Assembly: GCF_035989305.1 (NCBI RefSeq)
Contig: NZ_CP108514.1
Coordinates: 186,001-250,000 of the forward strand
Origin: Streptomyces sp. NBC_01233
GTDB lineage: Bacteria; Actinomycetota; Actinomycetes; Streptomycetales; Streptomycetaceae
DNA length: 64,000 nt
Reading direction: 5' to 3'
This document shows, piece after piece, positions 1-64,000 of this stretch. Numbering within the stretch: position 1 is the first letter of the stretch; the number at the start of each line of letters is the position of its first letter. A model generated the notes under the pieces. That model was not told the origin of the DNA. It searched no databases and was given only the letters and a program-made list of their open reading frames with translations. Both the position numbers and the translations under genes were made by a program.

Positions 1-889
1 CAGCGCGCAGGGCTATCGGGTGGTGCTGGCCGCCGAGACGATGGAGGCGGTCACCACCTCCGCCGGGGTACGGATCCTGCCCGACCTCACCTTCGCCGAC
101 GCGGCCGCGCGCAGCATCGACACCCTGATGGTGCCCGGTTCGGTCGAAGTCGACGGACTCGCCCGCGTCCATGCCGTCACCGATCCGGCCGTGGTGCACT
201 GGGTGAAGGAGCTGGCGGGCAGGTCCCGGCGCATCGCGTCGGTGTGCGTGGGGGCGCATCTGTTGGCGGCCGCCGGACTCCTGGACGGCAAGCGCGCCAC
301 CACCCACTGGTCGACCGCGCAGCAGCTCGCCGCCGACCACCCGGCGGTCGAGGTCGACGCCGACCCCATCTTCATCCGCGACCAGGACGTGTGGACCGGA
401 GCGGGGATCACCGCGTGCCTGGACCTGTCACTGGCGCTGGTCGCCGAGGACTTCGGCGAGACGGTCGCGCTGCGCGTCGCCCGGCAGCTGGTGATGTACC
501 TCAAGCGTCCCAGCGGGCAGAGCCAGTTCAGCGTCCCGATCGAGCCCGTCTCCACGACGCGGCGCATGGACGACCTCCGCCACTACATCACCGGCAACAT
601 CACCGGTCGGCTCACCGTCACCGATCTCGCCGCATACGCCCATGTCAGCGAACGGCAGCTCACCCGCATCTTCAAGACCGAACTGGGCATGACCCCGGCC
701 GCCTACATCGAATCGGCCCGCGTCGAGGCGGCACGCAACCAGCTGGAGTCCACCGACGACACCCTGGAACGGGTCGCCTCGGCGTGCGGCTTCAACACCC
801 CCGACACCCTGATCCGCGCGTTCCGCCGGAAACTGAACACCACCCCGACCGAATACCGCAGCCGCTTCCGGCACACCCGCCACCCCTGA
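1..889 (+). CDS. GlxA-type AraC-family regulator, 5' truncated by window edge
   Basis: A DJ-1/PfpI-like domain is followed by a C-terminal AraC helix-turn-helix, the architecture of GlxA-type transcriptional regulators. The frame is open from base 2 and already in conserved sequence (GYRVVLAAET), so the GTG at 20 is internal and the true start lies outside the window. The nucleophile-elbow region reads VCVGAHLLAAAGLLDG, with Cys in the usual place; in this family the domain is normally a ligand sensor, not an enzyme. The last 100 residues hold the two AraC helix-turn-helix units (LTVTDLAAYAHVSERQLTRI and the ERVASACGFNTPDTL region). The target is unknown. The next gene converges from the opposite strand. 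Confidence 0.9.
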   Translation, partial: SAQGYRVVLAAETMEAVTTSAGVRILPDLTFADAAARSIDTLMVPGSVEVDGLARVHAVTDPAVVHWVKELAGRSRRIASVCVGAHLLAAAGLLDGKRATTHWSTAQQLAADHPAVEVDADPIFIRDQDVWTGAGITACLDLSLALVAEDFGETVALRVARQLVMYLKRPSGQSQFSVPIEPVSTTRRMDDLRHYITGNITGRLTVTDLAAYAHVSERQLTRIFKTELGMTPAAYIESARVEAARNQLESTDDTLERVASACGFNTPDTLIRAFRRKLNTTPTEYRSRFRHTRHP

Positions 890-960
890 CCGTTCCGGAT
901 GGACGGACAGGTCTGCCACCTGGCCCGCGAGACGGCCGCCCCCGGTGCGCTCCCCGGGTA

Positions 961-2247
961 CTACCGGTGAAGGGCGCGGGGGCGGTCGGCGGTGCGCAGC
1001 GCCTGCAGCCGCTGTTCGGCAAGGAGCAGGTGACGGGGATCCGCCAACGGCAACGCGCCCAGGAGTGCGACCAGCCCGGGCCCGAACTCCAGCGCCAGAG
1101 GCCGGTCCCTGACCTGAGCCCAGCAGTAGAGTGCACCGGCCGCCGCGGCGTGCACCTCCGGGGCATCAGCACCCTGACGGGCCAGCCGAGCCTGGCCGGC
1201 GCCGATCCACAGCCGGGTGGCCAACGGGAAATCGCCCGCCATCCGCGCCAGATCAGCACGGATCTCCACCCACCCGGTCGCCTCCGAAGAGGCGTGGCCA
1301 CAGGCCTGCAGAACGTACTCCTCCCACGCCTGAGCGAGCTGTGCCGCCTCCACGTGACGACCCGCCGTGGCCAGTGCGTGAATGTGAGGCCGCGGATCGC
1401 CACCAGAAGCGGAAACCGGCCCGGAGACGGCCGCGGGATCAGGCACGGGCTCCGGCTCGGCGGTCGACGCGGGGGTGGGGACGGGGGCGGGGTGCTGCGG
1501 CTGCCGCGGAGGTTGGGACTGGTGGGACTGTTGGAAGTAGTGAGGCTCCTGCTGTGGTCCGGGACGCATGCCGAGCTCGCGGGCGGTCGGCAGGACCACG
1601 GTCCCCGGAGGCAGCGCCGCAGCCGAAACCGCCAGGGCATGCAGCTGGACATTGCCGGGCCGACCCGGGCCGCGGCGCAGCTGCTCGATCCAGTGCCGGG
1701 TGTATCCGCTCACCGCGGCGCCCGCCGCCGGGGCGAAAGCCGGCGGGCAGATCACCCCGTACACCTCCGCCGAGGGCGAGGCCGGCAGACTGCCGTACTC
1801 CTGCAGCAGCGGCCAGGCCTCCTTGTCGGCGGCCAGATCGAGAAGCACCGTCGTCAGCCCGGCGGGGCGGGCACGCAGTTCGCTGCCCAGCCACTCCCAG
1901 GGCAGCGAGGTATAGCGCACCGAGGCCGCGGTCGTGCCGGCCAGCGCAAGATGCAGACGCCGGCCCCGACGGTCCACCGTGAGACGGCCCGAAAGGTAGA
2001 CCAGCAGCGGCCCCGGCGTGGCAGCAGCCGTACGCAGCCGCGTCAGCACGGTGTTCGGATCACGCGCGCCGTCGAGGCAGACCGTGTCACTGGGAAGCCC
2101 GCTGTCCAACAAGGCGGAAGCGGGCACCATCGCCAGGGCGGCAAGGTTCGCGCTCGGCGCCAGCTGCACCGTACGCCGCCGCACAGCCACATCACCCGCT
2201 ATCAGCAGCACGTGCCCTCGCTGCTGCTCCAATGCGTTCAAGTGCAT
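961..2247 (-). CDS. Caspase-fold-like protein lacking catalytic residues, with Gln/Pro linker and helical C-terminus
   Basis: A 428-residue protein with three parts. Residues 1-205 resemble the p20 region of caspase-family (peptidase C14) proteins: an N-terminal hydrophobic strand, then LLVYLSGR and LPWEWLGSELR followed by TTVLLDLAADKEAW. Where active relatives have a Gly-His pair after the Tyr-x-Ser/Ala strand and an Asp-Cys-Cys box, this protein has SGRL and LLDLAADK, so both the His and Cys appear to be absent. Residues about 230-275 are a Gln/Pro-rich linker. The remaining 150 residues are Ala-rich and helical, TPR-like. It is divergent from the downstream phosphopantetheinyl transferase with only about 29 bases between starts. 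The caspase-fold relationship is recognised by motif order only and should be tested by profile search. Confidence 0.6.
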   Translation of the reverse strand: MHLNALEQQRGHVLLIAGDVAVRRRTVQLAPSANLAALAMVPASALLDSGLPSDTVCLDGARDPNTVLTRLRTAAATPGPLLVYLSGRLTVDRRGRRLHLALAGTTAASVRYTSLPWEWLGSELRARPAGLTTVLLDLAADKEAWPLLQEYGSLPASPSAEVYGVICPPAFAPAAGAAVSGYTRHWIEQLRRGPGRPGNVQLHALAVSAAALPPGTVVLPTARELGMRPGPQQEPHYFQQSHQSQPPRQPQHPAPVPTPASTAEPEPVPDPAAVSGPVSASGGDPRPHIHALATAGRHVEAAQLAQAWEEYVLQACGHASSEATGWVEIRADLARMAGDFPLATRLWIGAGQARLARQGADAPEVHAAAAGALYCWAQVRDRPLALEFGPGLVALLGALPLADPRHLLLAEQRLQALRTADRPRALHR

Positions 2248-2276
2248 ACGCAGACCGTACTCACACCACCGGCGCC

Positions 2277-3038
2277 ATGAAGAACAGTACGGCAGACCAC
2301 GGACCGACCGACTGGTCTACCCTCGGTCATGTGATCGACCACGTGAAGCAACTCGGCAGCCAGACACCGCGGACCGGGCCGCCCCCCACGGGCGCGGGCG
2401 TGTCGGTGTGGTCCTGGAGCACCACGGCGGACGTCGTCGGCGGACGGCCCGTCCAGGAGGCCGGCGCGGTACTCGACGCGGACGAACGCGGCCGGGCCGC
2501 TCGCATGGTCCAGCCCGCCGACCGCCACCGCTACCTCGCCTCGCACCTCGGGCTGCGCGTCCTCCTCGGCAGCCACCTGGGGCTGGCCCCGCGGGACATA
2601 CGCCTGATCCGGGAGGACTGCCCGTGCTGCGGCGCCCCGCACGGCCGCCCCGCCGTGGCCGACGCCGCCCTCCACTTCTCCCTCTCCCACAGCGGCGACA
2701 TGGCCTACCTCGCCCTCGCCGCACGACCCGTCGGCGTCGACATCGAGGCGATCCCGAGCCCGCAGGCGGTGGCGGACGTCATCAACGCCCTGCACCCGGC
2801 GGAGACCGCCGAGCTGAACGCCCTCGCCATCGAACAACGCCCCACCGCACTCGCCCGCCTGTGGGCCCGCAAGGAAGCCGTCCTCAAGGCCACCGGCACC
2901 GGCCTGGCCCAAGGCCTCACCCACCCCTACGTCGGCAGCCACCCCGCCCCGGCCCACCCACCCGGCTGGACCCTCGCCGACCTCCCCGCCCCCCACGACT
3001 ACAAAGCCGCCCTCGCCACCACCGACGACAAGACCTAG
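2277..3038 (+). CDS. 4'-phosphopantetheinyl transferase superfamily protein
   Basis: Transfers the phosphopantetheine arm of CoA onto a conserved serine of carrier proteins. The 253-residue product has the Sfp-type signatures: RPVGVDIEAI near residue 152 (Mg-binding Asp and Glu) and WARKEAVLKATGTGL near residue 196, plus FSLSHSGDMAYLAL before the first. The length is normal for the Sfp/EntD branch. I chose the ATG at 2277; an upstream in-frame start would overlap the divergent gene. No polyketide or peptide synthetase lies in this window, so the carrier protein it serves is encoded elsewhere. Confidence 0.88.
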   Translation: MKNSTADHGPTDWSTLGHVIDHVKQLGSQTPRTGPPPTGAGVSVWSWSTTADVVGGRPVQEAGAVLDADERGRAARMVQPADRHRYLASHLGLRVLLGSHLGLAPRDIRLIREDCPCCGAPHGRPAVADAALHFSLSHSGDMAYLALAARPVGVDIEAIPSPQAVADVINALHPAETAELNALAIEQRPTALARLWARKEAVLKATGTGLAQGLTHPYVGSHPAPAHPPGWTLADLPAPHDYKAALATTDDKT

Positions 3039-3052
3039 GCGGGGCGGCCGGG

Positions 3053-3991
3053 TCAGGAGTGCTGCGGGGCGGCCGTGTCGTGGGAAGCGGGCCAGGAGGC
3101 CCAGCGGGCGGGGGTGAAGGCGTCGGCGGTGGCGCGGATGTTCAGGGCGCCCGGGCCGGCGAAGTGGGCGGGTACGACCAGTTCCCTCTCATCCGCTGCC
3201 CGTTGCAGGACGCGGCGGCGGCTGGCCGCCGCCTGTACCGGGTCCATGCAGAAGCAGCTGTTGCAGGAGGGCTGGACGATCTGCACCGGGCTGTGCACGA
3301 GATCGCCGACGAACACGGCCCGCTCACCTCGGGATGCCAGGCGCAGGACGGACGAGCCGGGGGTGTGGCCGGGGGCGGGCTCCAGGGTGAGGTGTTCGTC
3401 GATGCGGTGGGCGCCGTCCCACAGCACGGCCTGTCCGGCCTGGTGGACCGGCGCGATGCTGTCCTCGTAGACCAGACCGTCGTCCGGGTTCCTTCCCTTT
3501 CCACGGGAGTTGCCGGGCCCAAAGTGGAAGTCGTCCGCGGCGGGGATGAGGTAGCGGGCGCGGGGGAACGCCGGGACCCACTCTCCGCCCACGTCGTGGG
3601 TGTTCCAGCCGACGTGATCGGCGTGGAGGTGGGTGTTGACGACGACGTCGACGTCCTCCGGGTGGACTCCGACGCTGGCCAGGGCGCCCAGGAAGTCGGC
3701 CTGCCAGTGGTGGAAATGGGGGGTGTGGGGGCGTTCGCGGCCGTTGCCGACCCCGGTGTCGATCAGGACGGTCTGTCCGGCGCTGCGCAGGACCCAGGAC
3801 TGCAGGGCCATCACCGCCTGGCCCTGCTCCGGCTGCCAGTGGTCCGGGGCCAGCCAGTGCCCGTTGTCCTCCCACAGCCCGGAGGAGTCCGGCACCAAGT
3901 CGCGGGCGGAGGTGAAGAAGCCCTGCCACTCGCGGACCCGGATCACCTCGACATCGCCCAGCCAGATCGACTGTGTGTTCTCATTCGTCAT
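3053..3991 (-). CDS. MBL-fold metallo-hydrolase
   Basis: A 312-residue metallo-beta-lactamase-fold hydrolase. The metal-binding motif HLHADH is at about residue 119 and is preceded by a conserved DVVVNT strand; a later metal His sits in EPAPGHTPGS, and the Asp in AVFVGDLVHSP bridges the metals. The N-terminal 50 residues and the HPVQI-like region suit the AHL-lactonase/PNGM-like branch, but the substrate cannot be read from sequence. It converges on the phosphopantetheinyl transferase gene with 14 bases between stops and is divergent from the AraC regulator at 4095, which may control it. Confidence 0.85.
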   Translation of the reverse strand: MTNENTQSIWLGDVEVIRVREWQGFFTSARDLVPDSSGLWEDNGHWLAPDHWQPEQGQAVMALQSWVLRSAGQTVLIDTGVGNGRERPHTPHFHHWQADFLGALASVGVHPEDVDVVVNTHLHADHVGWNTHDVGGEWVPAFPRARYLIPAADDFHFGPGNSRGKGRNPDDGLVYEDSIAPVHQAGQAVLWDGAHRIDEHLTLEPAPGHTPGSSVLRLASRGERAVFVGDLVHSPVQIVQPSCNSCFCMDPVQAAASRRRVLQRAADERELVVPAHFAGPGALNIRATADAFTPARWASWPASHDTAAPQHS

Positions 3992-4094
3992 GCTCCGACC
4001 CTAGAAAGAAGCCGGTGAGCTCCTCAATGCCCGCCCGGCTCATACCGATACGCGGGCGTCTCATGCGGGGTCGGCGGCCCGGTAGCGTGGCGGG

Positions 4095-5261
4095 ATGGAC
4101 GTGGTGAGCGATGCGATCTCGACCGTACGGATCGGGCGGCCCTCCTCGCAGAGGGTGCGGGTGAAGGGGAGTTGGTGCGCCCGCCTGGACCCGTACGACG
4201 GCGCCGGGTTCCACATCGTGCTGGAGGGCAGCTGCTGGCTGCTGCCCGACGGCGCCGGTGCGCCCCTTTCACTGGGCGCGGGGGACGCGGTGCTGCTGCC
4301 GCACGGGACAGGCCACGTGATCGCCGACCGTCCGGCCGGTGCGCGGGAGCTGGAGCGGGCTGTGCCGTTCGAACAGTGGGACGCGGCACGCACGACAGGC
4401 GTACCGGGGCCGGCGGTTGGGGCGGGCCGGCGCGGCGGGCCGGGGGCGGGGACGGGCGGTGGATCTGGTCGGTCGGATGGGGTGGGTGTGGCGGCTGGGG
4501 CGAGGGCTCCGGCCGAGGGCGCTGTGGTGGAGATGCTGTGCGGCAAGTACCGGCTCGACCGTAGCCGGGCGCACCCTCTGATGGCGGAGCTGCCGCAGGT
4601 CGTGCACCTGCCCTCCCGGGTGGGGGCGCGGCCGGAACTAAGGTCTGCCATCGACCTGTTGGGCCGTGAGCTGGGCGAGCAGCGGCCTGGTTCCGGCATC
4701 GCGGTGCCCGGCCTGCTCGACCTGTTGCTCGTCTACATGATCCGCTCCTGGGTGACCGAGGGCGGGAGCGGGACGTGGTCGGCAGTGCTGGGCGATCCGG
4801 TGGCTGCCGCCGCGCTGCGGGCCCTGCACGCGGACCCGTCCGCACCGTGGACCATTGAGCGTCTGGCGGCACAGGTGGGGGTGTCCCGGCCCACCCTGGC
4901 GCGGCGTTTCACGTCCCTGGTGGGCCGGCCCCCGATGGCGTACCTGACCTGGTGGCGGCTGAGTCTGGCCGCGGCGGTGCTGCGCGGGTCCGAGGAGCCG
5001 CTGGCCGCGGTGGCGCGGCGGGTCGGCTACGGCAGCCCGTACGCCCTCTCGCACGCCTTCAGCCGCGAGTTCGGCACCACGCCCGGCCGCTACCGGGCCC
5101 AGGGCCTGCCGGAAACGGGCCCGGAGACGGAGGCCGGGGCCCGGCCGGTGGCGGAGGCGGATGGCGGGGCCAGGGACGGTGCCGGGGCCGGGCCGGAAGT
5201 CCGGGCGGAGGCCGGGGCCGTGATGGCGGGGGTGGTCAGCGGGGGGCGTTTCGCGGAGTGA
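4095..5261 (+). CDS. AraC family transcriptional regulator with cupin-like sensor
   Basis: 388 residues. The N-terminal part (about 1-200) is an AraC cupin-type ligand-binding domain with strands such as FHIVLEGSCWLL and GDAVLLPHGTGHVI and an HLPSRVG segment. The two helix-turn-helix units are at about 245-340 (WTIERLAAQVGVSRPTLARR and AAVARRVGYGSPYALSHAFS). The last 50 residues are a low-complexity Gly/Ala/Glu tail. It starts about 100 bases from the divergent MBL hydrolase gene, making that gene a natural target. Its 3' end overlaps the convergent gene at 5236 by 26 bases. Confidence 0.85.
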   Translation: MDVVSDAISTVRIGRPSSQRVRVKGSWCARLDPYDGAGFHIVLEGSCWLLPDGAGAPLSLGAGDAVLLPHGTGHVIADRPAGARELERAVPFEQWDAARTTGVPGPAVGAGRRGGPGAGTGGGSGRSDGVGVAAGARAPAEGAVVEMLCGKYRLDRSRAHPLMAELPQVVHLPSRVGARPELRSAIDLLGRELGEQRPGSGIAVPGLLDLLLVYMIRSWVTEGGSGTWSAVLGDPVAAAALRALHADPSAPWTIERLAAQVGVSRPTLARRFTSLVGRPPMAYLTWWRLSLAAAVLRGSEEPLAAVARRVGYGSPYALSHAFSREFGTTPGRYRAQGLPETGPETEAGARPVAEADGGARDGAGAGPEVRAEAGAVMAGVVSGGRFAE

Positions 5262-6117
5262 GGAGGGTGTTGGCGTCGGCGTAGGGCAGGGCGTCCGCGC
5301 CGAAGCCGAAGGTGCCCGACCCGGCGATCTCGCGGGCCGCCCTCGTCAGGGCGCCCAGTGCGGCCCGGGACAGGGCCGAGCCGGTGCTGATGCGGCGCAC
5401 CCCGAGGGCGCCGAGGTCGGCGACGGACAGGTTCAGGGCGCCGCCCATGAGGACGTTGACCGGGCGGGTCAGCGAGGAGCAGACGGCGCGGATCGCGTCG
5501 GCGTCGGGGAGGGCCGGCGCGTACAGGACGTGGGCGCCGGCTTCCTGATAGGCCTTCAGACGGGCGATGGTGTCGTCGAGGTCGGGCCGGTCGTGGAAGA
5601 AGTTCTCGGCGCGGGCGGTGATGGTGAAGGGGAAGTCGAGCCGTTCGGCCGCTTCGACGGCGGCCGCCACCCGCTCCGCGGCTTCGGACAGGGGGCGCAC
5701 GGGGTCCTCGTCGTCTCCGGTGGAGTCCTCGATCGAGGCGCCGACCAGGCCGGTCGCGGCGGCGGCCCGGATGGTGTCGGCGACGTCTTGGGGGGTCGGG
5801 CCGAAGCCGCTCTCCAGGTCGGCCGTGACGGGCAGGCGGGTGGCCTCCACGATGCTGCGGGCGTTGTCGAGGACCTCTGTGCGGCTGAGGGCGCCCGCGC
5901 CGTCGGGGCGGCCCAGGCTGTGGGCCAGGCCGGCTCCGGTGGTGGCGAGGGCCGGGAACCCGAACCCGGTCAGGATGCGGGCGCTGCCCGCGTCCCACGG
6001 GTTGGCCACCACGAACGGGCCGGGGCCCTCGTGCAGGGCCCGGAAGGCAACGGCCCGCCGGTACCGGGCATCAGCGGAGGCGGAGGAAGGGGCGGGGGTG
6101 GCAGAGGCGGCGTCCAT
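5236..6117 (-). CDS. Isocitrate lyase/PEP mutase family protein
   Basis: A 293-residue TIM-barrel enzyme of the PEP mutase/isocitrate lyase superfamily, which makes or breaks C-C or P-C bonds next to a carboxylate. Recognisable elements are the N-terminal PFVVANPWDAGSARIL, TADLESGFG, VGASIEDSTGDDEDPVRP (metal-binding acidic cluster) and FPFTITARAENF. It has no isocitrate-lyase KKCGH loop, so it is not a glyoxylate-cycle lyase; the oxaloacetate hydrolase or 2-methylisocitrate-lyase-like side of the family fits better. It stands alone and overlaps the 3' end of the AraC gene tail to tail. Confidence 0.85.
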   Translation of the reverse strand: MDAASATPAPSSASADARYRRAVAFRALHEGPGPFVVANPWDAGSARILTGFGFPALATTGAGLAHSLGRPDGAGALSRTEVLDNARSIVEATRLPVTADLESGFGPTPQDVADTIRAAAATGLVGASIEDSTGDDEDPVRPLSEAAERVAAAVEAAERLDFPFTITARAENFFHDRPDLDDTIARLKAYQEAGAHVLYAPALPDADAIRAVCSSLTRPVNVLMGGALNLSVADLGALGVRRISTGSALSRAALGALTRAAREIAGSGTFGFGADALPYADANTLLTPRNAPR

Positions 6118-6163
6118 CTCGTGATCTTCGCAGGGAACCCCGGCCTTCGGACCCGCCCGGGTG

Positions 6164-6688
6164 TCACAGCACGTGCCGGTACCAGCGCCGGTGCACCGCG
6201 GGTTCCACGCCGAGGACGGCGGCGCCCGCGATCGCGCCGACCAGCAGGGCGGGCCATCCGCCGCCCAGGAACGCGCCGAGGCAGGCGGCGGCCACGGCGA
6301 GCGGGCGCAGCAGGGTCAACGGGCCGAGGCCGATGACCATGGCGAGGGTGCTGGCCCGGAACGGCAGGAGGAAGTAGGCGGCGAGGGAGAGCAGCACGGC
6401 GGTGGCGTAGGCGGTGAGCGGGAGCAGGTAGCCGAGGCCTCCGGCGGTCAGGGTGTGGTAGGTCCGGGCCCGGTCGGATGCGGTCAGCAGCAGGCCGGCG
6501 GCGGTCAGTGCGGGGGCAAGCAGCAGGACGGTGCCGAGGGCCAGCCCGCGCAGGGCGGCCCGGGCGGTGGCCCGGTGTTTGCGGATGCGGGCGTCGCGGC
6601 CGGCATAGGCACGGAAGCCGCTGAACGTCGCGTCGAGAAGACCCAGGAGAAGGAGCGCGAGGGGGACGAGGGGCAGGGTGCACGTCAT
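6164..6688 (-). CDS. Hypothetical membrane protein (five to six predicted membrane segments)
   Basis: 174 residues dominated by hydrophobic stretches: an N-terminal LPLVPLALLLLGLLDATFSG helix, then helices around residues 48-68, 83-110, 115-135 and 140-160. It has no recognised motif. Its ATG overlaps the stop of the upstream methyltransferase gene (ATGA at 6685-6688), so the two are translationally coupled and probably act together, for example on a lipid or membrane-bound substrate. I cannot assign a function. Confidence 0.7.
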   Translation of the reverse strand: MTCTLPLVPLALLLLGLLDATFSGFRAYAGRDARIRKHRATARAALRGLALGTVLLLAPALTAAGLLLTASDRARTYHTLTAGGLGYLLPLTAYATAVLLSLAAYFLLPFRASTLAMVIGLGPLTLLRPLAVAAACLGAFLGGGWPALLVGAIAGAAVLGVEPAVHRRWYRHVL

Positions 6689-7671
6689 CGGTTGGCCTCG
6701 GTGAGGTGCTCGGGGCCGACCAGGCGGCGGGCGGAGCGTCCCAGGGCCCGGCGCAGCGGCGCCTCCAGGTGCGGGCGCACTCCGATGACCGGGCGCAGGG
6801 TGGTGCAGAACGGGTTCGCCGCGCCGCGCGGCTCGTACAGCAGGGGCCGGATGCCGGGTGCGGCGGCGGCCGACAGCAGTGTTTCGTCGCTGTGTGCGCG
6901 CTGTGCGGAGACGACGCCGTCGTGGCGGCCGAGCGGGTGGCGCATCCGGGCGCGGTGGAAGATCCAGGCACCGATGGGCGCCAGGCGGGTCGCGGCGATG
7001 TCGAAGTGGCAGAAGGCCTGTGCCGGTGAGGCGGCCTGGGTCTGGAAGAACTCGGCCAGGGCGGGGCCGCGGAAGTGGTGCAGCACGCCGGTGGAGACGT
7101 AGACGGTGGCCGCCTGCGGCAGGTCGAAGGCGTTGCCGTGGACGAAGCGGCAGTTCAGCCCCTCCGCGCGGGCGAGGTGGCCGGCTTCACCGACCAGCGC
7201 TGCATCGAGATCGACGCCGACCAGCTCGACATCCGCACCCAGGGCGTGGGTGGCCGCCAGCCAGCGGACGAGGTAGCCCAGGCCGCAGCCGACATCGACC
7301 AGCCGGTACGGGCCGCCCTGCCGGCCGTCGGTCTCCCGGATCGCGGTGAAGACCGGGCCGAGGAGCTGGACCAGGCGTTCGCCGATCCGGAGTTCCTCGC
7401 TCAGCCGCTGGAGCTCGGTGTGCACGCCGATCAGGAGCCGGTCCACGGCGTCGGGGTCCAGCACCCCGTCCGGGCCGGCGGGCAGCCCGGCGACGATCCT
7501 CGCGGCGCGTTCGTCACCGCTCTCGCGGAGCCGGCGGATCACCTCGGCGCGCTGGACGGGGAGCCGGTGGCCGGTGCGGGGGTCCACCGCCGTGATCAGG
7601 TCGGATATTTCAAGTGAGTGCACGAGGCGGAACCCTACGGCCTCCCCCGTCCAGCCCTGCCGGCCGCCCAC
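6685..7671 (-). CDS. Class I SAM-dependent methyltransferase
   Basis: The central region carries the SAM-binding glycine motif (RLVDVGCGLGYLVRWL, near residue 125), an acidic residue ending the second strand (ELVGVDLD) and a FVHGNAFDLP motif IV region. The first 100 residues are a helical N-terminal domain. The frame opens at 7671, but a GTG at 7623 (start of VHSLEISDLI) is an equally plausible start. It is translationally coupled to the downstream membrane protein. The substrate is unknown. Confidence 0.8.
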   Translation of the reverse strand: MGGRQGWTGEAVGFRLVHSLEISDLITAVDPRTGHRLPVQRAEVIRRLRESGDERAARIVAGLPAGPDGVLDPDAVDRLLIGVHTELQRLSEELRIGERLVQLLGPVFTAIRETDGRQGGPYRLVDVGCGLGYLVRWLAATHALGADVELVGVDLDAALVGEAGHLARAEGLNCRFVHGNAFDLPQAATVYVSTGVLHHFRGPALAEFFQTQAASPAQAFCHFDIAATRLAPIGAWIFHRARMRHPLGRHDGVVSAQRAHSDETLLSAAAAPGIRPLLYEPRGAANPFCTTLRPVIGVRPHLEAPLRRALGRSARRLVGPEHLTEANR

Positions 7672-7826
7672 ACCGTCTCCGTCTCGTGGAGGCCATTTGT
7701 GATCTCCCTACAAGGCGCGGGTGTGATTTCCGGCGTAGGTGCCGCTCGTGTGCGGCTGCGCGTCCTGGCAAAAATGATCATGATCGGTGACCAGGCCGGT
7801 CATGACATCGCTTACGGGGGAGGTAC

Positions 7827-8717
7827 ATGCACAGCGGATACTCGCTCTTCGCAGGGACGATGGCCGACCTTACATACCCGCAGGTGGAGGCGGCGGCTGC
7901 TGCCGCCGGCGCATGCGTCCTGCTGCCCACAGGTGTCATCGAGCAGCACGGCCCCCATCTGCCGCTGGGCACCGACGCGTACGGCGCCTACCAGCTGTGC
8001 CGGATGGTGAAGGACGAGCTCGACCGGCAGGGGGCACCGGCGCTGATCGCCCCGCCTGTGTTCTGAGGGATCAATCAGGTTTCCGGTGCCTTCGCCGGGA
8101 CGTTCCGCACGCGCCCCGAGACCGCGGCCGCGCTGCACTTCGACATCATGGAATCCCTCGCCACGGACGGGTTCCAGCACATCTTCGTGATCAACCATCA
8201 GGGCGACATCGCTCACCATCGGATGCTCCTCGACGTCGTCACGCGCCGGCATGAGGAGGGCAGCACGGGAGTCGTCCTCATCGAGCCCGACTTCATCGCC
8301 GACCGCCTGGGCGGGGCGGCGAAGACATCCGCCCTGGCCACGTTCGCCATGCAGCCGCTGTTCGAGGGCCTGGAACTCACCGGCGAACTCGGCGTCCATG
8401 CCGAAGAGATCGAGAGCGCGCTGATGATGCGCTGGTTCCCCGAGCTCGTCGACTACGACGCCATGACCCGACTTCAGCCGACGGGCCTCGGGCCGGCGGA
8501 CCTGGCCGAATGGCGAAAGGGCGGCGAGCACGCCCGCAGTGTGACGCCGCAGGGCTACTTCGGCGCACCCAGCCCCCGCGACCCCCTCCTGTGGCGCTTC
8601 CACCAGCGCATGGCCCATGCCATGGCCGATGCCGTGGCCGGCTCGCTCACCGCTCACGAGATGGCGGGGGAGACGCGGCCGGGGCGGAACAACCCGGGGG
8701 TTTCGGAGGCCCCATAG
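7827..8717 (+). pseudogene. Creatininase family protein interrupted by one in-frame TGA
   Basis: Frame 7827-8066 and frame 8148-8717 are the same frame and together give a full creatininase-family protein of about 296 residues. The first half has the metal site EQHGPHLPLGTDAYG. The frame then meets TGA at 8064-8066 in a context (PPVF-stop-GINQVSGAF) where relatives have Trp, so a single TGG-to-TGA change explains the break. Beyond it the protein resumes immediately with PETAAALHFDIMESLATDGF. The usual NGHGGN motif is altered to INHQGDIAHH. A strong ribosome site (GGGGGAGG) precedes the ATG at 7827. A short dyad TGACC-N5-GGTCA at 7788-7802 sits just upstream. Translation could restart at the ATG at 8148. 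Confidence 0.82.
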
Positions 8718-8765
8718 CGGCCACACGCGCAGGAGGGGACGGACTACGAGGGAAGGAGCACTCCC

Positions 8766-8867
8766 ATGACGACGATGGTCCTGCTGATCGCGCCCATGGC
8801 GCTGGCCCTGCTGCTCGTCCACCGCAGGGGCGGGCACCGTGCCCGGCACCGGGCGGGCCGGTCCTGA
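8766..8867 (+). CDS. 33-residue single-span peptide
   Basis: ATG at 8766 with a good ribosome site (GGAAGGAG, 8 bases upstream) opens a 33-codon frame ending in TGA. The peptide starts with a 17-residue hydrophobic run (MTTMVLLIAPMALALLLV) followed by a strongly basic tail rich in His and Arg, typical of a small membrane peptide with a cytoplasmic positive end. I recognise no family. The ribosome site and membrane topology favour a real gene. Confidence 0.5.
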   Translation: MTTMVLLIAPMALALLLVHRRGGHRARHRAGRS

Positions 8868-8937
8868 GACGCGTCCCGCGTCCCGACCTGTCCGGCCCGG
8901 TCCGGCGTCACACGAGAGCGCAAGCGAGGTGAACGCG

Positions 8938-9243
8938 GTGTCCATGCGTGCCAAGGGGTGGGCCACGTCCTTCCCGGTACACCGCGGGGTGCGCGAGGCC
9001 CGCCGGTGGACCGCGGAACGCCTGGACTCCCTCCAGTGGACGACGGACGCCCCCGACACGGCGCACTCCGTCCTGCTGACGGTGTCGGAGCTCGTCACCA
9101 ACGCGCACGTCCACGCCCACAGCGGCGCCGGGCTGGTGCTCACCTGCGCCGCCAGGCACCGGGAAACGGGGCGGACGCCCATGTCCGGCGTGGTCGGACC
9201 GCACCCGGCTCGCCGGCCGGAGCCCCTTCTGACGGGTCGCTAG
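8938..9243 (+). pseudogene. RsbW-like ATP-binding regulator, 3' truncated
   Basis: The N-terminal half matches the HATPase anti-sigma-factor-like proteins that are very abundant in Streptomyces: FPVHRGVREARRWTAERLDS, then HSVLLTVSELVTNAHVHAHS, which is the N box with its Glu and Asn. After GLVLTC the sequence becomes unrelated basic residues and stops, so the G1 and G2 boxes needed to close the ATP site are missing. The product would be about 100 residues instead of 140-150. GTG at 8938 is the likely start, with ATG at 8944 possible. The stop overlaps the stop of the convergent ligase gene, so the truncation point is probably a recombination junction. Confidence 0.72.
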
Positions 9244-10607
9244 GGTTGGGGCCGGCCCTCGTCGCTCAGGAGCAGCCGCTTCTGCGGCTTGCCCATGGCG
9301 TTGCGCGGGATGGCGGTGACGAAGCGGACCTCGCGCGGCCGTTTGTGGACCGACAGGTGTGCCGCGACGAAGTCGGTGAGCTCGGCCCCGGTGACCTGCC
9401 GGGCGACGACGAAGGCGACGATGCGCTGGCCCAGGTCCGCGTCCGGGACGCCGACCACGGCCGCCTCGCTGACGTGGGGGTGGTCCAGCAGGGCGTTCTC
9501 GATCTCGCCCGCTCCGATCCGGTATCCGCCGGACTTGATCATGTCGGTGGAGGCGCGGCCCACGATGCGGTGCACGCCGTCGCTCTCGTCGACGGCGGCG
9601 ATGTCCCCGGTGCGGAACCAGCCGTCGGGAGTGTAGGCCGCGGCGGTCGCCTCGGGCCGGTTCAGGTAGCCGGTGAACAATGTGGGCCCGGTGAGCTGGA
9701 GTTCGCCGATCTCCGCGCTGTCCTCGGCGGCGATGCGGGTGGTGATGCCGGGCAGCGGGGTCCCCACCGTGCCCGGGTGGAGGTGGCCTCCCGCCCGGCC
9801 GCTGACGGTGATCAGGGTCTCGGTCATCCCGTACCGCTCGACGGTGCGGTGCCCGCTCAGGCGCTCCAGATCACGGAAGACCGGCGCGGGCAGAGCCGCG
9901 CTGCCCGACACCAGAAGCCGGGCCCCGGACAGGGCGGCGGCGGCCTGCGGGTCGGCGGCGATGCGGGACCAGACGGTGGGCACCCCGAAGTACAGGCTGC
10001 CGCCCGCCGCGGCGTAGGCGTCGGGGGTGGGGCGGCCGGTGTGCACGAGGCGGCTGCCGGTCCGCAGGGCGCCGAGGACGCCGAGGACAAGGCCGTGGAC
10101 GTGGAACAGGGGCAGACCGTGAACGAGGGTGTCGGCGGCGTTCCACTGCCAGGCCTCGGCGAGGGCGTCGAGGTCGGCGGTGATCGCGGCACTGCTGAGG
10201 ACCACGCCCTTGGGGGCGCCGGTGGTACCGGAGGTGTAGAGGATCAGCGCTGGATCCTCCGCCCCCCGCACCGGAGCGGCGGGGACGGGGGCGGCCGTGG
10301 AGCGGCGGGCGAAGTCGACCTCGATGAGGCGGGCTCCGGAATCGTTCAGGATGTGACCGCGCTCGACGGGCCCCGCGTCGGGCGGCAGCGGAACGCACGG
10401 GACGCCGGCGAGGAGTCCGCCGACCACAGCGGCCACCGTTTCCAGCGAGGGCGTCGCCGTCACCGCGAACGCGGGCGGGTGACTGCCGGCGAGGTCCGCT
10501 GCGACGGCGCGGGCCGCACCGAGGAGTTCCTCGTAGGAAGCGGTGCGGCCGGCGACGGTGATGGCGTCCGCCCGGTCCCCGTAGGCACCGGTGAGAGCGG
10601 TCAGCAA
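9240..10607 (-). CDS. Acyl-CoA synthetase, malonyl-CoA synthetase (MatB)-like
   Basis: AMP-forming acid:CoA ligase of about 455 residues. Motifs in order: the P-loop-like LILYTSGTTGAPKGVVLS, the GLPLFHVHGLVLGVLG segment that is very close to the MatB family, LLVSGSAALP, VERYGMTETL, WFRTGDIAAVDESDG, RIVGRASTDMIKSGGYRIG and a C-terminal RNAMGKPQKR with the catalytic Lys. It is predicted to activate malonate or methylmalonate. There is no ATG; I prefer TTG at 10607 because GGAG lies 8 bases upstream, with CTG at 10628 as alternative. It is divergent from the sirtuin gene at 10755. Confidence 0.85.
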   Translation of the reverse strand: MLTALTGAYGDRADAITVAGRTASYEELLGAARAVAADLAGSHPPAFAVTATPSLETVAAVVGGLLAGVPCVPLPPDAGPVERGHILNDSGARLIEVDFARRSTAAPVPAAPVRGAEDPALILYTSGTTGAPKGVVLSSAAITADLDALAEAWQWNAADTLVHGLPLFHVHGLVLGVLGALRTGSRLVHTGRPTPDAYAAAGGSLYFGVPTVWSRIAADPQAAAALSGARLLVSGSAALPAPVFRDLERLSGHRTVERYGMTETLITVSGRAGGHLHPGTVGTPLPGITTRIAAEDSAEIGELQLTGPTLFTGYLNRPEATAAAYTPDGWFRTGDIAAVDESDGVHRIVGRASTDMIKSGGYRIGAGEIENALLDHPHVSEAAVVGVPDADLGQRIVAFVVARQVTGAELTDFVAAHLSVHKRPREVRFVTAIPRNAMGKPQKRLLLSDEGRPQP

Positions 10608-10754
10608 GGCGGCGACTCCATTCGGCAGTGGATACGGAAGGCCCCGCCAGCCTACGCGGGCGCCCACGGACGGCAGGAGCCTGTGATCACCGGCACCTGG
10701 CACACGGGGGCACGGTTCCGCGCCGGTGTCCGGCCGGTTCCGTACGCTGGCTGC

Positions 10755-11654
10755 ATGCGCACGCGCCCCACACTGAGCTGGACCCCCACCGAGGACCTGC
10801 TGCCGGGCACCACGGATCCGGAGCCGGTCGCCGACGCGCTCCGGACCGGCGGCGTACTGGTGCTCAGCGGGGCGGGCCTGTCCACGGAGTCGGGCATCCC
10901 CGACTACCGGGGCGAGGGCGGAAGCCTGCGCCGCCACACCCCGATGACCTACCAGGAATTCACCACCAGTGCACATGCCCGGCGCCGCTACTGGGCACGC
11001 GGTCACCTCGGCTGGCGCGCCTTCGGCCGCGCCCGGCCCAACGCCGGGCACCGGGCCGTGACCGCGTTCGGGCGGCACGGCCTGCTCTCGGCAGTGATCA
11101 CCCAGAACGTCGACGGCCTGCACCAGGCCGCCGGCAGCAAGGACGTGGTGGAACTCCACGGAAGCCTGAACCGGGTCGTCTGCCTTTCCTGCGGCGCCTC
11201 CAGCACGCGCCGGGAACTCGCCCGGAGGCTGGAAGAGGCCAATGCGGGCTTCGAGCCCGTGGCCGCCCGACTGAATCCGGACGGTGACGCCGACCTCACC
11301 GACGAACAGGTCGCAGACTTCACCGTCATGCCCTGCTCGGAGTGCGGCGGCATCCTCAAGCCGGACGTGGTGTTCTTCGGCGAAACCGTTCCCCCGCGCC
11401 GGGTCGAGCGCTGCCGTGAACTGGTCGATGCGGCGACCTCACTCCTGGTCCTGGGCTCCTCGCTGACGGTGATGTCCGGCCTCCGGTTCGTCCGCCAGGC
11501 GGCTCAGGCCGGAAAGCCCGTACTGATCGTCAACCGGGACCCGACCCGAGGCGACCGGCACGCCGCCACCCGCGTCGCACTCCCCCTGGGGACGACCCTC
11601 ACCGCCCTCGCCGACGGACTGAACATCCCCGTCGACGGCCGGACGACCGGCTGA
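10755..11654 (+). CDS. Sir2 family NAD-dependent protein deacylase, SIRT4-like class
   Basis: 299 residues with all sirtuin motifs: GAGLSTESGIPDYRG for NAD binding, TQNVDGLH, the catalytic His in ELHGS, two Cys pairs (CLSCGA and CSECGG) that bind zinc, KPDVVFFGE and VLGSSLTVMSG. The segment HARRRYWARGHLGW after the NAD loop is characteristic of class II (SIRT4-type) sirtuins rather than CobB-type enzymes; members of this class remove bulky acyl groups from lysine. It lies head to head with the malonyl-CoA-synthetase-like gene, which suggests, without proving, that acyl groups from that enzyme's product are a substrate. Confidence 0.9.
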   Translation: MRTRPTLSWTPTEDLLPGTTDPEPVADALRTGGVLVLSGAGLSTESGIPDYRGEGGSLRRHTPMTYQEFTTSAHARRRYWARGHLGWRAFGRARPNAGHRAVTAFGRHGLLSAVITQNVDGLHQAAGSKDVVELHGSLNRVVCLSCGASSTRRELARRLEEANAGFEPVAARLNPDGDADLTDEQVADFTVMPCSECGGILKPDVVFFGETVPPRRVERCRELVDAATSLLVLGSSLTVMSGLRFVRQAAQAGKPVLIVNRDPTRGDRHAATRVALPLGTTLTALADGLNIPVDGRTTG

Positions 11655-11683
11655 ATCAGCGACCTGAGCACTGACAGACCAGC

Positions 11684-12271
11684 TCAGCGCGTGGCGCGGC
11701 CGTGGAGAACCAGGGCTCGGGCGAGCGCGGCCAGCGCCGTCGTGCACGACAGCGTCCGGACGATGTTCGTGGCGACCCACGTCGACTTGAACCTCTCCAC
11801 GACCGTGAAGTCGGTCATCTGCGCGACGACACCGCCGTCCGCGAGCTCGTTGTTGAGGGGAATGTTCACCGCGAACGTGATGACCAGTACGACGAGATAC
11901 GCCGCGGCGGCCACCGCCGCCCACAAGGCGGTGGTACGCCGGCCCGCACGGTGCTCGACGACCGCCGAACCGGCTGCCAGCAGCAAAGCCAGCACGAAGG
12001 CCATGCCGAAGAGCGGGTTGCCGTCGACGGCCGCGTTGAAAGCACGCATCGCGGTGACGTAGGTCCGCTCGTCCCCGGCCGCCAGCCCCGGCATCACCGA
12101 AACGTCGAACGCGAAGAACAGCCCCGCCATGAGCCCGACCAGAACCGTGGACAGCATCAGCAGGACGACGGCGAACCCGCCCCCACCCCCAGGCGGCGGG
12201 GGCGGGGGCGGGGGCGGAGCCTTCCGGCCAGAAGGCGAGGGCGGCGTGAACGACGGCGGGCCGCTCCTCAT
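11684..12271 (-). CDS. DUF1772 (anthrone oxygenase-like) membrane protein
   Basis: 195 residues. The DUF1772 domain shows four membrane segments and family-typical FFAFDVSVMPGL, MRAFNAAVDGNPLFG, FAVNIPLNNELAD and WVATNIVRTLSCTTALAAL. The N-terminus is unusual: a run of nine Pro followed by five Gly encoded by a C-tract/G-tract microsatellite near 12182-12215 lies just before the first membrane helix, so the true start may be internal, and the tract is likely to vary in length. Some DUF1772 proteins are linked to anthrone oxidation, but most are uncharacterised. Confidence 0.78.
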   Translation of the reverse strand: MRSGPPSFTPPSPSGRKAPPPPPPPPPGGGGGFAVVLLMLSTVLVGLMAGLFFAFDVSVMPGLAAGDERTYVTAMRAFNAAVDGNPLFGMAFVLALLLAAGSAVVEHRAGRRTTALWAAVAAAAYLVVLVITFAVNIPLNNELADGGVVAQMTDFTVVERFKSTWVATNIVRTLSCTTALAALARALVLHGRATR

Positions 12272-12639
12272 ATGGCGACATCCTCACTTCCGACAACCGG
12301 CAGACGCGTGTGCGCGAAACACCCTCGGCACGAACGCCCGATCGTGACACCACGCTTGCGATTTCCTACCGGATTTGAGTCCTTCTTTGAGCAACTCTTC
12401 GGCCGCCGGCTCGGATTCACCCAGAAGACGGCACAGCGTCAGCACCCGTTACCGGCACCCTGGTTGCCACCGACCGGGTCGGCGCCGGGTGCTGGTGGGG
12501 GGTGATTGTTGTATGAGCAAGCAGATACTTTGCGCCGTGTGGACGCGCCCCCGACAACCGCACGGCCGACCCCCGCAGCCCTGCCGCCGCCGGCCCCCTG
12601 CCCGCTGCCGGCCGATGACGCCGAGGACGACCGCTGGTG

Positions 12640-13195
12640 CACCGCGGTACGGCTGCTGAACCACCAGGACCGGAGGCCGGCCGGACTGACCGTAGCCGAG
12701 CGGGATGTCCACCGGTGGGAACCACAGGTCGCACTGGGCGAGCTCGCCGGGCTGGTAGACCGTCCGCGAGACCGGGTCGACCGGCAGGTAGGACGGCCGG
12801 AGCTCGCGCACGCGCTCCTTGAGGATCGTCAGCCCGCGCTCCCAGCCGATCCGCTCGGCGATGACGGTGGCGGGCATCGTCGGGGTCTGTTTCAGCAGCT
12901 CGCGGATGGCGGGCTCGAACGCGTCCACCGCCGAGCCCTTCAGCGGACGCTGGTAGACGGGCGGCCGGTCGGTGGCCAGGGCGCGTTTCACCGTGTTCTT
13001 CGAGATGCCCAGATGCCGGGCGATCGCCCGGATCGGCATGTGCTCGGCCCGGTGCAGTCGCCGGATCTCAGCCCAGTCCTCCACGGAAATCACCCTCTCC
13101 TCCTGACCCTCAATGAAGATCAGGATGATCAGACGATCGCGAGGCGGGTCACCGTTGATCCGCCGTTCAGCGGTCAGTTTTCACCCGTCGCCGAG
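12640..13195 (-). mobile_element. IS21-type element remnant (istA 5' part)
   Basis: GTG at 13093 behind a strong ribosome site (AGGAGGAGAGG) opens an IstA-type transposase: IRRLHRAEHMPIRAIARHLG and SKNTVKRAL form the N-terminal helix-turn-helix, and YQPGELAQCDLWFPPVDIP begins the DDE catalytic core. Homology stops at about 12640 after RPPVLV, so roughly the first third of IstA remains and IstB is missing. The sequence from 13094 to about 13195 (TGATCCGCCGTTCAGCGG and onward) looks like the left end of the element. It is inactive. The frame continues to 12449 through non-homologous sequence. Confidence 0.78.
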
Positions 13196-13552
13196 ACCCC
13201 CTGCCCGGGCGACACCGGTTCGACATCACGCGAGGGCGAGGGCCTGACGTGCAGCGTCTCGGAGTGCGGGTGCCAGGTGACCGGGGCATCCGCCGCAGCA
13301 CCGCCGAGGCGACGCGCTGGGTCTCGGGCAGCCGTGCGAGCAGCAGCCCTGTTCCGGTGTCGAGCCGGGCGGGCCAGAGCGCGGGAACGGCCGGGTGGCC
13401 TTGCGGTCAAGCCCCGACTTTCCGTGCCGTGACCGTGGGCCCGTGCCGGGGCGCAATGGAGGGACGGATGACGCTGAAGGACGGCAGGCGGGCAACCCGC
13501 CCCACCACATCCGACCCCCGAAATCCACGACCTCTCGTGAGGAGCCTTCTCC
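13196..13552. other. No confident gene
   Basis: About 350 bases between the IS21 remnant and the secreted protein gene. Short minus-strand stretches (for example an LDTGTGLLLARLPETQRV-like reading near 13320-13380) look like part of a decayed coding region, but no start, stop or family can be assigned. The last 60 bases before 13553 are likely the promoter and leader of the secreted protein gene; GAGGAG precedes its ATG. Confidence 0.4.
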
Positions 13553-14023
13553 ATGCCCGCCACCAGGACCCGCCGCCTCGCCCCCCTCCTGATCGCCACC
13601 CTCCTGGCCGGCGCAGGCGCCTCACTCTCCTCCACCGCCTTCGCCGCTCCCACCACCACAACCGCAAACGTCACCACCGACAGCGACAACCCCCTCCTCG
13701 ACGCCTTCAGCAAGAGCGGCAAGGTAGACAAGATCGGCAACAACACCGCCAACGGCGGCGACACCCAGCCCCCCACCAGCGGCGACGGTGGCGACGGTCT
13801 TTGGGGGAGTGGCCACGGCAGCAACGGCGGTGACGAGGACGGCGACCCCAACAGCGATCCCCTGAACATCACCGACCCCCAGCACCCGTACCCCAGCCCC
13901 TGGTACCCGGACGCGGTCAATGGCTCCGAGAGCCGCACCGACGACGCACACCCCGGCCCCGTCATCGACAACACCTCACCCTCAACCTCCAGCAACCTCG
14001 CCAAGATCTTCTTCGGCCGGTAG
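13553..14023 (+). CDS. Secreted hypothetical protein
   Basis: 156 residues. It starts with a classical Sec signal peptide: basic MPATRTRRL, a hydrophobic core, and a probable cleavage after AFA near residue 31. The mature part is low-complexity, rich in Gly, Asp, Asn, Ser, Thr and Pro, with motifs such as GDGGDGLWGSGHGSNGG, and carries no Cys. GAGGAG 6-10 bases before the ATG supports the start. I recognise no family. It lies between IS remnants and may be an acquired or fast-evolving surface/secreted protein. Confidence 0.7.
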   Translation: MPATRTRRLAPLLIATLLAGAGASLSSTAFAAPTTTTANVTTDSDNPLLDAFSKSGKVDKIGNNTANGGDTQPPTSGDGGDGLWGSGHGSNGGDEDGDPNSDPLNITDPQHPYPSPWYPDAVNGSESRTDDAHPGPVIDNTSPSTSSNLAKIFFGR

Positions 14024-14722
14024 ACGCCACGCACCCACCAACCAGCACCACCGCCCCGTCCGACAAGCTCAAGAACAAGGACCGTGGCCTCCTGCCCAGA
14101 CCAGCCGCGGCCGGCCCTCCTGCTGCCAGCAGTCGGTCTTGCTCTGCCCTGCGTCGAGCGCTTCCTGTACCGCGGCGTACGGGCCACGTCACTCGGCACA
14201 CCGGGCCGGACCCGCCGACCGGTCATCTTGTGAGGGTCACGCCGGCCCGCTCTGGGCGCGGCCTGACGGTGCCCAGCGGACGCAACGTGGAGGTGGCCGC
14301 CTGGACGGCGGCTCCGTTGCCAAACGGTCGTCGCCTCGTCCGGAGCCGCCACGACTGGCATGTGCAGGGCAGCCCGCGCGAAGCGACGCGGACATGCCGT
14401 CTATAGCGGACGTGCTGCACGGTACTGATCACTGGGCGGCTGAACGGCCTGCCCGGGCGGTACAGCCCCGTAATGATGAATCGGCGCCGGTCGCAGCGTG
14501 TCCGGTAGCCGTCGCCAGCGAAAACGCCGGGGCGCGGGAATTGGGCGGCCGACGGCGTCTTGGGTCCGCAGTACCGGCGTCGTGGTGCGGGCTCCTTCAA
14601 CTCACCGCGGCGCAGGGCGCGGCGCCCAGTACGCAGCACGGCGCGGCTTCGATGCGCCGCAGTCAGGTCAAGATCCTTGCGCGACGGGTCCCCTGCGGCC
14701 GCGGGGGCGCTACCTTGCCCGG
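14024..14722. other. About 700 bases without a supported gene
   Basis: Both strands contain open stretches, but none shows a recognisable family, a ribosome site with plausible start, or consistent coding bias. Translations are Arg/Pro/Ser-rich shadow frames. The final bases before 14723 would hold the promoter of the P450 gene; TGCCCGG precedes its ATG, a weak ribosome site. The region may be decayed mobile-element sequence, since IS remnants lie on both sides. Confidence 0.4.
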
Positions 14723-15859
14723 ATGGAGGAGTGGGAGTGCTGGGAGCGGCGGGTGCAGACGGCTGCTCACCCTGTGGCGTATCGGCTGGTGCGCGCGGTC
14801 GCTGCCCGCGGCCCGGTGGTTCGGGTGCCGCGGGTCGGGGTGGTGGTGAGCGATGCCCGCCTCGCCCGGGAGGTGCTGACGGACCCCGAGCGATACACGA
14901 AGACGGGGCCGGGCGCGGCGGCCGGGCTGTGGAGCCCGGTGCTCGGCTCGCGGGTGCTGATCACTTTGGAGGGTGCCGAGCACACGGTGCTGCGCAGGCG
15001 GCTGGGAGGGCTGTTTACGCCGGGCCGTGTGGCGGCCGTCTGCGAACGGGTACTGCGCGCTCCGCTCGGCGGGCTGGAGCGGCGGCTGGCGGCAGGCGAG
15101 GAGGTGGACTTCGTCCGGGTGGTCCGGGAGGGGGCCGCCGAAGTGATCCGCGAGCTGGTCGGCCTCCCCGCCGGCGGAGCGGACTTTACCGAGGCCGCCG
15201 CGGTGATCTCGTCCGTACGGCTGTGGCGGACGACGCTGACCGGACGTCAGACAGAGCGTGCCCGGGCGGCGTTGGCCCGACTGAGCGAGGCGGCAGTGGC
15301 GGCCTACCGGGCCGGCGACGAGTCCGCCGTGCCGGGGCGACTGCGCGCACTGGGCTTGGACGAGGCCGAGGCGCGGGGCGCGGTCGGCCTGTTCCTGCTG
15401 ACGGGCACCGAGACGCTGGTCTCCTTTGTGCCCCGGCTGATTGCGCTGGCCCATGACACGGGCAGGGGGCCGGATCAGATCACAGACGCCCTGGTGGAGG
15501 AGGCACTGCGGGTCACCTCGCCAACCCCGGTGATGCTGCGCAGCGCGGCCCGGCCGGGACGGATCGGAGGTGTCCGGGTGGAGGCCGGGGAACGGGTGGT
15601 GATCGCAACGCTGCTGTGCACCGGGGCGTACGGCCCGTTCTCCCCGGATCGGGATCCCTCTGAAACCGCCGGTCTGCGCCGGCTGTGGTTCGGGGCGGGT
15701 CCGCATTTCTGCCTGGGGATGCCGCTGGCCATGGCGGAGATCCGCGCGGTGGTCGAGGTTCTGCGGGGCTTCCCGGAGCTGGTGATAGCGGGTCGGCGCC
15801 CGGCCCGGGGGGTGCTGATCCCTGCCTACGCACGGCTGTCGCTGCGCGCGACGGGCTGA
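14723..15859 (+). CDS. Cytochrome P450
   Basis: 378 residues. Heme-binding loop [17 protein letters not shown] with the axial Cys near residue 330; I-helix [13 protein letters not shown] with the acid-Thr pair; K-helix EEALRV giving ExxR. Slightly short for a bacterial P450 (usually about 400), mainly at the N-terminus, where the chain begins directly with the helical region before the usual PGP segment. The ATG at 14723 is favoured because the frame upstream reads into non-conserved sequence. No ferredoxin or reductase gene is adjacent, so redox partners must come from elsewhere. The 3' side is an IS remnant. Confidence 0.85.
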
Positions 15860-15935
15860 ACCCCCGCCACCCGGGGCGCCGCTGTACCGGGGGTCGGGTG
15901 GCCTCCATGCTCTTTACGCTGCGGCCCGCCCTGTG

Positions 15936-16290
15936 CGGTCCATGCGAAGGTGCGCCTTACCACCCAACGGCGGGGCAGCACCACGAACCCCTCCATGTCG
16001 TCGGTGCGTTTGACGACGTCCAGGGTGAGCGCGATTTTCTCCTTCGCCCAGTTGACGAGGCCGCCGGTGCCGCCGCCGTCGGCCCAGAGGCACAGCCGCG
16101 TCGCGATCACCGACGTTCGCGGCGGTCACGGCGACGACCAGGAGCAGGCCGAGGGTGTCAGTGATGACGAGCCGCTCACGGCCCGGGACTTTCTTGCCGT
16201 CGTCGTAGCCGCGTGAGGCGGCCGGCACCGACGCGGCGGCCCGCACCCGACTGCGCGTCGATGATCCCCGCGCTCCGTTCCACCTCCCGG
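15936..16290 (-). mobile_element. IS5-family transposase remnant
   Basis: Two minus-strand frames together give the C-terminal part of an IS5-type DDE transposase: [27 protein letters not shown] in one frame, then [29 protein letters not shown] followed by [16 protein letters not shown] in another, the last being the family's E-region signature. The join needs a frame change near 16090-16110, and the N-terminal half is missing. No intact open frame remains. Confidence 0.75.
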
Positions 16291-16394
16291 CCCTCGCGCT
16301 CACGGACCCTCCCACGCAGCCGGTGAGAGCCGGATGTCCGTCCAGCATCTCGCTCGGCCTCCATCCCTCCTCGGGGGAAGATTTATACCATTTC

Positions 16395-16427
16395 TTGACA
16401 GTTTAGCGTGAATTGGAGTACTGTCAA
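16395..16427 (+). promoter_or_regulatory. Promoter with embedded perfect inverted repeat for the TetR gene
   Basis: TTGACAGT at 16395-16402 and its exact reverse complement ACTGTCAA at 16420-16427 flank 17 bases. The left arm is also a consensus -35 (TTGACA). A TACTGT hexamer at 16419-16424, 18 bases downstream, can serve as -10 and overlaps the right arm. A TetR dimer bound here would block RNA polymerase, so autoregulation is likely. The expected transcription start (about 16430-16434) falls at or just before the ATG at 16434, which suggests a leaderless transcript. Confidence 0.6.
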
Positions 16428-16433
16428 CGTGCC

Positions 16434-17057
16434 ATGAAAGAGAAGCGCGCGTACGAGAGTCCGCTGCGTGCCGGGCAGCTTGAGCAGACCCGGCAGCTGA
16501 TCCTCGCCGCGCTCACCGAGGCCATCGCCGACGAAAGCGTCCAGGAGCTGACCATCCCGCTCGTGGCGGAGCGCGCAGGCGTCGCCGTCCGCACCGTCTA
16601 CCGGCACTTCCCGACCAGGGAGGCGCTCTTCGCGGCCTGGAGCGGGTGGGCCCAGGAGAATCTGCACGTGCTCATGCAGTCCTACCCGGACACCTTGGAC
16701 GGGCTGCGCCGCGTGGCGCCGGAGCTCTATCGCTCGTACGACGAGCACGCACCGCTGATCCTCGCCATGCTGAATTCCAAGGCGGCCCGGCCGCTGCGGG
16801 AGCAGGGCCGCAGGCACCGGTTCCACTCGGTGGAGGCGGCGCTGGCCGAGCTCACGGCCGAGGCCGACCCGGTAGCCCGCCGCCGCGCGGTCGCCGTGCT
16901 GTACCTGCTGGTGAGCGCCCCGGCCTGGCAGGCCATGCGGCTGCAGGCGGGGCTCGACGGGGCGGAGGCCGGCGCGGCCGCCGCCTGGGCGGTGCGGGTG
17001 CTCACAGACGAGCTGCGGCGAGACCCGGACGGCCCACTACGCCACCCGGGCAGATGA
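16434..17057 (+). CDS. TetR family transcriptional regulator
   Basis: 207 residues. N-terminal helix-turn-helix at about 25-70: LTIPLVAERAGVAVRTVYRHFPTREALFAAW, with the family's TVYRHF signature. The rest is an all-helical ligand-binding/dimer domain. ATG at 16434 has no ribosome site in position (nearest GGAG is 15 bases away), consistent with the leaderless start suggested by the promoter geometry. It is followed after 18 bases by the split dikinase operon on the same strand and is its probable repressor. The ligand is unknown. Confidence 0.88.
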   Translation: MKEKRAYESPLRAGQLEQTRQLILAALTEAIADESVQELTIPLVAERAGVAVRTVYRHFPTREALFAAWSGWAQENLHVLMQSYPDTLDGLRRVAPELYRSYDEHAPLILAMLNSKAARPLREQGRRHRFHSVEAALAELTAEADPVARRRAVAVLYLLVSAPAWQAMRLQAGLDGAEAGAAAAWAVRVLTDELRRDPDGPLRHPGR

Positions 17058-17075
17058 CCGGCGAGGAGGAGAGCC

Positions 17076-18782
17076 ATGAGCATCGCCACGGAACGCACCT
17101 TCGCTCCACCGGGGCCGGGTACCTGGTTCCTGGACCCGACCCACTTCACCCGCCCGGTGACCAGGTTCCACGCCGAGATCTTCGTCGAGGAGCTGCACCG
17201 CGGCTTCGGAGAGAGCCTCCGCCGGTACGGGTCGCTGCTCGAACGGCTGGACTGGGCCTTCGTCAACGGTTTCTGCTACTACCATCCCCAGCCGCTGGGG
17301 GCCCCGCCGGACGCCACGGACCACCCGCCGGCAGAGGTCTGGGAACGCCTTGCCGCCGATCATCCCGAGATCCGCACCAGGCTCGCGACCAGCGCGACCG
17401 TCTTCGAGCGCAAGCTGTGGCGCGAGGACCTGCGCCGCTGGGACGAGGAGGTCAGACCCGGGCTGCAGCGCGAGCGGCGCGAACTACAGCGGGTCGAGCC
17501 CGGTCTCCTCGATACCAGTAGTCTGCTCGCGTACCTCGACCGGTGCCGGGAACACCAGCGCCGAGCCGGCTACCTGCACCACCTGTTCAACATGCCGGCA
17601 CTGCTGCCGATGGGCGATCTGCTCGCACACTGTCAGGAGTGGACCGGGCGCACCACCGGCGAGATCCTGGCCCCGCTGGCCGGATCGAGCCCCGACCCGC
17701 TGGCGGACCGGGAGGAACTGGCCGAGCTGGCCGCCGCTGTAGCAGCGGACCCCCGGGCGACCGAGCTGCTCGCCTCCCCGGCGCGACCCCAGGAGCTGCT
17801 GGCGGCGCTGGGGGCCGTCGCGGGACGTACGAGTACCGCCCTCGCCAAGTACCTGGAGACGGCGGGCTGGCGCCCCGTCAACGGCGAAGACGTGGGCGAT
17901 CCCTGCGTGGCGGAGTTGCCCGCCGTCGTACTCGCGGCCATTCGCTCGGCGGTCTCCTCCTCGACGAGGCCCCAGGCGGACGCCCGCGCCGACCTGCATG
18001 CCGACGCGGCGGCCGACCTTCGCGACGTCGTACCCGCGGCGCACCGCTCCCGCTTCGACGAGCTGCTCGCCGAGGCGCGGTTGGTCTCCCGGCTGCGCGA
18101 CGAGCGCGGGTCGTGCGCGGACCTGCCGGCCATCGGCCTCACCCGGCGCGCCATCCTGGCGGCCGGCCGACGGCTCACCGAGCAGGGCCGGATCCACGCA
18201 CCCGCCCACCTGGCCGAGGCGGGCTACGCCGAGCTGCGCGCCCTGGTCCGTACGGGCTCCGGGCCCGACGCCGCAGAACTCGCCGCCCGAGCGCACTACC
18301 GCGACCACGCCCGGTACGGGGACGCGCCGCCGATGCTGGGTCCACAGCCGGGCGACCCGCTGCCGCCCGATTGGCTGCCGCCCGCCGCGGCACGCCTGGA
18401 ACGCGCCCTCGGGGCCATCGTCCTTGCCATGTTCACCAACCCGGCAGCCCGGACCGAGGGGCGGACCGTGCACGGGCTCGGCGCGAGCCCGGGCGTGTAC
18501 GAGGGCACGGCACGGGTGATCAGCGGCGTGCCCGAGTTCGACCGCATCCAGCCCGGCGACGTCCTGGTCACCGACGCGACCACCACGGCCTTCAACATCG
18601 TCCTGCCACTGCTCGGCGCGATCGTCACCGATCGCGGCGGGGCGCTCTCCCACGCCGCCATCGTCGCCCGGGAGTTCGCCATCCCCGGCGTCGTCGGATG
18701 CACGGATGCCACGGCGGTGATACCCGACGGCGCCTGGGTTCGGGTCGACGGCCGGGCAGGAGAGGCGGCGGTGGTCCGATGA
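17076..18782 (+). CDS. PEP-utilising-enzyme-like subunit with substrate and phosphohistidine domains (rifampin phosphotransferase-like, split)
   Basis: 568 residues. The last 100 residues are a swivelling phosphohistidine domain: LGASPGVYEGTARVI, FDRIQPGDVLVTDATTTAFN, and GGALSHAAIVAREFAIPGVV with the phospho-accepting His near residue 526. The first 450 residues resemble the central substrate-binding part of rifampin-phosphotransferase-type dikinases (FGESLRRYGSLLERLDWAFV then NGFCYYHPQP). The ATP-grasp domain that normally precedes this part is absent and is encoded by the next gene, whose ATG overlaps this stop by 4 bases. GAGGAG 6 bases before the ATG sets the start. The likely reaction is ATP + acceptor giving AMP, phosphate and phosphorylated acceptor; the acceptor (rifamycin-like, phenol or pyruvate) is not determined. 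Confidence 0.8.
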   Translation: MSIATERTFAPPGPGTWFLDPTHFTRPVTRFHAEIFVEELHRGFGESLRRYGSLLERLDWAFVNGFCYYHPQPLGAPPDATDHPPAEVWERLAADHPEIRTRLATSATVFERKLWREDLRRWDEEVRPGLQRERRELQRVEPGLLDTSSLLAYLDRCREHQRRAGYLHHLFNMPALLPMGDLLAHCQEWTGRTTGEILAPLAGSSPDPLADREELAELAAAVAADPRATELLASPARPQELLAALGAVAGRTSTALAKYLETAGWRPVNGEDVGDPCVAELPAVVLAAIRSAVSSSTRPQADARADLHADAAADLRDVVPAAHRSRFDELLAEARLVSRLRDERGSCADLPAIGLTRRAILAAGRRLTEQGRIHAPAHLAEAGYAELRALVRTGSGPDAAELAARAHYRDHARYGDAPPMLGPQPGDPLPPDWLPPAAARLERALGAIVLAMFTNPAARTEGRTVHGLGASPGVYEGTARVISGVPEFDRIQPGDVLVTDATTTAFNIVLPLLGAIVTDRGGALSHAAIVAREFAIPGVVGCTDATAVIPDGAWVRVDGRAGEAAVVR

Positions 18783-19633
18783 CGGGTTCGCTGTCGCCGA
18801 GCACGTGGTCCGCCCCGGTCCCGCTCCGCCTGGCCACCGACGAGAGCCGGTACGGCGGCAAGTCCTCGCAGCTCGCGGCCGCCGCCCGGGCTGGTCTGCC
18901 GGTACCGGAAGGAATCGCCCTGGAATGGCTGTTCGTCGACGCCGTCGCAGGCGGCGACGACGAGGCGCTCGCCGCCCTGCACGTGTCGACCGCCGACTTG
19001 CAGGGCGTTGGGCTGGCCGTGCGTTCATCCGCACCGGGCGAGGACTCGGCCGCGGCGAGCTTCGCCGGACAGCACCTCACCTGCCTCAACGTACGGTGTC
19101 CGGACGGGCTGACCGAAGCGGTCCGAATGGTGAGAGATTCGGCGCACTCGGCCGCCGCGCTCGCCTACCGTGAGCGGCTCGGGCTGGCAGGCCGGCCCAG
19201 AGTGGCAGTGGTGGTACAGGAGTTGGTGGTACCCGAGTGCGCCGGAGTCCTGTTCTCCCGAGACCCCCTCGACGGCTCCGACGTCCTGGTGATCGAGGCG
19301 AGTTGGGGCCTGGGCGAAGCCGTGGTCAGCGGCCTGGTCGTACCGGATCACTACCGGGTCCGCCGCGACGGCCGGGTGATCGAGCGCACGGCGGGCATGA
19401 AGGACCTGGCCGTGGAGCCCGCACTGGCCGGCGGAACGAGCCAGGTCCCGGTCCCCGCCGACCGAATCCACCGACTCTGCCTCGACGAGACGCGATTGGA
19501 GAGCCTGCGGGAACTCACCGCCCGCTGCGAGCAGGTCTTCGGCGGGACGCAGGACCTGGAGTGGGCCTTCGTCGCCGACCGTCTCCGTCTGCTCCAGCGC
19601 CGGCCGATGACCGGGACCGTGCCCCCGTACTGA
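18779..19633 (+). CDS. PEP/pyruvate-binding ATP-grasp domain protein (partner of split dikinase)
   Basis: 284 residues equal to the N-terminal nucleotide-binding module of PEP synthase, PPDK and rifampin phosphotransferase. Motifs in order: RYGGKSSQLAAAARAGLPVP, LAVRSSAPGEDSAAASFAGQ, PECAGVLFSRDPLDGSDVL, IEASWGLGEAVVSGLVVP and TQDLEWAFVADRLRLLQRRP. All the usual ATP-contacting Lys, Arg and Glu positions seem present. The protein ends where the module ends, so this is a true stand-alone subunit, not a truncation. Its ATG overlaps the stop of the phosphohistidine gene (ATGA), implying coupled translation and equal amounts. Compare phenylphosphate synthase, whose corresponding parts are also separate subunits. 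Confidence 0.85.
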   Translation: MTGSLSPSTWSAPVPLRLATDESRYGGKSSQLAAAARAGLPVPEGIALEWLFVDAVAGGDDEALAALHVSTADLQGVGLAVRSSAPGEDSAAASFAGQHLTCLNVRCPDGLTEAVRMVRDSAHSAAALAYRERLGLAGRPRVAVVVQELVVPECAGVLFSRDPLDGSDVLVIEASWGLGEAVVSGLVVPDHYRVRRDGRVIERTAGMKDLAVEPALAGGTSQVPVPADRIHRLCLDETRLESLRELTARCEQVFGGTQDLEWAFVADRLRLLQRRPMTGTVPPY

Positions 19634-19734
19634 CCCCTGCGTAGCCGCCCACCTCAGCTCGGGACGATCATGGACTGCTGCGCGTACGTGCGGTCCGAGC
19701 CCTTGCCGGCGTACCGGGACAGGTACCGCGCGGC

Positions 19735-19944
19735 CGTGGCGTCGGCCGGGCCCTGCACACCGCCCCGCTGGACGGAGTCACCGCCGAGCGGGTCACTCTC
19801 ACCGTCCGCCCCGAAGCGCCGGCCGCCGCCTGGTATGAGCACCTGGGCTACCAGCTGGTGGGGCTCACCCAGCCATGGGACAGCGCACCCGTGTACCGAT
19901 CCATGATCAAGTCGCTGCAGCCCGAGGCGTGTATCAGGGGGTGA
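19735..19944 (+). pseudogene. GNAT acetyltransferase C-terminal remnant
   Basis: A plus-strand reading ending in TGA at 19942 gives LDGVTAERVTLTVRPEAPAA then WYEHLGYQLVGL and DSAPVYRSMIKSL, the typical last strand-helix of GNAT acetyltransferases (the WYEHLGY motif). No acetyl-CoA loop or start codon exists upstream. It is a leftover of a deleted gene. Confidence 0.65.
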
Positions 19945-20011
19945 AGAGTTCGGCGTGCCGGCGTAGGACGGTCTCGCGCAGCACGGGTATCAGCTCGTGA
20001 CGACTTCTGCC

Positions 20012-20839
20012 TCAGCCGGTGGCGCCCGGCACGCGGAAGCGTCCGGCGTGTTCGGCCGCCCACTGGGCGAACGTGCGCGCTGGGCGGCCGGAAACCCGCT
20101 CGACGGTGTCGACGACGGTCGTGGCGTCATCGCTGGGGTCGGCGTACCAGCCGACGACGTATTCGGCGTCCGCCCGGGACACACCGGTGGCCGTCAGCCT
20201 GTCGAGGGCCTGCTCGTGCGAGATCGGGACGAAGTCGATGTCGCGGCCGATCGCCCGGGACAGGATCGCGATCCGTCCCCGCGTGGTCAGCGATTCGGGG
20301 CCGGTGAGGTTGTAGGAACGCCCCGCGTGACCGTCGGCGAGCAGCGCGACCGCCGACACAGCCCCGATGTCGGCCTCGTGGACGAGCGCGCTGGGAAAGT
20401 CGTACGGCTCTCGCACGACTCCCTCGCCCCCGACCGAGTCGATCCAGGTCAACGTGTTGGACATGAACTCCTGCGGTTCCAGGCGTGTCCACTCCACACC
20501 CGAGTTCTCCACCGCCTGCTCGACCGGCCCCACCCAGCCGCCCCACACCACGGTGATGCGCCGCACACCCGCGCTGACCGCCCGCCGCACCAACTCGGGC
20601 CCAGTCTCGGCGAGCCCCGCCGTCACCGTGATGTGTAACCGGCTGACGCCCGCGAAAGCGGCGTCCAGCCCCTCCGGTGCCGTGTGCGTGCCCGCCGCCA
20701 GCTCTACCCCGACCGGAAACCTCCCCGCGGCCGCAGCCGGGTTCCGCGTCAGTGCCCGGACGTGTTCTCCTCGGCGGACCAGCTCCGCCACGACGTGCCG
20801 ACCGGTGTTCCCGGTGGCACCCGTAACCAGTGTCGTCAC
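20012..20839 (-). CDS. NAD(P)H-binding NmrA-like protein
   Basis: 275 residues. The N-terminal Rossmann motif TTLVTGATGNTGRHVV with its GxxGxxG pattern marks an atypical short-chain dehydrogenase/NmrA protein. Downstream are VRALTRNP (NADP-binding basic pair), the WTRLEPQEFMSNTL substrate-loop motif and YNLTGPESLT. There is no Tyr-x-x-x-Lys catalytic pair, so it may be a redox sensor or a NAD(P)H:quinone reductase. It stands alone, transcribed towards the GNAT remnant. Confidence 0.85.
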   Translation of the reverse strand: MTTLVTGATGNTGRHVVAELVRRGEHVRALTRNPAAAAGRFPVGVELAAGTHTAPEGLDAAFAGVSRLHITVTAGLAETGPELVRRAVSAGVRRITVVWGGWVGPVEQAVENSGVEWTRLEPQEFMSNTLTWIDSVGGEGVVREPYDFPSALVHEADIGAVSAVALLADGHAGRSYNLTGPESLTTRGRIAILSRAIGRDIDFVPISHEQALDRLTATGVSRADAEYVVGWYADPSDDATTVVDTVERVSGRPARTFAQWAAEHAGRFRVPGATG

Positions 20840-21392
20840 GGTCGAACCCCTTTCGTCCCCGACGACGCTAAAAGCTCAACCCGGCTTGAGGTCAAGAAGC
20901 CCACGCGCCCGCTGGACACCCCGGCGGCGCTCGACGTGCGCGGCCCGGCACTGCGGTGTGCGCCGGATGCGACGCCGCCGAGGTATTGCTGCCGATCCTC
21001 CGCCACGGCCAGGACGACGATCGGACGACTGAACGGCTCCAGCACGGCGCCGATCGCAGCGCCAGCACCCGCCGCCGCACCCTCACCGAAGCCACCGCCC
21101 ACGCCCAGCCGATCGCCACCATCACGATCGAAGCGGTCACCGGCCGAGCCCGCGCCCGCTACGGGCCCGGCACCATCCGACCCGCCTCCCTCGCCGCCAG
21201 CGCCAAAGGGGCCAGCGGGGGAATACCCGGCGCGAAAACGTTCTCGCCAGCACTGCCGCCATCCACAGGGAACCGTCCATGCCCCCAGAGCTCCACCAGA
21301 GCGCCCGCACTCGCCTGCGCCCCGTCGCAGATCGACCCCTGCGCGAAGTGGTGTGTTCACTGCACCTTTTGTCAGCCCGTTCCCGACCCGCG
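20840..21392. other. About 550 bases without a supported gene
   Basis: Open frames run through on both strands, but their translations are low in family signal. A plus-strand stretch around 20956-21200 (HGQDDDRTTERLQHGADRS, then AQPIATITIEAVTGR) has some coding character and could be a decayed gene, but I see no start with ribosome site and no domain. The 20840-20890 bases are the promoter region of the NmrA-like gene. Confidence 0.35.
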
Positions 21393-22103
21393 TCACATGA
21401 GGGTGACAGCGTCCCCGGAACTCACCGGGCCGGGCGCCACCACTGTGGCCAGGGCGTCCAGCCGGGCGTGATGAGCCTTTGTGATGACTCGCAGCACCAG
21501 GGGGGAATGAGGAAGATCCTGCTGGGCCTGGTTGGTCATGACACACCGCTCGCTTGAGCGCACGAACTCCACGCACAGGCCAGCCCCGATCCACGCCTTG
21601 CAGCCGAACCACTCGTCTTCGACGAAAGGACGGGTACCGGGCGGGGTCCGTACCAGGAGGTTCGGCCGGAAGCGCCGCTCGTCGACCGGAACGCCGGGAA
21701 CGGTTGCGCGCACCCAGTCGAGGGTGGCTGTGGTCAGGAGGCTGAGAGGAAGCTGGTCGAAGTGGGAGATCGCTTGTTCGCGGGCCAGTTCGACGTCGTG
21801 TCGGCCAAGGTATTGGCGAAGGTACGTAGTTGGATCCGCAACGGTCGCGCCCTGCGGATCCAGCAGTTCGGGCCGGTCCGTCCCGTCCGCGTATCGGGAG
21901 CGCAACTGCAGCAGGCCGGGCATCCGACGGAAGCGGCGACTGTTCTTCCCTGAGCCGAGTTTGCCCTTGCTGTCGCGCACCGCGAACAGGCGGTCGCCGA
22001 CGAGACCGCGGGGGTCGACGTCCGCTTGCCGCAGTTGCTCACCTCCCGTCGACTTGATCGGATATCGCCATATGCGCTCGATCGTTCCTATGGTGTACGC
22101 CAT
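21393..22103 (-). CDS. MOSC domain-containing protein
   Basis: 236 residues from ATG 22103. It has the N-terminal MOSC beta-barrel (IGTIERIWRYPIKSTGGEQL, VDPRGLVGDRLFAVRD) and the C-terminal MOSC domain (RRFRPNLLVR, then EFVRSSERCVMTNQAQQDLP with the conserved Cys). Such proteins bind sulfur carried as persulfide or act on molybdenum-cofactor enzymes. A longer start at 22184 would overlap the divergent LysE gene, so 22103 is preferred. The divergent starts are about 54 bases apart. Confidence 0.85.
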   Translation of the reverse strand: MAYTIGTIERIWRYPIKSTGGEQLRQADVDPRGLVGDRLFAVRDSKGKLGSGKNSRRFRRMPGLLQLRSRYADGTDRPELLDPQGATVADPTTYLRQYLGRHDVELAREQAISHFDQLPLSLLTTATLDWVRATVPGVPVDERRFRPNLLVRTPPGTRPFVEDEWFGCKAWIGAGLCVEFVRSSERCVMTNQAQQDLPHSPLVLRVITKAHHARLDALATVVAPGPVSSGDAVTLM

Positions 22104-22156
22104 TCCGCAGAGGCTACAAGAGTCTTCCTGCCCGATTTCGGGCAGGAAATGGGAAG

Positions 22157-23044
22157 TTGGCCACTCTGACGTTACAGTGGTCACTCGTGATCACTGCCTC
22201 CGCGCTGGGGTCCTTCGCGCTGATCGTGGGACTCCTCACCCTCACACCCGGCCTCGACACCGCGCTCATCCTGCGCACCGCTGCACTGGGTCACCGCAGT
22301 TGCGCCTGGGGCGTCGTCCTCGGCATCCAGACGGGCACCCTCGCCTGGGGGGTGTTCAGCTCGCTCGGCATCACCGCCGTCCTGACCGCCTCCCACCTCG
22401 CTTACGCGATGCTCCGTTGGGCAGGCGCCGTGTATCTGGTGTGGATGGGAAGCCGGATCCTGGTATCGACCCGGCGCCGGCGGGCTCGGGTGGATCCAGC
22501 CCAGGCCGACGCTGCGCACAAGCCTGATTCCGACGGCAGCTTCGGGAGCGGCTGGCGCCGGGGCGCTCTGACGAACCTGCTCAACCCCAAGGTGGGCGCC
22601 TTCTACGTGGCTGTCCTGCCGCAATTCATTCCGGCCAGCGCCCCGCACCTGACGACCGGCACCCTGCTGGCAGGCATGCACATCCTGCTGGGCCTGCTCT
22701 GGTCAGGCGTACTGATCGCATTCGCCCGGGCGCTCCGCGACAGCCTTCGGCGTCCATCTCGCCCTTGGCGAATAAACCTCATCGCCCCACGGCGCGTTCG
22801 GATCTTCGGCGTAGGCCCTGACGCAGACCAGATCCCACCGAACGGGTCCGGCCCCGCTGCCGTCTTCGCAGGTTCCTCGACCCCCCATGCCCACAGATCC
22901 CCGTACAACCCACACCCTCCTGAATCCGGACACACCTGCTCGCATCAAGATGAACCAGGCACTCGGCATAGAGAACCCCCCCTGCGACGGTGCACAGAGG
23001 GCGGATGGTTCGGGTGGGGCGGTGGTGTCACCACCCGTGGATGA
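22157..23044 (+). CDS. LysE family exporter with aberrant C-terminus
   Basis: Residues 1-200 are a LysE/RhtB amino-acid exporter: ALIVGLLTLTPGLDTALILR with the family's PGP-like bend, AWGVVLGIQTGTLAWG, YAMLRWAGAVYLVWMGSRIL, GALTNLLNPKVGAFYVAVLP and the last helices up to LRDSLRRPS. After about 22765 the sequence is unrelated (Arg/Pro/His-rich, no membrane segment), where relatives have a final helix and stop. The gene thus lost its 3' end and reads into foreign DNA until 23044. A TTG start with GGGAAG upstream is used at 22157; GTG 22187 is possible. Function is doubtful. Confidence 0.65.
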   Translation: MATLTLQWSLVITASALGSFALIVGLLTLTPGLDTALILRTAALGHRSCAWGVVLGIQTGTLAWGVFSSLGITAVLTASHLAYAMLRWAGAVYLVWMGSRILVSTRRRRARVDPAQADAAHKPDSDGSFGSGWRRGALTNLLNPKVGAFYVAVLPQFIPASAPHLTTGTLLAGMHILLGLLWSGVLIAFARALRDSLRRPSRPWRINLIAPRRVRIFGVGPDADQIPPNGSGPAAVFAGSSTPHAHRSPYNPHPPESGHTCSHQDEPGTRHREPPLRRCTEGGWFGWGGGVTTRG

Positions 23045-23276
23045 AGGCGGCGGCCTCGGCGGCGTTATCGGCGACTCCGACGGGCAGCCACGCGCCGGAC
23101 TCCTCGTCGAGCTCGAAGAGGACGCGGGGGGCGTCGGGGGCGAGATGCGCGGCTCGACCGCGGGCCGCCGGGTCCAGGGGTTCGGCTCGGCGGCGGCCGG
23201 TGACCTGCCGGTCGGACTCCCGTCGGCGGTCGCGGCGCTCCGCCCACGCAGCGAGCGGTTCCCTGCCTGCGTCCAC
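23028..23276 (-). CDS. Small hypothetical protein (82 residues)
   Basis: GTG at 23276 is preceded by an excellent ribosome site (AGGAGGGG, 4 bases away). The product is charged, with an Arg-rich first half (WAERRDRRRESDRQVTGRRR) and a conserved-looking C-terminal half (VLFELDEESGAWLPVGVADN, AAEAAAFIHGW). I recognise no named family. It may have been the second gene of an operon with the fragment upstream, which reads into it without a stop in the present sequence. Confidence 0.5.
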   Translation of the reverse strand: MDAGREPLAAWAERRDRRRESDRQVTGRRRAEPLDPAARGRAAHLAPDAPRVLFELDEESGAWLPVGVADNAAEAAAFIHGW

Positions 23277-23605
23277 GTCGCCCCTCCTATCGCTACCGGG
23301 CCCCGGGCAGAAGGTTCCCGGGGGCGTCAGCCATGGCGTCTCACCGTCGGGGCCCACCATAAGGCCGAAGCGGTCCAAAGCGGGGCTGCCTTGGGCCTCC
23401 CACCACCCGAAGGCTGCCTCCACGGCGTCCCACAGGCGCCGCGGGTCGTCCTGGTAGACGATGCCCGGCCCATACTCCTCCGGCCACCGTACGGCCACCC
23501 ACGAGCGATCGGTGAGGGAGTACCACCAGGCGGCCGGGGCGCCGTCGGGTTCGGTGTGGATGGTGTGTGCGACGTGGGGACGGCGAGGCTTGAGGCGTAG
23601 GTCGG
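23277..23605 (-). pseudogene. 3' part of a hypothetical gene, 5' end replaced by IS630 fragment
   Basis: The frame reads HTIHTEPDGAPAAWWYSLTD, VAVRWPEEYGPGIVYQDDPR and RLWDAVEAAFGWWEAQGSPA, ending near TPWLTPPG. It is compact and Trp-rich with normal coding bias, so it was a real protein, but its start is missing: upstream of about 23605 the homology changes to transposase in a different frame. Its stop was probably just before the 23276 gene, where a frame change (PGNLLPGAR-stop in the neighbouring frame) would end it. Confidence 0.5.
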
Positions 23606-23910
23606 GGCGCCGTCCGGGCGGGCGACCCGGATCGTTCTCAAGGCCGCCCAGGTGTGGTCGATGCCCTTGCGGCGCCGGTTGACGCCCCACATCCGGTTGT
23701 CGCCGACCGAGCAGCAGCCGTGAAAGTAGGTGATGCCGTGGGTGCGGCGGTAGGTGGCCGGCAGCCGTTCGGAACGGTGTTCCTCGGCGCAGCAGGAGCT
23801 GGCTGTCGGGCGGATGCCCAAGGGCCCGAACTCGTCGAAGGCGAACGTGCCGTCCGGCCGCTCGTTGATCGCGTACTCGATCCGCTCGAGCTCGGCGTCT
23901 AAGACACGCC
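23600..23910 (-). mobile_element. IS630-family transposase fragment
   Basis: The minus-strand frame gives VLDAELERIEYAINERPDGT, FAFDEFGPLGIRPTASSC, RRTHGITYFHGCCSVGDNRM and WGVNRRRKGIDHTWAALRTI, the catalytic-core start of IS630-type (Tc1/mariner-like) transposases found widely in actinomycetes. It is cut at both ends: no N-terminal helix-turn-helix, and the part with the second and third catalytic acids is lost. Confidence 0.75.
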
Positions 23911-23969
23911 CCCCACCGCGGCCGCCATCTCAAGTCCCGGCAGGGCCGCAGTGCGTTCCCCCGGCGTTT

Positions 23970-24666
23970 CTGGTCTCTGTTTCGCACGTTGGAGCCGCAC
24001 ATCGGCTGTGCGCACGCGTCGCTGCCGGACGGGCGGGACGCGCACACGGTCGCGGCCCTGCCCTGGCATCCGGAGATCGCCGCGGCCCGGCTGCTGACCG
24101 GTGTCGCCTCGGCGGCCGACCAGAACGGTCGCGGGCCCCGGCCTTCCTTGTAGCGCTGGCCGCGGCCGACGGCCCGGCCGGACCCGCGTACACCTGGCTG
24201 TCGCCTATGGGCTCGCCTCCGTCCCCGACGAGGACCGCCAGGCCGCCGTACGGGCGCTGTGGCCCTGCTCGCTGCGAGAGGCAGGCTGGACGGGGCTCTG
24301 CTGGGCCGGGAACTGGCCGAACTCGTGGAGCTGGGCACGCTGAAGGTGCCCCTGCTGACCGAGTCGCTGCGGGCGGCGGCCGCCCTGCCCCAGGCAGGCC
24401 CCGGACTCTGGCCGGTCCTGGCCGCCGCACTCCCCGGGTTCCTGGCCTCCACCCGCCCCCAGGCCCGCGCGGCCCTCCTGGCCGTCGCCGCGGACTCTGC
24501 TCGGGACGCGGGTGCACACGGTGAACTGCCGGAGATCACCGCACTCGCGCAGCGGCCGGGGTCGTCCCAACTCCTCAGACAGGCACGCCGGTTGCGCGAC
24601 ACGCTCGCCGCCCACCCGCCCCCGGGCAGAGCGGGACACGGCCTCCACTCTACAGTTGGAGAGTGA
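23970..24666 (+). pseudogene. DUF6493-like protein, C-terminal remnant with three frame breaks
   Basis: Three consecutive readings rebuild one protein: AALPWHPEIAAARLLTGVAS, then PAFLVALAAADGPAGPA, then VHLAVAYGLASVPDEDRQAA, then LLAARGRLDGALLGRELAEL and onward to SSQLLRQARRLRDTLA. Each break is explained by one lost base (near 24133, 24189 and 24263). The family name is from memory of actinomycete proteins with this HEAT-like C-terminus and is less certain than the fact of a decayed helical-repeat protein. Confidence 0.55.
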
Positions 24667-24718
24667 GGGGGCCTGAGTGGCGGCAGCAGGTGACCGAACC
24701 GAACGGAAGTGGTGTTCC

Positions 24719-25933
24719 ATGCCGAAACGTCACGCTGTGGTGGCGGGCGCCGGAATCGGCGGCCTCACGGCTGCCATCGCACTGCACCGCCGCGGCTGGC
24801 ACGTCACCGTCTGCGAACGCGCCCCCGAACCGCCCACCACCGGCGCCGGAATCGGCCTCGCCCCCAACGCCCTGCGCGCGCTGGACACCCTCGGCGTCGA
24901 CGCCGCCCACGCCGCCGGCAGCGCCGTACCCGAAACGATGGGCCTGCGCCGCTTCGACGGCCAGTGGCTCACCCGGACCGGCACCGCGGACCTGGCCGCC
25001 CGCTACGGCACACCCCCGATCGCCGTCCCCCGCCCGGCCTTCACCGCAGCCCTGGCCGCCGCCCTGCCACCACGGGCCCTTCGCTACGGCACCCGGGTGA
25101 CCGCCATCGAGGACGCCACAGGCAGCCCCACCGTCCGTACCGCGGCCGGCCCCGACCTCGCCGCCGATCTGGTCATCGCCGCAGACGGCATCAACAGCCC
25201 ACTGCGGCGGGCCCACTTCCCGGCCCACCCCGGCCTGCGCTACACGGGCGAGAGCGCCTGGCGGACCATCGTGGACGCCCCGGACCTGGGCATCGCGTCC
25301 ATGAGCGAGAAGTGGGGGCGCGGCCGGCGCTTCGGTGTCACCCCGCTCTCCGACGGCCGGCTCTACCTCTACGCCACCGCCCTCGTCCCGGCAGGCACCC
25401 GGCCGGCCGACCCGCGGACCGAGCTCCGCCACCGCTTCGGCTCCTGGCACGACCCGATCCCCGCCCTGCTCGACCGGATCGAGCGCCTCGATGCCGCCGA
25501 CATCCTCTGCAACGACCTCTACGACCTGGCCGCACCACTCCCCCGCCTGCACCACGGCCGGATCGCCTGGCTCGGCGACGCCGCCCACGCCATGACCCCC
25601 AATCTCGGCCAAGGCGGCTGCCAGGCCATCGAAGACGCGGTCATCCTCGCCCACCTGCTCCCCGCCGGAGACACCGCGGACAGCCCAGACGCCACGGACC
25701 CCGTCCCTGCCGCCCTCGCCGCTTACACCGCCGCCCGCCGCGACCGCACCAACGCCATCCGCGTCCGCGCCCGCCGCATCGGCCGCCTGGGCATCCTCCG
25801 CAACCCCCTCGCCGCAGCCGCCCGCGACCTCGCGATCCGTGCCACGCCCACCCGCCTGGCCCTGCACGGCATGGACGACCTCTTCAACGGCTTCCGCCTC
25901 CCCGATAGCGGCGACCCGCCGCCAGCTCGGTGA
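24719..25933 (+). CDS. FAD-dependent monooxygenase (aromatic hydroxylase type)
   Basis: 404 residues. FAD Rossmann motif VVAGAGIGGLTAAIALHRRG followed by the Glu of VTVCER; the DG-type motif LVIAADGINSPLRR; and the flavin ribityl motif GDAAHAMTPNLGQGGCQAIED. This is the PHBH/salicylate-hydroxylase-like class, which hydroxylates aromatic or related substrates with NAD(P)H and oxygen. ATG at 24719 starts right before the Rossmann strand and is the best choice. The substrate is unknown and no pathway genes are adjacent. Confidence 0.87.
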   Translation: MPKRHAVVAGAGIGGLTAAIALHRRGWHVTVCERAPEPPTTGAGIGLAPNALRALDTLGVDAAHAAGSAVPETMGLRRFDGQWLTRTGTADLAARYGTPPIAVPRPAFTAALAAALPPRALRYGTRVTAIEDATGSPTVRTAAGPDLAADLVIAADGINSPLRRAHFPAHPGLRYTGESAWRTIVDAPDLGIASMSEKWGRGRRFGVTPLSDGRLYLYATALVPAGTRPADPRTELRHRFGSWHDPIPALLDRIERLDAADILCNDLYDLAAPLPRLHHGRIAWLGDAAHAMTPNLGQGGCQAIEDAVILAHLLPAGDTADSPDATDPVPAALAAYTAARRDRTNAIRVRARRIGRLGILRNPLAAAARDLAIRATPTRLALHGMDDLFNGFRLPDSGDPPPAR

Positions 25934-25997
25934 TCCTCTCGTCGCGTTCCGCCGCGCGGGCGCACCTCACTCGCGTCCGGCAGACGACACTGGACCC

Positions 25998-26264
25998 ATG
26001 AGCGAGCACCGCTTCACCCTCGAAAACACCAGCACCGGCAGCACCCCGGCCGCTACCCGCACACCTCACTACCCGCACAGCCTCCGGTACGAGAAGCCAG
26101 CGGGGACCGCCCGGACCAGCCCCGAGGGCCACACCCTGCGCGCTCTGTCCGACCTCACGGTGGTGACCTGTGCCTGCGGCCTCACGACCCCGGCACTCCC
26201 CAACGACGACGCACGGCTCGTCTACGAACAACACCGCAACCTGATCCGCGACGAGACGGGCTGA
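25998..26264 (+). CDS. Small hypothetical protein with C-x-C
   Basis: 88 residues from ATG 25998. The first half is Thr/Ser/Pro-rich and polar (ENTSTGSTPAATRTPHYPHS); the second half is ordered (LRALSDLTVVTCACGLTTPA, ARLVYEQHRNLI) with a CAC pair that could bind metal. I recognise no named family. Spacing of 64 bases from the monooxygenase gene on the same strand allows co-transcription. Confidence 0.6.
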   Translation: MSEHRFTLENTSTGSTPAATRTPHYPHSLRYEKPAGTARTSPEGHTLRALSDLTVVTCACGLTTPALPNDDARLVYEQHRNLIRDETG

Positions 26265-26421
26265 GAACCGGCCCACCGGCCACGGCCCGCGAGACGGGAC
26301 GGGAGGTACCGGGGCTTCCCGCTCCCTCGACCCCGCACGCCCCGCGGCACGGGCGCCACCGCCCTGGCCGTGGGGTCGAGCCCGTGCCCGGCCGGGGGTG
26401 GTGTCGGCCGCGCTCCGAACG

Positions 26422-26796
26422 TCAACGTGACCGGAGGGACCGCACCGCGGTGTGGACGAGCCAGCCGGCCGCCGCGCCGACCGCGTACCACAGGAGATCG
26501 GGCGGGTTGAAGGTCGAACCAAGCACGAGGCGGGCGACGGTGCTGTGCTGGGAGACTTCCGCCGGCACCGGGCTGAGCTGGAGGAACTCGACCGTGCAAC
26601 TGACGGCCAGCGCACCTCCGGCGGCCCTCAGTGGCGTTGTCCGTGGCGCCGCCAGGACGACGAGAGTCAGCAGGAGGACGGTGTAGAGCGCGTCTCCGCC
26701 GTACTTGGCCACGCTCCCCGTCGTCACGGCCCGCAGCCCCAGCCCGACACCAACGACCACCACGGCCGCAGCCGCTGCCACCAGACGGGTCCGCAT
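26422..26796 (-). CDS. DUF2809 family membrane protein
   Basis: 124 residues from ATG 26796 with about four hydrophobic segments. Family-typical parts are SVAKYGGDALYTVLLLTLVV (first loop and helix), LAVSCTVEFLQLSPVPAEV and LVLGSTFNPPDLLWYAVGAA. Small inner-membrane protein of unknown role. The frame is open further upstream to 26964, but that extension is polar and non-conserved. Confidence 0.8.
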   Translation of the reverse strand: MRTRLVAAAAAVVVVGVGLGLRAVTTGSVAKYGGDALYTVLLLTLVVLAAPRTTPLRAAGGALAVSCTVEFLQLSPVPAEVSQHSTVARLVLGSTFNPPDLLWYAVGAAAGWLVHTAVRSLRSR

Positions 26797-27146
26797 CCGG
26801 TCGACGGCGGCGGAGTTATGGGGCCGAGGTATGAGGGGCACGAGGTCATACTGCCAGCCGCAGTCACCAGGGCTCCCTGGAGGAACAGCCCTCGGACCGG
26901 TGCTCGGGAGGCAGGACAACTCAGCAGGCTGAGCACGTTGCCGATCCGATCTGAGTACGCGCACTCATCCGTTCCCCGCGGCCCGCCCCCAGAATGTTGA
27001 CGCCACGGCAGATCAGCACCGGAAGTCCGCGCACGATCGCCGCCGGGGTGGCGCGCACCGCGCAGGGGAACCGGCCCCCTCCCCCGGACTCCTTCCGCCT
27101 GCGGATGGTGTCGGCACGCACAGCAATCCTGGAGACCCGTTCAAAA

Positions 27147-27686
27147 ATGGCAACACCCCCTCACGCGTCCAGTCACGGCCCTGTGCCGGGCAACCCCTAC
27201 AGTGCGCCCGGAGAGCAGGGCCACATCCCGGCACCGGGGAACTACGGGCCCGCGCCCAACGGTTACACCGCCCCGGATCCCACCCGCCACGCCGCGCGGG
27301 CCTGCCGCGCGTGCGGCGCCCAGTCTGCCGCTGACTTCAAGGTCCGGTCCCACGTGGGCATTCTCATCATGATGAAGTTCGAGCACCTGGACGGGCCCTT
27401 CTGCCGGGCCTGCGGCATAGCCGTCGTCCGGCAGATGACCACGAGGACTCTGTTCCTGGGCTGGTGGGGCCCGCTCTCCCTGGTGATCTTCAACCCGTTC
27501 ACGCTCGTATGGAATCTGGTGGCCTACCTGAAATTCAGCAAGCTTCCCCCGTCGGCGCCGGCCCCGGGACGCACCCACCTCGACACGGGCCCGCCGGTGC
27601 TCCGTCGGCCACTGGCGTACGTGGTCCTCATCCCCATCGCCTGGGCCGTCTGGATCATTTCGCAGGCCGTCACACACTCCACGTGA
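27147..27686 (+). CDS. Membrane protein with two C-x-x-C motifs
   Basis: 179 residues from ATG 27147. A Pro/Gly/Tyr-rich N-terminal 50 residues (GPVPGNPYSAPGEQGHIP) leads to paired CRACGA and CRACGI motifs about 40 residues apart, a likely zinc ribbon, followed by TLFLGWWGPLSLVIFNPFTL and a C-terminal LAYVVLIPIAWAVWIISQAV helix. The architecture (Pro-rich, zinc site, membrane) is common in actinomycete proteins of unknown function. Confidence 0.7.
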   Translation: MATPPHASSHGPVPGNPYSAPGEQGHIPAPGNYGPAPNGYTAPDPTRHAARACRACGAQSAADFKVRSHVGILIMMKFEHLDGPFCRACGIAVVRQMTTRTLFLGWWGPLSLVIFNPFTLVWNLVAYLKFSKLPPSAPAPGRTHLDTGPPVLRRPLAYVVLIPIAWAVWIISQAVTHST

Positions 27687-27717
27687 GCGAGGACACGGCG
27701 GCGTCCCGCACAGGCGA

Positions 27718-28698
27718 CTACGCACGGGATGACACTCCGTAGCAGGAGGCGATCGCGGCGGCACGGTTCCGCAGGGAGTTGCGCAACCACTGCGGGGCCA
27801 GGGCTTCCGCGTTCGTACCGAGGTGCCACAGCGCCCATTCGGCATGTCTCGGATCCTGGAAGGTCACCTGCAGCCGCAGCCGGCCGTCAGCTTCGGCTTC
27901 CTCGGCGAGGACGGCCAGCGCGGTGCCCACCAGGTCCTCCCGCCGCGCCGGGTCCATCCGTACCAGCACGGTGACTTGGTCGCCGCCGGTCCGAAACCGG
28001 GTGCTGCGTTCCTGCCAGGCCCGGTCCAGATCGACCCGGTCCGGTCGCTGTGCCGGTTCGGCGAGTACCTCGGCGGCCAGGATGCGGGACAGCCGGTAGG
28101 TGCGGTCCGCGCCGGACCGCGTGGCCAGCAGGTAGCCCTGGTCGCGCACGGTGACCAGGCCGACCGGGTCCACCGTGCGCCACTTCGGGGTCTGGTCCAC
28201 GGCCGCGTACTGGATGCGCAGCTTGTGTCCGGCGAACACCGCGCGCCGGACCTCGGCCACGATGGTGTCGGGCACCTCCTCGGCCACCAGTCGACGCTGG
28301 AGGAGGTCGGTCTCCGGGTCGATGAGCAGTCGCTGGGCCGCGCCGGCCGCGGTGGCCCGATAGCTCTCGGGCAGCGCGTCGACCACCTTGCGCATGGCCG
28401 AGGCGAGCGCCGAGCCGAGTCCGAATGCCTGCGCGCCGCGCCGCGATCCGGCGACCAGCAGGGCGAGTGCCTCGTCGTGGTTCAGTCCGGTGAGCTCGGT
28501 CTGGAAACCGGGCAGCAACGCGAAACCGCCGTGCCGACCGCGTTCGGCGTAGACCGGGACGCCGGCTGCGGACAGCGCCTCGATGTCGCGCAGCACGGTG
28601 CGGGTGGACACCTCCAGCTCGCCGGCCAGCGCGGCCGCGGACATCCGACCGTGCTGCCGCAGCAGCAGCACCAGCGATATCAACCGATCGGCGCGCAT
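27718..28698 (-). CDS. YafY-type WYL-domain transcriptional regulator
   Basis: 326 residues. N-terminal DeoR-like helix-turn-helix (ADRLISLVLLLRQHGRMSAA, EVSTRTVLRDIEALSAAGVP), central region, and a WYL domain (RIQYAAVDQTPKWRTVDPVG, TYRLSRILAAEVL) with a C-terminal extension. These regulators often act on a divergently placed gene; here that is RidA, whose start is 98 bases away. A dyad between them is a candidate binding site. Confidence 0.88.
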   Translation of the reverse strand: MRADRLISLVLLLRQHGRMSAAALAGELEVSTRTVLRDIEALSAAGVPVYAERGRHGGFALLPGFQTELTGLNHDEALALLVAGSRRGAQAFGLGSALASAMRKVVDALPESYRATAAGAAQRLLIDPETDLLQRRLVAEEVPDTIVAEVRRAVFAGHKLRIQYAAVDQTPKWRTVDPVGLVTVRDQGYLLATRSGADRTYRLSRILAAEVLAEPAQRPDRVDLDRAWQERSTRFRTGGDQVTVLVRMDPARREDLVGTALAVLAEEAEADGRLRLQVTFQDPRHAEWALWHLGTNAEALAPQWLRNSLRNRAAAIASCYGVSSRA

Positions 28699-28718
28699 AC
28701 GAAAACTCTACTGGAATA

Positions 28719-28737
28719 CATGACACATGATGTCGTG
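28719..28737. promoter_or_regulatory. Candidate operator in WYL regulator/RidA intergenic region
   Basis: CATGACA-CATGA-TGTCGTG at 28719-28737 is an inverted repeat with one mismatch in seven paired positions. It lies in a short AT-richer stretch between the divergent starts, so one bound dimer could control both. Assignment to the WYL regulator is by position only. Confidence 0.35.
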
Positions 28738-28795
28738 TTTCGTTGCGAGGCTTACCGGCGTGACAAAGATCCATCGCACACGAGAGGTGATCCAC

Positions 28796-29197
28796 ATGGC
28801 ACACGCCCTTGTCAATCCGGACGGTTTGCACGACCCGGTCCCGTACGGCTACAGCCACACCGCCGTCATCCCCGCAGGTGAGGAACTGGTGCTCATCGCG
28901 GGCCAGTACGGATCGGGCCCAGACGGCGCGGTGGTCTCGGCCGACTTCGCCGAGCAGGTGAAGCAGGCGTTCCACAACATCGGCGTCGCTCTTGCCGCCC
29001 ATGGGCTCGACCTCAGCCACGTCGTCCAGCTCAGGACGTACGTGGTGAACCATGACGTCAGCAAGCTCGGGCCCATCGCCGGGGCCGTGCAGGAGGGCTG
29101 GGGTACGAAGCCACCCACGCAAACCCTCATCGGAGTCGCGAGCCTGGCTGCGCCTGACGTGCTGTTCGAGGTCGAGGCCCTGGCCGCCCGACCCTGA
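28796..29197 (+). CDS. RidA family protein
   Basis: 133 residues of the YjgF/YER057c/UK114 fold, which hydrolyses reactive enamine/imine intermediates in its archetypes. Visible features are VLIAGQYGSGPDGAVV, the QVKQAFHNIGVALAAHGLDL helix and LRTYVVNH. The usual C-terminal Arg-containing loop reads TLIGVASLAAPDVLFEVEAL without the catalytic Arg before VASL, so it may belong to a non-deaminase Rid subgroup. GAGAGGTGA before the ATG supports the start. Divergent from a WYL regulator. Confidence 0.85.
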   Translation: MAHALVNPDGLHDPVPYGYSHTAVIPAGEELVLIAGQYGSGPDGAVVSADFAEQVKQAFHNIGVALAAHGLDLSHVVQLRTYVVNHDVSKLGPIAGAVQEGWGTKPPTQTLIGVASLAAPDVLFEVEALAARP

Positions 29198-29373
29198 CTC
29201 GCCGGCGCCCGCGTCCGGGCTGTTCAACCCGGCGCGGGCGGCGGGCAACGGGGCGCTCTGGCGAGGGACCGCCTGGCAGGCGTGCGCACACGGCTCGCCT
29301 ACCAGGCGCCGAGGAGGCGTGCACGACCTTCGGCCCCCACCAGTTGACATGCTGAAACCCGTATGATCATGAC

Positions 29374-30018
29374 ATGTTGATCGCCCGTTCGGCGCACGAC
29401 GACCCGACCGGAGGCCACGGCGTGACCACGACGATCGCCCGGCCCAGCGCGTCCCGGGCCGCGCGCCTGATCACCGACGGGCTCGATCCCAAGACCTGGA
29501 TCATCGCCGACACCCTCCTGATCGGCTGGCACACCAGCCGCCTCGCCGGGATCGGATGGGGCCTCGTCGGCTGCCTGTTCGCCGCGGTCGTTCCTCTGGC
29601 CTTCATCAAGTACGGCATCCGTCGCGGCCGCTGGGCCGACCGGCACGTGGGCCAGAGGCAGCAGCGGATCGTCGTGATGGCCTTCATCATCGCCTCGGTC
29701 GCCACCGGAACCCTGTTGCTGTGGGCCTTCAGCGCGCCCCGGACGATGATTGCGCTGACCGCGGCCATGCTGGTCACCCTGGCCGCTCTCCTCGCCGTGA
29801 CCCCTGCCTGGAAGATCAGCGTGCACGCAGCCGTGTCCTCCGGAAGCGTCGCCATGCTCGCCATCGTCCATGGGCCCTGGACGCTCCTCGGCTACGCCGC
29901 GGTCGCCGTCGTCAGCTGGTCTCGGGTAGCACTGAAGGACCACACCGTGGCCCAAGTCCTTGCCGGCGCCGCGGTGGGCGAGGCCGTCGCAGCCGCCACC
30001 TTCGCGCTGGCACGATAG
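29374..30018 (+). CDS. PAP2-type membrane phosphatase-like protein
   Basis: 214 residues with about six membrane segments. The C-terminal part has the spaced PAP2 features WKISVHAAVSSGSV (motif 2, SxH) and SWSRVALKDHTVAQVLAGAA (motif 3, R-x5-H-x3-D altered to H-x3-Q). The motif 1 KxxxxxxRP is not clear, so the enzyme may be degenerate. Expected substrates are lipid phosphates. It lies 4 bases before an inositol-monophosphatase-like gene and is probably co-transcribed with it. Confidence 0.78.
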   Translation: MLIARSAHDDPTGGHGVTTTIARPSASRAARLITDGLDPKTWIIADTLLIGWHTSRLAGIGWGLVGCLFAAVVPLAFIKYGIRRGRWADRHVGQRQQRIVVMAFIIASVATGTLLLWAFSAPRTMIALTAAMLVTLAALLAVTPAWKISVHAAVSSGSVAMLAIVHGPWTLLGYAAVAVVSWSRVALKDHTVAQVLAGAAVGEAVAAATFALAR

Positions 30019-30022
30019 GTGC

Positions 30023-30820
30023 ATGACCAACTCGTATGCAGGTCTTGATGATGCCGGCGTTGCGATAGCCGCCGCACGTGCCGGTGCGGACGTGGTGCGC
30101 CGCATGTACGGGCAGCCGCTCTCCCGCATCGACAAGGGCGCGGGCGACTTCGCCACCGCCGCCGATGTGGAGGCCGAGAAGACGATCCTCGGCATCCTCC
30201 GCGCTGCCCGGCCCGATGATGCGGTGCTGGGTGAGGAAGGCGGGCAGCAGGGTGCGGCCGCCGCCGTGCGGGAGTGGTTGGTGGATCCCTTGTGCGGCAC
30301 GCTGAACTACGCCGTCGGCACCATGCTGGTAGCCGTCAACGTGGCCTTGCGCAACGGGGCGGCGGCGGTGGCCGATCCGTTCAGCGGCGAGGTCTTCTTC
30401 ACCGACGGTGAGACCGCCCGGGTGCGGCACGCGGGGGTCGATGCCCAGCTGGCGCCCACGCCCGCCACCCGACTGGTCGACGTCAATCTGGATCCGCCGT
30501 TCCCCGGCGCGCCCGGATTCCGGGCCGTGGACTTGTTGGCCAACTCCGGATTCGTCGGGCGGTTCCGACCGCGGGTCGTGTCCACGACGTTGGCGTTGGC
30601 CTGGGTCGCGGCCGGCAAGCGCGCCGCGTACGTCACCGATGGCGGCGACCTGTCCGGGAGCGTGCACTTCGCCGCCGGCATCGCCGTGTGCCGGGCCGCC
30701 GGCTGCGTGGTCACCGGGATCGACGGCGGCCCGATCGGTCGGGCGGGCCGGGGACTCGTGGTGGCTGCCGACGCCGAGACCCACGGTCTGCTGCTGCCGA
30801 TGATCTCCGGTCGGCGCTAG
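30023..30820 (+). CDS. Inositol monophosphatase-like protein with altered metal site
   Basis: 265 residues. The FIG/IMPase fold is shown by GDFATAADVEAEKTILGIL, VLGEEGG (metal-binding Glu-Glu) and WLVDPLCGTLNYAVG. In active enzymes this last motif is DPxDGT; here the second Asp is Cys, which should remove one metal ligand. A later GGDLSGSVHFAAGIAVCRAAG replaces the usual WDxAAG. The protein may be inactive or use a different metal site. It starts 4 bases after the PAP2 gene stop; the pair suggests phosphorylated lipid or polyol metabolism. Confidence 0.8.
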   Translation: MTNSYAGLDDAGVAIAAARAGADVVRRMYGQPLSRIDKGAGDFATAADVEAEKTILGILRAARPDDAVLGEEGGQQGAAAAVREWLVDPLCGTLNYAVGTMLVAVNVALRNGAAAVADPFSGEVFFTDGETARVRHAGVDAQLAPTPATRLVDVNLDPPFPGAPGFRAVDLLANSGFVGRFRPRVVSTTLALAWVAAGKRAAYVTDGGDLSGSVHFAAGIAVCRAAGCVVTGIDGGPIGRAGRGLVVAADAETHGLLLPMISGRR

Positions 30821-30846
30821 CTCGGCTCCTGCTGGGAGGACTCATC

Positions 30847-31236
30847 GTGACCGCTTCCGCACACTGGCATCTGCAAGGCTCCCCCGTTCACGGCTACTCC
30901 GGCGAGCAGGCCCGGCAGCTGCTCGGAAAGCGGCTGGACTGGGCAACCCTGGAAACGTCGTTCGAGGACGGCCGGGGCAGGCAGCTGGCCGTGATCACGA
31001 ACGGCGAACGCGCGATGGTCGTACTGACGGATGCCGAAGGCGGCTTGGGGGAGCACCTCGTCGATCCGCACGCCGACGGCAGCTCCGGAGGGTACCCACG
31101 GTCCAACGGGCAGATCGTCACCTACGCCGACCGGGACACCGTCACCTTCGCCCTTGCCGGCCGGGCCGTCGCGCACTTCATCGCACACGGGGCCTGGCCC
31201 GCGGACGTGAGCGTCGAGGCCAACCGCAGCTCCTGA
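30847..31236 (+). CDS. Imm1-like immunity family protein
   Basis: 129 residues from GTG 30847 behind GGGAGGA. The central stretch ERAMVVLTDAEGGLGEHLVD and DGSSGGYPRSNGQIVTYAD followed by a C-terminal helix AVAHFIAHGAWP resembles the Imm1 family, which protects against secreted polymorphic toxins. No toxin gene is next to it; on this strand it follows the PAP2/IMPase pair by 26 bases. Assignment is from motif pattern. Confidence 0.6.
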   Translation: MTASAHWHLQGSPVHGYSGEQARQLLGKRLDWATLETSFEDGRGRQLAVITNGERAMVVLTDAEGGLGEHLVDPHADGSSGGYPRSNGQIVTYADRDTVTFALAGRAVAHFIAHGAWPADVSVEANRSS

Positions 31237-31336
31237 CTCCGGCTGCCACCGCCATCTCATCGCTGAAGCGGACCCGAACGACCGTGTGGAGCGACGGCGG
31301 GACACCGGCTCTCCCGCCGGGGGGCCTTCCAGAGGA

Positions 31337-32623
31337 TCATCGGGAACGGGCATCCCCGCGACCGGGAGCCGGGAGGGCAGTCGGCCGGTCACTGGTGGTG
31401 GGAGCCGGAAGGACGAGTCGCACCTCGAATCCACGGAGGGTGCGGGGGCCGGCGGTGACCGTCCCGCCGTAGATCTTCGCGCGCTCCATCATCCCGATCA
31501 GGCCGTGGCCGGGCGTGATGGCCGTGTTCGGCGGGAACGTGCCGCTCCCCTCGTCGGTGACGCACACCTCGATGGTCCGGGTGGCGTAGCGGATGGTGAC
31601 ATCCGCCCTGGTCGGCCCCGCGTGCTTGAGGACATTGGTCAGTGCCTCTTGGATCACCCGGTAGGCACACAGCCCCATGCCCTGCGGGAGGAGTACGGGG
31701 GAACCGACGACTTCCATGGTGGCCTGGACCCCTGCGCCCCGCACACGCTCGAGCAGTGGGTCCAGGAGGTCCAACCCCGGGGCCGGTGCGTAGGCGCCGC
31801 CGTCCTCCAGCGCCTCGTCGGCGTCGTCCGGGTCCACGCGCCCTTCCGGTAGCCCTTCCTGGCCGACACGGAGCAGTACGAGCATGCGGCGCATCTCCTC
31901 GAGCGCTTCCCTGCTGGTGCCGGCGATGGTGTCCAGGGCCTGCCGGCTCAGCGCCGGGTTCGTGGGGAACACGTACGAGGCCACGCCCGCCTGGAGCGAG
32001 ATCACGGACATGTGGTGGGCGAACACATCATGCAGTTCGCGCGCGATGCGCACCCGCTCCTCCGTCAGCGCTTGGCGGGCCTTCTCCTCCTGCTGCCTGC
32101 GCAGTTGGAAGGTCAGTTCGGCGAACTGCCGGTTCCGCTCTGCAAGTCTTCCCGAACCGCGCCCGACGACGAACACCACTGCCGGGAACAGGACCGCTTG
32201 GGCGAAGACGGTCGGCATGGAGCTGTTGGCGGCGTTGCTCAGTCCCGCGTACACCCACGTGCCGGCCACGGCTACCGCGCACACGAGGGAAGTGCGCAGG
32301 CTTCGGGTCGCCGCCACCGTGTACAGGCCCAGGAGCGGGGGCATCGAATTGATCACCGGCCAGTACCCGCAGGCGATGAACAGGATCCACAGCGCACAGC
32401 TGGTGGCGAACACCCCGGCGGGCGCGATGCGTCGGGCCAGCAGGACCAGACCCACCAGTACGGTCAGGACCGCCCCGAGCCCGTCCATGGACTGCCAACC
32501 GACCGGCGGCCGCTCCTGCCCCAGCAACAGGCCGGCGCCGGCGTAGCCCCAGCGCGAGCAGCGAGTCGACGACCAGGGACCGGTACCTCCCCGTGAGGTG
32601 GTTGAGGAACCCGAATCCGGCAT
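31337..32623 (-). CDS. NarL-type sensor histidine kinase with apparent N-terminal frameshift
   Basis: Four to five N-terminal membrane helices (DGLGAVLTVLVGLVLLARRI and others), a coiled segment (ERNRQFAELTFQLRRQQEEK), the HisKA_3 box RIARELHDVFAHHMSVISLQ with the phosphorylated His, and a HATPase domain with QEALTNVLKHAG (N box) and PGHGLIGMMERA (G box). The first 30 residues of this frame are poor, while the other frame from ATG 32627 gives a good first helix (NHLTGRYRSLVVDSLLALG) that should run into YAGAGLLLGQE; an extra G in GGGG near 32551 separates them. No response regulator gene is adjacent. Confidence 0.78.
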   Translation of the reverse strand: MPDSGSSTTSRGGTGPWSSTRCSRWGYAGAGLLLGQERPPVGWQSMDGLGAVLTVLVGLVLLARRIAPAGVFATSCALWILFIACGYWPVINSMPPLLGLYTVAATRSLRTSLVCAVAVAGTWVYAGLSNAANSSMPTVFAQAVLFPAVVFVVGRGSGRLAERNRQFAELTFQLRRQQEEKARQALTEERVRIARELHDVFAHHMSVISLQAGVASYVFPTNPALSRQALDTIAGTSREALEEMRRMLVLLRVGQEGLPEGRVDPDDADEALEDGGAYAPAPGLDLLDPLLERVRGAGVQATMEVVGSPVLLPQGMGLCAYRVIQEALTNVLKHAGPTRADVTIRYATRTIEVCVTDEGSGTFPPNTAITPGHGLIGMMERAKIYGGTVTAGPRTLRGFEVRLVLPAPTTSDRPTALPAPGRGDARSR

Positions 32624-32873
32624 GCATCGCCGCAGCTTACGGGCCATGACACGGCCAGGGTGCCTCGTTCGGATCATCCGTGCGAAGGCGGGCGCCGGCG
32701 TTACGGCTGATGGGCCGCCGCACCGATGCCCGCGGGCTGCGTGACGGCGTCACGAGCCCTTGCGGACATCTGTGCCGGCACCTCGTGTCCAGCAGGTCGA
32801 CGAGCTCCCCGGCGTGCGCGGGGTGCCCTCCGCGCCGATTCCGGGCCGGCACGCGTACACGTGGGGGATCCGG

Positions 32874-34193
32874 TCAGGTGGCGCTGGGATGTGCCAGGGC
32901 CTCTCCCAGCCGGTCGAGGCCCCAGTCCAGGTCGTTCTCGTCGATGACCAGGGGCGGGGCCAGTCGGATGGTGGTGCCGTGGGTGTCCTTCACCAGGACA
33001 CCGCGGTCCAGCAGTCGGCGAGCGACCGCGCTGCCGCTGCCGTGGCGCGGGGAGACGTCGACGCCCGCCCACAGGCCTCGGCCTCGGCTGCCCTCGATCA
33101 GCCCGGCCCCGGTCATCTCGTGGAGCCGGGCGTGCATCCGGGCTCCGAGCTCCGCCGATCGTTGCTGGAACTCGCCGGTGCGCAGCATGGCGATGACTTC
33201 GAGCGCGACGGCGCAGGCCAGGGGGTTGCCGCCGAAGGTGGAGCCGTGCTGGCCGGGGCGCAGGACGCCGAGTACGGCCCGGGAGGAAACCACGGCGGAG
33301 ACGGGGACGAGGCCTCCACCGAGGGCCTTGCCGAGCAGGTACATGTCGGGGGTGACCTGTTCGTGGTCGCAGGCGAAGGTCCGGCCGGTGCGGGCGAGTC
33401 CGGACTGGATCTCGTCGGCGATGAACAGGACGTCGCGCCCGGCGGTGAGTTCGCGGACGCGGGTGAGGTAGCCCGGGGGCGGGACGCGTACTCCGGCTTC
33501 GCCCTGGATCGGTTCGATCAGGACGGCGACGGTGTCGTCGGTGAGGGCGGCCTTCAGTGCGGCGGCGTCGCCGAAGGGCACGGTGTCGAAACCCGGGGTG
33601 AAGGGGCCGAAGTCGGCGCGGGCATCGGGGTCGGAGGAGAAGGAGACGACCGTGGTGGTGCGGCCGTGGAAGTTGCCGCCGGCGACGACGATCCGGGCGC
33701 GGCCGGGGGGTACGCCCTTGACCTGGTAGCCCCATTTGCGGGCGACCTTGACGGCGGTCTCGACGGCTTCGGCTCCGGTGTTCATCGGGAGGACGGTCTC
33801 CATCCCGCACAGATCCGCGAGCCCCGCGCAGAAGTCGGCGAACCGGTCGTGGTGGAAGGCCCGGGACGTGAGGGTGAGGCGGTCGAGTTGTGCCTTGGCC
33901 GCGGCGATCAGGCGGGGGTTGCGGTGGCCGAAGTTCAGGGCCGAGTACCCGGCGAGCAGGTCGAGGTGGCGCCTGCCCTCGATGTCGGTGGTCCAGGCTC
34001 CGTCGGCGGAGGCGATGACGACCGGGAGGGGGTGGTAGTTGTGCGCGCTGTGGGCTTCGGCGGCGTCCACCGCGCGGCCGGTCGCAGACGTGACGGTCTC
34101 GGATGTGACGGTCTCGGACGTGACGGTCTCGGACGTGACGGTCTCGGACGTGGTGCTCGCCGATGTGGCGGTCACGTGGGCTGTGGTCGACAT
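32874..34193 (-). CDS. rocD: Ornithine--oxo-acid aminotransferase-like class III aminotransferase
   Basis: 439 residues. PLP-dependent class III aminotransferase converting ornithine and 2-oxoglutarate to glutamate semialdehyde. Features: HNYHPLPVVIASADGAWTTD, YSALNFGHRNPRLI, MNTGAEAVETAVKVARKWGY, GNFHGRTTTVVSFSSD, IADEIQSGLARTG with the PLP-binding Asp, LLGKALGGGLVPVSAV with the Schiff-base Lys, and HGSTFGGNPLACAVAL. These are the ornithine-specific versions of the motifs. The first 40 residues are a low-complexity Ser/Thr tail containing four SETVT repeats. It follows the broken lysA-like gene on the same strand by 70 bases. Confidence 0.9.
   Translation of the reverse strand: MSTTAHVTATSASTTSETVTSETVTSETVTSETVTSATGRAVDAAEAHSAHNYHPLPVVIASADGAWTTDIEGRRHLDLLAGYSALNFGHRNPRLIAAAKAQLDRLTLTSRAFHHDRFADFCAGLADLCGMETVLPMNTGAEAVETAVKVARKWGYQVKGVPPGRARIVVAGGNFHGRTTTVVSFSSDPDARADFGPFTPGFDTVPFGDAAALKAALTDDTVAVLIEPIQGEAGVRVPPPGYLTRVRELTAGRDVLFIADEIQSGLARTGRTFACDHEQVTPDMYLLGKALGGGLVPVSAVVSSRAVLGVLRPGQHGSTFGGNPLACAVALEVIAMLRTGEFQQRSAELGARMHARLHEMTGAGLIEGSRGRGLWAGVDVSPRHGSGSAVARRLLDRGVLVKDTHGTTIRLAPPLVIDENDLDWGLDRLGEALAHPSAT
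34087..34146 (-). repeat. 15-bp tandem repeat inside rocD N-terminus (4 units)
   Basis: GACGTGACGGTCTCG occurs four times in direct tandem (34087-34101, 34102-34116 with one C-to-T change, 34117-34131, 34132-34146); a fifth copy begins but diverges. The 15-bp unit keeps the frame and encodes a repeating Ser-Glu-Thr-Val-Thr. Copy number could change without breaking the protein. Confidence 0.9.
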
Positions 34194-34263
34194 GGGGGCT
34201 CCGGTCGGGAAGACGATGACGGGAAGGCGAGGAGGGGAAGGCGATAAGGGGGCGCCGGGGCCG

Positions 34264-35593
34264 TCAGGGGCGGGGCTGCAGGAAGGGCAGGGCGCGGGGG
34301 TGGACGGCGCGGGCGTCACGGCACGGCAGGTCCGCGTAGGTCTCCCGGCGGACCGCCTCCCGTGCCCGGCCGTCCCGGCAGAAGACGACCGGGGCCTGCG
34401 CGCACCGTTGTAGTTGTTGGCCAGCGCGTAGCAGTACGCGCCGGTCGCGGGGACGGCGACGATGTCGCCGGCGCGCGGGGAGCGCAGGGGGACGTCGCGG
34501 ATGAGCGTGTCGCCCGACTCGCAGTGGCGGCCGACCAGGTCGTGGCTCTCGCCGCCTCCGACCCGGTTCACCAGGGTGGCTTCGAACCGCTGGCCGTACA
34601 GCATCGGTTCGAGGTTGTCCGCCATGCCTCCGTCGACCGCGACCAGCGGGCGCTCCCCCGGCTTGACCGTGACCACGCGGTAGAGGGTCACGGCAGTCGG
34701 GGCCACGAGGGAACGCCCGGGTTCGACGATCAGCCGGGCGTCGTGGGGCAGGTGTTCGCGCGCGGCGTCGGTGAGGGTTTTGACGTACTGCTCGATGGTC
34801 GGGGGCCGGTCGGTGCAGGTGTAGCGGACGCCGAGGCCGCCGCCCAGGTCGTACACGGGGTGGCGGCCGAGCCCGGGGAGGGCGGCGAGGGCTTCGACGG
34901 CGTGCCGGAAGGGCGCGGTTTCCATGAGCTGGGAGCCGACGTGCACGTGCAGTCCGTCGAGCCGCAGCCGGGAGCTGCGGCGGATGCGGGCCGCGGCTTC
35001 CGTGGCCTGGGTGCCCGTCAGGCCGAACTTGGAGCCTCGGTGTCCGGTCCTCATGGCGGCGTGCGTGTCGGCCTCGACCTCCGGGATGACGCGCAGGAGT
35101 ACGGCCTGGCGTCCTTCCGTGACCAGCTTCTCCAGGCGTTCCAGGTCGTTCAGGTTGTCGATCACTACGGTGCCCACGCGCGCGGCTACGGCCATGGCGA
35201 GCTCTTCGTCGGTCTTGGCGTTGCCGTGCATGAGGATGCGTTCGGGGTCGGCTCCGGCGGCCAGTGCGGTGACCAGCTCGCCGCCTCCCGCGATGTCGAC
35301 GCCCAGGCCTTCCTCCACGAGCGTGCGGACCACTTCGGTGCAGGGGGAGGATATGGACGCGAAGACCGCTTGGCTGTTCGGCCAAAGCTGTTCCAGGGCC
35401 TGCGGCAGGCGCGCGCCCGGCCGCGCCGTGCCGTTTCGTCGACGACGAGGGCGGGGGTGCCGAACCTTTCGGCGACCTCGGCGAGGCCGCACCCGCCGAC
35501 CCCGAGGTGTCCGTGTTCATCCAGGTGAAAGCCGTCCGGGAAGAGCCCGAGCAGGTCGTTTCCCGTGGTGGTCTCACGTCGGTCAATGAACAT
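34264..35593 (-). pseudogene. lysA: Diaminopimelate decarboxylase-like (lysA) gene with two single-base frameshifts
   Basis: Three frames in series make one PLP-dependent decarboxylase. ATG 35593 starts DLLGLFPDGFHLDEHGHLGV, RFGTPALVVDE; a second frame from about 35400 gives QAVFASISSPCTEVVRTLVE, HVHVGSQL, YDLGGGLGVRYTC, EPGRSLVAPTAVTLYRVVTV, GDTLIRDVPLRSPRAGD and GAYCYALANNYNG; a third from about 34395 gives PVVFCRDGRAREAVRRETYA. Each break is repaired by adding one G to GGGCCTGCG on the plus strand (to GGGCCTGGCG), at 35397-35405 and 34392-34400. No other damage is visible. The usual KAF/KSF motif with the PLP-binding Lys reads ASISSP, so that Lys seems absent. Confidence 0.8.
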
Positions 35594-35630
35594 GGAACGC
35601 GTTTCCGTTCGGTTCGGCGGGTGATCTCCT

Positions 35631-36689
35631 GTGGTTATCCTGGCAACGCTTCGGCGCCGGCGCCGCGGCCGATCGGCCTACGAAACGAGACCTCCATTGT
35701 CCGATCTCACAACCCCCTTGGACGGTTCCGCCACCCTCGGCGGCGTGCTGGACGGCGCCGGGCCCACGGGCATCCGCATGCTCACCGCCCCGGCCGGCCT
35801 GGGCGTCCCCGTACGGGGCACGGTCATCTACGACGCCGGGGACCGGATCGCGGAGTCCCCCGGCGGGCTGCTGCTGCTGGTCGGCGTCGATCCCTCGGAT
35901 CCCCGCGCACTCGCACTGCCGGCCCAGGCGGCCGCCCGGGGCTGCACCGTCGCCGTGATCAAGCGCCGGGGTCAGGACATGGGGGCGTTCGTCGGCGCGG
36001 CCGAGCGGCACGGCGTCGCCGTGCTGGCCGCCGAGGACGACCTGCCGTGGCGGAACATCGACGCCGTGCTGAGCTGCGCGCTCACTGGTGCCGGCACGTC
36101 GACCCTGCTCGGGGCGGTGCCCATGGGAGGCGAGCTGTACGCCCTCACGGACCATCTGGCGTCGGTGGTGGGGGGTGCGGCCGTGGTGGAGGACCTGGCG
36201 CGGCGCGTGATCGCGTACTCGAGCGTCCCGGGTGTCCGCATCGACGCACCTCGCAAACGCGGCATCCTCCAGCGCCGCATCGAGGACCTGCCGGAACTGC
36301 CCTTGCAGCGGCGGCAGTACCAGCGCGTGCTGGCCGCTCAGACGGTGGTGCGGTTCCCTGCCATGGGCGCGGAGCTGCCGCGCGCGGCCGTCGCGGTGCG
36401 GGCCGGCACGCTGCCACTGGGCACGCTGTGGGTGATCGAACCCGAAGGGGGCATCTCCGAGGAGGGCGTGGCGGCTCTCTCCGAGACCGCGCGGCTCGTA
36501 GCCCCTCACCTGCTGCGGCTGCTGAACCTGCCGGAGGCGGAACGGCGGCTGCGCCGGGAGACCTTCCTGACGCTGCTGGACTCGGGGGCGGTCCCGGAGG
36601 AGGCCTGCTCGCTCCTCGGGATCCGTACGGGGGTCCCCTTCCGATTGCTGGCTTTCGCGCCGCCCGGGACGGCGGCGGGCGGGGAGTCG

Positions 36690-36690
<1 letters not shown>
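35631..36690 (+). pseudogene. PucR/CdaR-type regulator, 3' truncated
   Basis: A plus-strand frame encodes the purine-catabolism PucR N-terminal domain (GTVIYDAGDRIAESPGGLLL, AAARGCTVAVIKRRGQDM, VAVLAAEDDLPWRNIDAVLS) and most of the middle GGDEF-like region (LQRRQYQRVLAAQTVVRFPA, LRRETFLTLLDSGAVPEEAC). Homology ends near 36690 and the C-terminal PucR helix-turn-helix is missing, so it cannot bind DNA as usual. It is divergent from the lysA/rocD pair and was probably its regulator. GTG 35631 or TTG 35698 could start it. Confidence 0.75.
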
Positions 36691-37050
<360 letters not shown>

Positions 37051-37149
37051 AGCCCGCCGTGCGTATCCTCGCTCGCGGCCGTGGCCCCGGGGCTGCGGGA
37101 CACCGGGGCGCGCGGTACCCGGGGGGACCCGGTTCGGCTCGGAAGGCGC

Positions 37150-37800
37150 GTCCTGGCCTGTGCTCGTGATCGAAGACGCGGACTTCCGGGTGGGCGACGT
37201 GCTGTCGGTGGCCTGCCGGTTCACCGAGACAAGGGTGACGAGCCTCGGGTGGGACAGCCTCGTAGTGGAGTGGCCGTGTGGCGGCGGGATCCGGACAGCG
37301 AGTTGTTCCACTGGAACGGCCACGTGGCGCTGGGGGTCGACGCCGATACCCGTGTGTGGCACGAGACGGGACTCTTCCGCACCGAACCGCCGCTGGACGC
37401 ACTGGAGCCGGACGACGTGTGCCGGGTGCGTGTCCCGCCGACCGTGGTGCACGTGACCACCGTCGACCGTTTCGATCCCCCGCTGGAGACGGGCTGGCTG
37501 CCCCGCCCGCGTCCGGCCGTCACGGTGCTGCCCCGGGGAGTGTCCTGCCGGGACGTCCCGGCAGGACAGCCTTGTCGACGTCACCGGCTACGAACTGCAC
37601 CCGGACGACGACATTCCGTTCACCATCGACCTACTGTTCCGGCCGTACGCCTTCCTGTGCCACGGCGACGAGGTCGGCGATGCCGCAGGGCGGGCATGGC
37701 GCTTCGACAGCCCCTGGCACTGGCACGCGTTCGACGGTCGGGCAGCGACCACCGGCCCCCCGGTGGCCGGTGACACTGCTCACACGGAACGGGGCGCCGT
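37150..37800 (+). pseudogene. Hypothetical protein gene with two frame breaks
   Basis: Three readings form one protein: VLVIEDADFRVGDVLSVACR to SLGWDSLVVEWP; then RRDPDSELFHWNGHVALGVD, TRVWHETGLFRTEPPLDALE, DDVCRVRVPPTVVHVTTVDR; then DSLVDVTGYELHPDDDIPFT, DLLFRPYAFLCHGDEVGDAA and GRAWRFDSPWHWHAFDGRAA. All three have good coding character. The first break (near 37270) fits one lost G; the second coincides with the 28-bp palindrome at 37541-37568. I do not recognise the family. The start is not clear because the 5' side runs into the permease fragment. Confidence 0.55.
37541..37568. repeat. 28-bp perfect palindrome
   Basis: TGTCCTGCCGGGAC is followed directly by its exact reverse complement GTCCCGGCAGGACA with no spacer. 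It sits at the second frame break of the hypothetical gene, so it looks inserted or rearranged relative to an intact coding sequence. No T-run follows, so it is not a standard terminator. Confidence 0.85.
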
Positions 37801-38072
37801 GCACCGCGGAAGCTGCCGCGGCGGTTGCCGCCGCCACGACGGCGGGCTCCCACCGGGAGACCCTCGCGCACTGGACTGGGCTCACGGACGCCGCCCCCAC
37901 CGCGTCCGGCATCGTCGTCCCGCGACTCCGGTAGGCCGTCCACCGTCGACCGCGGACGCGCACCCGGGCCGTCGAATGGACCGATCGGACGAGGGAGTGG
38001 CCCGGACGCATGACCTAGCCTGGATCGGCAACGCGAGATCCGGGGGGCCGAGCGCAAAGGAAGAGCGCGTCC

Positions 38073-38882
38073 ATGGGCATCACCACCAGTTCCGCACGTC
38101 GTCGGCGGGCGGGATCCGCCGCGGCGGCGGCCGTCCTCGGCCTCCTGGCGGCAGCCGGCACCCCGGCCTTCGCCGCCACGGACGGCTCGGCGAGCGGGTC
38201 CCCGGTCACGACCCCCGCCGTCCGCTCCGCGTCCGCCGGAGGCCCGGGACCCGCCCAGGGCGCCGCAGGGGTCCCGCTGGGGATCTCCAGGCTGGCGCAG
38301 GGCGCGGGCCGTGACGTCGCGATCACCATCGACGACGGCCCGGACCCCAGGTGGACGCCCCAGGTCCTCAAGGTGCTGCGGGAGAACCACGTCAAGGCCA
38401 CCTTCTGCATGATCGGGACGAAGGTGCAGAAGTACCCGGACCTGGCGCGCTCGGTCGCCGCCGACGGGCACCGGCTGTGCAACCACTCCGTCGACCACGA
38501 CGTGACGATGGACCACAAGCCCGTCGCCTACCAGCAGCAGCAGATACTCGAAGCCAAGGCCATGATCGAGAAGGCCGTACCGGGTGTCCCCGTCGGCTAC
38601 TACCGCGCGCCGGGCGGAGCCTTCACCCCCGACAGCCGGGCGATAGCCGCGGCCAGCGGGATGCGGCCGCTGGGGTGGAGCGTGGACCCCAAGGACTGGA
38701 GCCGTCCGGGCCTGCCCGCCATCATCTCCGCCGTCGAGGACAAGCTCCCCCAGCAGCCGACCGTCCTCTTCCACGACGGGGGCGGCGACCGCAGCGAGAC
38801 CGTCGCGGCGCTCAAGGAGTACCTGCCCTGGCTCACCGCACACGGCTACACCTTCTCCTTCCCGGCCCGCACCACCCCGTAG
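38073..38882 (+). CDS. Secreted polysaccharide deacetylase (NodB domain)
   Basis: 269 residues. Sec signal peptide with basic start (SSARRRRAGSAAAAAVLG) and cleavage near AFA, residue 35. The NodB domain then shows motif 1 AITIDDGPDPRWTPQVLKVL with catalytic Asp and metal Asp, KATFCMIG, motif 2 HRLCNHSVDHDVTM (two metal His), motif 3 YYRAPGGAFTP, motif 4 GWSVDPKDWSRPG and motif 5 VLFHDGGGDRSETVAALKEY. All catalytic positions are present, so it should remove N-acetyl groups from chitin or peptidoglycan outside the cell. GGAAG precedes the ATG. Confidence 0.9.
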   Translation: MGITTSSARRRRAGSAAAAAVLGLLAAAGTPAFAATDGSASGSPVTTPAVRSASAGGPGPAQGAAGVPLGISRLAQGAGRDVAITIDDGPDPRWTPQVLKVLRENHVKATFCMIGTKVQKYPDLARSVAADGHRLCNHSVDHDVTMDHKPVAYQQQQILEAKAMIEKAVPGVPVGYYRAPGGAFTPDSRAIAAASGMRPLGWSVDPKDWSRPGLPAIISAVEDKLPQQPTVLFHDGGGDRSETVAALKEYLPWLTAHGYTFSFPARTTP

Positions 38883-39049
38883 GCCCCCAGCGACGCCGGC
38901 CCCACCCCCGCGACGTGGTGTGGGGCGCTCGGTGATCATGTGCGGGGGCAGCCGGGCCCGTGGCAGGATGACGGCCTGTTGGCCCAGAAGGCCGGTGCCG
39001 CCCAGGCGTCCTGAGGGCTGCGCGCAGCGACGGGTCGGAAAGCTGGGAC

Positions 39050-39360
39050 ATGGTCGCCTTCCACTCCTCCGCGCTCGACGGAGTCGCCGCCAACCCGGCC
39101 TTCCCCACACCGCTGCTGCTGCGACTGATCGCCTTCGAGGGCGAGGGCGGTCCGCCCTTCCAGGCCCTGCACCGGCCGGGGCTGCCCGAGTCGGCCGTGG
39201 CGGCCGTCCGCACTCATCCCCTCCTGTACCCGCGAGTCGAGCTCGCGACGAGCGGACGGGCGGCTCCCGAACAGCGGGCCCGGCTCGCGGACGACCCCTC
39301 GCCCCAGGTACGGGCCGCCGTCGCAGGCGGTCCCGAACGGATCCGCGATCACCGCACGAA
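39050..39360 (+). pseudogene. Leucine-rich-repeat-variant-like fragment
   Basis: The frame from ATG 39050 encodes short helical repeats (ALDGVAANPAFPTPLLLRLI, RPGLPESAVAAVRTHPLLYP, RARLADDPSPQVRAAVAGGP), the LRV pattern of repeated Ala/Asn-Pro turns. It ends near 39355, where the sequence continues as a different protein in another frame. Only about 100 residues remain. Confidence 0.5.
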
Positions 39361-39633
39361 GGTCCGAAAGGCCGGGCGCAGGCCAAGGACCTCTACGACG
39401 CCGTACTTCTCGCGGAGGCGGAAGCCACGAGGCTGTCCCCACGGCTGCTGCGCAAGGTGTTCCGGGACGAGCCGGGCAACACGGCTGCCGCGGACGCCCG
39501 GTGCCTGGACGTGGTGGCACTGTGGTCCGTGGACTGGGAGACATTCCGCGCGAAGCACCCGCAGGTACGGGGTACGGCGCAAGCGTGGCTGGAGCGCCTG
39601 AGGCGGGCCCTGGAACCGGTGTGGGGGCGGTAG
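39355..39633 (+). pseudogene. AbiEii-like nucleotidyltransferase toxin, C-terminal remnant
   Basis: The reading ending at the TAG of 39631 is RAQAKDLYDAVLLAEAEATR, LSPRLLRKVFRDEPGN, DWETFRAKHPQVRGTAQAWL, ERLRRALEPVWG. The K-DLYDAVLLAE motif and the C-terminal helices match nucleotidyltransferase AbiEii/AbiGii toxin family proteins, which belong to type IV toxin-antitoxin and phage-abortive systems. The catalytic N-terminal domain and the antitoxin gene are missing. It is joined out of frame to the LRV-like fragment. Confidence 0.6.
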
Positions 39634-39785
39634 GCGGCAGAAGCCCATGCGGCGGCACGCCCGCCGACAACAACGTCTTCGGCAGGGTGCGTTCGATGCG
39701 CTCGCCGCCGTGAACGCGGCCGCGCGCGGGGCGATCGGCGCGCTCGGCGGCGTCGTACGCTCCGGCGTCCGACCGCGGCTACGGC

Positions 39786-40406
39786 TTAAACGCCCTGACC
39801 CGGGCGCTCCGCCCCTGCGCCGACCACATGCCTCGCGGTCCGAAATCGGTGGACGGCCCAGCCGGCACCGACCGCGGCGGCCGTCCAGACCGTGACCTCG
39901 GCCAGAATGATGGCCGGGGTCATGGTCATGTGCGGGCGGGGCGGCATCAAGATCATCTGCAGGGCGGCGCCGACCGGCACCGTCAGCGCGGCGAGCAGGC
40001 CGACGGGCCCCGGGCGCCTGATGGATGCGCCCACCACGCCAAGGACCGTGCCGAACAGCACACTTGCCGTCCACCACACGACCAGGTCCGACTCGAACCC
40101 GGCCAGCGTTTCCTGGAGGGCGAAGGCGTCCGTCACGTAGTACGCCGCCGTGGCCGCGATCAGCGCCAGAGCGCCGAGCAGCGCGCCTCGGGCCCATGTC
40201 CTGGCCAGCCAGCCCATCGCCACCGCGAGCGCGGCCCATGACCAGCCGGCGTCCATCAGCAGGCTTAGTACCTTGGCGGCGCCCGCCCAGACGGTGCCCA
40301 CCATCGGGGCTCCGAGCGCCGTGTAGGGCGAGGAGAGGGCGTTGACCAGCGAGGTGGTTGCCCCGAATCCCGCCCCGACCACGACACTTGTGATGATGAT
40401 CTTCAT
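39786..40406 (-). CDS. Membrane protein with about six helices (DUF6518-like)
   Basis: 206 residues, hydrophobic segments near 5-25, 40-60, 62-85, 108-128, 135-152 and 160-180. It has no charged catalytic motif. The pattern resembles a small actinomycete membrane family I know as DUF6518, but this is from memory. It starts 24 bases before the 3' end of the upstream gene (40431) on the same strand and could share its transcript. Confidence 0.65.
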   Translation of the reverse strand: MKIIITSVVVGAGFGATTSLVNALSSPYTALGAPMVGTVWAGAAKVLSLLMDAGWSWAALAVAMGWLARTWARGALLGALALIAATAAYYVTDAFALQETLAGFESDLVVWWTASVLFGTVLGVVGASIRRPGPVGLLAALTVPVGAALQMILMPPRPHMTMTPAIILAEVTVWTAAAVGAGWAVHRFRTARHVVGAGAERPGQGV

Positions 40407-40430
40407 ACCGGAAGAATAGCCACCGACGGA

Positions 40431-41222
40431 TCAGAGGGCTTCGGGCAGCCGTACGGCCTCGATCTCCGCGTCGTTGAGCAGGGCCTCGACGAGCGGCGCC
40501 GGGCCCGCCACCTTGGTGGCCCACAGGTCGTAGTCCGTGCAGAGGACCCAGGACCGGTCGTGGGCCCAGAAGTTGGACGGGCTCCACCCGTCTTCCTCGG
40601 GGTGGTCGTACAGCACCTTGGCGTCCGCCAGCCGGCCGGCCCGGACGTGCAGGTCGTCGAAGTCCTCGGCCCATTGCCCCAACGGGGTGTAGTAGGCCAG
40701 GCAGCGGGTGTCCGGCCCCTGCGGGCTGTGTCCGGTGAGGATCTCGACGAGCCGGTTCCAGTCGGCTCGGTTCAGGCTGCCCTCGGACGGTACCGAGATG
40801 CCGACCGGCCAGCCGCCCGACTCTCTGAGTGAAGGGAAGCAGGTGTAGGGGCCGGGCCACTGCTCCTCGGGCGTCACGGGATCACCGGTCCGTCGTGAGA
40901 GTTCCGCCCAGCGCAGCCGGCGCCAACCCGGTCCGGGGTGCTCGCCCCCCGTGCCGGTGAGCACCTCCGTGGGGTCGAGGCCCGGGATGATCTCGGGCCC
41001 GCCGCCCATCAGCACGGCCCGTTTGTACGCGACGTACGACATGTCGGTCGGCCCGACTTCGTGCTGGTGCATGGAGTGGAGGACCCAGGCCGCGTCGGGC
41101 AGCGCCGGCGGCATGAACCCGGTGAGCCCGTCATCGTCTGCCAGCTCCCGCAGCCAGTCGGTTTCCTCGGAGGCGGCCAGCGGCCACCGGGCGGCCGCCA
41201 CGGCGGCGGGTGTTTCGTGCAT
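40431..41222 (-). CDS. Hypothetical cytoplasmic protein
   Basis: 263 residues, acidic, Trp-rich, no signal or membrane segment. Stretches such as DAAWVLHSMHQHEVGPTDMS, WNRLVEILTGHSPQGPDTRC and FDDLHVRAGRLADAKVLYDH suggest a folded alpha/beta protein. I recognise no family. It lies 62 bases downstream of the kinase gene on the same strand and 24 bases upstream of the membrane protein gene, so the three may form one transcript. Confidence 0.7.
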   Translation of the reverse strand: MHETPAAVAAARWPLAASEETDWLRELADDDGLTGFMPPALPDAAWVLHSMHQHEVGPTDMSYVAYKRAVLMGGGPEIIPGLDPTEVLTGTGGEHPGPGWRRLRWAELSRRTGDPVTPEEQWPGPYTCFPSLRESGGWPVGISVPSEGSLNRADWNRLVEILTGHSPQGPDTRCLAYYTPLGQWAEDFDDLHVRAGRLADAKVLYDHPEEDGWSPSNFWAHDRSWVLCTDYDLWATKVAGPAPLVEALLNDAEIEAVRLPEAL

Positions 41223-41284
41223 CCGCTCAGGATCTCACCCGCCGCCGGTGCCTCGCCCGTCTGCGCAGCAGTCGGGGGCGTCTT

Positions 41285-42313
41285 TCAAGGCCGCTGCGCC
41301 GGGACGGGCTGAAGTGCGGGCCAGCGGGCGAGCATCTGCCGGCGCATGGCGGTGCTGAGGCTGCTCAGACCGCCGAGAACGGCGTCCTCGGCCGTCATCC
41401 GGCCAACGACACCGAGCCGGTGGACGAGCCGTTGCCGGGCGGTCGCAGTGCCCCACGTCCAGTCCTGGTGGGGAATCCGGGCCAGGTGGTCCGTGCCTTC
41501 GCGGTGTGCCCGCTGTACCAGCGCGTCGCCGCGGATCAGCCAGCCCGCGCACGCGTCGGCGAGCCCACCTCGGACTTCCGAGCCGGTCGCGGTGCGCCAC
41601 TCCTCGCGGTACGCGTTCTCCGCCCGTTCCAGCAGCGGCTCCGACGCCGAAGTGACACACCAGCAGGTCGGAAAGCCGATGCGCAGGTAGGCGAGCTCCA
41701 TCAAGCCGCTGCCCAACGAGGCTTGCTCGAAGTCGATGAATCTGATCCCGGTGGCCGTGTGGAGGTCGTTACCGGGGCAGGGGTCTCCGTGGAGGAGGGC
41801 GTGCCCGGGTGCCTGGTCGAGCCGGGCGACGAGGTCGTCGAGTTCGCCGGACACGGCTGACGTGACGGGAACCTCCAGAGCACCGGCCAGCCGCAGGAAG
41901 GAGTCGATGTCGGCCTGGTTCGGGCCCTGCCACCGGGGAAGTACCCCCGCGTCATCCGGGCGGGCCGTGGCATGCAGCCGTGCCAACGCGGCTGCGTAGT
42001 CGACGATCCAGTCGCCGGCCGGGCGTTGGTGTTCCAGGTGCTCCAGCACCAGGACCCGCTCGCCGGGATCAGTGGCCAGCAACGCCGGCACCACGGGGAT
42101 TCCGGCTCGGGCGGCGAGCCGCAGGGCGGCCACCTCACGTGCGTACCGCTCGTCGGCGTCAGGACCCTCGACGAGCTGCTTCACCACCGCCGTCGACGTC
42201 GGCAGCTCGACGCGCCAGACGCGTGAGCGAGGGCTGCTGCCCAGTCTGAGAGAGCCCTCGGGCACTCCCAGCTCAGCACGTAGCTCGGCTCCGAACGGCA
42301 GTCGTGTCCCCAT
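41285..42313 (-). CDS. Aminoglycoside phosphotransferase-fold kinase
   Basis: 342 residues of the APH/choline-kinase fold. Features: the N-lobe SSPRSRVWRVELPTSTAVVK with the ATP-binding Lys, RVLVLEHLEHQRPAG hinge, the catalytic HGDPCPGNDLHTATG (HxD-x4-N) and metal-binding IRFIDFEQAS. The acceptor cannot be told from sequence, and many members are not resistance enzymes. ATG 42313 is preceded by GGGAGGATGAG and lies 4 bases after the stop of the pseudogene at 42318, which suggests an operon. Confidence 0.82.
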   Translation of the reverse strand: MGTRLPFGAELRAELGVPEGSLRLGSSPRSRVWRVELPTSTAVVKQLVEGPDADERYAREVAALRLAARAGIPVVPALLATDPGERVLVLEHLEHQRPAGDWIVDYAAALARLHATARPDDAGVLPRWQGPNQADIDSFLRLAGALEVPVTSAVSGELDDLVARLDQAPGHALLHGDPCPGNDLHTATGIRFIDFEQASLGSGLMELAYLRIGFPTCWCVTSASEPLLERAENAYREEWRTATGSEVRGGLADACAGWLIRGDALVQRAHREGTDHLARIPHQDWTWGTATARQRLVHRLGVVGRMTAEDAVLGGLSSLSTAMRRQMLARWPALQPVPAQRP

Positions 42314-42317
42314 GAAC

Positions 42318-42955
42318 TCATCCTCCCACGCGCACGAACCGACGCAGTGTTGCCTGCCACATCTCGCACCACTGCACGCCCTGCACGACCCCGAGCGCCT
42401 GCGACCTGCAGGAGTCGTCCGCGATCCGCGGCAGCGCCTCCTCGATCCCGGGCAGCAGATCCCGCGCGAATGCGGACTCCGGGGCGAAGGCGAGGTACGG
42501 CTCCTGCGGGTGGCCGGTTCCACGGTGAACATCTGCGCGTGGCGGTGCCGTGTGGCCGCGTCCGTCGCCTCCAGCAGTTTCCGCGCGTGGTCGACGGTCA
42601 CCTCCCGCAGTGCGCATGCGTCCGTCGCGTCCCCGTCCCCGTCCCCGTCCCCGTCCCCGTCATGCTCATGGGCGAGGCAGTGGGCGCGCAGGGTGTCCGC
42701 CAGCAGTACGGACGGTTCGACGGCCAGTGCCTCCCGTACGTACGCGTCGAAGTGCTTCGTCGCCCCGGCGACGACGAAGGGCTCGACGTGGAGCAGCAGG
42801 TCCTGCAGGGCGAACAAGGTGTCAGCGCCGCCTTCCCGCACGCGACGAGCACGTTCGTCGAGGATGTCGGCCATCAACTCCCGCAGCGGTTCCAGCGCGG
42901 CCACCCGCTTCGTCACCTTCGGGAACGGCGTCAGGCAGTGCACCGGAACCTTCCG
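42318..42955 (-). pseudogene. Hypothetical gene, 5' truncated and frameshifted
   Basis: The first frame gives ELMADILDERARRVREGGAD, FALQDLLLHVEPFVVAGATK, HFDAYVREALAVEPSVLLAD and VTVDHARKLLEATDAATRHR; near 42510 it must shift to GHPQEPYLAFAPESAFARDL and onward to QALGVVQGVQWCEMWQATLR, stop 42318. One missing C accounts for the shift. An Asp-Gly repeat lies in the middle. The 5' end is lost near 42955, where a plus-strand pseudogene begins. I do not recognise the family. Confidence 0.55.
42631..42660. repeat. Hexanucleotide repeat (CCCCGT)5
   Basis: Five perfect CCCCGT units. On the minus strand they encode Asp-Gly repeats inside the hypothetical pseudogene. The unit is a multiple of three, so length change keeps the frame. 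Confidence 0.9.
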
Positions 42956-43392
42956 CACAGTGCCTGTGCACGCGTCTTCGTCGGCCCGGTACTGGACGGC
43001 TGGACACTGGTCTTCGGAGACACCTCCCAGGACGCCCACCGCATCGGCGCCGCGGAGGACGGCGAAGAGGCCTGGCGGACGTCGTACGCACCCGGTGCAT
43101 CGACCTCAGCCGCAGGTTCGGAGCCGCGCACTGGTACAGGATGAGCTGCGGTGACGGCTGGACCGCCTGGTGCAGCGCGGAAGCCGGCGCGGTGGTGCGC
43201 CACTACGACGCGTTCGACGCCGAGGAGAACGGTGACGAGGGGCCGTCGCACCCGGGCGAGTCCGGCTACCTCCTGCCGCACGAACACGGTTTCCCCGAAG
43301 ACGCCTTCGACGGCGTGGACGCGTCGGATTCCGCGGCTTTCGCCGCGCACTATCACGGACTGAAGGAGATGGCGTCCCGCCACGTGGTGTAG
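42955..43392 (+). pseudogene. Hypothetical gene, 5' truncated, frameshifted, 3' end at the IS256 repeat
   Basis: VFVGPVLDGWTLVFGDTSQD and AAEDGEEAWR read in one frame to about 43083, then VVRTRCIDLSRRFGAAHWYR, GDGWTAWCSAEAGAVVRHYD and PEDAFDGVDASDSAAFAA in the next. Adding one G to CTGGCGGAC restores the frame. The stop TAG (43390-43392) is supplied by the left inverted repeat of the IS256-type element, so the natural C-terminus was replaced. It is known to me only as an unnamed actinomycete protein type. Confidence 0.6.
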
Positions 43393-43399
43393 CCGATCA
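43383..43399. repeat. Left terminal inverted repeat of IS256-type element
   Basis: 17 bp, perfect match in inverse orientation to 44766-44782. It contains the TAG that ends the upstream pseudogene. Confidence 0.85.
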
Positions 43400-43526
43400 A
43401 GGGTGAGGTGTGCGCGGGCTTGCTCGCCGGGCGCACACCCGCGGAGGGCTCGCGCTCTCTGCGCATGAGGTGGGCCACCATGCAACTCTCCGTATTGAAC
43501 GGCCAGTTCAACAACGGAGGTGCGAG

Positions 43527-44768
43527 GTGGCCCTGTCCCAGTCTGACCTATTACGCCTGCTGGAGTCACTACGCTCGGCAGACGGACTCGAACTCGTCCG
43601 CGGCATCGCCGAGCGGATGCTGCAGGAGCTGATCGAGGCCGAGGCCGCTGCCCACATCGGTGCCGGCTGGAACGAGCACACCGAGGCCCGTACCGCCTTG
43701 CGCAACGGGCACCGCGAGAAGACGCTCACCACCCAGGCCGGCGACCTGGAGCTGGCCATCCCCAAACTGCGCGCCGGAAGCTTCTTCCCCAGCCTGCTGG
43801 AGCGCCGGCGCCGGATCGACCAGGCCCTGTACGCGGTCATCGTGGAGGCCTACGTCCATGGCGTGTCCACCCGGTCGGTGGACGACTTGGTCAAGGCCCT
43901 GGGCGCGGACACCGGGATCTCCAAGAGCGAGGTCTCCCGGATCTGCGCGGACCTGGACGAGCCGCTGACCGCCTTCCGCACCCGGCCGCTGGACCACACC
44001 CGCTTCCCCTACATGTACCTGGACGCCACCTACTGCAAGGCACGCGTGAACCACCAGATCGTCTCTCGCGCCGTGGTCGTCGCCACCGGGATCACCGAGG
44101 ACGGCGGCCGCGAGGTCCTGGGCGTCATGGTCGGCGACAGCGAGACCGAGGCGTTCTGGGCCGAGTTCCTGCGCTCCCTGCGCGAACGCGGCCTGACCGG
44201 GGTCCGCCTGGTCCTGTCCGACAGCCATTCCGGCCTGGTCAAGGCGATCCGCAAGGTCATGCTCGGCGCCGCGTGGCAGAGATGCCGTGTTCATTTCCTG
44301 CGAAATGTCTTCGCGGTGATTCCGAAGGAGGCGACCGAGATGGTCGCCGCAACCATCCGCACAGTCTTCGCCCAGCCCACCCAGGACGCGGTCCGCACCC
44401 AGCTCGACACCGTCGCCGAGATGCTCGGCAAGCAGTTCCCCAAGGTCAAACAGATGCTCCTGGACGCCAAGGACGACCTGACCGCCTTCGCGGCCTTCCC
44501 GGAACGGCACTGGAAGAAGATCCAGTCCACCAACCCGCTCGAACGGATCAACCGCGAGATCAAGCGCCGCACCGACGTCGTCCAGGTCTTCCCCAACGAC
44601 GACGCCCTCCTGCGACTGGTCACAGCCGTGCTCTTCGAACTGCACGACGAATGGATCGCCTTCCCCCGCCGCTACCTGCCCGAGGGAAGCATGGACGAGA
44701 TCTACCCCACCGAGCTCCCTAAAAGCGCCCCCGCACCACCCAACGCCACCAACGCGCCCACCGAGTGA
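43527..44768 (+). CDS. IS256 family transposase
   Basis: 413 residues, DDE-type with inserted helical domain. Family features: IGAGWNEHTEARTALRNGHR, VDDLVKALGADTGISKSEVS, YLDATYCKARVN (first catalytic Asp), VRLVLSDSHSGLVKAIRKVM (second Asp), QRCRVHFLRNVFAVIPK and TNPLERINREIKRRTDVVQV with the catalytic Glu. GTG 43527 with GGAGG 6 bases upstream sets the start. The stop overlaps the right inverted repeat. The frame is intact, so the element may still be active. Confidence 0.92.
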   Translation: MALSQSDLLRLLESLRSADGLELVRGIAERMLQELIEAEAAAHIGAGWNEHTEARTALRNGHREKTLTTQAGDLELAIPKLRAGSFFPSLLERRRRIDQALYAVIVEAYVHGVSTRSVDDLVKALGADTGISKSEVSRICADLDEPLTAFRTRPLDHTRFPYMYLDATYCKARVNHQIVSRAVVVATGITEDGGREVLGVMVGDSETEAFWAEFLRSLRERGLTGVRLVLSDSHSGLVKAIRKVMLGAAWQRCRVHFLRNVFAVIPKEATEMVAATIRTVFAQPTQDAVRTQLDTVAEMLGKQFPKVKQMLLDAKDDLTAFAAFPERHWKKIQSTNPLERINREIKRRTDVVQVFPNDDALLRLVTAVLFELHDEWIAFPRRYLPEGSMDEIYPTELPKSAPAPPNATNAPTE

Positions 44769-44782
44769 TCGGCTACACCACG
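44766..44782. repeat. Right terminal inverted repeat of IS256-type element
   Basis: 17 bp, perfect inverse match to 43383-43399; overlaps the transposase stop codon. Confidence 0.85.
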
Positions 44783-45293
44783 AAGGGGGACATGACCCTG
44801 AAGGAGGAGTTCGGGATCCCCGACACCTGCTACGCCGACGACATCGCGGCGCGGCTGTCGGTCGATCCCGGTGCGCCGGGGCCGGACACCGGAATCCGGG
44901 GCACGGGCTCCTCGCGCTCACCGCATGCGGCCGGGAACACGGTCACCCTGCCGGGGCGCTGCCCGTGTGATGCTTCCGCAGCCCGCAGCCCGCAGCCCGC
45001 CGCCCGCAGCCTCCGCTCAACCCGAGATGCCGAGAGGCGGGTCGGTGACTAGTATCGTCCGTAGGTAACTGTGGCAACTGCGGGAAACACACCCTTTGCC
45101 TGCAGTGTGCGCCAGCACGCGCCGTGCGAATGTGCGCACCAGCCCAGAAAGTCCGTGGCCCGACGAGGCCGCGTTGACGGGGAATATGCACTCATCACAT
45201 CACGTGTGTATGACCACAAGTACAGCGCGTGCATCTCTTGTGTGAGGAGGAAGAGAAATCTTCGTGCCGCAGCAACAAGAAGGGTTCTGAACC
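44783..45293. other. About 510 bases without a supported gene
   Basis: Between the IS256-type element and the small secreted peptide. A frame from ATG 44792 (MTLKEEFGIPDTCYADDIAA) begins with some coding character behind a poor ribosome site but soon turns low-complexity, and may be the remnant interrupted by the element. Short direct repeats of CCGCAGC occur near 44978-45008. The AT-richer 45180-45290 stretch is probably the promoter and leader of the peptide gene. Confidence 0.4.
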
Positions 45294-45518
45294 ATGCAAG
45301 CACTGAGAGCGAAGCGGCTCTTCGCGGTATCCGCCATCGGCGTTCTGATGGCCGGCGGCGCTGCACTCGGAGCCGCCGGTACGGCCTCGGCGGCAACCCC
45401 GACCCACTCCGCCACTTACGTGACCGGCGGCGGCTGGGACCACGACCGGGGCCACCACGGCTGGTACGACGACGACGATGACGACTACCGAGGCGGAGGG
45501 TACGACCACGACTGCTGA
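45294..45518 (+). CDS. Small secreted Asp/His-rich peptide
   Basis: 74 residues. A clear Sec signal peptide (MQALRAKRLFAVSAIGVLMA, cleavage after TASA near residue 33) leaves about 41 residues with ten Asp, five His and many Gly, Trp and Tyr: GGGWDHDRGHHGWY, a six-Asp run, and the C-terminal GGGYDHDC with a single Cys as last residue. The composition suggests metal binding at the cell surface. AAGGG precedes the ATG by 9 bases, and a strong terminator hairpin follows the stop by 11 bases, so it is a monocistronic gene. I know no named family. Confidence 0.72.
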   Translation: MQALRAKRLFAVSAIGVLMAGGAALGAAGTASAATPTHSATYVTGGGWDHDRGHHGWYDDDDDDYRGGGYDHDC

Positions 45519-45529
45519 CGAACAAGGAA

Positions 45530-45563
45530 ACGCTGTGCGGCTCCAACAGGGGCTGCACAGCGT
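45530..45563 (+). terminator. Hairpin terminator after the Asp/His-rich peptide gene
   Basis: ACGCTGTGC at 45530-45538 pairs perfectly with GCACAGCGT at 45555-45563; inner bases GCTCC and GGGGC extend the stem with G-U pairs around an AACA loop, giving about 15 pairs. Position just after the stop fits a terminator. Confidence 0.75.
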
Positions 45564-45746
45564 CACGTTCCCATGCGTCTATGCCCCGGAGTTTCCGGAC
45601 GGGCCATGGCCCTGCGGACGGAATGGTGACCTTCACGTCCTGAGTCCGTAACGGTCGCGGGGGAAGGGGATTCCAGCGATTCCGCAGGGCAGAACCGAAT
45701 GGTCGACCACACCATTCGAGCCATGTGAAGGCACACGGGGGCCACC

Positions 45747-46146
45747 ATGCGCACTGCCCGCAGGAGCTGGAAAACCCACACCCTTGGGGCTGCGGCCGTG
45801 GCCGCGCTCCTCTCGTCCGCGGCCTGCGACTCCGGCGGCACGGACAACGGCAAGAACCCCGGCGTCACCGGCACCCCGAGTGCGACCGGCGCCCCCAGCC
45901 CCTCCGGTACCCCCAGTCCGGAGGCGCGAGTTCGACGGCCCCTTCGCAGGGCCCGGGTGGCGGCTCGGCCGCGTCCGGCGGTGGCGCTGACACCACCATC
46001 GCGGCCTGCAACGACAACGACCTCTCGATCGACACGTCGGGGTGGCGACAGGACTCGGGCCAGCAGGACCGGATCCCCGGGTCACCTACTGGAACACCGA
46101 TCTCCGCGCGGTCGACGACTTCCTGTTCAGGTCGGGCAACCGCTAG
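45747..46146 (+). pseudogene. Lipoprotein gene remnant, frameshifted and fused
   Basis: ATG 45747 starts a lipoprotein signal (KTHTLGAAAVAALLSSAAC, lipobox Ser-Ala-Ala-Cys) and a Gly/Ser/Pro/Thr-rich linker. Near 45920 the frame shifts by one base to GGASSTAPSQGPGGGSAASG then TIAACNDNDLSIDTSGWRQD, resembling the start of a DUF4232-type domain. After about 46070 homology is lost and a short different C-terminus (TYWNTDLRAVDDFLFRSGNR, TAG 46144-46146) follows. Two genes appear joined by deletion. Confidence 0.5.
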
Positions 46147-46255
46147 AACCGGTTGGGCGTGACATTGCGCAGGGCACCGGGGGCTCGCGGGCGTAGCCTG
46201 GCCAGCGGGCCCCGGAGTGCCTTTTCGTTTTCAGGAGTCGACGGTGGGATGGACT

Positions 46256-46673
46256 ATGGGGATGGTCGAGAAGCTCTGGCAGGCGGGCGAGATGCCGCTC
46301 CGCGACGGGCTGTACCGTCCGGACGACACCGGCTTGGAATTGCACGTCGACGGTCCGGGGGCTTACCACCCGGATGCCGGGCAGCCGATTCCCTTCCGTA
46401 TCGGAGAGCCGTTCGACGTGGCCCGGGCCATTGAGGAGCACGGCATCGACGAGGTGGACACCTGTTTCGAGAGTCCGCTGCCGGACGGATCCGGGTGGAT
46501 GTCCGGCGGGGGCGGGGGGGATGGGCAACATCGGCTACCTCGCCCGTCTTGACGCCGACAGCTCCTTGCGGTGGGTCGCCGTGATGTTCCACTCCAACCC
46601 GTTCGTCAGGGTGCGCTACGAAGGCACGAGTGCCGTCTTGACCCAACGACTGGGGGAACCGGCTGACGCTTGA
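46256..46673 (+). pseudogene. Hypothetical gene with frameshift at a G7 run
   Basis: ATG 46256 opens MVEKLWQAGEMPLRDGLYRP, LELHVDGPGAYHPDAGQPIP, ARAIEEHGIDEVDTCFESPL, GSGWMSGGGG. At the G7 run 46514-46520 the frame must change to reach MGNIGYLARLDADSSLRWVA and MFHSNPFVRVRYEGTSAVLT, which ends at 46673. The two parts clearly belong together. The product would be about 138 residues, of unknown function. Confidence 0.55.
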
Positions 46674-46795
46674 CCTTGTGAGCCCTGCTCTCGGCTGACC
46701 CGCCCCTGCCCGGAACGGCGACTCACCCGGCAGGGGGAGGGAGATCGTCCCGGCGGCTGACGCCACCCCGCCGTGGTCACCGCACCGTGGGGAAC

Positions 46796-47840
46796 ATGAC
46801 CAGTGCGGAACGGACGGTGAAGGCGCTCTGGAGCGCCTGGTGGCAGCGATGGCCGCGCCCGGTGGCCTGGGCAACGATGCTGTGGGCGGTGCTGTGTGCC
46901 GGCTTCGGCCTGGCGTGCGCGCTGGGTGGGACGCCCTTGCTCTACCACGGCGGTGGCTCGGGGGCCTCCGGGCTGGGTTGGGCGGTCGTGGCGGTGGGGA
47001 CGGTGGCGACGTCGGCCGGCCGGAGCGGTGGTGCGGTACGGGCTGAGGCCGGCGTCACGGGTGCTGCTCTGGGTGGCCTGCGGGCTGGCCGGGATCACCG
47101 CGTTCAGTCTGCTGATGGACGTGGTCACGCTGATGCTCGGTCAGGGAGTGGACAGCCGGGCCTCCGTGGCGAACAAGGCCCTGGCGGCGGTCGGGGCAGT
47201 CCTGCTCGCGGCCACGGCCCGGTCCGGCCGCCAGCCTGCCGGTACTGCCGTCCGAGCGCCGTCCGCTGCACCGCAGCTCGTCCAACTCGCCGCCTGGGTG
47301 GGGACGCCGGCCTTCGTCCCGTACGCGGCGATGAAGCTCGTCTGGGCGTCCGGCGGCACGTTCGCGGGGATAACCGGTGAGGAGATGCTCGCCGTCTCGG
47401 AACGCAACGGCGCCTCGGGGATCTTCCTCACCCTGGAATCCTGGGGCCTGGACCCCACCGCGCTGCTGGCGGTACTCGGCGTCTTCCTGCTCTGGGGCCT
47501 GGTCCGACCGTGGGGGCAGGTCTTCCCGCGCTGGACGCTGTTCCTTCGCGGCCGGCGCGTGCCGCGCTGGCTCCCGCTCGCCCCGGCTCTGCTCGGCGCC
47601 GCCACGCTCGCCCCGTACGGCGTTGCGGGGGTCGGATACTCGGCCCTGGCCACGGCCGGCGTAGTGACGATGCGGCGCGGCGACTTCCACTCCCCGGGCG
47701 GCGCACTGCTGGTCGGCTGGATCGGGATGATCGCCTTCGCCGGCTACGGCATCGCCCTGACCATCGCGGCCCGCTCGTACTGGCTTCGGACGCTCCCCGC
47801 TGTAGCCGGGGAGTTGCTCCCCTCCCCGGCTACAGGCTGA
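46796..47840 (+). pseudogene. Multi-pass membrane protein gene with one frame break
   Basis: ATG 46796 starts SAERTVKALWSAWWQRWPRP and the first helices (WATMLWAVLCAGFGLACALG, GWAVVAVGTVATSA). Near 47020 the frame shifts by one base and continues with VVRYGLRPASRVLLWVACGL, further helices, SERNGASGIFLTLESWGLDP, LLGAATLAPYGVAGVGYSAL and a last helix before the stop at 47840. The full protein would have about eight membrane segments and 347 residues. A terminator hairpin overlaps its last codons. Function unknown. Confidence 0.6.
47801..47834. terminator. Hairpin between convergent genes, inside last codons of the membrane protein gene
   Basis: TGTAGCCGGGGAG at 47801-47813 pairs perfectly over 13 bp with CTCCCCGGCTACA at 47822-47834, with an 8-base loop. 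The next gene ends at 47851 on the other strand, so it could serve both directions. Confidence 0.75.
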
Positions 47841-47850
47841 CAGCCCCTAG

Positions 47851-49212
47851 CTAGCTCTTCAGTGCCGCGGCGGCCGTGTCGAAGGCCGAGTCGCGGTTCT
47901 GCTCGAACTCCTCCTCGGTGAAGACCGGCGTCCGGAGGTGCGGGGGGATCCCGGTGATGTCGAAGGTCGTCCCCGTGCGCGTCAGGTACTCCTCGTTCGG
48001 GAGCCGGATGCTCATGCCGTTCGGGAGCGCGCGGACCATGGTGTCCGAGAAGACCCCCTGAGTGGGCTCTCCGACGCGGATGGTCCGGCCGGGTCGGTCG
48101 ATGAGGGCCTGGGTGAAGGTTTCCCCCGCGCTGAACGTCGTGCCGCCCGTGAGTACGGCGATGGGGCCGGTGTAGCGGGGTGCGTCCCGGGCCGGCTCCA
48201 CCCTGACGGCCTGCGCAGGGGTGGCGCGGGTGCGCTTGCGGTAAGCGACGTACGGGGTGTCGGTCAGGCGCCGGGCGAGGTGCACCCCCAGGGCGTCCTC
48301 GCCACCGCCGTTGACCCGCAGGTCGATGATCAGCCCCCGAAGGGCCGCCGTGCGCTCCGGGGTGAGGACCGCGTCGAGCGCCCGGTCCAGTCCGGCGAGC
48401 TGGGCGGCGTACCCGGGGTCCTGCTCGTCGTAGTCGGCGAATCCGGAGATCCGCAGGTAGCCCTGCCCGTCGGGCAGGTCGGCGTAGGAGATGCGGCCGT
48501 TCCCGAACTCCTGCGGCTTCGTGCCGCCGAGGTCCCGCCGGATGATGTGCTCCTTGGCCTTGGCGTCCAGCAGGTCGGGCCTATCGCTCGTGCCCGGCCG
48601 GGTCCGGACGAAAGGACGGCGGCCCTGCTCGACGACGGCGACGTGCGCGTCGTACAGCGGTCCCACCATGTCGGCGAAGAGGTTGAAGAGCTCCTCCCTC
48701 GTGGTGTCCGCGTGGACCTCGGGGCGGTGGGTGTCCCGGACGGCGTGCCAGTCGATGCCCTTGTCCGCGAAGAAGGGGTAGTTCTCCTCGAAGGTGCTCC
48801 AGAAGACGTCGAAGGTGGTCAGCGGGTCGGTGGGCGACTGCCGTTCGCAGGCCTTCGGCAGTGCCGCGAGCCGCCGCAGTCGGCGGTCACCCGTGGATCC
48901 GGACACGTGCAGCACTCCCTGCGGGCGGACGGTGAGCAAGGTGCCGTCCTCGACGCGGTAGGTGCCCGGGGCCGTCCGCACGGCCTCGTAGCCAGGTGCA
49001 CAACCCATCGCCGTGGTCTGGTGCTCCCGCAGGCGCCCGTCCGCGATCGACAGAACCGTGCCGTAGCCGTCCACGCGCCAGACGCCGTCGACCGAACCCG
49101 TCGGATGGGCCGGGCGTCCCGCCACGGCGGCGGGCACGGCCGCCCCGGCGGCCAGGGCCGACGCCATCACGACCGTCACGGCCCTGGCTCCTTTGAGCCA
49201 CTTGTGTCCCAT
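47851..49212 (-). CDS. Secreted S41 family peptidase
   Basis: 453 residues. Signal peptide (WLKGARAVTVVMASALAAGA, cleavage near VAG residue 31). The middle has the tricorn/CtpA-like core: FDVFWSTFEENYPFFADKGI, GQGYLRISGFADYDEQDPGY, LRGLIIDLRVNGGGEDALGV, and IAVLTGGTTFSAGETFTQAL where the Ser of FSAGE is the nucleophile. C-terminal GEPTQGVFSDTMVRALPNGM follows. It has no clear PDZ domain. It acts outside the cell as a serine protease; the substrate is unknown. It converges on the membrane protein gene. Confidence 0.88.
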   Translation of the reverse strand: MGHKWLKGARAVTVVMASALAAGAAVPAAVAGRPAHPTGSVDGVWRVDGYGTVLSIADGRLREHQTTAMGCAPGYEAVRTAPGTYRVEDGTLLTVRPQGVLHVSGSTGDRRLRRLAALPKACERQSPTDPLTTFDVFWSTFEENYPFFADKGIDWHAVRDTHRPEVHADTTREELFNLFADMVGPLYDAHVAVVEQGRRPFVRTRPGTSDRPDLLDAKAKEHIIRRDLGGTKPQEFGNGRISYADLPDGQGYLRISGFADYDEQDPGYAAQLAGLDRALDAVLTPERTAALRGLIIDLRVNGGGEDALGVHLARRLTDTPYVAYRKRTRATPAQAVRVEPARDAPRYTGPIAVLTGGTTFSAGETFTQALIDRPGRTIRVGEPTQGVFSDTMVRALPNGMSIRLPNEEYLTRTGTTFDITGIPPHLRTPVFTEEEFEQNRDSAFDTAAAALKS

Positions 49213-49398
49213 TCGACTTCCTCGTCTCGCCCTCGGCGTGCCGGGCCGGCACGGCCCGACTCAGAAAACGATCATGGCGGGGGGCCTGCTCGGAGGACAT
49301 CCGGCGAACCGGTGCCCCGGCCGGGGGTTATCCCCCGCAACGAGACGGAACCTCAGGGCGTTTCACCACGCGGGAGCGCACGTCGAGTCTCGCGGTGT

Positions 49399-49779
49399 TC
49401 ATCCGCTTGCGTGGTCCGGAGGCACCGCGCCTTCCCCTTCTCGGGGGCGCCATGTGAGGGTGACCGAGATCGCGGCCTTCGCCTCGCCGTCCGCCAGCAG
49501 GGCTACGGCCTTGCCCGGCTTCACCACCAGCTCGATCCCGAAGGTGGCGCTGACCTCGTCGGGGCGGGCGGCGCGCGCGGATTCGACCACGGCGGACCCG
49601 ATGCCGCTGACCAGTTCGTTCAACTGGTCCACGCGAGCGGTGAGATGGTCCAGCGCGCCCACGTCCTCGTAGGCGGACTCCTCCGATCCGTGGGGCACGT
49701 CCTCGGGGCTCAACACGCTCACGCGGGTCAGTACGGTCTCCCCGCCCGGCAGTTCGATCTGCTGGATCCGACGTTCCAT
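49399..49779 (-). CDS. CU044_2847 / Trypco1 family protein
   Basis: 126 residues from ATG 49779 behind a G-rich ribosome site (GGGGGGAGAG). Pattern: a beta-rich N-terminus (RRIQQIELPGGETVLTRVSV), a helix (LDHLTARVDQLNELVSGIGS), then PDEVSATFGIELVVKPGKAV and AKAAISVTLTWRPREG. The VxFGIELxxxxG and SVTLTW parts are typical of the CU044_2847/trypsin-co-occurring domain 1 family, usually encoded near trypsin-like peptidase conflict proteins. None is next to it here; the S41 gene 190 bases downstream is the only protease nearby. Confidence 0.72.
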   Translation of the reverse strand: MERRIQQIELPGGETVLTRVSVLSPEDVPHGSEESAYEDVGALDHLTARVDQLNELVSGIGSAVVESARAARPDEVSATFGIELVVKPGKAVALLADGEAKAAISVTLTWRPREGEGAVPPDHASG

Positions 49780-49874
49780 CGGCTCTCCCCCCGCCACGGA
49801 CGACTGACCTACACCAGCGCGTCGTTGACCTCGCCGAGGGCCATTGTGCAGGTCGCGCCCGGCTCGTGCAGGGC

Positions 49875-50150
49875 GATCGCCCGACCCGGCCGCCAGCCAC
49901 CCCGCGGGCCGCCGCCGAGTTAATCGGGCGTCCCGTCGTGCTGAAACCGGTCCGGGGTTCCGGGAGCCCCGGAGTACGGCTGTGTGCGGAGGGCGACGAG
50001 GTCGCCGACCCATGCCGCCGTGCCCACGCCGCGGCGGTGGACGAGCGGGGCGCCCCGATGCCGCGGGACGCCCTCGTCGAGGAGTACCTGCGCGGCGACG
50101 AGTGCTCGGTGGAGGTGTTCGGGCACACGGTGGCACCCGGCGTCGCGAAG
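49875..50150 (+). pseudogene. ATP-grasp ligase fragment
   Basis: The plus-strand reading AAAELIGRPVVLKPVRGSGS, PGVRLCAEGDEVADPC and DALVEEYLRGDECSVEVFGH is the central part of an ATP-grasp ligase (Lys for ATP phosphates, Gly-rich loop, hinge Glu). It contains a rare TTA leucine codon at 49919-49921. No start precedes it and homology stops near 50150; both flanks are unrelated. Confidence 0.65.
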
Positions 50151-50349
50151 CGTCCGCCGGAGACTGCAGCGGGGCCGTCGGCTGATGGGCCCCGCCCCCG
50201 GCGAAGCCTTCCGATACCAGCCGGATATGGTCGTACCGGACGTCCCGGCCCACCCTCGCCCCGGGCCGCCCCTGCCCCGGCCACAACCCGCCCGGGCGCT
50301 CTCCCGCCCTGCCCCGGCCCGTCGGCCGCCTATCCCGGACGTTCCCTGC

Positions 50350-50889
50350 ATGAGCACCAACACGGCCCTGCGCCCCGAGCCCCCCGCGCCTGCCCCCGCC
50401 CTTCGCCCGGGGGCGAAGGGAGCCGTGCGGGCCCCGGCGGCGGCGCTGCACAGCATCTGCGCGGTGACCGCCGTCCTGCTGGGTCTCGTCGCGATCGGCG
50501 CGATGATCCACGAGCCGGTGCTGATACCCCCGCTGGCCGCCAGCGCCGCGCTGGTCCACAGTGCCCCGGCCCTGCCGCTCGCCCAGCCGCGCGGTGTGGT
50601 CATCGGCCACCTGGTGGGCTGCGCCGTGGGCTACGGCGTTCTCGCGGTGGCGGGCAGCAGCGCCTGGGCGGCGGCCGTGGCGGCCGGCCTCACCCTCGCC
50701 CTGAACATGGCCGCCCGCACCCCGCACTCGCCGGCCGTGGCCACTGCCGTGATCATCTTGCTGCAGACGCCCGCCCCCGGCCGCTTCGTCCCGCTGCTGT
50801 TCGGTTCGGCGGTCCTGCTGGTCCTGACCGGATACGCCGCTTCCCGTGTTCGCCGCAACGCGCCGAGGTACCCCGCCTACTGGTGGTGA
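50350..50889 (+). CDS. HPP family membrane protein
   Basis: 179 residues with four membrane helices. Family features are IGAMIHEPVLIPPLAASAAL, VHSAPALPLAQPRGVVIGHL (the HPP-type loop; Pro-rich), LALNMAARTPHSPAVATAVI and a final FVPLLFGSAVLLVLTGYAAS. In the middle segment the PP in LIPPLA matches the family core. HPP proteins are linked to nitrite transport in some bacteria; here no such genes are near. The start at 50350 has weak upstream pairing. Confidence 0.8.
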   Translation: MSTNTALRPEPPAPAPALRPGAKGAVRAPAAALHSICAVTAVLLGLVAIGAMIHEPVLIPPLAASAALVHSAPALPLAQPRGVVIGHLVGCAVGYGVLAVAGSSAWAAAVAAGLTLALNMAARTPHSPAVATAVIILLQTPAPGRFVPLLFGSAVLLVLTGYAASRVRRNAPRYPAYWW

Positions 50890-51055
50890 CCTGCCGGAGC
50901 GGGGCATGCCGTGAGTACGCCGCCCCGGGTGGCGGTCGTCTGGCTCGTTTCGGTCTGCCCGCCGGTCGGTCGTTTGACCTCTCGGTGTGTCGCTCGCTTT
51001 GATTTCGCCGGTCAACGTGTTGGTGTTCGTACGGGAGAGCGAGGGTGCGCCGATC

Positions 51056-52303
51056 ATGGTGGCTGGGCGGTCGCTGGGTCGGCAGTTCGGGTGGCTCTGG
51101 GCGGCGTACGCGGTCAGTACCCTCGGCACATGGCTCGCGTTCGATGCGTTCGCCTTGATCGCGATCCTCGTGCTGCACGCCGGGACGACCGAGGTGTCGC
51201 TGCTGGCGGCTTCGGGGCTGGCCATCGGCGCGGTGGTGGCGCTGCCGCTCGGCCCGTGGGTGGAGTTCCGCCGCAAGCGGCCCGTGATGATCGCGATGGA
51301 CCTGGTCAGGTTCGCAGCGTTGATGAGCGTGCCGGTGGCGTTCGCGCTCGGCCGGCTCTGCTTCGCCCAGCTCCTGGTCGTGTCGGTCGTCGTCGGCGCA
51401 GCCGACATCGCCTTCACGGCGGCCAGTGGCGCTGCCCTGAAGGCGCTCGTCCGGCGGGAGGACCTGCTCGTCGCGAACGGGCGGTTCGAGTCCACGACCT
51501 GGACCGCCACCATGCTCGGCCCGCCACTCGGCGGGGCCGCGATCGTCCTGGTCGGCCCGGTGATGACCATGGTGGCCAACGCGGTGAGCTACCTGCTCTC
51601 GGCGGTGGGGATCCGCGCGATGGGCGGGCGGGAGGTGCGTCCCGGGCCCGCCGGAGCGCGGCCACGGCTGCGCGTCGGCGACCTGGCCGCAGGGTGGCGG
51701 TACATCCTGACCGACTCGGCGCTGCGCCCGCTGTTCGCCAACACGGTCCTGGTCAACGGCCTGATCATGGCGGCCTCGCCGCTGCTCGCCGTCCTCATGG
51801 TCCGCGACCTCGGATTCACGCCCTGGCAGTACGGCCTCGCCTTCGCCGTGCCCTGTGTCGGCGGCCTGATCGGCTCACGGCTGTCCCCGCGGGTCGTCGC
51901 GCGGTTCGGGCAGCACAGGGTGATGGTGACCGCCGGGGCGCTGCGGGCGTTCTGGCTGCTCGGGCTGGCCTTCATCGGCCCCGGCCCTGCCGGGCTCGTG
52001 CTCGTCATGACGGTGGAACTCGGGCTGATCACCTGCATGGGCGTGTGCAACCCCGTGTTCGCCACCTACCGCCTCGCTCGGACCCCGGCGGACCGGGTCG
52101 CCCGCACCCTGTCCGCGTGGTCGGTCACCAGCAAGGCCACCATTGCCGCGCTGACCGCTCTGTGGGGCCTGCTCGCCGGGGTCACCAGCCCCCGCACCGC
52201 GCTCGTGATCGCCGGTCTCGTCCTCATGGCGACCCCGCTCCTGCTCCCCCGGCACGACCACCCGCCCCGGCACGAGCGCGAGCCGGCCCGCAACCTCACC
52301 TGA
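51056..52303 (+). CDS. MFS transporter (macrolide-efflux type)
   Basis: 415 residues, twelve predicted membrane helices. Begins GRSLGRQFGWLWAAYAVSTL, has the loop 2-3 motif GPWVEFRRKRPVMIAMDLVR and the mid-protein amphipathic WRYILTDSALRPLFANTVLV, a signature of MFS_3-type exporters, followed by GSRLSPRVVARFGQHRVMVT. Probably a proton-driven exporter of small molecules. I chose ATG 51056, since the upstream open part is polar. Possible co-transcription with the HPP gene 167 bases before. Confidence 0.85.
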   Translation: MVAGRSLGRQFGWLWAAYAVSTLGTWLAFDAFALIAILVLHAGTTEVSLLAASGLAIGAVVALPLGPWVEFRRKRPVMIAMDLVRFAALMSVPVAFALGRLCFAQLLVVSVVVGAADIAFTAASGAALKALVRREDLLVANGRFESTTWTATMLGPPLGGAAIVLVGPVMTMVANAVSYLLSAVGIRAMGGREVRPGPAGARPRLRVGDLAAGWRYILTDSALRPLFANTVLVNGLIMAASPLLAVLMVRDLGFTPWQYGLAFAVPCVGGLIGSRLSPRVVARFGQHRVMVTAGALRAFWLLGLAFIGPGPAGLVLVMTVELGLITCMGVCNPVFATYRLARTPADRVARTLSAWSVTSKATIAALTALWGLLAGVTSPRTALVIAGLVLMATPLLLPRHDHPPRHEREPARNLT

Positions 52304-52347
52304 CATCGCGACGCGCCGCCCCGACGTCCGGAGGCGGGCTGCGGCCG

Positions 52348-53143
52348 CTACGAGCCGGTGAAGAAGGCGGTCAGCACCGGCGCGAGGGCGTGGGGGTCGA
52401 CGTTGTGGTTCTGGCCGGGCACGGCGTGCAGGGTGTAGTGGTCGCCGAGGGAGGCGAGTTCCTTCGCCCCGTTGGCCATGTACGTCTCTCCCGCGCTGCC
52501 GTAGCCCACGAGGACCGGTACGTTCACGGACCGCCACCGGTCGGTGGGCAGCGGCCGGCCGGACATGGTGCCGGCCATCACCTGACCGTCGTAGGGCAGG
52601 GTGGGGGCGGTGGCCTCCCAGGCGGCCCAGACAGGGGTGTGCCGCATCCCGGCGATGGAGTCGTCCGGCATGGCCGGCCCCGCGGTCAGGAAGTGGGTGA
52701 GGGCCTCGGCCGCGTCCCCGTGGCGACGGCCGCCTTCACGCGGTCGACGTAGTCGGCGGGCAGCGGGGGGCGGGTCCCGTCGAGACGAACGGCGGCTCGT
52801 ACAGGGCCAGGGCCGAGACGGCTCTGCCCCTGGCCACGGCCTCCAGGGTTAGGACGGCTCCGGAGGACATCCCGAAGAGGAACACCGGCCCGCCCACCCG
52901 CTCGATCACCGCGTCCAGGTCGTCGATCTCGCGCTGCACGTCGTAGACGGGGTGGTCGCCGCTGTCGCCGCGGCCCCTGCGGCCGTAGTTGACGACGCTG
53001 AAGTCACGCGCCAGCAGCGCGGCGAGCGGTGCGTGCCGCGCCCGGGGCATCAAGGTGCCGCCGACGAGAACGAGTGCCGGGCCCGCGTCGCCGTGCCGCT
53101 CACAGGCGATCACCGTGCCGTCGGACGAGACCACCTTGAACAT
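52348..53143 (-). pseudogene. Alpha/beta hydrolase with two single-base frame breaks
   Basis: ATG 53143 begins FKVVSSDGTVIACERHGDAG, LVLVGGTLMPRARHAPLAAL, NYGRRGRGDSGDHPVYDVQR, VFLFGMSSGAVLTLEAVARG (nucleophile Ser) and LALYEPPFV. Near 52785 one base is lost to reach DGTRPPLPADYVDRVKAAVA, and near 52722 another to reach DAAEALTHFLTAGPAMPDDS and onward to VPVLVGYGSAGETYMANGAK and HAVPGQNHNVDPHALAPVLT with the catalytic His. Adding one G at each site restores a normal 265-residue hydrolase. Otherwise intact. Confidence 0.75.
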
Positions 53144-53412
53144 GTCGTATCCCCCTGCTCTCCAAGCCGTTCGGGCCCCGCCGACCGTCCGGCTGCCGCG
53201 CCCGGGCGACGACCGGGCACCGGGCGGCGCAGCGGCCCGGGCGGTCAACGGGCGCCATCGGTACGGTACGTTGGGCGTGCCTCGTGATGACCCGTACGGG
53301 CGGACGAGATCACGCCGAGGCCACCTGGTCGAACCGACACACCGCCTCCCGGGCCGGCCCGGACAGTCCACGCAGCCGGGCAGGCCCCGGAGCCCTACTC
53401 CAGGAGTCACCC

Positions 53413-53754
53413 GTGGCGCGCTCGCTCGACGGCCTCGTCTTCGTCCCCGTGGCCGACCAGGCCCCCGGCCAGGTGGGCCGGCAGACCCGGTTCGAGTACC
53501 ACGAGCAGGACGACCGGGTCTGGGCCGAGTACGGCGGAGGGGACGTGGTCAGGGGTTACCTCGTCGGCACCCGGGCGGACGACTCGATCGACTTCCGCTA
53601 CGTCCAGCTCCGCCTCGACGGCACGACCGCCTCCGGGCACTGCACCTCGCTCGTCACGGAACTCTCCGACGGCCGCCTCCGCCTGGAGGAGACGTGGACG
53701 TGGGAGTCCCAGGAGGGTCACGGCACCAGCACGGTCGAGCAGCCGCTCGGCTGA
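53413..53754 (+). CDS. Small conserved actinomycete protein (often mislabelled N-acetylglutamate synthase)
   Basis: 113 residues from GTG 53413 with AGGAG 7 bases upstream. The pattern DGLVFVPVADQAPGQVGRQT, FEYHEQDDRVWAEYGGGDVV, RGYLVGTRADDSIDFRYVQL and LSDGRLRLEETWTWESQEG is an all-beta, calycin-like small protein common in Streptomyces. Databases often call it N-acetylglutamate synthase, but nothing in the sequence supports that activity. A strong terminator follows. Confidence 0.75.
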   Translation: MARSLDGLVFVPVADQAPGQVGRQTRFEYHEQDDRVWAEYGGGDVVRGYLVGTRADDSIDFRYVQLRLDGTTASGHCTSLVTELSDGRLRLEETWTWESQEGHGTSTVEQPLG

Positions 53755-53772
53755 GGTCCTGCTGCGGACGCC

Positions 53773-53806
53773 GAAGGGCGCGGCCCCTTCAGGAGCCGCG
53801 CCCTTC
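53773..53806. terminator. Bidirectional terminator hairpin
   Basis: GAAGGGCGCGGC at 53773-53784 pairs perfectly over 12 bp with GCCGCGCCCTTC at 53795-53806 around a 10-base loop. It lies between convergent genes ending at 53754 and 53843. Confidence 0.85.
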
Positions 53807-53842
53807 GTGTGCGCCCCGTCCGTTCGCGGCCGGCGGCCGGCG

Positions 53843-54403
53843 TCACACAGCGAGCTCAACGGTGGAGCTGCCCGTGGGGATCGGCACGGTGGGCCTCTGC
53901 CGGTCCGCGCACTGCCCGGGAGTGTCGATTCCGAGGCAGAGCTTCGTACCCTGCGGGATCTTGACGGTGCCGTCGCCCTTCGGCAGCGGCTTGCCGTCGA
54001 CGCACAGCCCCGGGAGCGCCTTCGGGTCGCTGCAGTAACTCTCCTGAACCACACCGGACTCGGAGTCCTCCGGCTCAGAAGCGTCCTGGCCCTCGGTGGA
54101 GCCCTCCTCCTGGGCGCCGGAGTCCCCTTCCTGGGAGCCGCCCTGCTCCGTGCTCGACTCCTCGCTCGCGCCGGAGCCCTCCTCGCGGGAGCCGCCCTCG
54201 TCCTCGTTCCGGTCCTCGCCCTGGTTCCAGTCCTCGTCCTGGCGGTCCTCGTGGTCGTTGCCGCCACGGTCGGCCTGGAGGGTGATCGTGCGCGGGGCCG
54301 CCGGGGCGGCGAAAGCGCCGGTGGGCAGCAGTACGGCTCCTGCCGCCAGCGAGGTCGAGGCCGTGAGCATCACGAGGCGCAGGGTGCGGGAAGTGCGGGG
54401 CAT
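53843..54403 (-). CDS. Secreted acidic low-complexity protein
   Basis: 186 residues from ATG 54403 behind a consensus ribosome site (AGGAGG, 7 bases). Sec signal peptide RTLRLVMLTASTSLAAGAVL with cleavage at AFA near residue 32. Residues about 45-115 are a highly acidic Glu/Asp/Gln/Gly/Ser tract without hydrophobics (HEDRQDEDWNQGEDRNEDEG and on). The C-terminal 65 residues are ordered and hold three Cys (SYCSDP, GLCVDG, TKLCLGIDTPGQC) plus KIPQGTKLCLG, probably a small disulfide-bonded module. No known family. Confidence 0.75.
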   Translation of the reverse strand: MPRTSRTLRLVMLTASTSLAAGAVLLPTGAFAAPAAPRTITLQADRGGNDHEDRQDEDWNQGEDRNEDEGGSREEGSGASEESSTEQGGSQEGDSGAQEEGSTEGQDASEPEDSESGVVQESYCSDPKALPGLCVDGKPLPKGDGTVKIPQGTKLCLGIDTPGQCADRQRPTVPIPTGSSTVELAV

Positions 54404-54574
54404 CAGAGAACCTCCTACGTGGGGGGATGGGGAGAGGGCCACCGGTTCTGCGTGAACCCATGACTCAAGTAGGCCCCGGCGCCCGAACCGCGTCATGCCC
54501 CCTGATTTCGCGACTTGACGGATATCAGTGGCCCAGATAGCCGCGCCTCACCGGCATCGATCGCCGGCATCGGT

Positions 54575-56026
54575 TCACCGGGTCGGCGGTTCCGGGCGCC
54601 GCTCCCCCCACGGCCGTACCGTCTCCAGCTGCGCCGCCACCCGGAGCACGGTCACCTCGTCGTCGCGGCGGCCCACCAGTTGCACGGCGAGCGGCAGCCC
54701 GTCCGAGCCGTGGCCCGCCGGGACGGAGGCGGCCGGGTGCCCGGTGACGTTCCACAGCGCGGTGTAGGCGACCATCGGGCGCGAGCGGGCCAGCGCCGTC
54801 AGCAGTCCGGCGCCGTCCAGTGCGCCCACCGGACGCGGGCGCTCGGCGATGACCGGGGTCAGCAGCAGGTCCATGGTGGTGAACATCCGGTCGGCGCGCA
54901 GTGCCAGCCGCTCCCCCGCCCGGATCCCGCGCTCCACGGCGGATTCGGGCACCATCCGGGCCAGCGCGAGGGTGCTGCGGGTGCGCCGCTCCAGCAGGTC
55001 GGGCCGCTCGACCGCGGCGGCCTCCGCCCGCACCCCGCCGCAGAACTGCGCGGCGAACGGGGCCGTCGCGTCCGGGTAGCGGGGGTTGACCTCCCGTACG
55101 TCGTGACCCAGTTCGCGCAGCGCCCGTACGGTCTCCAGCAGGGCCTCGACGTGCGCCGGATGCGGGCGTACGCCGGGCACGGCGGGCTTGGCGGCGTAGC
55201 CGATGCGGAGCCGTTCGGGCGGGGTCTCCAGGGCCCGCACCCAGCTGGTGGTCGTCGGGCGGGCGCTCCAGCGGTCGGTGGGGGTGGTGCCGGCGAGCAC
55301 GTCGTAGAGCAGGGCGGAATCGCGCACGGTGCGGGTCAGCGGCCCTACGGTGCCGAGGGCGTACCAGAGGTGGGGGTTCGGAGCGGTGGAGACCCGGCCG
55401 CGCTGGGGCTTGAGCCCGAAGAGCCCGCAGCAGGCTGCGGGGATGCGGATGGAGCCGCCGCCGTCGCCGCCGAGCGCCGCCCCGACCAACCCGGCCGCGA
55501 CGGCGGCGGCGCTACCGCCGCTGGAGCCGCCGGGGGTGCGGGAGGTGTCCCAGGGGTTGCGGGTGTGGCCGTGGGCTGCGGATTCGGTGAAGGGCCACTG
55601 GCCGAACTCGGGCATCGTCGTCTTGCCGATCACGACGGCTCCGGCGGCGCGCAGGCGGCGTACGGCCTCGGAGTCGCCGGCCACGGGGGTGCGGTTGGCC
55701 ACGCCGCCGAAGGTGGTGACCTGCCCGGCGACGTCCAGCTCGTCCTTGACCGCGATCGGCACGCCGTGGAGGGGGCCGTCCGCCCCTTCCGCGTCCCGGG
55801 CGTCGGCCTCGGCGAGGGCCTGCTCGGCGAGGACGATACGGAAGGCTCCGAGGGCGGGATCGTTCCGGGCGATGCGGCGCAGTGCGGCCTCGACGAGAGC
55901 GCGGGAGGTGATCACGCCGGTGCGCACCAGCTCGGCCTGCCGCTCGACCGACTGGAACATCAACTCCGCATCGTCCCGGTCCTGTTCCCCGCCCTGCTCC
56001 CCGCCCCGTGCGCCGTCCCTGTCCAT
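54575..56026 (-). CDS. Amidase (amidase signature family)
   Basis: 483 residues. The Ser-Ser-Lys catalytic triad is in place: Lys in LHGVPIAVKDELDVAG, and the two Ser in NPWDTSRTPGGSSGGSAAAV. GGDGGGSIRIPAACCGLFGL, LKPQRGRVS and GTVGPLTRTVRDSALL continue the signature domain, and HPAASVPAGHGSDGLPLAVQ is near the end. Probably a cytoplasmic amide hydrolase; it lacks GatA context, so it is not part of Glu-tRNA amidation. ATG 56026 with GGAAGGGG upstream is the best start. Confidence 0.88.
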   Translation of the reverse strand: MDRDGARGGEQGGEQDRDDAELMFQSVERQAELVRTGVITSRALVEAALRRIARNDPALGAFRIVLAEQALAEADARDAEGADGPLHGVPIAVKDELDVAGQVTTFGGVANRTPVAGDSEAVRRLRAAGAVVIGKTTMPEFGQWPFTESAAHGHTRNPWDTSRTPGGSSGGSAAAVAAGLVGAALGGDGGGSIRIPAACCGLFGLKPQRGRVSTAPNPHLWYALGTVGPLTRTVRDSALLYDVLAGTTPTDRWSARPTTTSWVRALETPPERLRIGYAAKPAVPGVRPHPAHVEALLETVRALRELGHDVREVNPRYPDATAPFAAQFCGGVRAEAAAVERPDLLERRTRSTLALARMVPESAVERGIRAGERLALRADRMFTTMDLLLTPVIAERPRPVGALDGAGLLTALARSRPMVAYTALWNVTGHPAASVPAGHGSDGLPLAVQLVGRRDDEVTVLRVAAQLETVRPWGERRPEPPTR

Positions 56027-56280
56027 GCCCACCCCTTCCGCTTTACCTGCCGGTAACTCCGAGCAAGGCTGGCGCCCCGCCACGTGCACGTCAAGCGACT
56101 GATGTCGGCCCGGCATGCGCCGACATGGCCTGTCACACGCCTGTGACAGTCGGCGGACACCCCCATGAAGTCGCGCGGCCAATCTCTTTATCAGGGACAA
56201 ACACCGACATTCCGGAATACGTCCCCTGCTTCCGAGGACGCGAGCAGAGATGACCGAGACGAAACGTCGGAGGAAATCCC

Positions 56281-56505
56281 ATGAGCCTCACCCTCACCGC
56301 GCCGAACGCCGAAGCCACCGTCCTCGCCCCCCGCGAGCAGGAAGCCCTGCGCCACATCGCCGCCGGACACACCTACCTCCAGACCGCCCGCCACATGGGC
56401 CTCTCCAAGCACACCGTCGACGCCTACCTCCGCCGCATCCGCGCCAAGCTCAACATCAACAGCACCGCCGAAATGACCCGCATGGCCATCGCCCTCGGAC
56501 TCTGA
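56281..56505 (+). CDS. Solo LuxR-type helix-turn-helix protein
   Basis: 74 residues consisting almost only of a LuxR C-terminal DNA-binding domain: LAPREQEALRHIAAGHTYLQ, TARHMGLSKHTVDAYLRRIR, AKLNINSTAEMTRMAIALGL. No receiver or sensor domain is present. ATG is preceded by GGAGGAAA at a good distance. Such single-domain proteins resemble GerE-type regulators; in actinomycetes they are often tied to development or secondary metabolism. The methyltransferase gene 48 bases downstream may share its transcript. Confidence 0.82.
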   Translation: MSLTLTAPNAEATVLAPREQEALRHIAAGHTYLQTARHMGLSKHTVDAYLRRIRAKLNINSTAEMTRMAIALGL

Positions 56506-56553
56506 CACCGACACCGTCGCTCTGATGTCAGTGGTCCCTGAGAACCTGGAACC

Positions 56554-57210
56554 ATGACTGACCGTACCGCTTCGATCACCGCCTACTGGGATGCCGCCGC
56601 AGCGGCCTTCGACGAGGAGCCCGACCACGGGCTGAGGGCTGACGACACGCGCGCCGCGTGGGCCCGGCTCCTGCAGTCGGTGATGCCGGACCGTCCGGTC
56701 GGCGTCCTCGACATCGACTGCGGCACCGGATCGGTGTCCCTGCTGCTGGCCGAGGCCGGCCACCGGCCCACCGGCGTCGACCTGGCGCCGCGCATGATCG
56801 AGCGGGCGCGCACGAAATTCGAGGCCGCCGGCCTCGCGGGCCGTTTCCTGGTCGGCGACGCCATGGCTCCCCCGACCGGGGACGAGCGCTTCGACGTCGT
56901 GCTGTCACGGCACCTGGTGTGGACACTGCCCGATCCGGAGGCCGCCTTGCGCGATTGGGTGACGCGTTTGCAGCCGGGAGGCCGGCTGGTGCTGGTCGAG
57001 GGGCGTTGGAGTGAGGCGGGTCAGCAGGAAGCCCCCTATATGGCCGGCGCCGAATCACTGCCGTGGAACGGCGGACTCAGCGCCGAAGCCCTTGCTGCCG
57101 CCGTGCGCCCCCTTGCCGCCCGTGTGCGTGTGGAACCGCTCAGCGACACCCCCGCCCTGTGGGGTGGCCCGGTGGACGACGAGCGGTACGTCCTGGTCGC
57201 CGCCATGTGA
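56554..57210 (+). CDS. Class I SAM-dependent methyltransferase
   Basis: 218 residues. SAM motif I VGVLDIDCGTGSVSLLLAEA (Asp-Cys-Gly instead of the usual Gly-Cys-Gly), acidic end of strand 2 GVDLAPRMIERAR, motif DAMAPPTGDERFDVVLSRHL and WVTRLQPGGRLVLVEGRW. The UbiE/Methyltransf_11 type with small substrates. It follows the solo LuxR gene. Substrate unknown. Confidence 0.83.
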   Translation: MTDRTASITAYWDAAAAAFDEEPDHGLRADDTRAAWARLLQSVMPDRPVGVLDIDCGTGSVSLLLAEAGHRPTGVDLAPRMIERARTKFEAAGLAGRFLVGDAMAPPTGDERFDVVLSRHLVWTLPDPEAALRDWVTRLQPGGRLVLVEGRWSEAGQQEAPYMAGAESLPWNGGLSAEALAAAVRPLAARVRVEPLSDTPALWGGPVDDERYVLVAAM

Positions 57211-57308
57211 CGCGCCGAGCAGGTCAGCCGCTCCCCTCACGGCGACAGTGATCCCGGCGCCCCCGACCGCGCGGGCGGAGCGTCAGACCGGTCAGGCATC
57301 ATGCGCCC

Positions 57309-57743
57309 GTGAGCATCATCGTGAAGTTCTTCATGGCACCGGACGATGCGTCGGCCGCCACCACCGTCGGGGCCGGACCGGGACCTGCTTTCACGTCCCT
57401 TTCGTTCGGCAACTTCGATGCCGAAGAGGCCGTGGTCGAGTGGGAATGCCTCTTCTCCGGAGGCCGGTTCGAAGACCTCCTGGAGGCCGGCGAACCGCGA
57501 ATCGTCGGCGGCGAGGACGATGACGGATGCGTTGTCTTCGCGCTGTCGGCCCGCCTCGTGGACGCTCTGGCCGAGGCCGAGCCATCGCGGCTGGATGAAG
57601 TGGGCGCGCAGTGGGCCCGGCAGCGGGCAGAGGACGGCGAGCCGATCGATCCTGATGTGGCCCGCGAGATGGTGGGGAGTCTGGGCGCTCTGGCGCGCGG
57701 CACGGAAGAACACGGCCGCGGCTTGTACTGCTGGATCGCGTAG
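57309..57743 (+). CDS. Hypothetical cytoplasmic protein
   Basis: 144 residues, acidic, no signal or membrane part. It begins SIIVKFFMAPDDASAATTVG and contains FGNFDAEEAVVEWECLFSGG, VFALSARLVDALAEAEPSRL and GSLGALARGTEEHGRGLYCW. A compact alpha/beta protein of a type seen repeatedly in Streptomyces, but with no function I can name. It ends 20 bases from the convergent P450 gene. Confidence 0.65.
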   Translation: MSIIVKFFMAPDDASAATTVGAGPGPAFTSLSFGNFDAEEAVVEWECLFSGGRFEDLLEAGEPRIVGGEDDDGCVVFALSARLVDALAEAEPSRLDEVGAQWARQRAEDGEPIDPDVAREMVGSLGALARGTEEHGRGLYCWIA

Positions 57744-57763
57744 AAGTCAGGGTTGGACAGGTC

Positions 57764-58987
57764 CTAGCCGCCGGGAGTGAAGGTCACCGGCAGGGTGAGG
57801 GGGCCGCGCAGACCCCCGGGGCGCCAGCGGATCTCGTCGGGCGCTACCGCGAGGGCGAGCCCGGGCAGCCGGCGCAGGGCGGTGCCGAGGGCGATCTGTC
57901 CCTCCAGGCGGGCCAGCGGCGCACCCAGGCAGTAGTGGATGCCGTGCCCGAAGGCGAGGTGGGCGTTGTCCTGCCGGGTGACGTCCAGGCGGTCGGGGTC
58001 TGCGAACCGGGCGGGGTCGCGGTCGGCGATGGCCGAGGCGATCAGTACCGTCGCGCCGCGCGGGATGGTCACGCCCGCGATCTCGACGTCTTCGCGCGCG
58101 AACCGGGCGATGCCGGGGCTGACCGGTCCGTCGTAGCGGAGGAACTCCTCGATCGCGCCCGGCAGCAGCTCGGGGTCGGAGCGCAGCCGGTCGAGCTGGT
58201 CGGGGTGGGCGAGCAGCATGGCGATGCCGCCGCCGATCAGGTTGACCGTGGTGATGTAGCCGGCGACCAGCAGCAGGAACACCATGGCGATCAGCTCGTC
58301 CTCGGTCAGCTGCTGTTCCTGGTCCCGGGCGGTGATGAGGCCGCTGAGCAGGTCGTCGCCCGGGGCTGCCCGTTTGGCCCGGATGAGCTCGGTGACGTAG
58401 GCGCGCATGTGCTGCCACGCCTCGTTCACCACGGCGGGGTCCGGCGGCTCCGCACCCCGCATGATCATGCGGTCGGTCCAGTGCTGGAAGTCGTGCCGGT
58501 CGTCCACCGGCACTCCGAGCAGTTCGCTGATCACCGTGACCGGGAGCGGTAGCGCGAAGTCCGCCACGAGGTCGGCGCGGCCGTACGGGACGACCTCTTC
58601 CAGCAGCCGGTCGGCGATGGACTGGATCCGGGGCCGCATCCCCGCCACTCTGCGGGCGGTGAACGCCTTGGAGACCAGGCGGCGCAGGCGGGTGTGGTCG
58701 GGCGGGTCGCTGCGGAGCATGTTGCTCAGCATCGACTCGCGCTCCGTTTCGGGCAGCTGCTGCAGGAGCCGGGTGTCCGAGGCATCGCGTACGTCGCTGC
58801 TGAGGCGGGGCTCGGAGAGGGCGGCGAGTCCGTCGTCGTAGCGGGTGACCAGCCAGGCCTCCAGACCTCCCGCGATGACGACGCGGCGTACGGGGCCGTC
58901 CTCGCGCAGTTGCCGGTACAGCGGGAAGGGGTCCGAGACGAAGGCCGGATCGGCGTAGGGCAGTAGGACCGGCCGCTCGCTCATCAT
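57764..58987 (-). CDS. Cytochrome P450
   Basis: 407 residues, full length. Heme loop LAFGHGIHYCLGAPLARLEG; I-helix LLLVAGYITTVNLIGG, where the usual Ala-Gly-x-Glu/Asp-Thr has Ile in place of the acid; K-helix EEFLRYDG giving ExxR; SDPPDHTRLRRLVSKAFTAR heme-propionate motif. CYP107-like in style, typical of actinomycete hydroxylases. Two ATGs in tandem (58987, 58984) follow GGAGGC; the second has better spacing. No ferredoxin gene is adjacent. The missing acidic residue in helix I may change proton delivery. Confidence 0.9.
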   Translation of the reverse strand: MMSERPVLLPYADPAFVSDPFPLYRQLREDGPVRRVVIAGGLEAWLVTRYDDGLAALSEPRLSSDVRDASDTRLLQQLPETERESMLSNMLRSDPPDHTRLRRLVSKAFTARRVAGMRPRIQSIADRLLEEVVPYGRADLVADFALPLPVTVISELLGVPVDDRHDFQHWTDRMIMRGAEPPDPAVVNEAWQHMRAYVTELIRAKRAAPGDDLLSGLITARDQEQQLTEDELIAMVFLLLVAGYITTVNLIGGGIAMLLAHPDQLDRLRSDPELLPGAIEEFLRYDGPVSPGIARFAREDVEIAGVTIPRGATVLIASAIADRDPARFADPDRLDVTRQDNAHLAFGHGIHYCLGAPLARLEGQIALGTALRRLPGLALAVAPDEIRWRPGGLRGPLTLPVTFTPGG

Positions 58988-59154
58988 GCCTCCAGAAGTA
59001 CGTCGCCTTCTCCGTGGAGCGCGATGATATACGCCTAAGTCTCCCTGAATGCCGGTTTCCAGCCATGCTGGTTGGTGTCCGCCGCGGCCTCTGTGGACCG
59101 CACCGGTGGCACGCCCCGGCAGTGACCGCTTGGACGTGCCGGGCCCGCCGTCTG

Positions 59155-60246
59155 CTACTTCAGGCCTATCTCCTCGCACGCGGCCTTGACCTTGTCGACG
59201 CAGATCTCCTCGACGGTGAAGACACCGTCGATGACCACGGTGCTCCCGATGTTGTCCCTGGTCACGGAGGTGCCGGGAATGAGCACCGACGGCACGCGCT
59301 TGGTGGTCGGGCTGCTGACCACCTGGTTGATGATTCCGTCGATCTTCTCGCCTTGGGCGAGCTTGACGGCGAGCTCCGCGGCGGCCTCCGCCTCGCGGGC
59401 GTACGGCTTGTAGACGGTCATGTACTGCTCGCCCGCCACGATGCGCTGCACGCCGGCGAGTTCCGCGTCCTGACCGGTGACCGGGGGCAGTGGGTTCACA
59501 CCTGCGGCCTTGAGGGCGGCGATGATGCCGCCGGCCATGCCGTCATTGGCCGAGTAGACGCCGACGATCTTGTCCTTGCCGAGCGCCGAGAGCGCGGCCG
59601 CCATGTTGCTGTTGGCGTTCTCCGGCTTCCACTCGACGGTGTCGTACTCCTTGCCGACGTTCACCTTGCCTTCGAGGACGGATCTGGCACCGGTTCTGAA
59701 CTGTGCGGCGTTCGGGTCGGTGACCGCGCCGTTCATCATCACGATCTTCCCGCCCCTGGCCTTGTCGCCGAGGGACTCCAGCAGCGCCTTGCCCTGGACA
59801 CGACCGACGTCTTCGTTGTCGAAGGAGGTGTACGCGTCGATCGGGCCCTCCGCCAGGCGGTCGTAGGCGACGACCGCGATGCCCGCGCCCCTGGCCTTCG
59901 TCACGGCCCCGGCGATCGCCTTGGAGTCCACCGCGTCGATGACCAGGACGTCGACCTTGTTTTCGATCATCGTGTCGACCTGGGCGTTCTGCTTCGCCGC
60001 GTCCCCCATGGCGTTGGCATAGACCACTTTCCCCTTGCCGAGCGTCAGGAGGGCGACCTTCCTCTCCATCAGGGGCTTGTCGAACTTCTCGTAGCGTGCG
60101 GTCTCGTTCTCGGGGAGCAGGAGGCCGATCTTGACCGCACCATCACTCCCGTTGTCGCTCTCGTCCGCGCCGCCGCAAGCGGCGAGCGTGACAGTGAGCG
60201 CCGAAACAGCCAGTCCAACGGCGGCACGACCCAGATTCGCGTTCAC
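59155..60246 (-). CDS. Sugar ABC transporter substrate-binding lipoprotein (ribose/xylose type)
   Basis: 363 residues. Lipoprotein signal with lipobox LAAC near residue 24. The periplasmic-binding-protein type 1 fold follows: VKIGLLLPENETARYEKFDK, DTMIENKVDVLVIDAVDSKA, VVAYDRLAEGPIDAYTSFDN, EWKPENANSNMAAALSALGK and VGVYSANDGMAGGIIAALKA, all close to the XylF/ChvE group that binds xylose and related sugars. The ATP-binding and permease genes usually next to it are absent on both sides, so it is an orphan or serves a distant transporter. A LacI-type operator lies about 100 bases upstream. Confidence 0.87.
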   Translation of the reverse strand: MNANLGRAAVGLAVSALTVTLAACGGADESDNGSDGAVKIGLLLPENETARYEKFDKPLMERKVALLTLGKGKVVYANAMGDAAKQNAQVDTMIENKVDVLVIDAVDSKAIAGAVTKARGAGIAVVAYDRLAEGPIDAYTSFDNEDVGRVQGKALLESLGDKARGGKIVMMNGAVTDPNAAQFRTGARSVLEGKVNVGKEYDTVEWKPENANSNMAAALSALGKDKIVGVYSANDGMAGGIIAALKAAGVNPLPPVTGQDAELAGVQRIVAGEQYMTVYKPYAREAEAAAELAVKLAQGEKIDGIINQVVSSPTTKRVPSVLIPGTSVTRDNIGSTVVIDGVFTVEEICVDKVKAACEEIGLK

Positions 60247-60345
60247 GAAGTGAACCTCCCTGACGGGGCCGTGTCCGTACGGCCGAGGTGGGGGCAGTCA
60301 ACTTGGCCCTCCTAGTGCCGTCAAGAAGTGAAGTGTTAACGACCT

Positions 60346-60357
60346 GGCAACGTTGTC
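60346..60357. promoter_or_regulatory. LacI-family-like operator
   Basis: GGCAACGTTGTC contains the perfect 8-bp palindrome CAACGTTG with the central CG typical of LacI-family operators in actinomycete sugar regulons. It lies 100 bases upstream of the sugar-binding lipoprotein start, inside its promoter region. No LacI gene is in the window. Confidence 0.5.
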
Positions 60358-60543
60358 GTGACACCGCCGCATATCGCCCATGTTGGCCTTTTATCCCCCG
60401 CTGGCGCTCTGAACTCCTGACGTCATGTCAACTTGTGAAGAGACATGGCAGCAGGCCCGGGCCGGGACGGGGAGGTGCGTCAGCTGCAGGTCCCTGGTGT
60501 GTCGGTACCGACCGTCCACCGTGCCGTCCGGCACGGTGGACGC

Positions 60544-61254
60544 ATGGCCGAGAACGACACCAACCGGACCAGCCGTCGTGCTGTTCTACGGGCCGCCGGA
60601 ACGGCCGGGGCCGCCGCCCTGGCCGCCGCCTGCTCCGGCCCGGCCGGTACCCGCGGCGCTGCGGGCCAGCCGTCGGCCTCGGCCCCCCTACCGGTCAAGG
60701 CCAGCAGTACCGCCGCCCCGGCCTGCGTGCTCAGTACCGAGGCGGGCGCGGGCCCGTACTACGTGGACCTGGACCGGGTGCGGTCGGACATCACCGAAGG
60801 CCTGGGCGGAGTGCCGTTCCGGCTGGACCTGACGGTGGTCCGGGTGTCGGCGGGCTGCCGGCCACTCGCGGCCGCCACCGTGGACGTGTGGCATGCCGAT
60901 GCCTCGGGCGCCTACTCCACCGGCAAGGCCACGTTCCTGCGCGGCACTCAGGTCACCGACGGCACCGGCCGATGCGTGTTCCGGACGATCGTGCCCGGCT
61001 GGTACGCGGGGCTGGCACCGCACATCCACTTCAAGGTGCACCCCGACGCACGGACCGAGACGACCTCCCAGTTCTTCTTCCCCGAGGACCTCCTGCTGAA
61101 GGTGTACGCGAGCCAGCCCTACGCCCGCCGCCGCGCACCGGAGCACCCCAACCAGCGGGACAGCCGCTATCGGGCAGCCGGCGCCACCATGACGCTGGCC
61201 GCTTCGCCCGACGGCGACGGCTACCGTGCCGCGTACACCGTGGGGATCGCCTGA
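60544..61254 (+). CDS. Tat-exported intradiol ring-cleavage dioxygenase-like lipoprotein
   Basis: 236 residues. The N-terminus has a twin-Arg motif (NRTSRRAVLRAAGTAG) followed by hydrophobics and a lipobox-like LAAAC at residues about 27-31, so it is probably a Tat lipoprotein folded before export. The rest is the intradiol dioxygenase fold: GPYYVDLDRVRSDITEG (iron Tyr), ATVDVWHADASGAYS, FRTIVPGWYAG (second Tyr) and APHIHFKVHP (two iron His). Secreted relatives oxidise aromatics outside the cell. A perfect palindrome follows the stop. Confidence 0.87.
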   Translation: MAENDTNRTSRRAVLRAAGTAGAAALAAACSGPAGTRGAAGQPSASAPLPVKASSTAAPACVLSTEAGAGPYYVDLDRVRSDITEGLGGVPFRLDLTVVRVSAGCRPLAAATVDVWHADASGAYSTGKATFLRGTQVTDGTGRCVFRTIVPGWYAGLAPHIHFKVHPDARTETTSQFFFPEDLLLKVYASQPYARRRAPEHPNQRDSRYRAAGATMTLAASPDGDGYRAAYTVGIA

Positions 61255-61269
61255 GCCGGGCGCCCGGCT
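61254..61269. terminator. Palindromic hairpin after dioxygenase gene
   Basis: AGCCGGGCGCCCGGCT is a perfect 16-bp palindrome starting on the last base of the dioxygenase stop codon. A six-pair GC stem with four-base loop is possible; likely a short terminator. Confidence 0.5.
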
Positions 61270-61320
61270 GCCCGTTGCAGGGGGAAACCGGTCTGCGGGC
61301 CGGGGGCGCACCCTTGCCGG

Positions 61321-61465
61321 TCAGGCGGGCGAGGTGCCGAACGGGTTGTCGATGACGTAGCGCCACAGGCCGTCCGGGCCGCGCCGGGCGACGTCCGTGG
61401 CGGTTCCGGCCAGTCGGACGGCCGCGCCGTCGGGGCCGGTGCCCTCGAGCGTGGCGACCTCGCAG
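61321..61465 (-). pseudogene. SnoaL/NTF2-like protein, C-terminal remnant
   Basis: The minus strand reads VATLEGTGPDGAAVRLAGTA, TDVARRGPDGLWRYVIDNPF, GTSPA-stop at 61321. The pattern of the last two strands and the VIDNPFGT ending is that of small NTF2-like (SnoaL/DUF4440) proteins. Its start is missing beyond 61465, where a truncated monooxygenase begins on the other strand. Confidence 0.6.
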
Positions 61466-61466
61466 G

Positions 61467-62689
61467 ACCGGTTGGAACCCATCCTGCTCGCCGCGGCAGA
61501 CGCACCCGTGCGGTTCGGGGTCGAGCTCCTCGGCCTGACCGAAGAACCCGAGAGCGTCGTGGCCCATCTCGTCGACCACCCACACGGTGGAGGGATGCAC
61601 GTCCGTGCCCGTTACGTACTCGCCGCGGACGGGGCGAACTCCACCGTCCGGCAGCGGCTGGGAATCGACACGACCGGCCCCGGCGCGATGGCGGCCGTCA
61701 CCACCGTCGTGTTCGACGCCGACCTCCACACCTGGTGCGCCGACCAGCCCGCCGGGGTCTACTTCACCGCCCACGGATCGTTCCTCCCGCTCTACCCCGA
61801 AGGGGGCTGGGCCTGGCTCGCTCCCACACCCGAGGATCCGCACGGCGCAGACTGGGCCGATCTCGTCTCGCGCGCCCTCGGCCCCGGCGCCGCCGTACGA
61901 GCCGACGTGTTGCGGGTACAGCACTGGGTCATGAACGCGTTCGTCGCCGAGCGCTTCCGACACGACCGGATCCTGCTGGCCGGCGATGCCGCGCACGCGC
62001 TGCCCATCATCGGCGGCCTGGGCATGAACACGGGTATCTCCGATGTGCACAACCTGTGCTGGAAACTGGCGGGAGTTCTCCGCGGGTGGGCCGGACCGAG
62101 CCTGTTGGACACCTACGCGACGGAACGACAACCCGTCGCCCACCTGACCCTCCGCCAAGCAGTGGCCAACACCCACCTCATGTTCCAGGCACAGAGCCTG
62201 CGGCAACAGCAGCTCCGGACCGGCGAAGCAGCACCGGCACGCGTCGAACTTCCCTGGTCGGACCGGTACTTCGCCCAGCTCGGGCTCGTCCTCGGCGTCA
62301 CCTACCGCTCCGCTGCCGTCCTCACCGACGGCAGTCCCCCGCCCGAGCCGTCCGACGTGGGCACGGACTACGTCCCCACCGCGGAACCAGGCCACCGCAT
62401 GCCCCACCTCTGGCTCGGACGCGACCGCTCGACGCTCGACGCCTTCGGCGAATGGTTCACCCTGCTCACCCCCGACCCCACCCGCTGGGAGCGGCGAAGC
62501 GCCACACCATGGCCGCTGCGCGTCGAGCCCCTTGCCGACGAGCACACCGGCCGCTGCGGCGTCTCCCCCGAGGGAGCACTGCTGATCCGACCCGACGGCC
62601 ACGTCAGCGCCCGCTGGCGCGACCGGCCACCGGGCGGCAGCGTCCTCGTCCACGCCCTCGCGACCGTCACCGGCTCGGCGCCCCTCTGA
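61467..62689 (+). pseudogene. FAD-dependent aromatic monooxygenase, 5' truncated
   Basis: About 407 residues of a PHBH-type hydroxylase: RARYVLAADGANSTVRQRLG (DG motif), HDRILLAGDAAHALPIIGGL with the GD flavin motif, NTGISDVHNLCWKLAGVLRG, and a C-terminal thioredoxin-like region (GRCGVSPEGALLIRPDGHVS). The N-terminal Rossmann segment with GxGxxG that binds ADP of FAD is absent; homology begins at RLEPILLAAADAP near 61467, exactly where the SnoaL remnant ends. A restart at an internal ATG/GTG would give a protein unable to bind FAD normally. Confidence 0.75.
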
Positions 62690-62796
62690 CAGCCCGTGCG
62701 ACGAGGGCTGTGACCGCTCTTCCGTGAAGGCTCACGCAAGGGCGGGCACAGCCACCTACTTCAGCTCCGATCAGCGGTCCGCTCGGGCAGGGCCCG

Positions 62797-63195
62797 TCAG
62801 CACTCACCGCCCCAGCGGTGGGACGATCCCCGGTCTGCAGGGTTGGCGCTGGGGTACCAGCCCTCGTCCCCGAAGTGCAGGCAGGCGATCTGGCCGGAGT
62901 AGTTGTAGCCGTCGTAGATGCGTACGTGGTCGCAACCGGCGCACGCCGTACCGTTGTTGCGCCACGACTGGTCGTCGTTGTCGATGTTCGCCCCGTTGGA
63001 CAGGTAGTTGTCCGACCAGTTGGCGTCGTTGCCGGACCACGAGGCGCTCGGGCCGTCGTAGTTGGTGTAGTACCACGCGCAGAAGTTCCCGCTCGCGCAG
63101 GCGCCCGTGCCGGCCGTGGCCGGGGCCGCGGTCATCAGTCCGAGGCCCAGTGTGGCGACCAGGGCGAAGAGTAAGCCGACGATCTTGGATCGCAT
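62797..63195 (-). CDS. Secreted peptidase inhibitor family I36 protein
   Basis: 132 residues from ATG 63195. Sec signal peptide (KIVGLLFALVATLGLGLMTA, cleavage near ATAG residue 29). The mature part has the beta-gamma-crystallin-like inhibitor pattern: ACASGNFCAWYYTNYDGPSA, SGNDANWSDNYLSNGANIDN, DDQSWRNNGTACAGCDHVRI, NYSGQIACLHFGDEGW and SSHRWGGEC, with six Cys able to form three disulfides. Related to the metalloprotease inhibitor SMPI of Streptomyces. It lies 83 bases downstream of the next gene on the same strand. Confidence 0.85.
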   Translation of the reverse strand: MRSKIVGLLFALVATLGLGLMTAAPATAGTGACASGNFCAWYYTNYDGPSASWSGNDANWSDNYLSNGANIDNDDQSWRNNGTACAGCDHVRIYDGYNYSGQIACLHFGDEGWYPSANPADRGSSHRWGGEC

Positions 63196-63278
63196 GAGTG
63201 CTGCCCTTCTCGTTCGTGTCTTGTGCTTCTTCTTCTGATTCACCGCACCCGGTGCCGGGCGCGGAGCTGGGGGGCGGT

Positions 63279-64000
63279 TCAGCGGGCGTCGTCGACCAGC
63301 TGCCGGGCGCGTGGCAGGGCCGCCGCGGCGAGCCGGTCACGGGTGCGGATCGCGTCCCTGTGCGCCTGCTCGAGCTGCGTGCGGTACCGCTGTTCCACAC
63401 GCGCGGCCGTGGTCACCAGACCGGTGGTACGGGCGCATGCCGCCTCGGCTTCCGCGGCGGCGCGTTCGCGCGCCAGCTCGGTCTCGGTCGGGACGTCGCG
63501 CGCCGCGGCCGAGGCTTTGAGCCGCAGTTCCTGCGGGTCCTCGACCGTCCAGTCGTGGCCGGCCGTGCAGGCGGACCAGTCCTTCACCGCCGCCGCGTAG
63601 GCCGGGTCTTCGAGGACCTTCGGCTGGTAGACGGTCGTCAGGTTCTCGACGGTCCGCGCGGCTTTGAACCAGGCCGGGTAGTCCCCGTACAGCCTCCGGC
63701 GCGCTTCGGCCAGGCACCCGCTGTCGTTCGTCGCGATCCGGAACCCACTGGGCAGCGTCACCTTGATCCGCTGCCGCTCGGTGCCCGTCATCGCCAGGGA
63801 GCAGGCGGCCCTCTGTGACTCGTCCAGCCCTTGGAAGTAGACCCGGTTCGGGTCCTTTTCGGCGCGGCTCAGCAGCTCCCGGTCCAGGTCCGTACCGAAT
63901 CCGTGCGTGCGGGCGAACTCCGCGTCGTCGATGCCGTACGGAAAGTCCGGCCGGCGGGGCGGCTGTTCGGCCGGCGGGACGACGGTGTACCGGTATCCCT
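63279..64000 (-). CDS. Hypothetical protein, 5' end beyond window
   Basis: The frame is open from the stop at 63279 to the window edge, giving at least 240 residues. Readable segments: YTVVPPAEQPPRRPDFPYGI, DDAEFARTHGFGTDLDRELL, RVYFQGLDESQRAACSLAMT, DSGCLAEARRRLYGDYPAWF, DWSACTAGHDWTVEDPQELR and a long helical C-terminal end rich in Ala, Arg and Glu. Spaced Cys residues and the upstream position of an inhibitor gene suggest a secreted protein with its signal peptide outside the window. I recognise no named family. Confidence 0.65.
   Translation of the reverse strand, partial: GYRYTVVPPAEQPPRRPDFPYGIDDAEFARTHGFGTDLDRELLSRAEKDPNRVYFQGLDESQRAACSLAMTGTERQRIKVTLPSGFRIATNDSGCLAEARRRLYGDYPAWFKAARTVENLTTVYQPKVLEDPAYAAAVKDWSACTAGHDWTVEDPQELRLKASAAARDVPTETELARERAAAEAEAACARTTGLVTTAARVEQRYRTQLEQAHRDAIRTRDRLAAAALPRARQLVDDAR

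Follow-up and report, generated by a model that had tools for sequence, protein, structure and literature searches.

Which reaction is carried out by two overlapping genes that follow a TetR-family regulator in Streptomyces sp. NBC_01233, and on what kind of substrate? We examined this computationally in a 64,000-nt stretch of its genome (the window), comparing the order and neighbours of the genes, the homology, fold, conserved residues and clade of their products, and a palindrome upstream. A first-pass annotation had described two genes, encoding 568 and 284 residues and joined by an ATGA overlap, together with a TetR gene, and all three open reading frames were found as described. The features are as follows.

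16374..19679, + strand: conserved Streptomyces cassette, approximate limits (blastn against Streptomyces copies)
16395..16427, + strand: perfect 8-bp inverted repeat TTGACAGT-N17-ACTGTCAA, proposed TetR operator/promoter
16434..17057, + strand: TetR-family regulator, 207 aa (PF00440, TetR_N, E 1.7e-11), gene 1 of the conserved cassette
17076..18782, + strand: H subunit, 568 aa, substrate and phosphohistidine protein
18096..18101, + strand: Arg341-Asp342 codons of H, aligned to catalytic Arg666-Glu667 of Rph-Lm
18651..18653, + strand: codon of the predicted catalytic His526 of H, in GGALSHAAIVARE, invariant in alignments
18779..18782, + strand: ATGA stop/start overlap of H and A, read from the sequence
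18779..19633, + strand: A subunit, 284 aa, ATP-grasp nucleotide-binding protein (PF01326, structural model, Foldseek)

H and A together correspond to rifampin phosphotransferase

The predicted structure of H matches residues 314–867 of Rph along its whole length, at roughly 18–20% identity, and consists of an Rph-type substrate domain (residues ~1–455) followed by a swivel phosphohistidine domain (~465–567). The size match to the rifamycin-binding plus His domains that had been noticed earlier is thus borne out by structure, as is the proposal of a two-component Rph-type phosphotransferase, and the unrelated fold in the first 450 residues against which the annotation had warned did not appear. 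PPDK and other PEP enzymes match H structurally little beyond the swivel domain; the non-Rph rows of the fold comparison (VIA) align ~92–111 residues, nearly all of them in that domain, and the absence of other folds over residues 1–455 among these rows is not evidence. Pfam finds PEP-utilizers (PF00391) alone in H, at residues 491–562 (E 5e-21), and the chain ends with the swivel domain, with no PEP/pyruvate-binding barrel after it. The original label, Rph/PEP-synthase-type, is accordingly correct along the whole length for Rph, and holds for the ATP-grasp and swivel domains alone with respect to PEP synthase.

In A, Pfam identifies PPDK_N (PF01326) at residues 76–279 (E 1.3e-55). Its model (pLDDT 90.2) matches the ATP-grasp domains of Rph (Foldseek E 1e-22) and HpeI (9goj, E 4e-20), and the nucleotide residues Lys28, Arg82, Glu261, Gln273 and Arg275 are retained, Arg82 and Glu261 aligning to Rph Arg117 and Glu297. 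The ATP part is indeed separate and encoded last, the A gene following that of H. The Rph three-domain fold (ATP-grasp, helical substrate domain, swivel) is therefore present in two chains, equivalent to Rph cut near residue 312 with the order swapped, and the ATP-grasp and substrate-plus-swivel parts lie on separate adjacent genes, as in two-component small-molecule dikinases.

By profile and family alignment, Arg341-Asp342 of H takes the place of Rph Arg666-Glu667, a position that is Arg-Asp or Arg-Glu in every row of the window clade; a weak single-sequence alignment (6 bits) puts the pair six residues away. According to PMC4844700, Ala variants of the Rph pair fail to modify rifampin. The swivel motif TDRGGALSH fits the context T/SxxGGxxxH given for the catalytic histidine of two-component small-molecule dikinases (PMC12167813), and His526 is invariant.

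The pair forms a lineage apart from characterized families

The best full-length NCBIfam match of H is NF006149 (PRK08296.1-1, E 2e-38), which aligns residues 15–566 to positions 16–566 of a 568-position profile, scores 132 bits where the cut-off is 730, and is named only as a 568-aa hypothetical protein, without function. H (81 bits) and A (178 bits) also fall below the cut-off of 999 for the Rph equivalog NF041857. RedH ranks second among the NCBIfam families for H (106 bits) and scores 160 bits with A; PigC scores 71 bits with H and 151 bits with A. These matches, the Streptomyces host, and the O-methyltransferase (L010) or glycosyltransferase (L129) gene downstream in two relatives raise the idea that the pair serves secondary metabolism as an ATP-dependent ligase or a tailoring enzyme, resembling the single-chain prodigiosin ligases PigC and RedH, for which the phosphorylated substrate would be an intermediate. 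We regard this as improbable: the scores of both proteins lie far under the RedH cut-off of 1350 (and the PigC cut-off of 1300), and the common unit of TetR, H and A has no biosynthetic partner.

The wide searches took as query an alignment of the window protein with 19 of 27 loci (A1); a second alignment joins window A with 14 others (A2). Window-type H and A proteins form clades with support of 100/99 and 100/100, respectively, separate from the phenylphosphate-synthase-type pairs. As stand-ins for PpsA we took L115 and L117, recognised by their UbiD neighbours, and L116, recognised by similarity to L117 only; H is 22–24% identical to the three. These comparisons bear on a second alternative, a phenol or aromatic kinase of the HpeHI-CreHI-PpsAB type that opens aromatic degradation, with TetR sensing the growth substrate. 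Such an enzyme would share with the window pair its split, gene order, 4-bp overlap and fold class, and the hpe cluster, preceded by two putative regulators, is likewise thought to have been horizontally transferred (PMC12167813, PMC9618137). HpeH, CreH and PpsA, however, are reported to be ~45% alike, a level that H does not approach with L115–L117, the clades are distinct, and at the position of the Arg-acid pair of Rph and the window clade the L115–L117 rows carry Val-Glu. The common cassette, moreover, holds TetR, H and A alone. We consider an aromatic kinase unlikely, though less so than a ligase.

The split is old and recurs in other genomes

A search for the same two-gene order elsewhere, as the annotation had proposed, found it in other genomes, with 42–97% H identity, the same order and strand, and usually the 4-bp overlap; because it recurs in this form, the pairing is not due to chance. 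Thirty split loci were called in the pool, and removal of eight Streptomyces entries and of L121, in which the contig ends inside A, leaves 21. (L081 duplicates the contig of L008, and L082 that of L005; L009, which also ends inside A, and L023, with broken frames, stand outside the split calls, and L083, a candidate pair by gene sizes, was rejected because its 338-aa neighbour has no match to the ATP profile.) The overlap is kept in 18 of the 21 non-Streptomyces loci, across several phyla, and this conservation rules out a recent break of a fused gene, the other refutation that the annotation had named. Single-chain relatives do exist (L027, L079, L124, L125, L127, L137, L138, L140 and more distant ones), and two of these are 33% and 28% identical to H by BLAST. 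At four further loci (L021, L022, L077, L078) H adjoins an MFS gene with no adjacent A, suggesting that the ATP part may at times be dispensable or supplied in trans.

The Streptomyces cassette and its putative operator

A unit of ~3.3 kb comprising TetR, H and A recurs in Streptomyces in differing surroundings, once on a plasmid. By blastn its identity is 95.6–96.4% in L004–L007, L035 and L080 and 74% in L008; the left edge varies among copies from 16159 to 16388 and the right edge from 19616 to 19679 (in L080 another short stretch matches as far as 19728), and flanking DNA is unmatched in most copies. The TetR gene is gene 1 in all eight distinct copies (window, L004–L008, L035, L080) and is preceded by a proposed palindromic promoter, in agreement with the idea of a dedicated regulator. 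The inverted repeat holds a -35-like TTGACA and a -10-like TACTGT, 18 bp apart. Pairing is 8/8 in the window, L004 and L008 with different, compensatory arm sequences, 7/8 in L005, L035 and L080, 6/8 in L006 and 5/8 in L007; shuffled controls gave 25 of 2000.

The upstream P450 (14498–15859, PF00067, heme motif recognised by eye), considered as a CreJ-like partner, was rejected in that role since it lies outside the DNA common to the copies. An FAD monooxygenase at 24737–25933 is beyond the conserved cassette as well. The cassette has no PADLOC match, and membership in a defence system was rejected.

Neighbouring genes point to efflux and regulation

The gene directly after A encodes an MFS efflux-type permease in 11 of the 21 split loci, 10 found by profile and one (L011), missed by gene calling, added from separate evidence. 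The same profile, built from nine permeases (eight neighbours of H or H-A and one from L009), found 1 among 457 control genes, a set from which every H and A gene was removed, as were L079 and six Streptomyces loci, and in which dissimilar MFS genes may escape detection. The four MFS proteins scanned matched the DHA2/EmrB efflux model best. The efflux gene is not part of the Streptomyces cassette itself.

TetR genes, sought with a profile of four TetR proteins that other TetR types would escape, numbered 24 in a pool of 688 genes, and each was the nearest upstream gene of an H gene. They accompany all eight fused relatives that score more than 330 bits for H and have their upstream side in view, a count that took no flanks of L034 and L046–L049 and excludes L128 (no upstream sequence), L139 (no H gene called) and the distant L119 (139 bits), beside which TetR is absent. 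TetR lies directly upstream in only two of the 21 non-Streptomyces split loci, L010 and L129, and also in the truncated L009.

A cNMP-binding domain is fused to or follows A in 6 of the 21 split loci, an association that a resistance role does not explain. It would fit a phosphate-transfer module for signalling or metabolic control, for example a cNMP-controlled one, rather than an enzyme of toxin modification. We give this little credence for the window pair, since the trees place the five rows of this kind that they contain (L013, L018, L019, L075, L076) in one group away from those of Streptomyces, and the commonest partner of split loci is an efflux-type permease.

Proposed mechanism

The efflux permease, glycosyltransferase and methyltransferase neighbours seen in relatives favour detoxification over aromatic catabolism. 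The window probably encodes an inducible two-component Rph-like dikinase that inactivates a xenobiotic, in a self-contained, apparently mobile detoxification operon; we infer its dikinase activity, the binding and ligand of TetR, the substrate class and the detoxification role. A small toxic molecule would enter the cell and bind TetR, which would leave the palindrome overlapping the -35 and -10 elements, so that all three proteins are produced together. A would then bind ATP and present it to the swivel domain of H, where His526 would take the beta-phosphate with release of AMP and phosphate, as published for PpsAB (PMC12167813). The swivel domain would turn back to the helical substrate domain, and Arg341-Asp342 may help to phosphorylate a hydroxyl group on the inducer, or on a compound related to it, which would thereby be inactivated. 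Where the operon also includes the permease, as in many relatives outside Streptomyces, this could export the compound or its phosphate. Two putative regulators also stand upstream in the hpe cluster, and a regulator alone thus cannot separate detoxification from catabolism.

A broader proposal, which we put forward tentatively, is that of a widespread two-component dikinase lineage, absent from the open-licence papers searched, that acts in chemical defence instead of aromatic catabolism: TetR would sense a toxic natural product, H and A would phosphorylate this product, and a DHA2-type permease, co-transcribed in many bacteria, would export the phosphorylated form, the lineage travelling in Streptomyces as the ~3.3-kb cassette. 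If true, this would be a bacterial modify-then-export pathway; were an antibiotic the substrate, the pair would represent antibiotic phosphorylation in split form. An operator and two proteins make the antibiotic reading directly testable. Among the open-licence literature matches listed, no paper ties two-component dikinases to TetR or efflux.

Comparison with known systems

Separate, order-swapped subunits are already published for HpeHI, and CreHI and PpsAB are cited as two-component in the same papers (PMC12167813, PMC9618137); what is new is the H/A lineage. All share with the window pair an ATP-grasp protein and a substrate/swivel protein, Rph-like folds and a conserved swivel histidine. 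The H gene precedes the A gene in hpe and in L115 and L117, and hpe, like the window cassette, has a putative regulator upstream. The window lineage differs in its Arg-Asp pair, which takes the place of Val-Glu where Rph has Arg666-Glu667, in a shorter A (284 aa versus 332 in L117, 372 in L115 and ~340 in HpeI), and in the efflux-type neighbours of its relatives, where the HpeHI/CreHI/PpsAB type has carboxylation genes.

PEP synthase and PPDK have the ATP-grasp and swivel domains in common with the pair. An 867-aa protein of the same genome (G000:C1:9256081; L002/L091) has ATP-grasp followed by a mid-chain swivel domain, as in PPDK/PEP synthase, and was rejected as a second Rph copy. In Rph itself (PDB 5FBT/5HV1), the rifampin-binding and swivel domains equate to H and the ATP-grasp domain to A; the Arg-acid pair and histidine are kept and a detoxification role is presumed, whereas the single chain of Rph is here split and order-swapped. 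The two-component small-molecule dikinases of PMC12167813 and PMC9618137 have roles in aromatic catabolism; the PMC12167813 authors expected that recognising the subfamily should aid in finding homologs in other processes. With regulators, efflux-type pumps and conjugating enzymes nearby, the window lineage is a concrete candidate for such a process.

Gene layout, family matches and predicted catalytic residues

Homology, fold, residues, gene order, neighbours and palindrome were computed. All three genes proposed in the first-pass annotation are present at the positions it gave, and the reading frames of H and A overlap by the sequence ATGA.

16395–16427: inverted repeat TTGACAGT-N17-ACTGTCAA, immediately before the TetR gene
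16434–17057, + strand: TetR-family regulator, TetR_N (Pfam)
17076–18782, + strand: H subunit (substrate and phosphohistidine domains), 568 aa, PEP-utilizers (Pfam)
18779–19633, + strand: A subunit (ATP-grasp), 284 aa, PPDK_N (Pfam)

Among NCBIfam models, H is best matched over its full length by the unnamed PRK08296.1-1, at 132 bits versus a cut-off of 730. A scores highest against PRK06241.1-3, a model named phosphoenolpyruvate synthase (184 bits), and against rifampin phosphotransferase (Rph, 178 bits); both scores are far under the respective cut-offs.

His526 of H is invariant in the family alignment. Profile alignment places Arg341-Asp342 of H onto Arg666-Glu667 of Rph, residues whose Ala variants lose rifampin modification according to the available text of PMC4844700; a single-sequence H/Rph alignment, scoring only 6 bits, positions the stretch otherwise. 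At this position the family alignment has Arg followed by Asp/Glu in every row of the window's clade and in 8/8 rows of fused, single-chain relatives, Val-Glu in the PpsA-type rows L115, L116 and L117, and Asn-Glu/Asp in L050 and L118. Lys28, Arg82, Glu261, Gln273 and Arg275 of A are retained in all 20 split A rows, Arg82 and Glu261 being aligned to Rph Arg117 and Glu297.

Relatives and age of the split

A single genome_contigs scan yielded 27 loci, from Streptomyces, other actinobacteria, cyanobacteria, delta/Myxococcota, Verrucomicrobia, Acidobacteria, Chloroflexi and Accumulibacter. Pooled with whole-genome searches, it provided 21 split loci outside Streptomyces with a complete A gene and the same two-gene order, which the first-pass annotation had proposed looking for; gene calling found the 4-bp H-A overlap in 18 of them. 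Fused relatives with the usual domain order do exist (L027 and L079, 33% and 28% identical to H; L124, L125, L127, L137, L138 and L140, whose neighbours were examined; and others), but the possibility that the window's copy is a recent break of such a gene is ruled out, since both split and overlap are kept across many taxa. The H tree groups 29 rows, H-only proteins among them, in the window's clade (support 100/99). The A tree places all 20 split A rows in a single long-stemmed clade (100/100), separate from PpsB-type, PEP-synthase and fused rows. Both trees are midpoint-rooted and compatible with one or two origins of the split.

Matches at E 1e-30 occur in 5/199 genomes of the window's genus; four of these, the window's own counted, carry copies at 75–100% identity, and the fifth encodes a fused protein of 840 aa. 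The window's class has 16/394 genomes at E 1e-40, nine of them (own counted) under 1e-190. The class of the Accumulibacter genome has 85/185 at E 1e-30, the large majority of rows being swivel domain only; its sole family-level match is the Accumulibacter genome itself (6e-245; next best 3e-39). Matches at E 1e-100, some of them fused, number 3/244, 6/235 and 13/296 in the Leptolyngbya, Sorangium and window's phyla, respectively.

The protein encoded at 6370–7716 of L126, from a genome of the cyanobacterial phylum, resembles H; its family-profile match ends at position 446 and Pfam found no swivel domain in it, perhaps because the gene is truncated or the assembly is broken there.

Regulator and neighbouring genes

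The suggestion that the TetR gene is dedicated to the operon is supported by its presence immediately upstream in 8/8 distinct Streptomyces copies. TetR lies immediately upstream also in L009, L010 and L129, and adjoins 8/8 fused relatives that score >330 bits and have visible upstream sequence. Across 688 genes scanned, all 24 profile-found TetR genes are the nearest gene upstream of an H gene. A profile-type TetR is absent from the immediately upstream position in 19/21 non-Streptomyces split loci, and none was found by profile at the distant fused locus L119.

Immediately 3′ of A, on the same strand, 11/21 split loci carry an MFS permease, assigned by profile in L012, L014–L017, L020, L072, L073, L122 and L123 and by other evidence, including Pfam, in L011; Pfam confirmed MFS_1 in L011, L012, L014, L017 and L020. 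As a control, only 1/457 other genes of these loci has an MFS gene ≤150 bp downstream. The best match of the permeases in L012, L014 and L017, and of that immediately after H in L021, is a DHA2/EmrB efflux model, below its cut-off of 230. In 6/21 split loci a cNMP-binding domain directly follows A (separate gene; L013, L019) or is fused to it (L018, L075, L076, L130), which suggests nucleotide control in one branch of the lineage. Directly 3′ of A lie an O-methyltransferase in L010 and an EryCIII/UDPGT-like glycosyltransferase in L129; L074 has an MFS gene after A, but on the opposite strand, and L131 has no near same-strand gene after A.

H also occurs without a neighbouring A, beside an MFS permease (L021, L022, L077, L078) or beside TetR (L024, L025, L030, L136). 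The family alignment shows the phosphohistidine and Arg-acid motif in the first four and in L024 and L025. Searches of the L077 and L078 genomes found no stand-alone A, matches lying in longer frames only. HpeH by itself can transfer phosphate between phenols, according to the available text of PMC12167813.

The Streptomyces cassette and its palindrome

DNA common to the Streptomyces copies has its left edge at 16159–16388 and its right edge at 19616–19679, with one additional short match in L080 reaching 19728. Over this DNA, L004–L007, L035 and L080 are 95.6–96.4% identical to the window and L008 is 74% identical; a 292-kb plasmid carries one of the copies. The palindrome arms of L004 and L008 differ from the window's yet pair 8/8; pairing is 7 of 8 in L005, L035 and L080, 6 in L006 and 5 in L007. 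Perfect 8-bp repeats arose in 25/2000 shuffled 90-mers. A −35-like TTGACA and a −10-like TACTGT lie within the palindrome, so that TetR, if bound there, would cover the promoter.

Immediately left of the cassette is a DDE transposase fragment (PF01609, E 9e-7; 15914–16348, − strand), perhaps a trace of cassette movement. Outside the shared cassette lies a cytochrome P450-like ORF with a heme-binding motif (PF00067; 14498–15859, + strand). An anthrone oxygenase-family protein (PF08592, E 1.5e-12) is encoded at 11684–12271 (− strand).

Proposed function and comparison with known two-component dikinases

Activity, ligand and substrate of the H/A/TetR system are what we infer here. On balance we favour an inducible two-component dikinase: H and A would phosphorylate a foreign small molecule and thereby inactivate it, and the relatives that carry a permease would in addition export it.

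Precedent for separate parts, for which the first-pass annotation had cited phenylphosphate synthase, is published: the available text of PMC12167813 reports on HpeHI and lists CreHI and PpsAB as its two-component dikinase homologues, with HpeH, CreH and PpsA sharing ~45% identity with one another and ~20% with Rph. In the hpe cluster, as far as the available text of PMC9618137 describes it, the kinase genes come first, 7/8 genes have four-nucleotide overlaps and two putative regulators lie upstream. On these reports, both the split and the gene order of H/A are already known. A further split H-A pair, in L118 (4643–7416), shares 24% identity with the window's H and 25% with the PpsA type, and is followed by a cobalamin-independent methionine-synthase-like gene. 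The window's H is only 22–24% identical to L115, L116 and L117, our stand-ins for PpsA, of which L115 and L117 were recognised as phenylphosphate-synthase-type operons by UbiD neighbours (plus HAD in L117) and L116 by similarity to L117 only. The two-component members described in the available reports act in aromatic catabolism, which makes the H/A pair worth testing.
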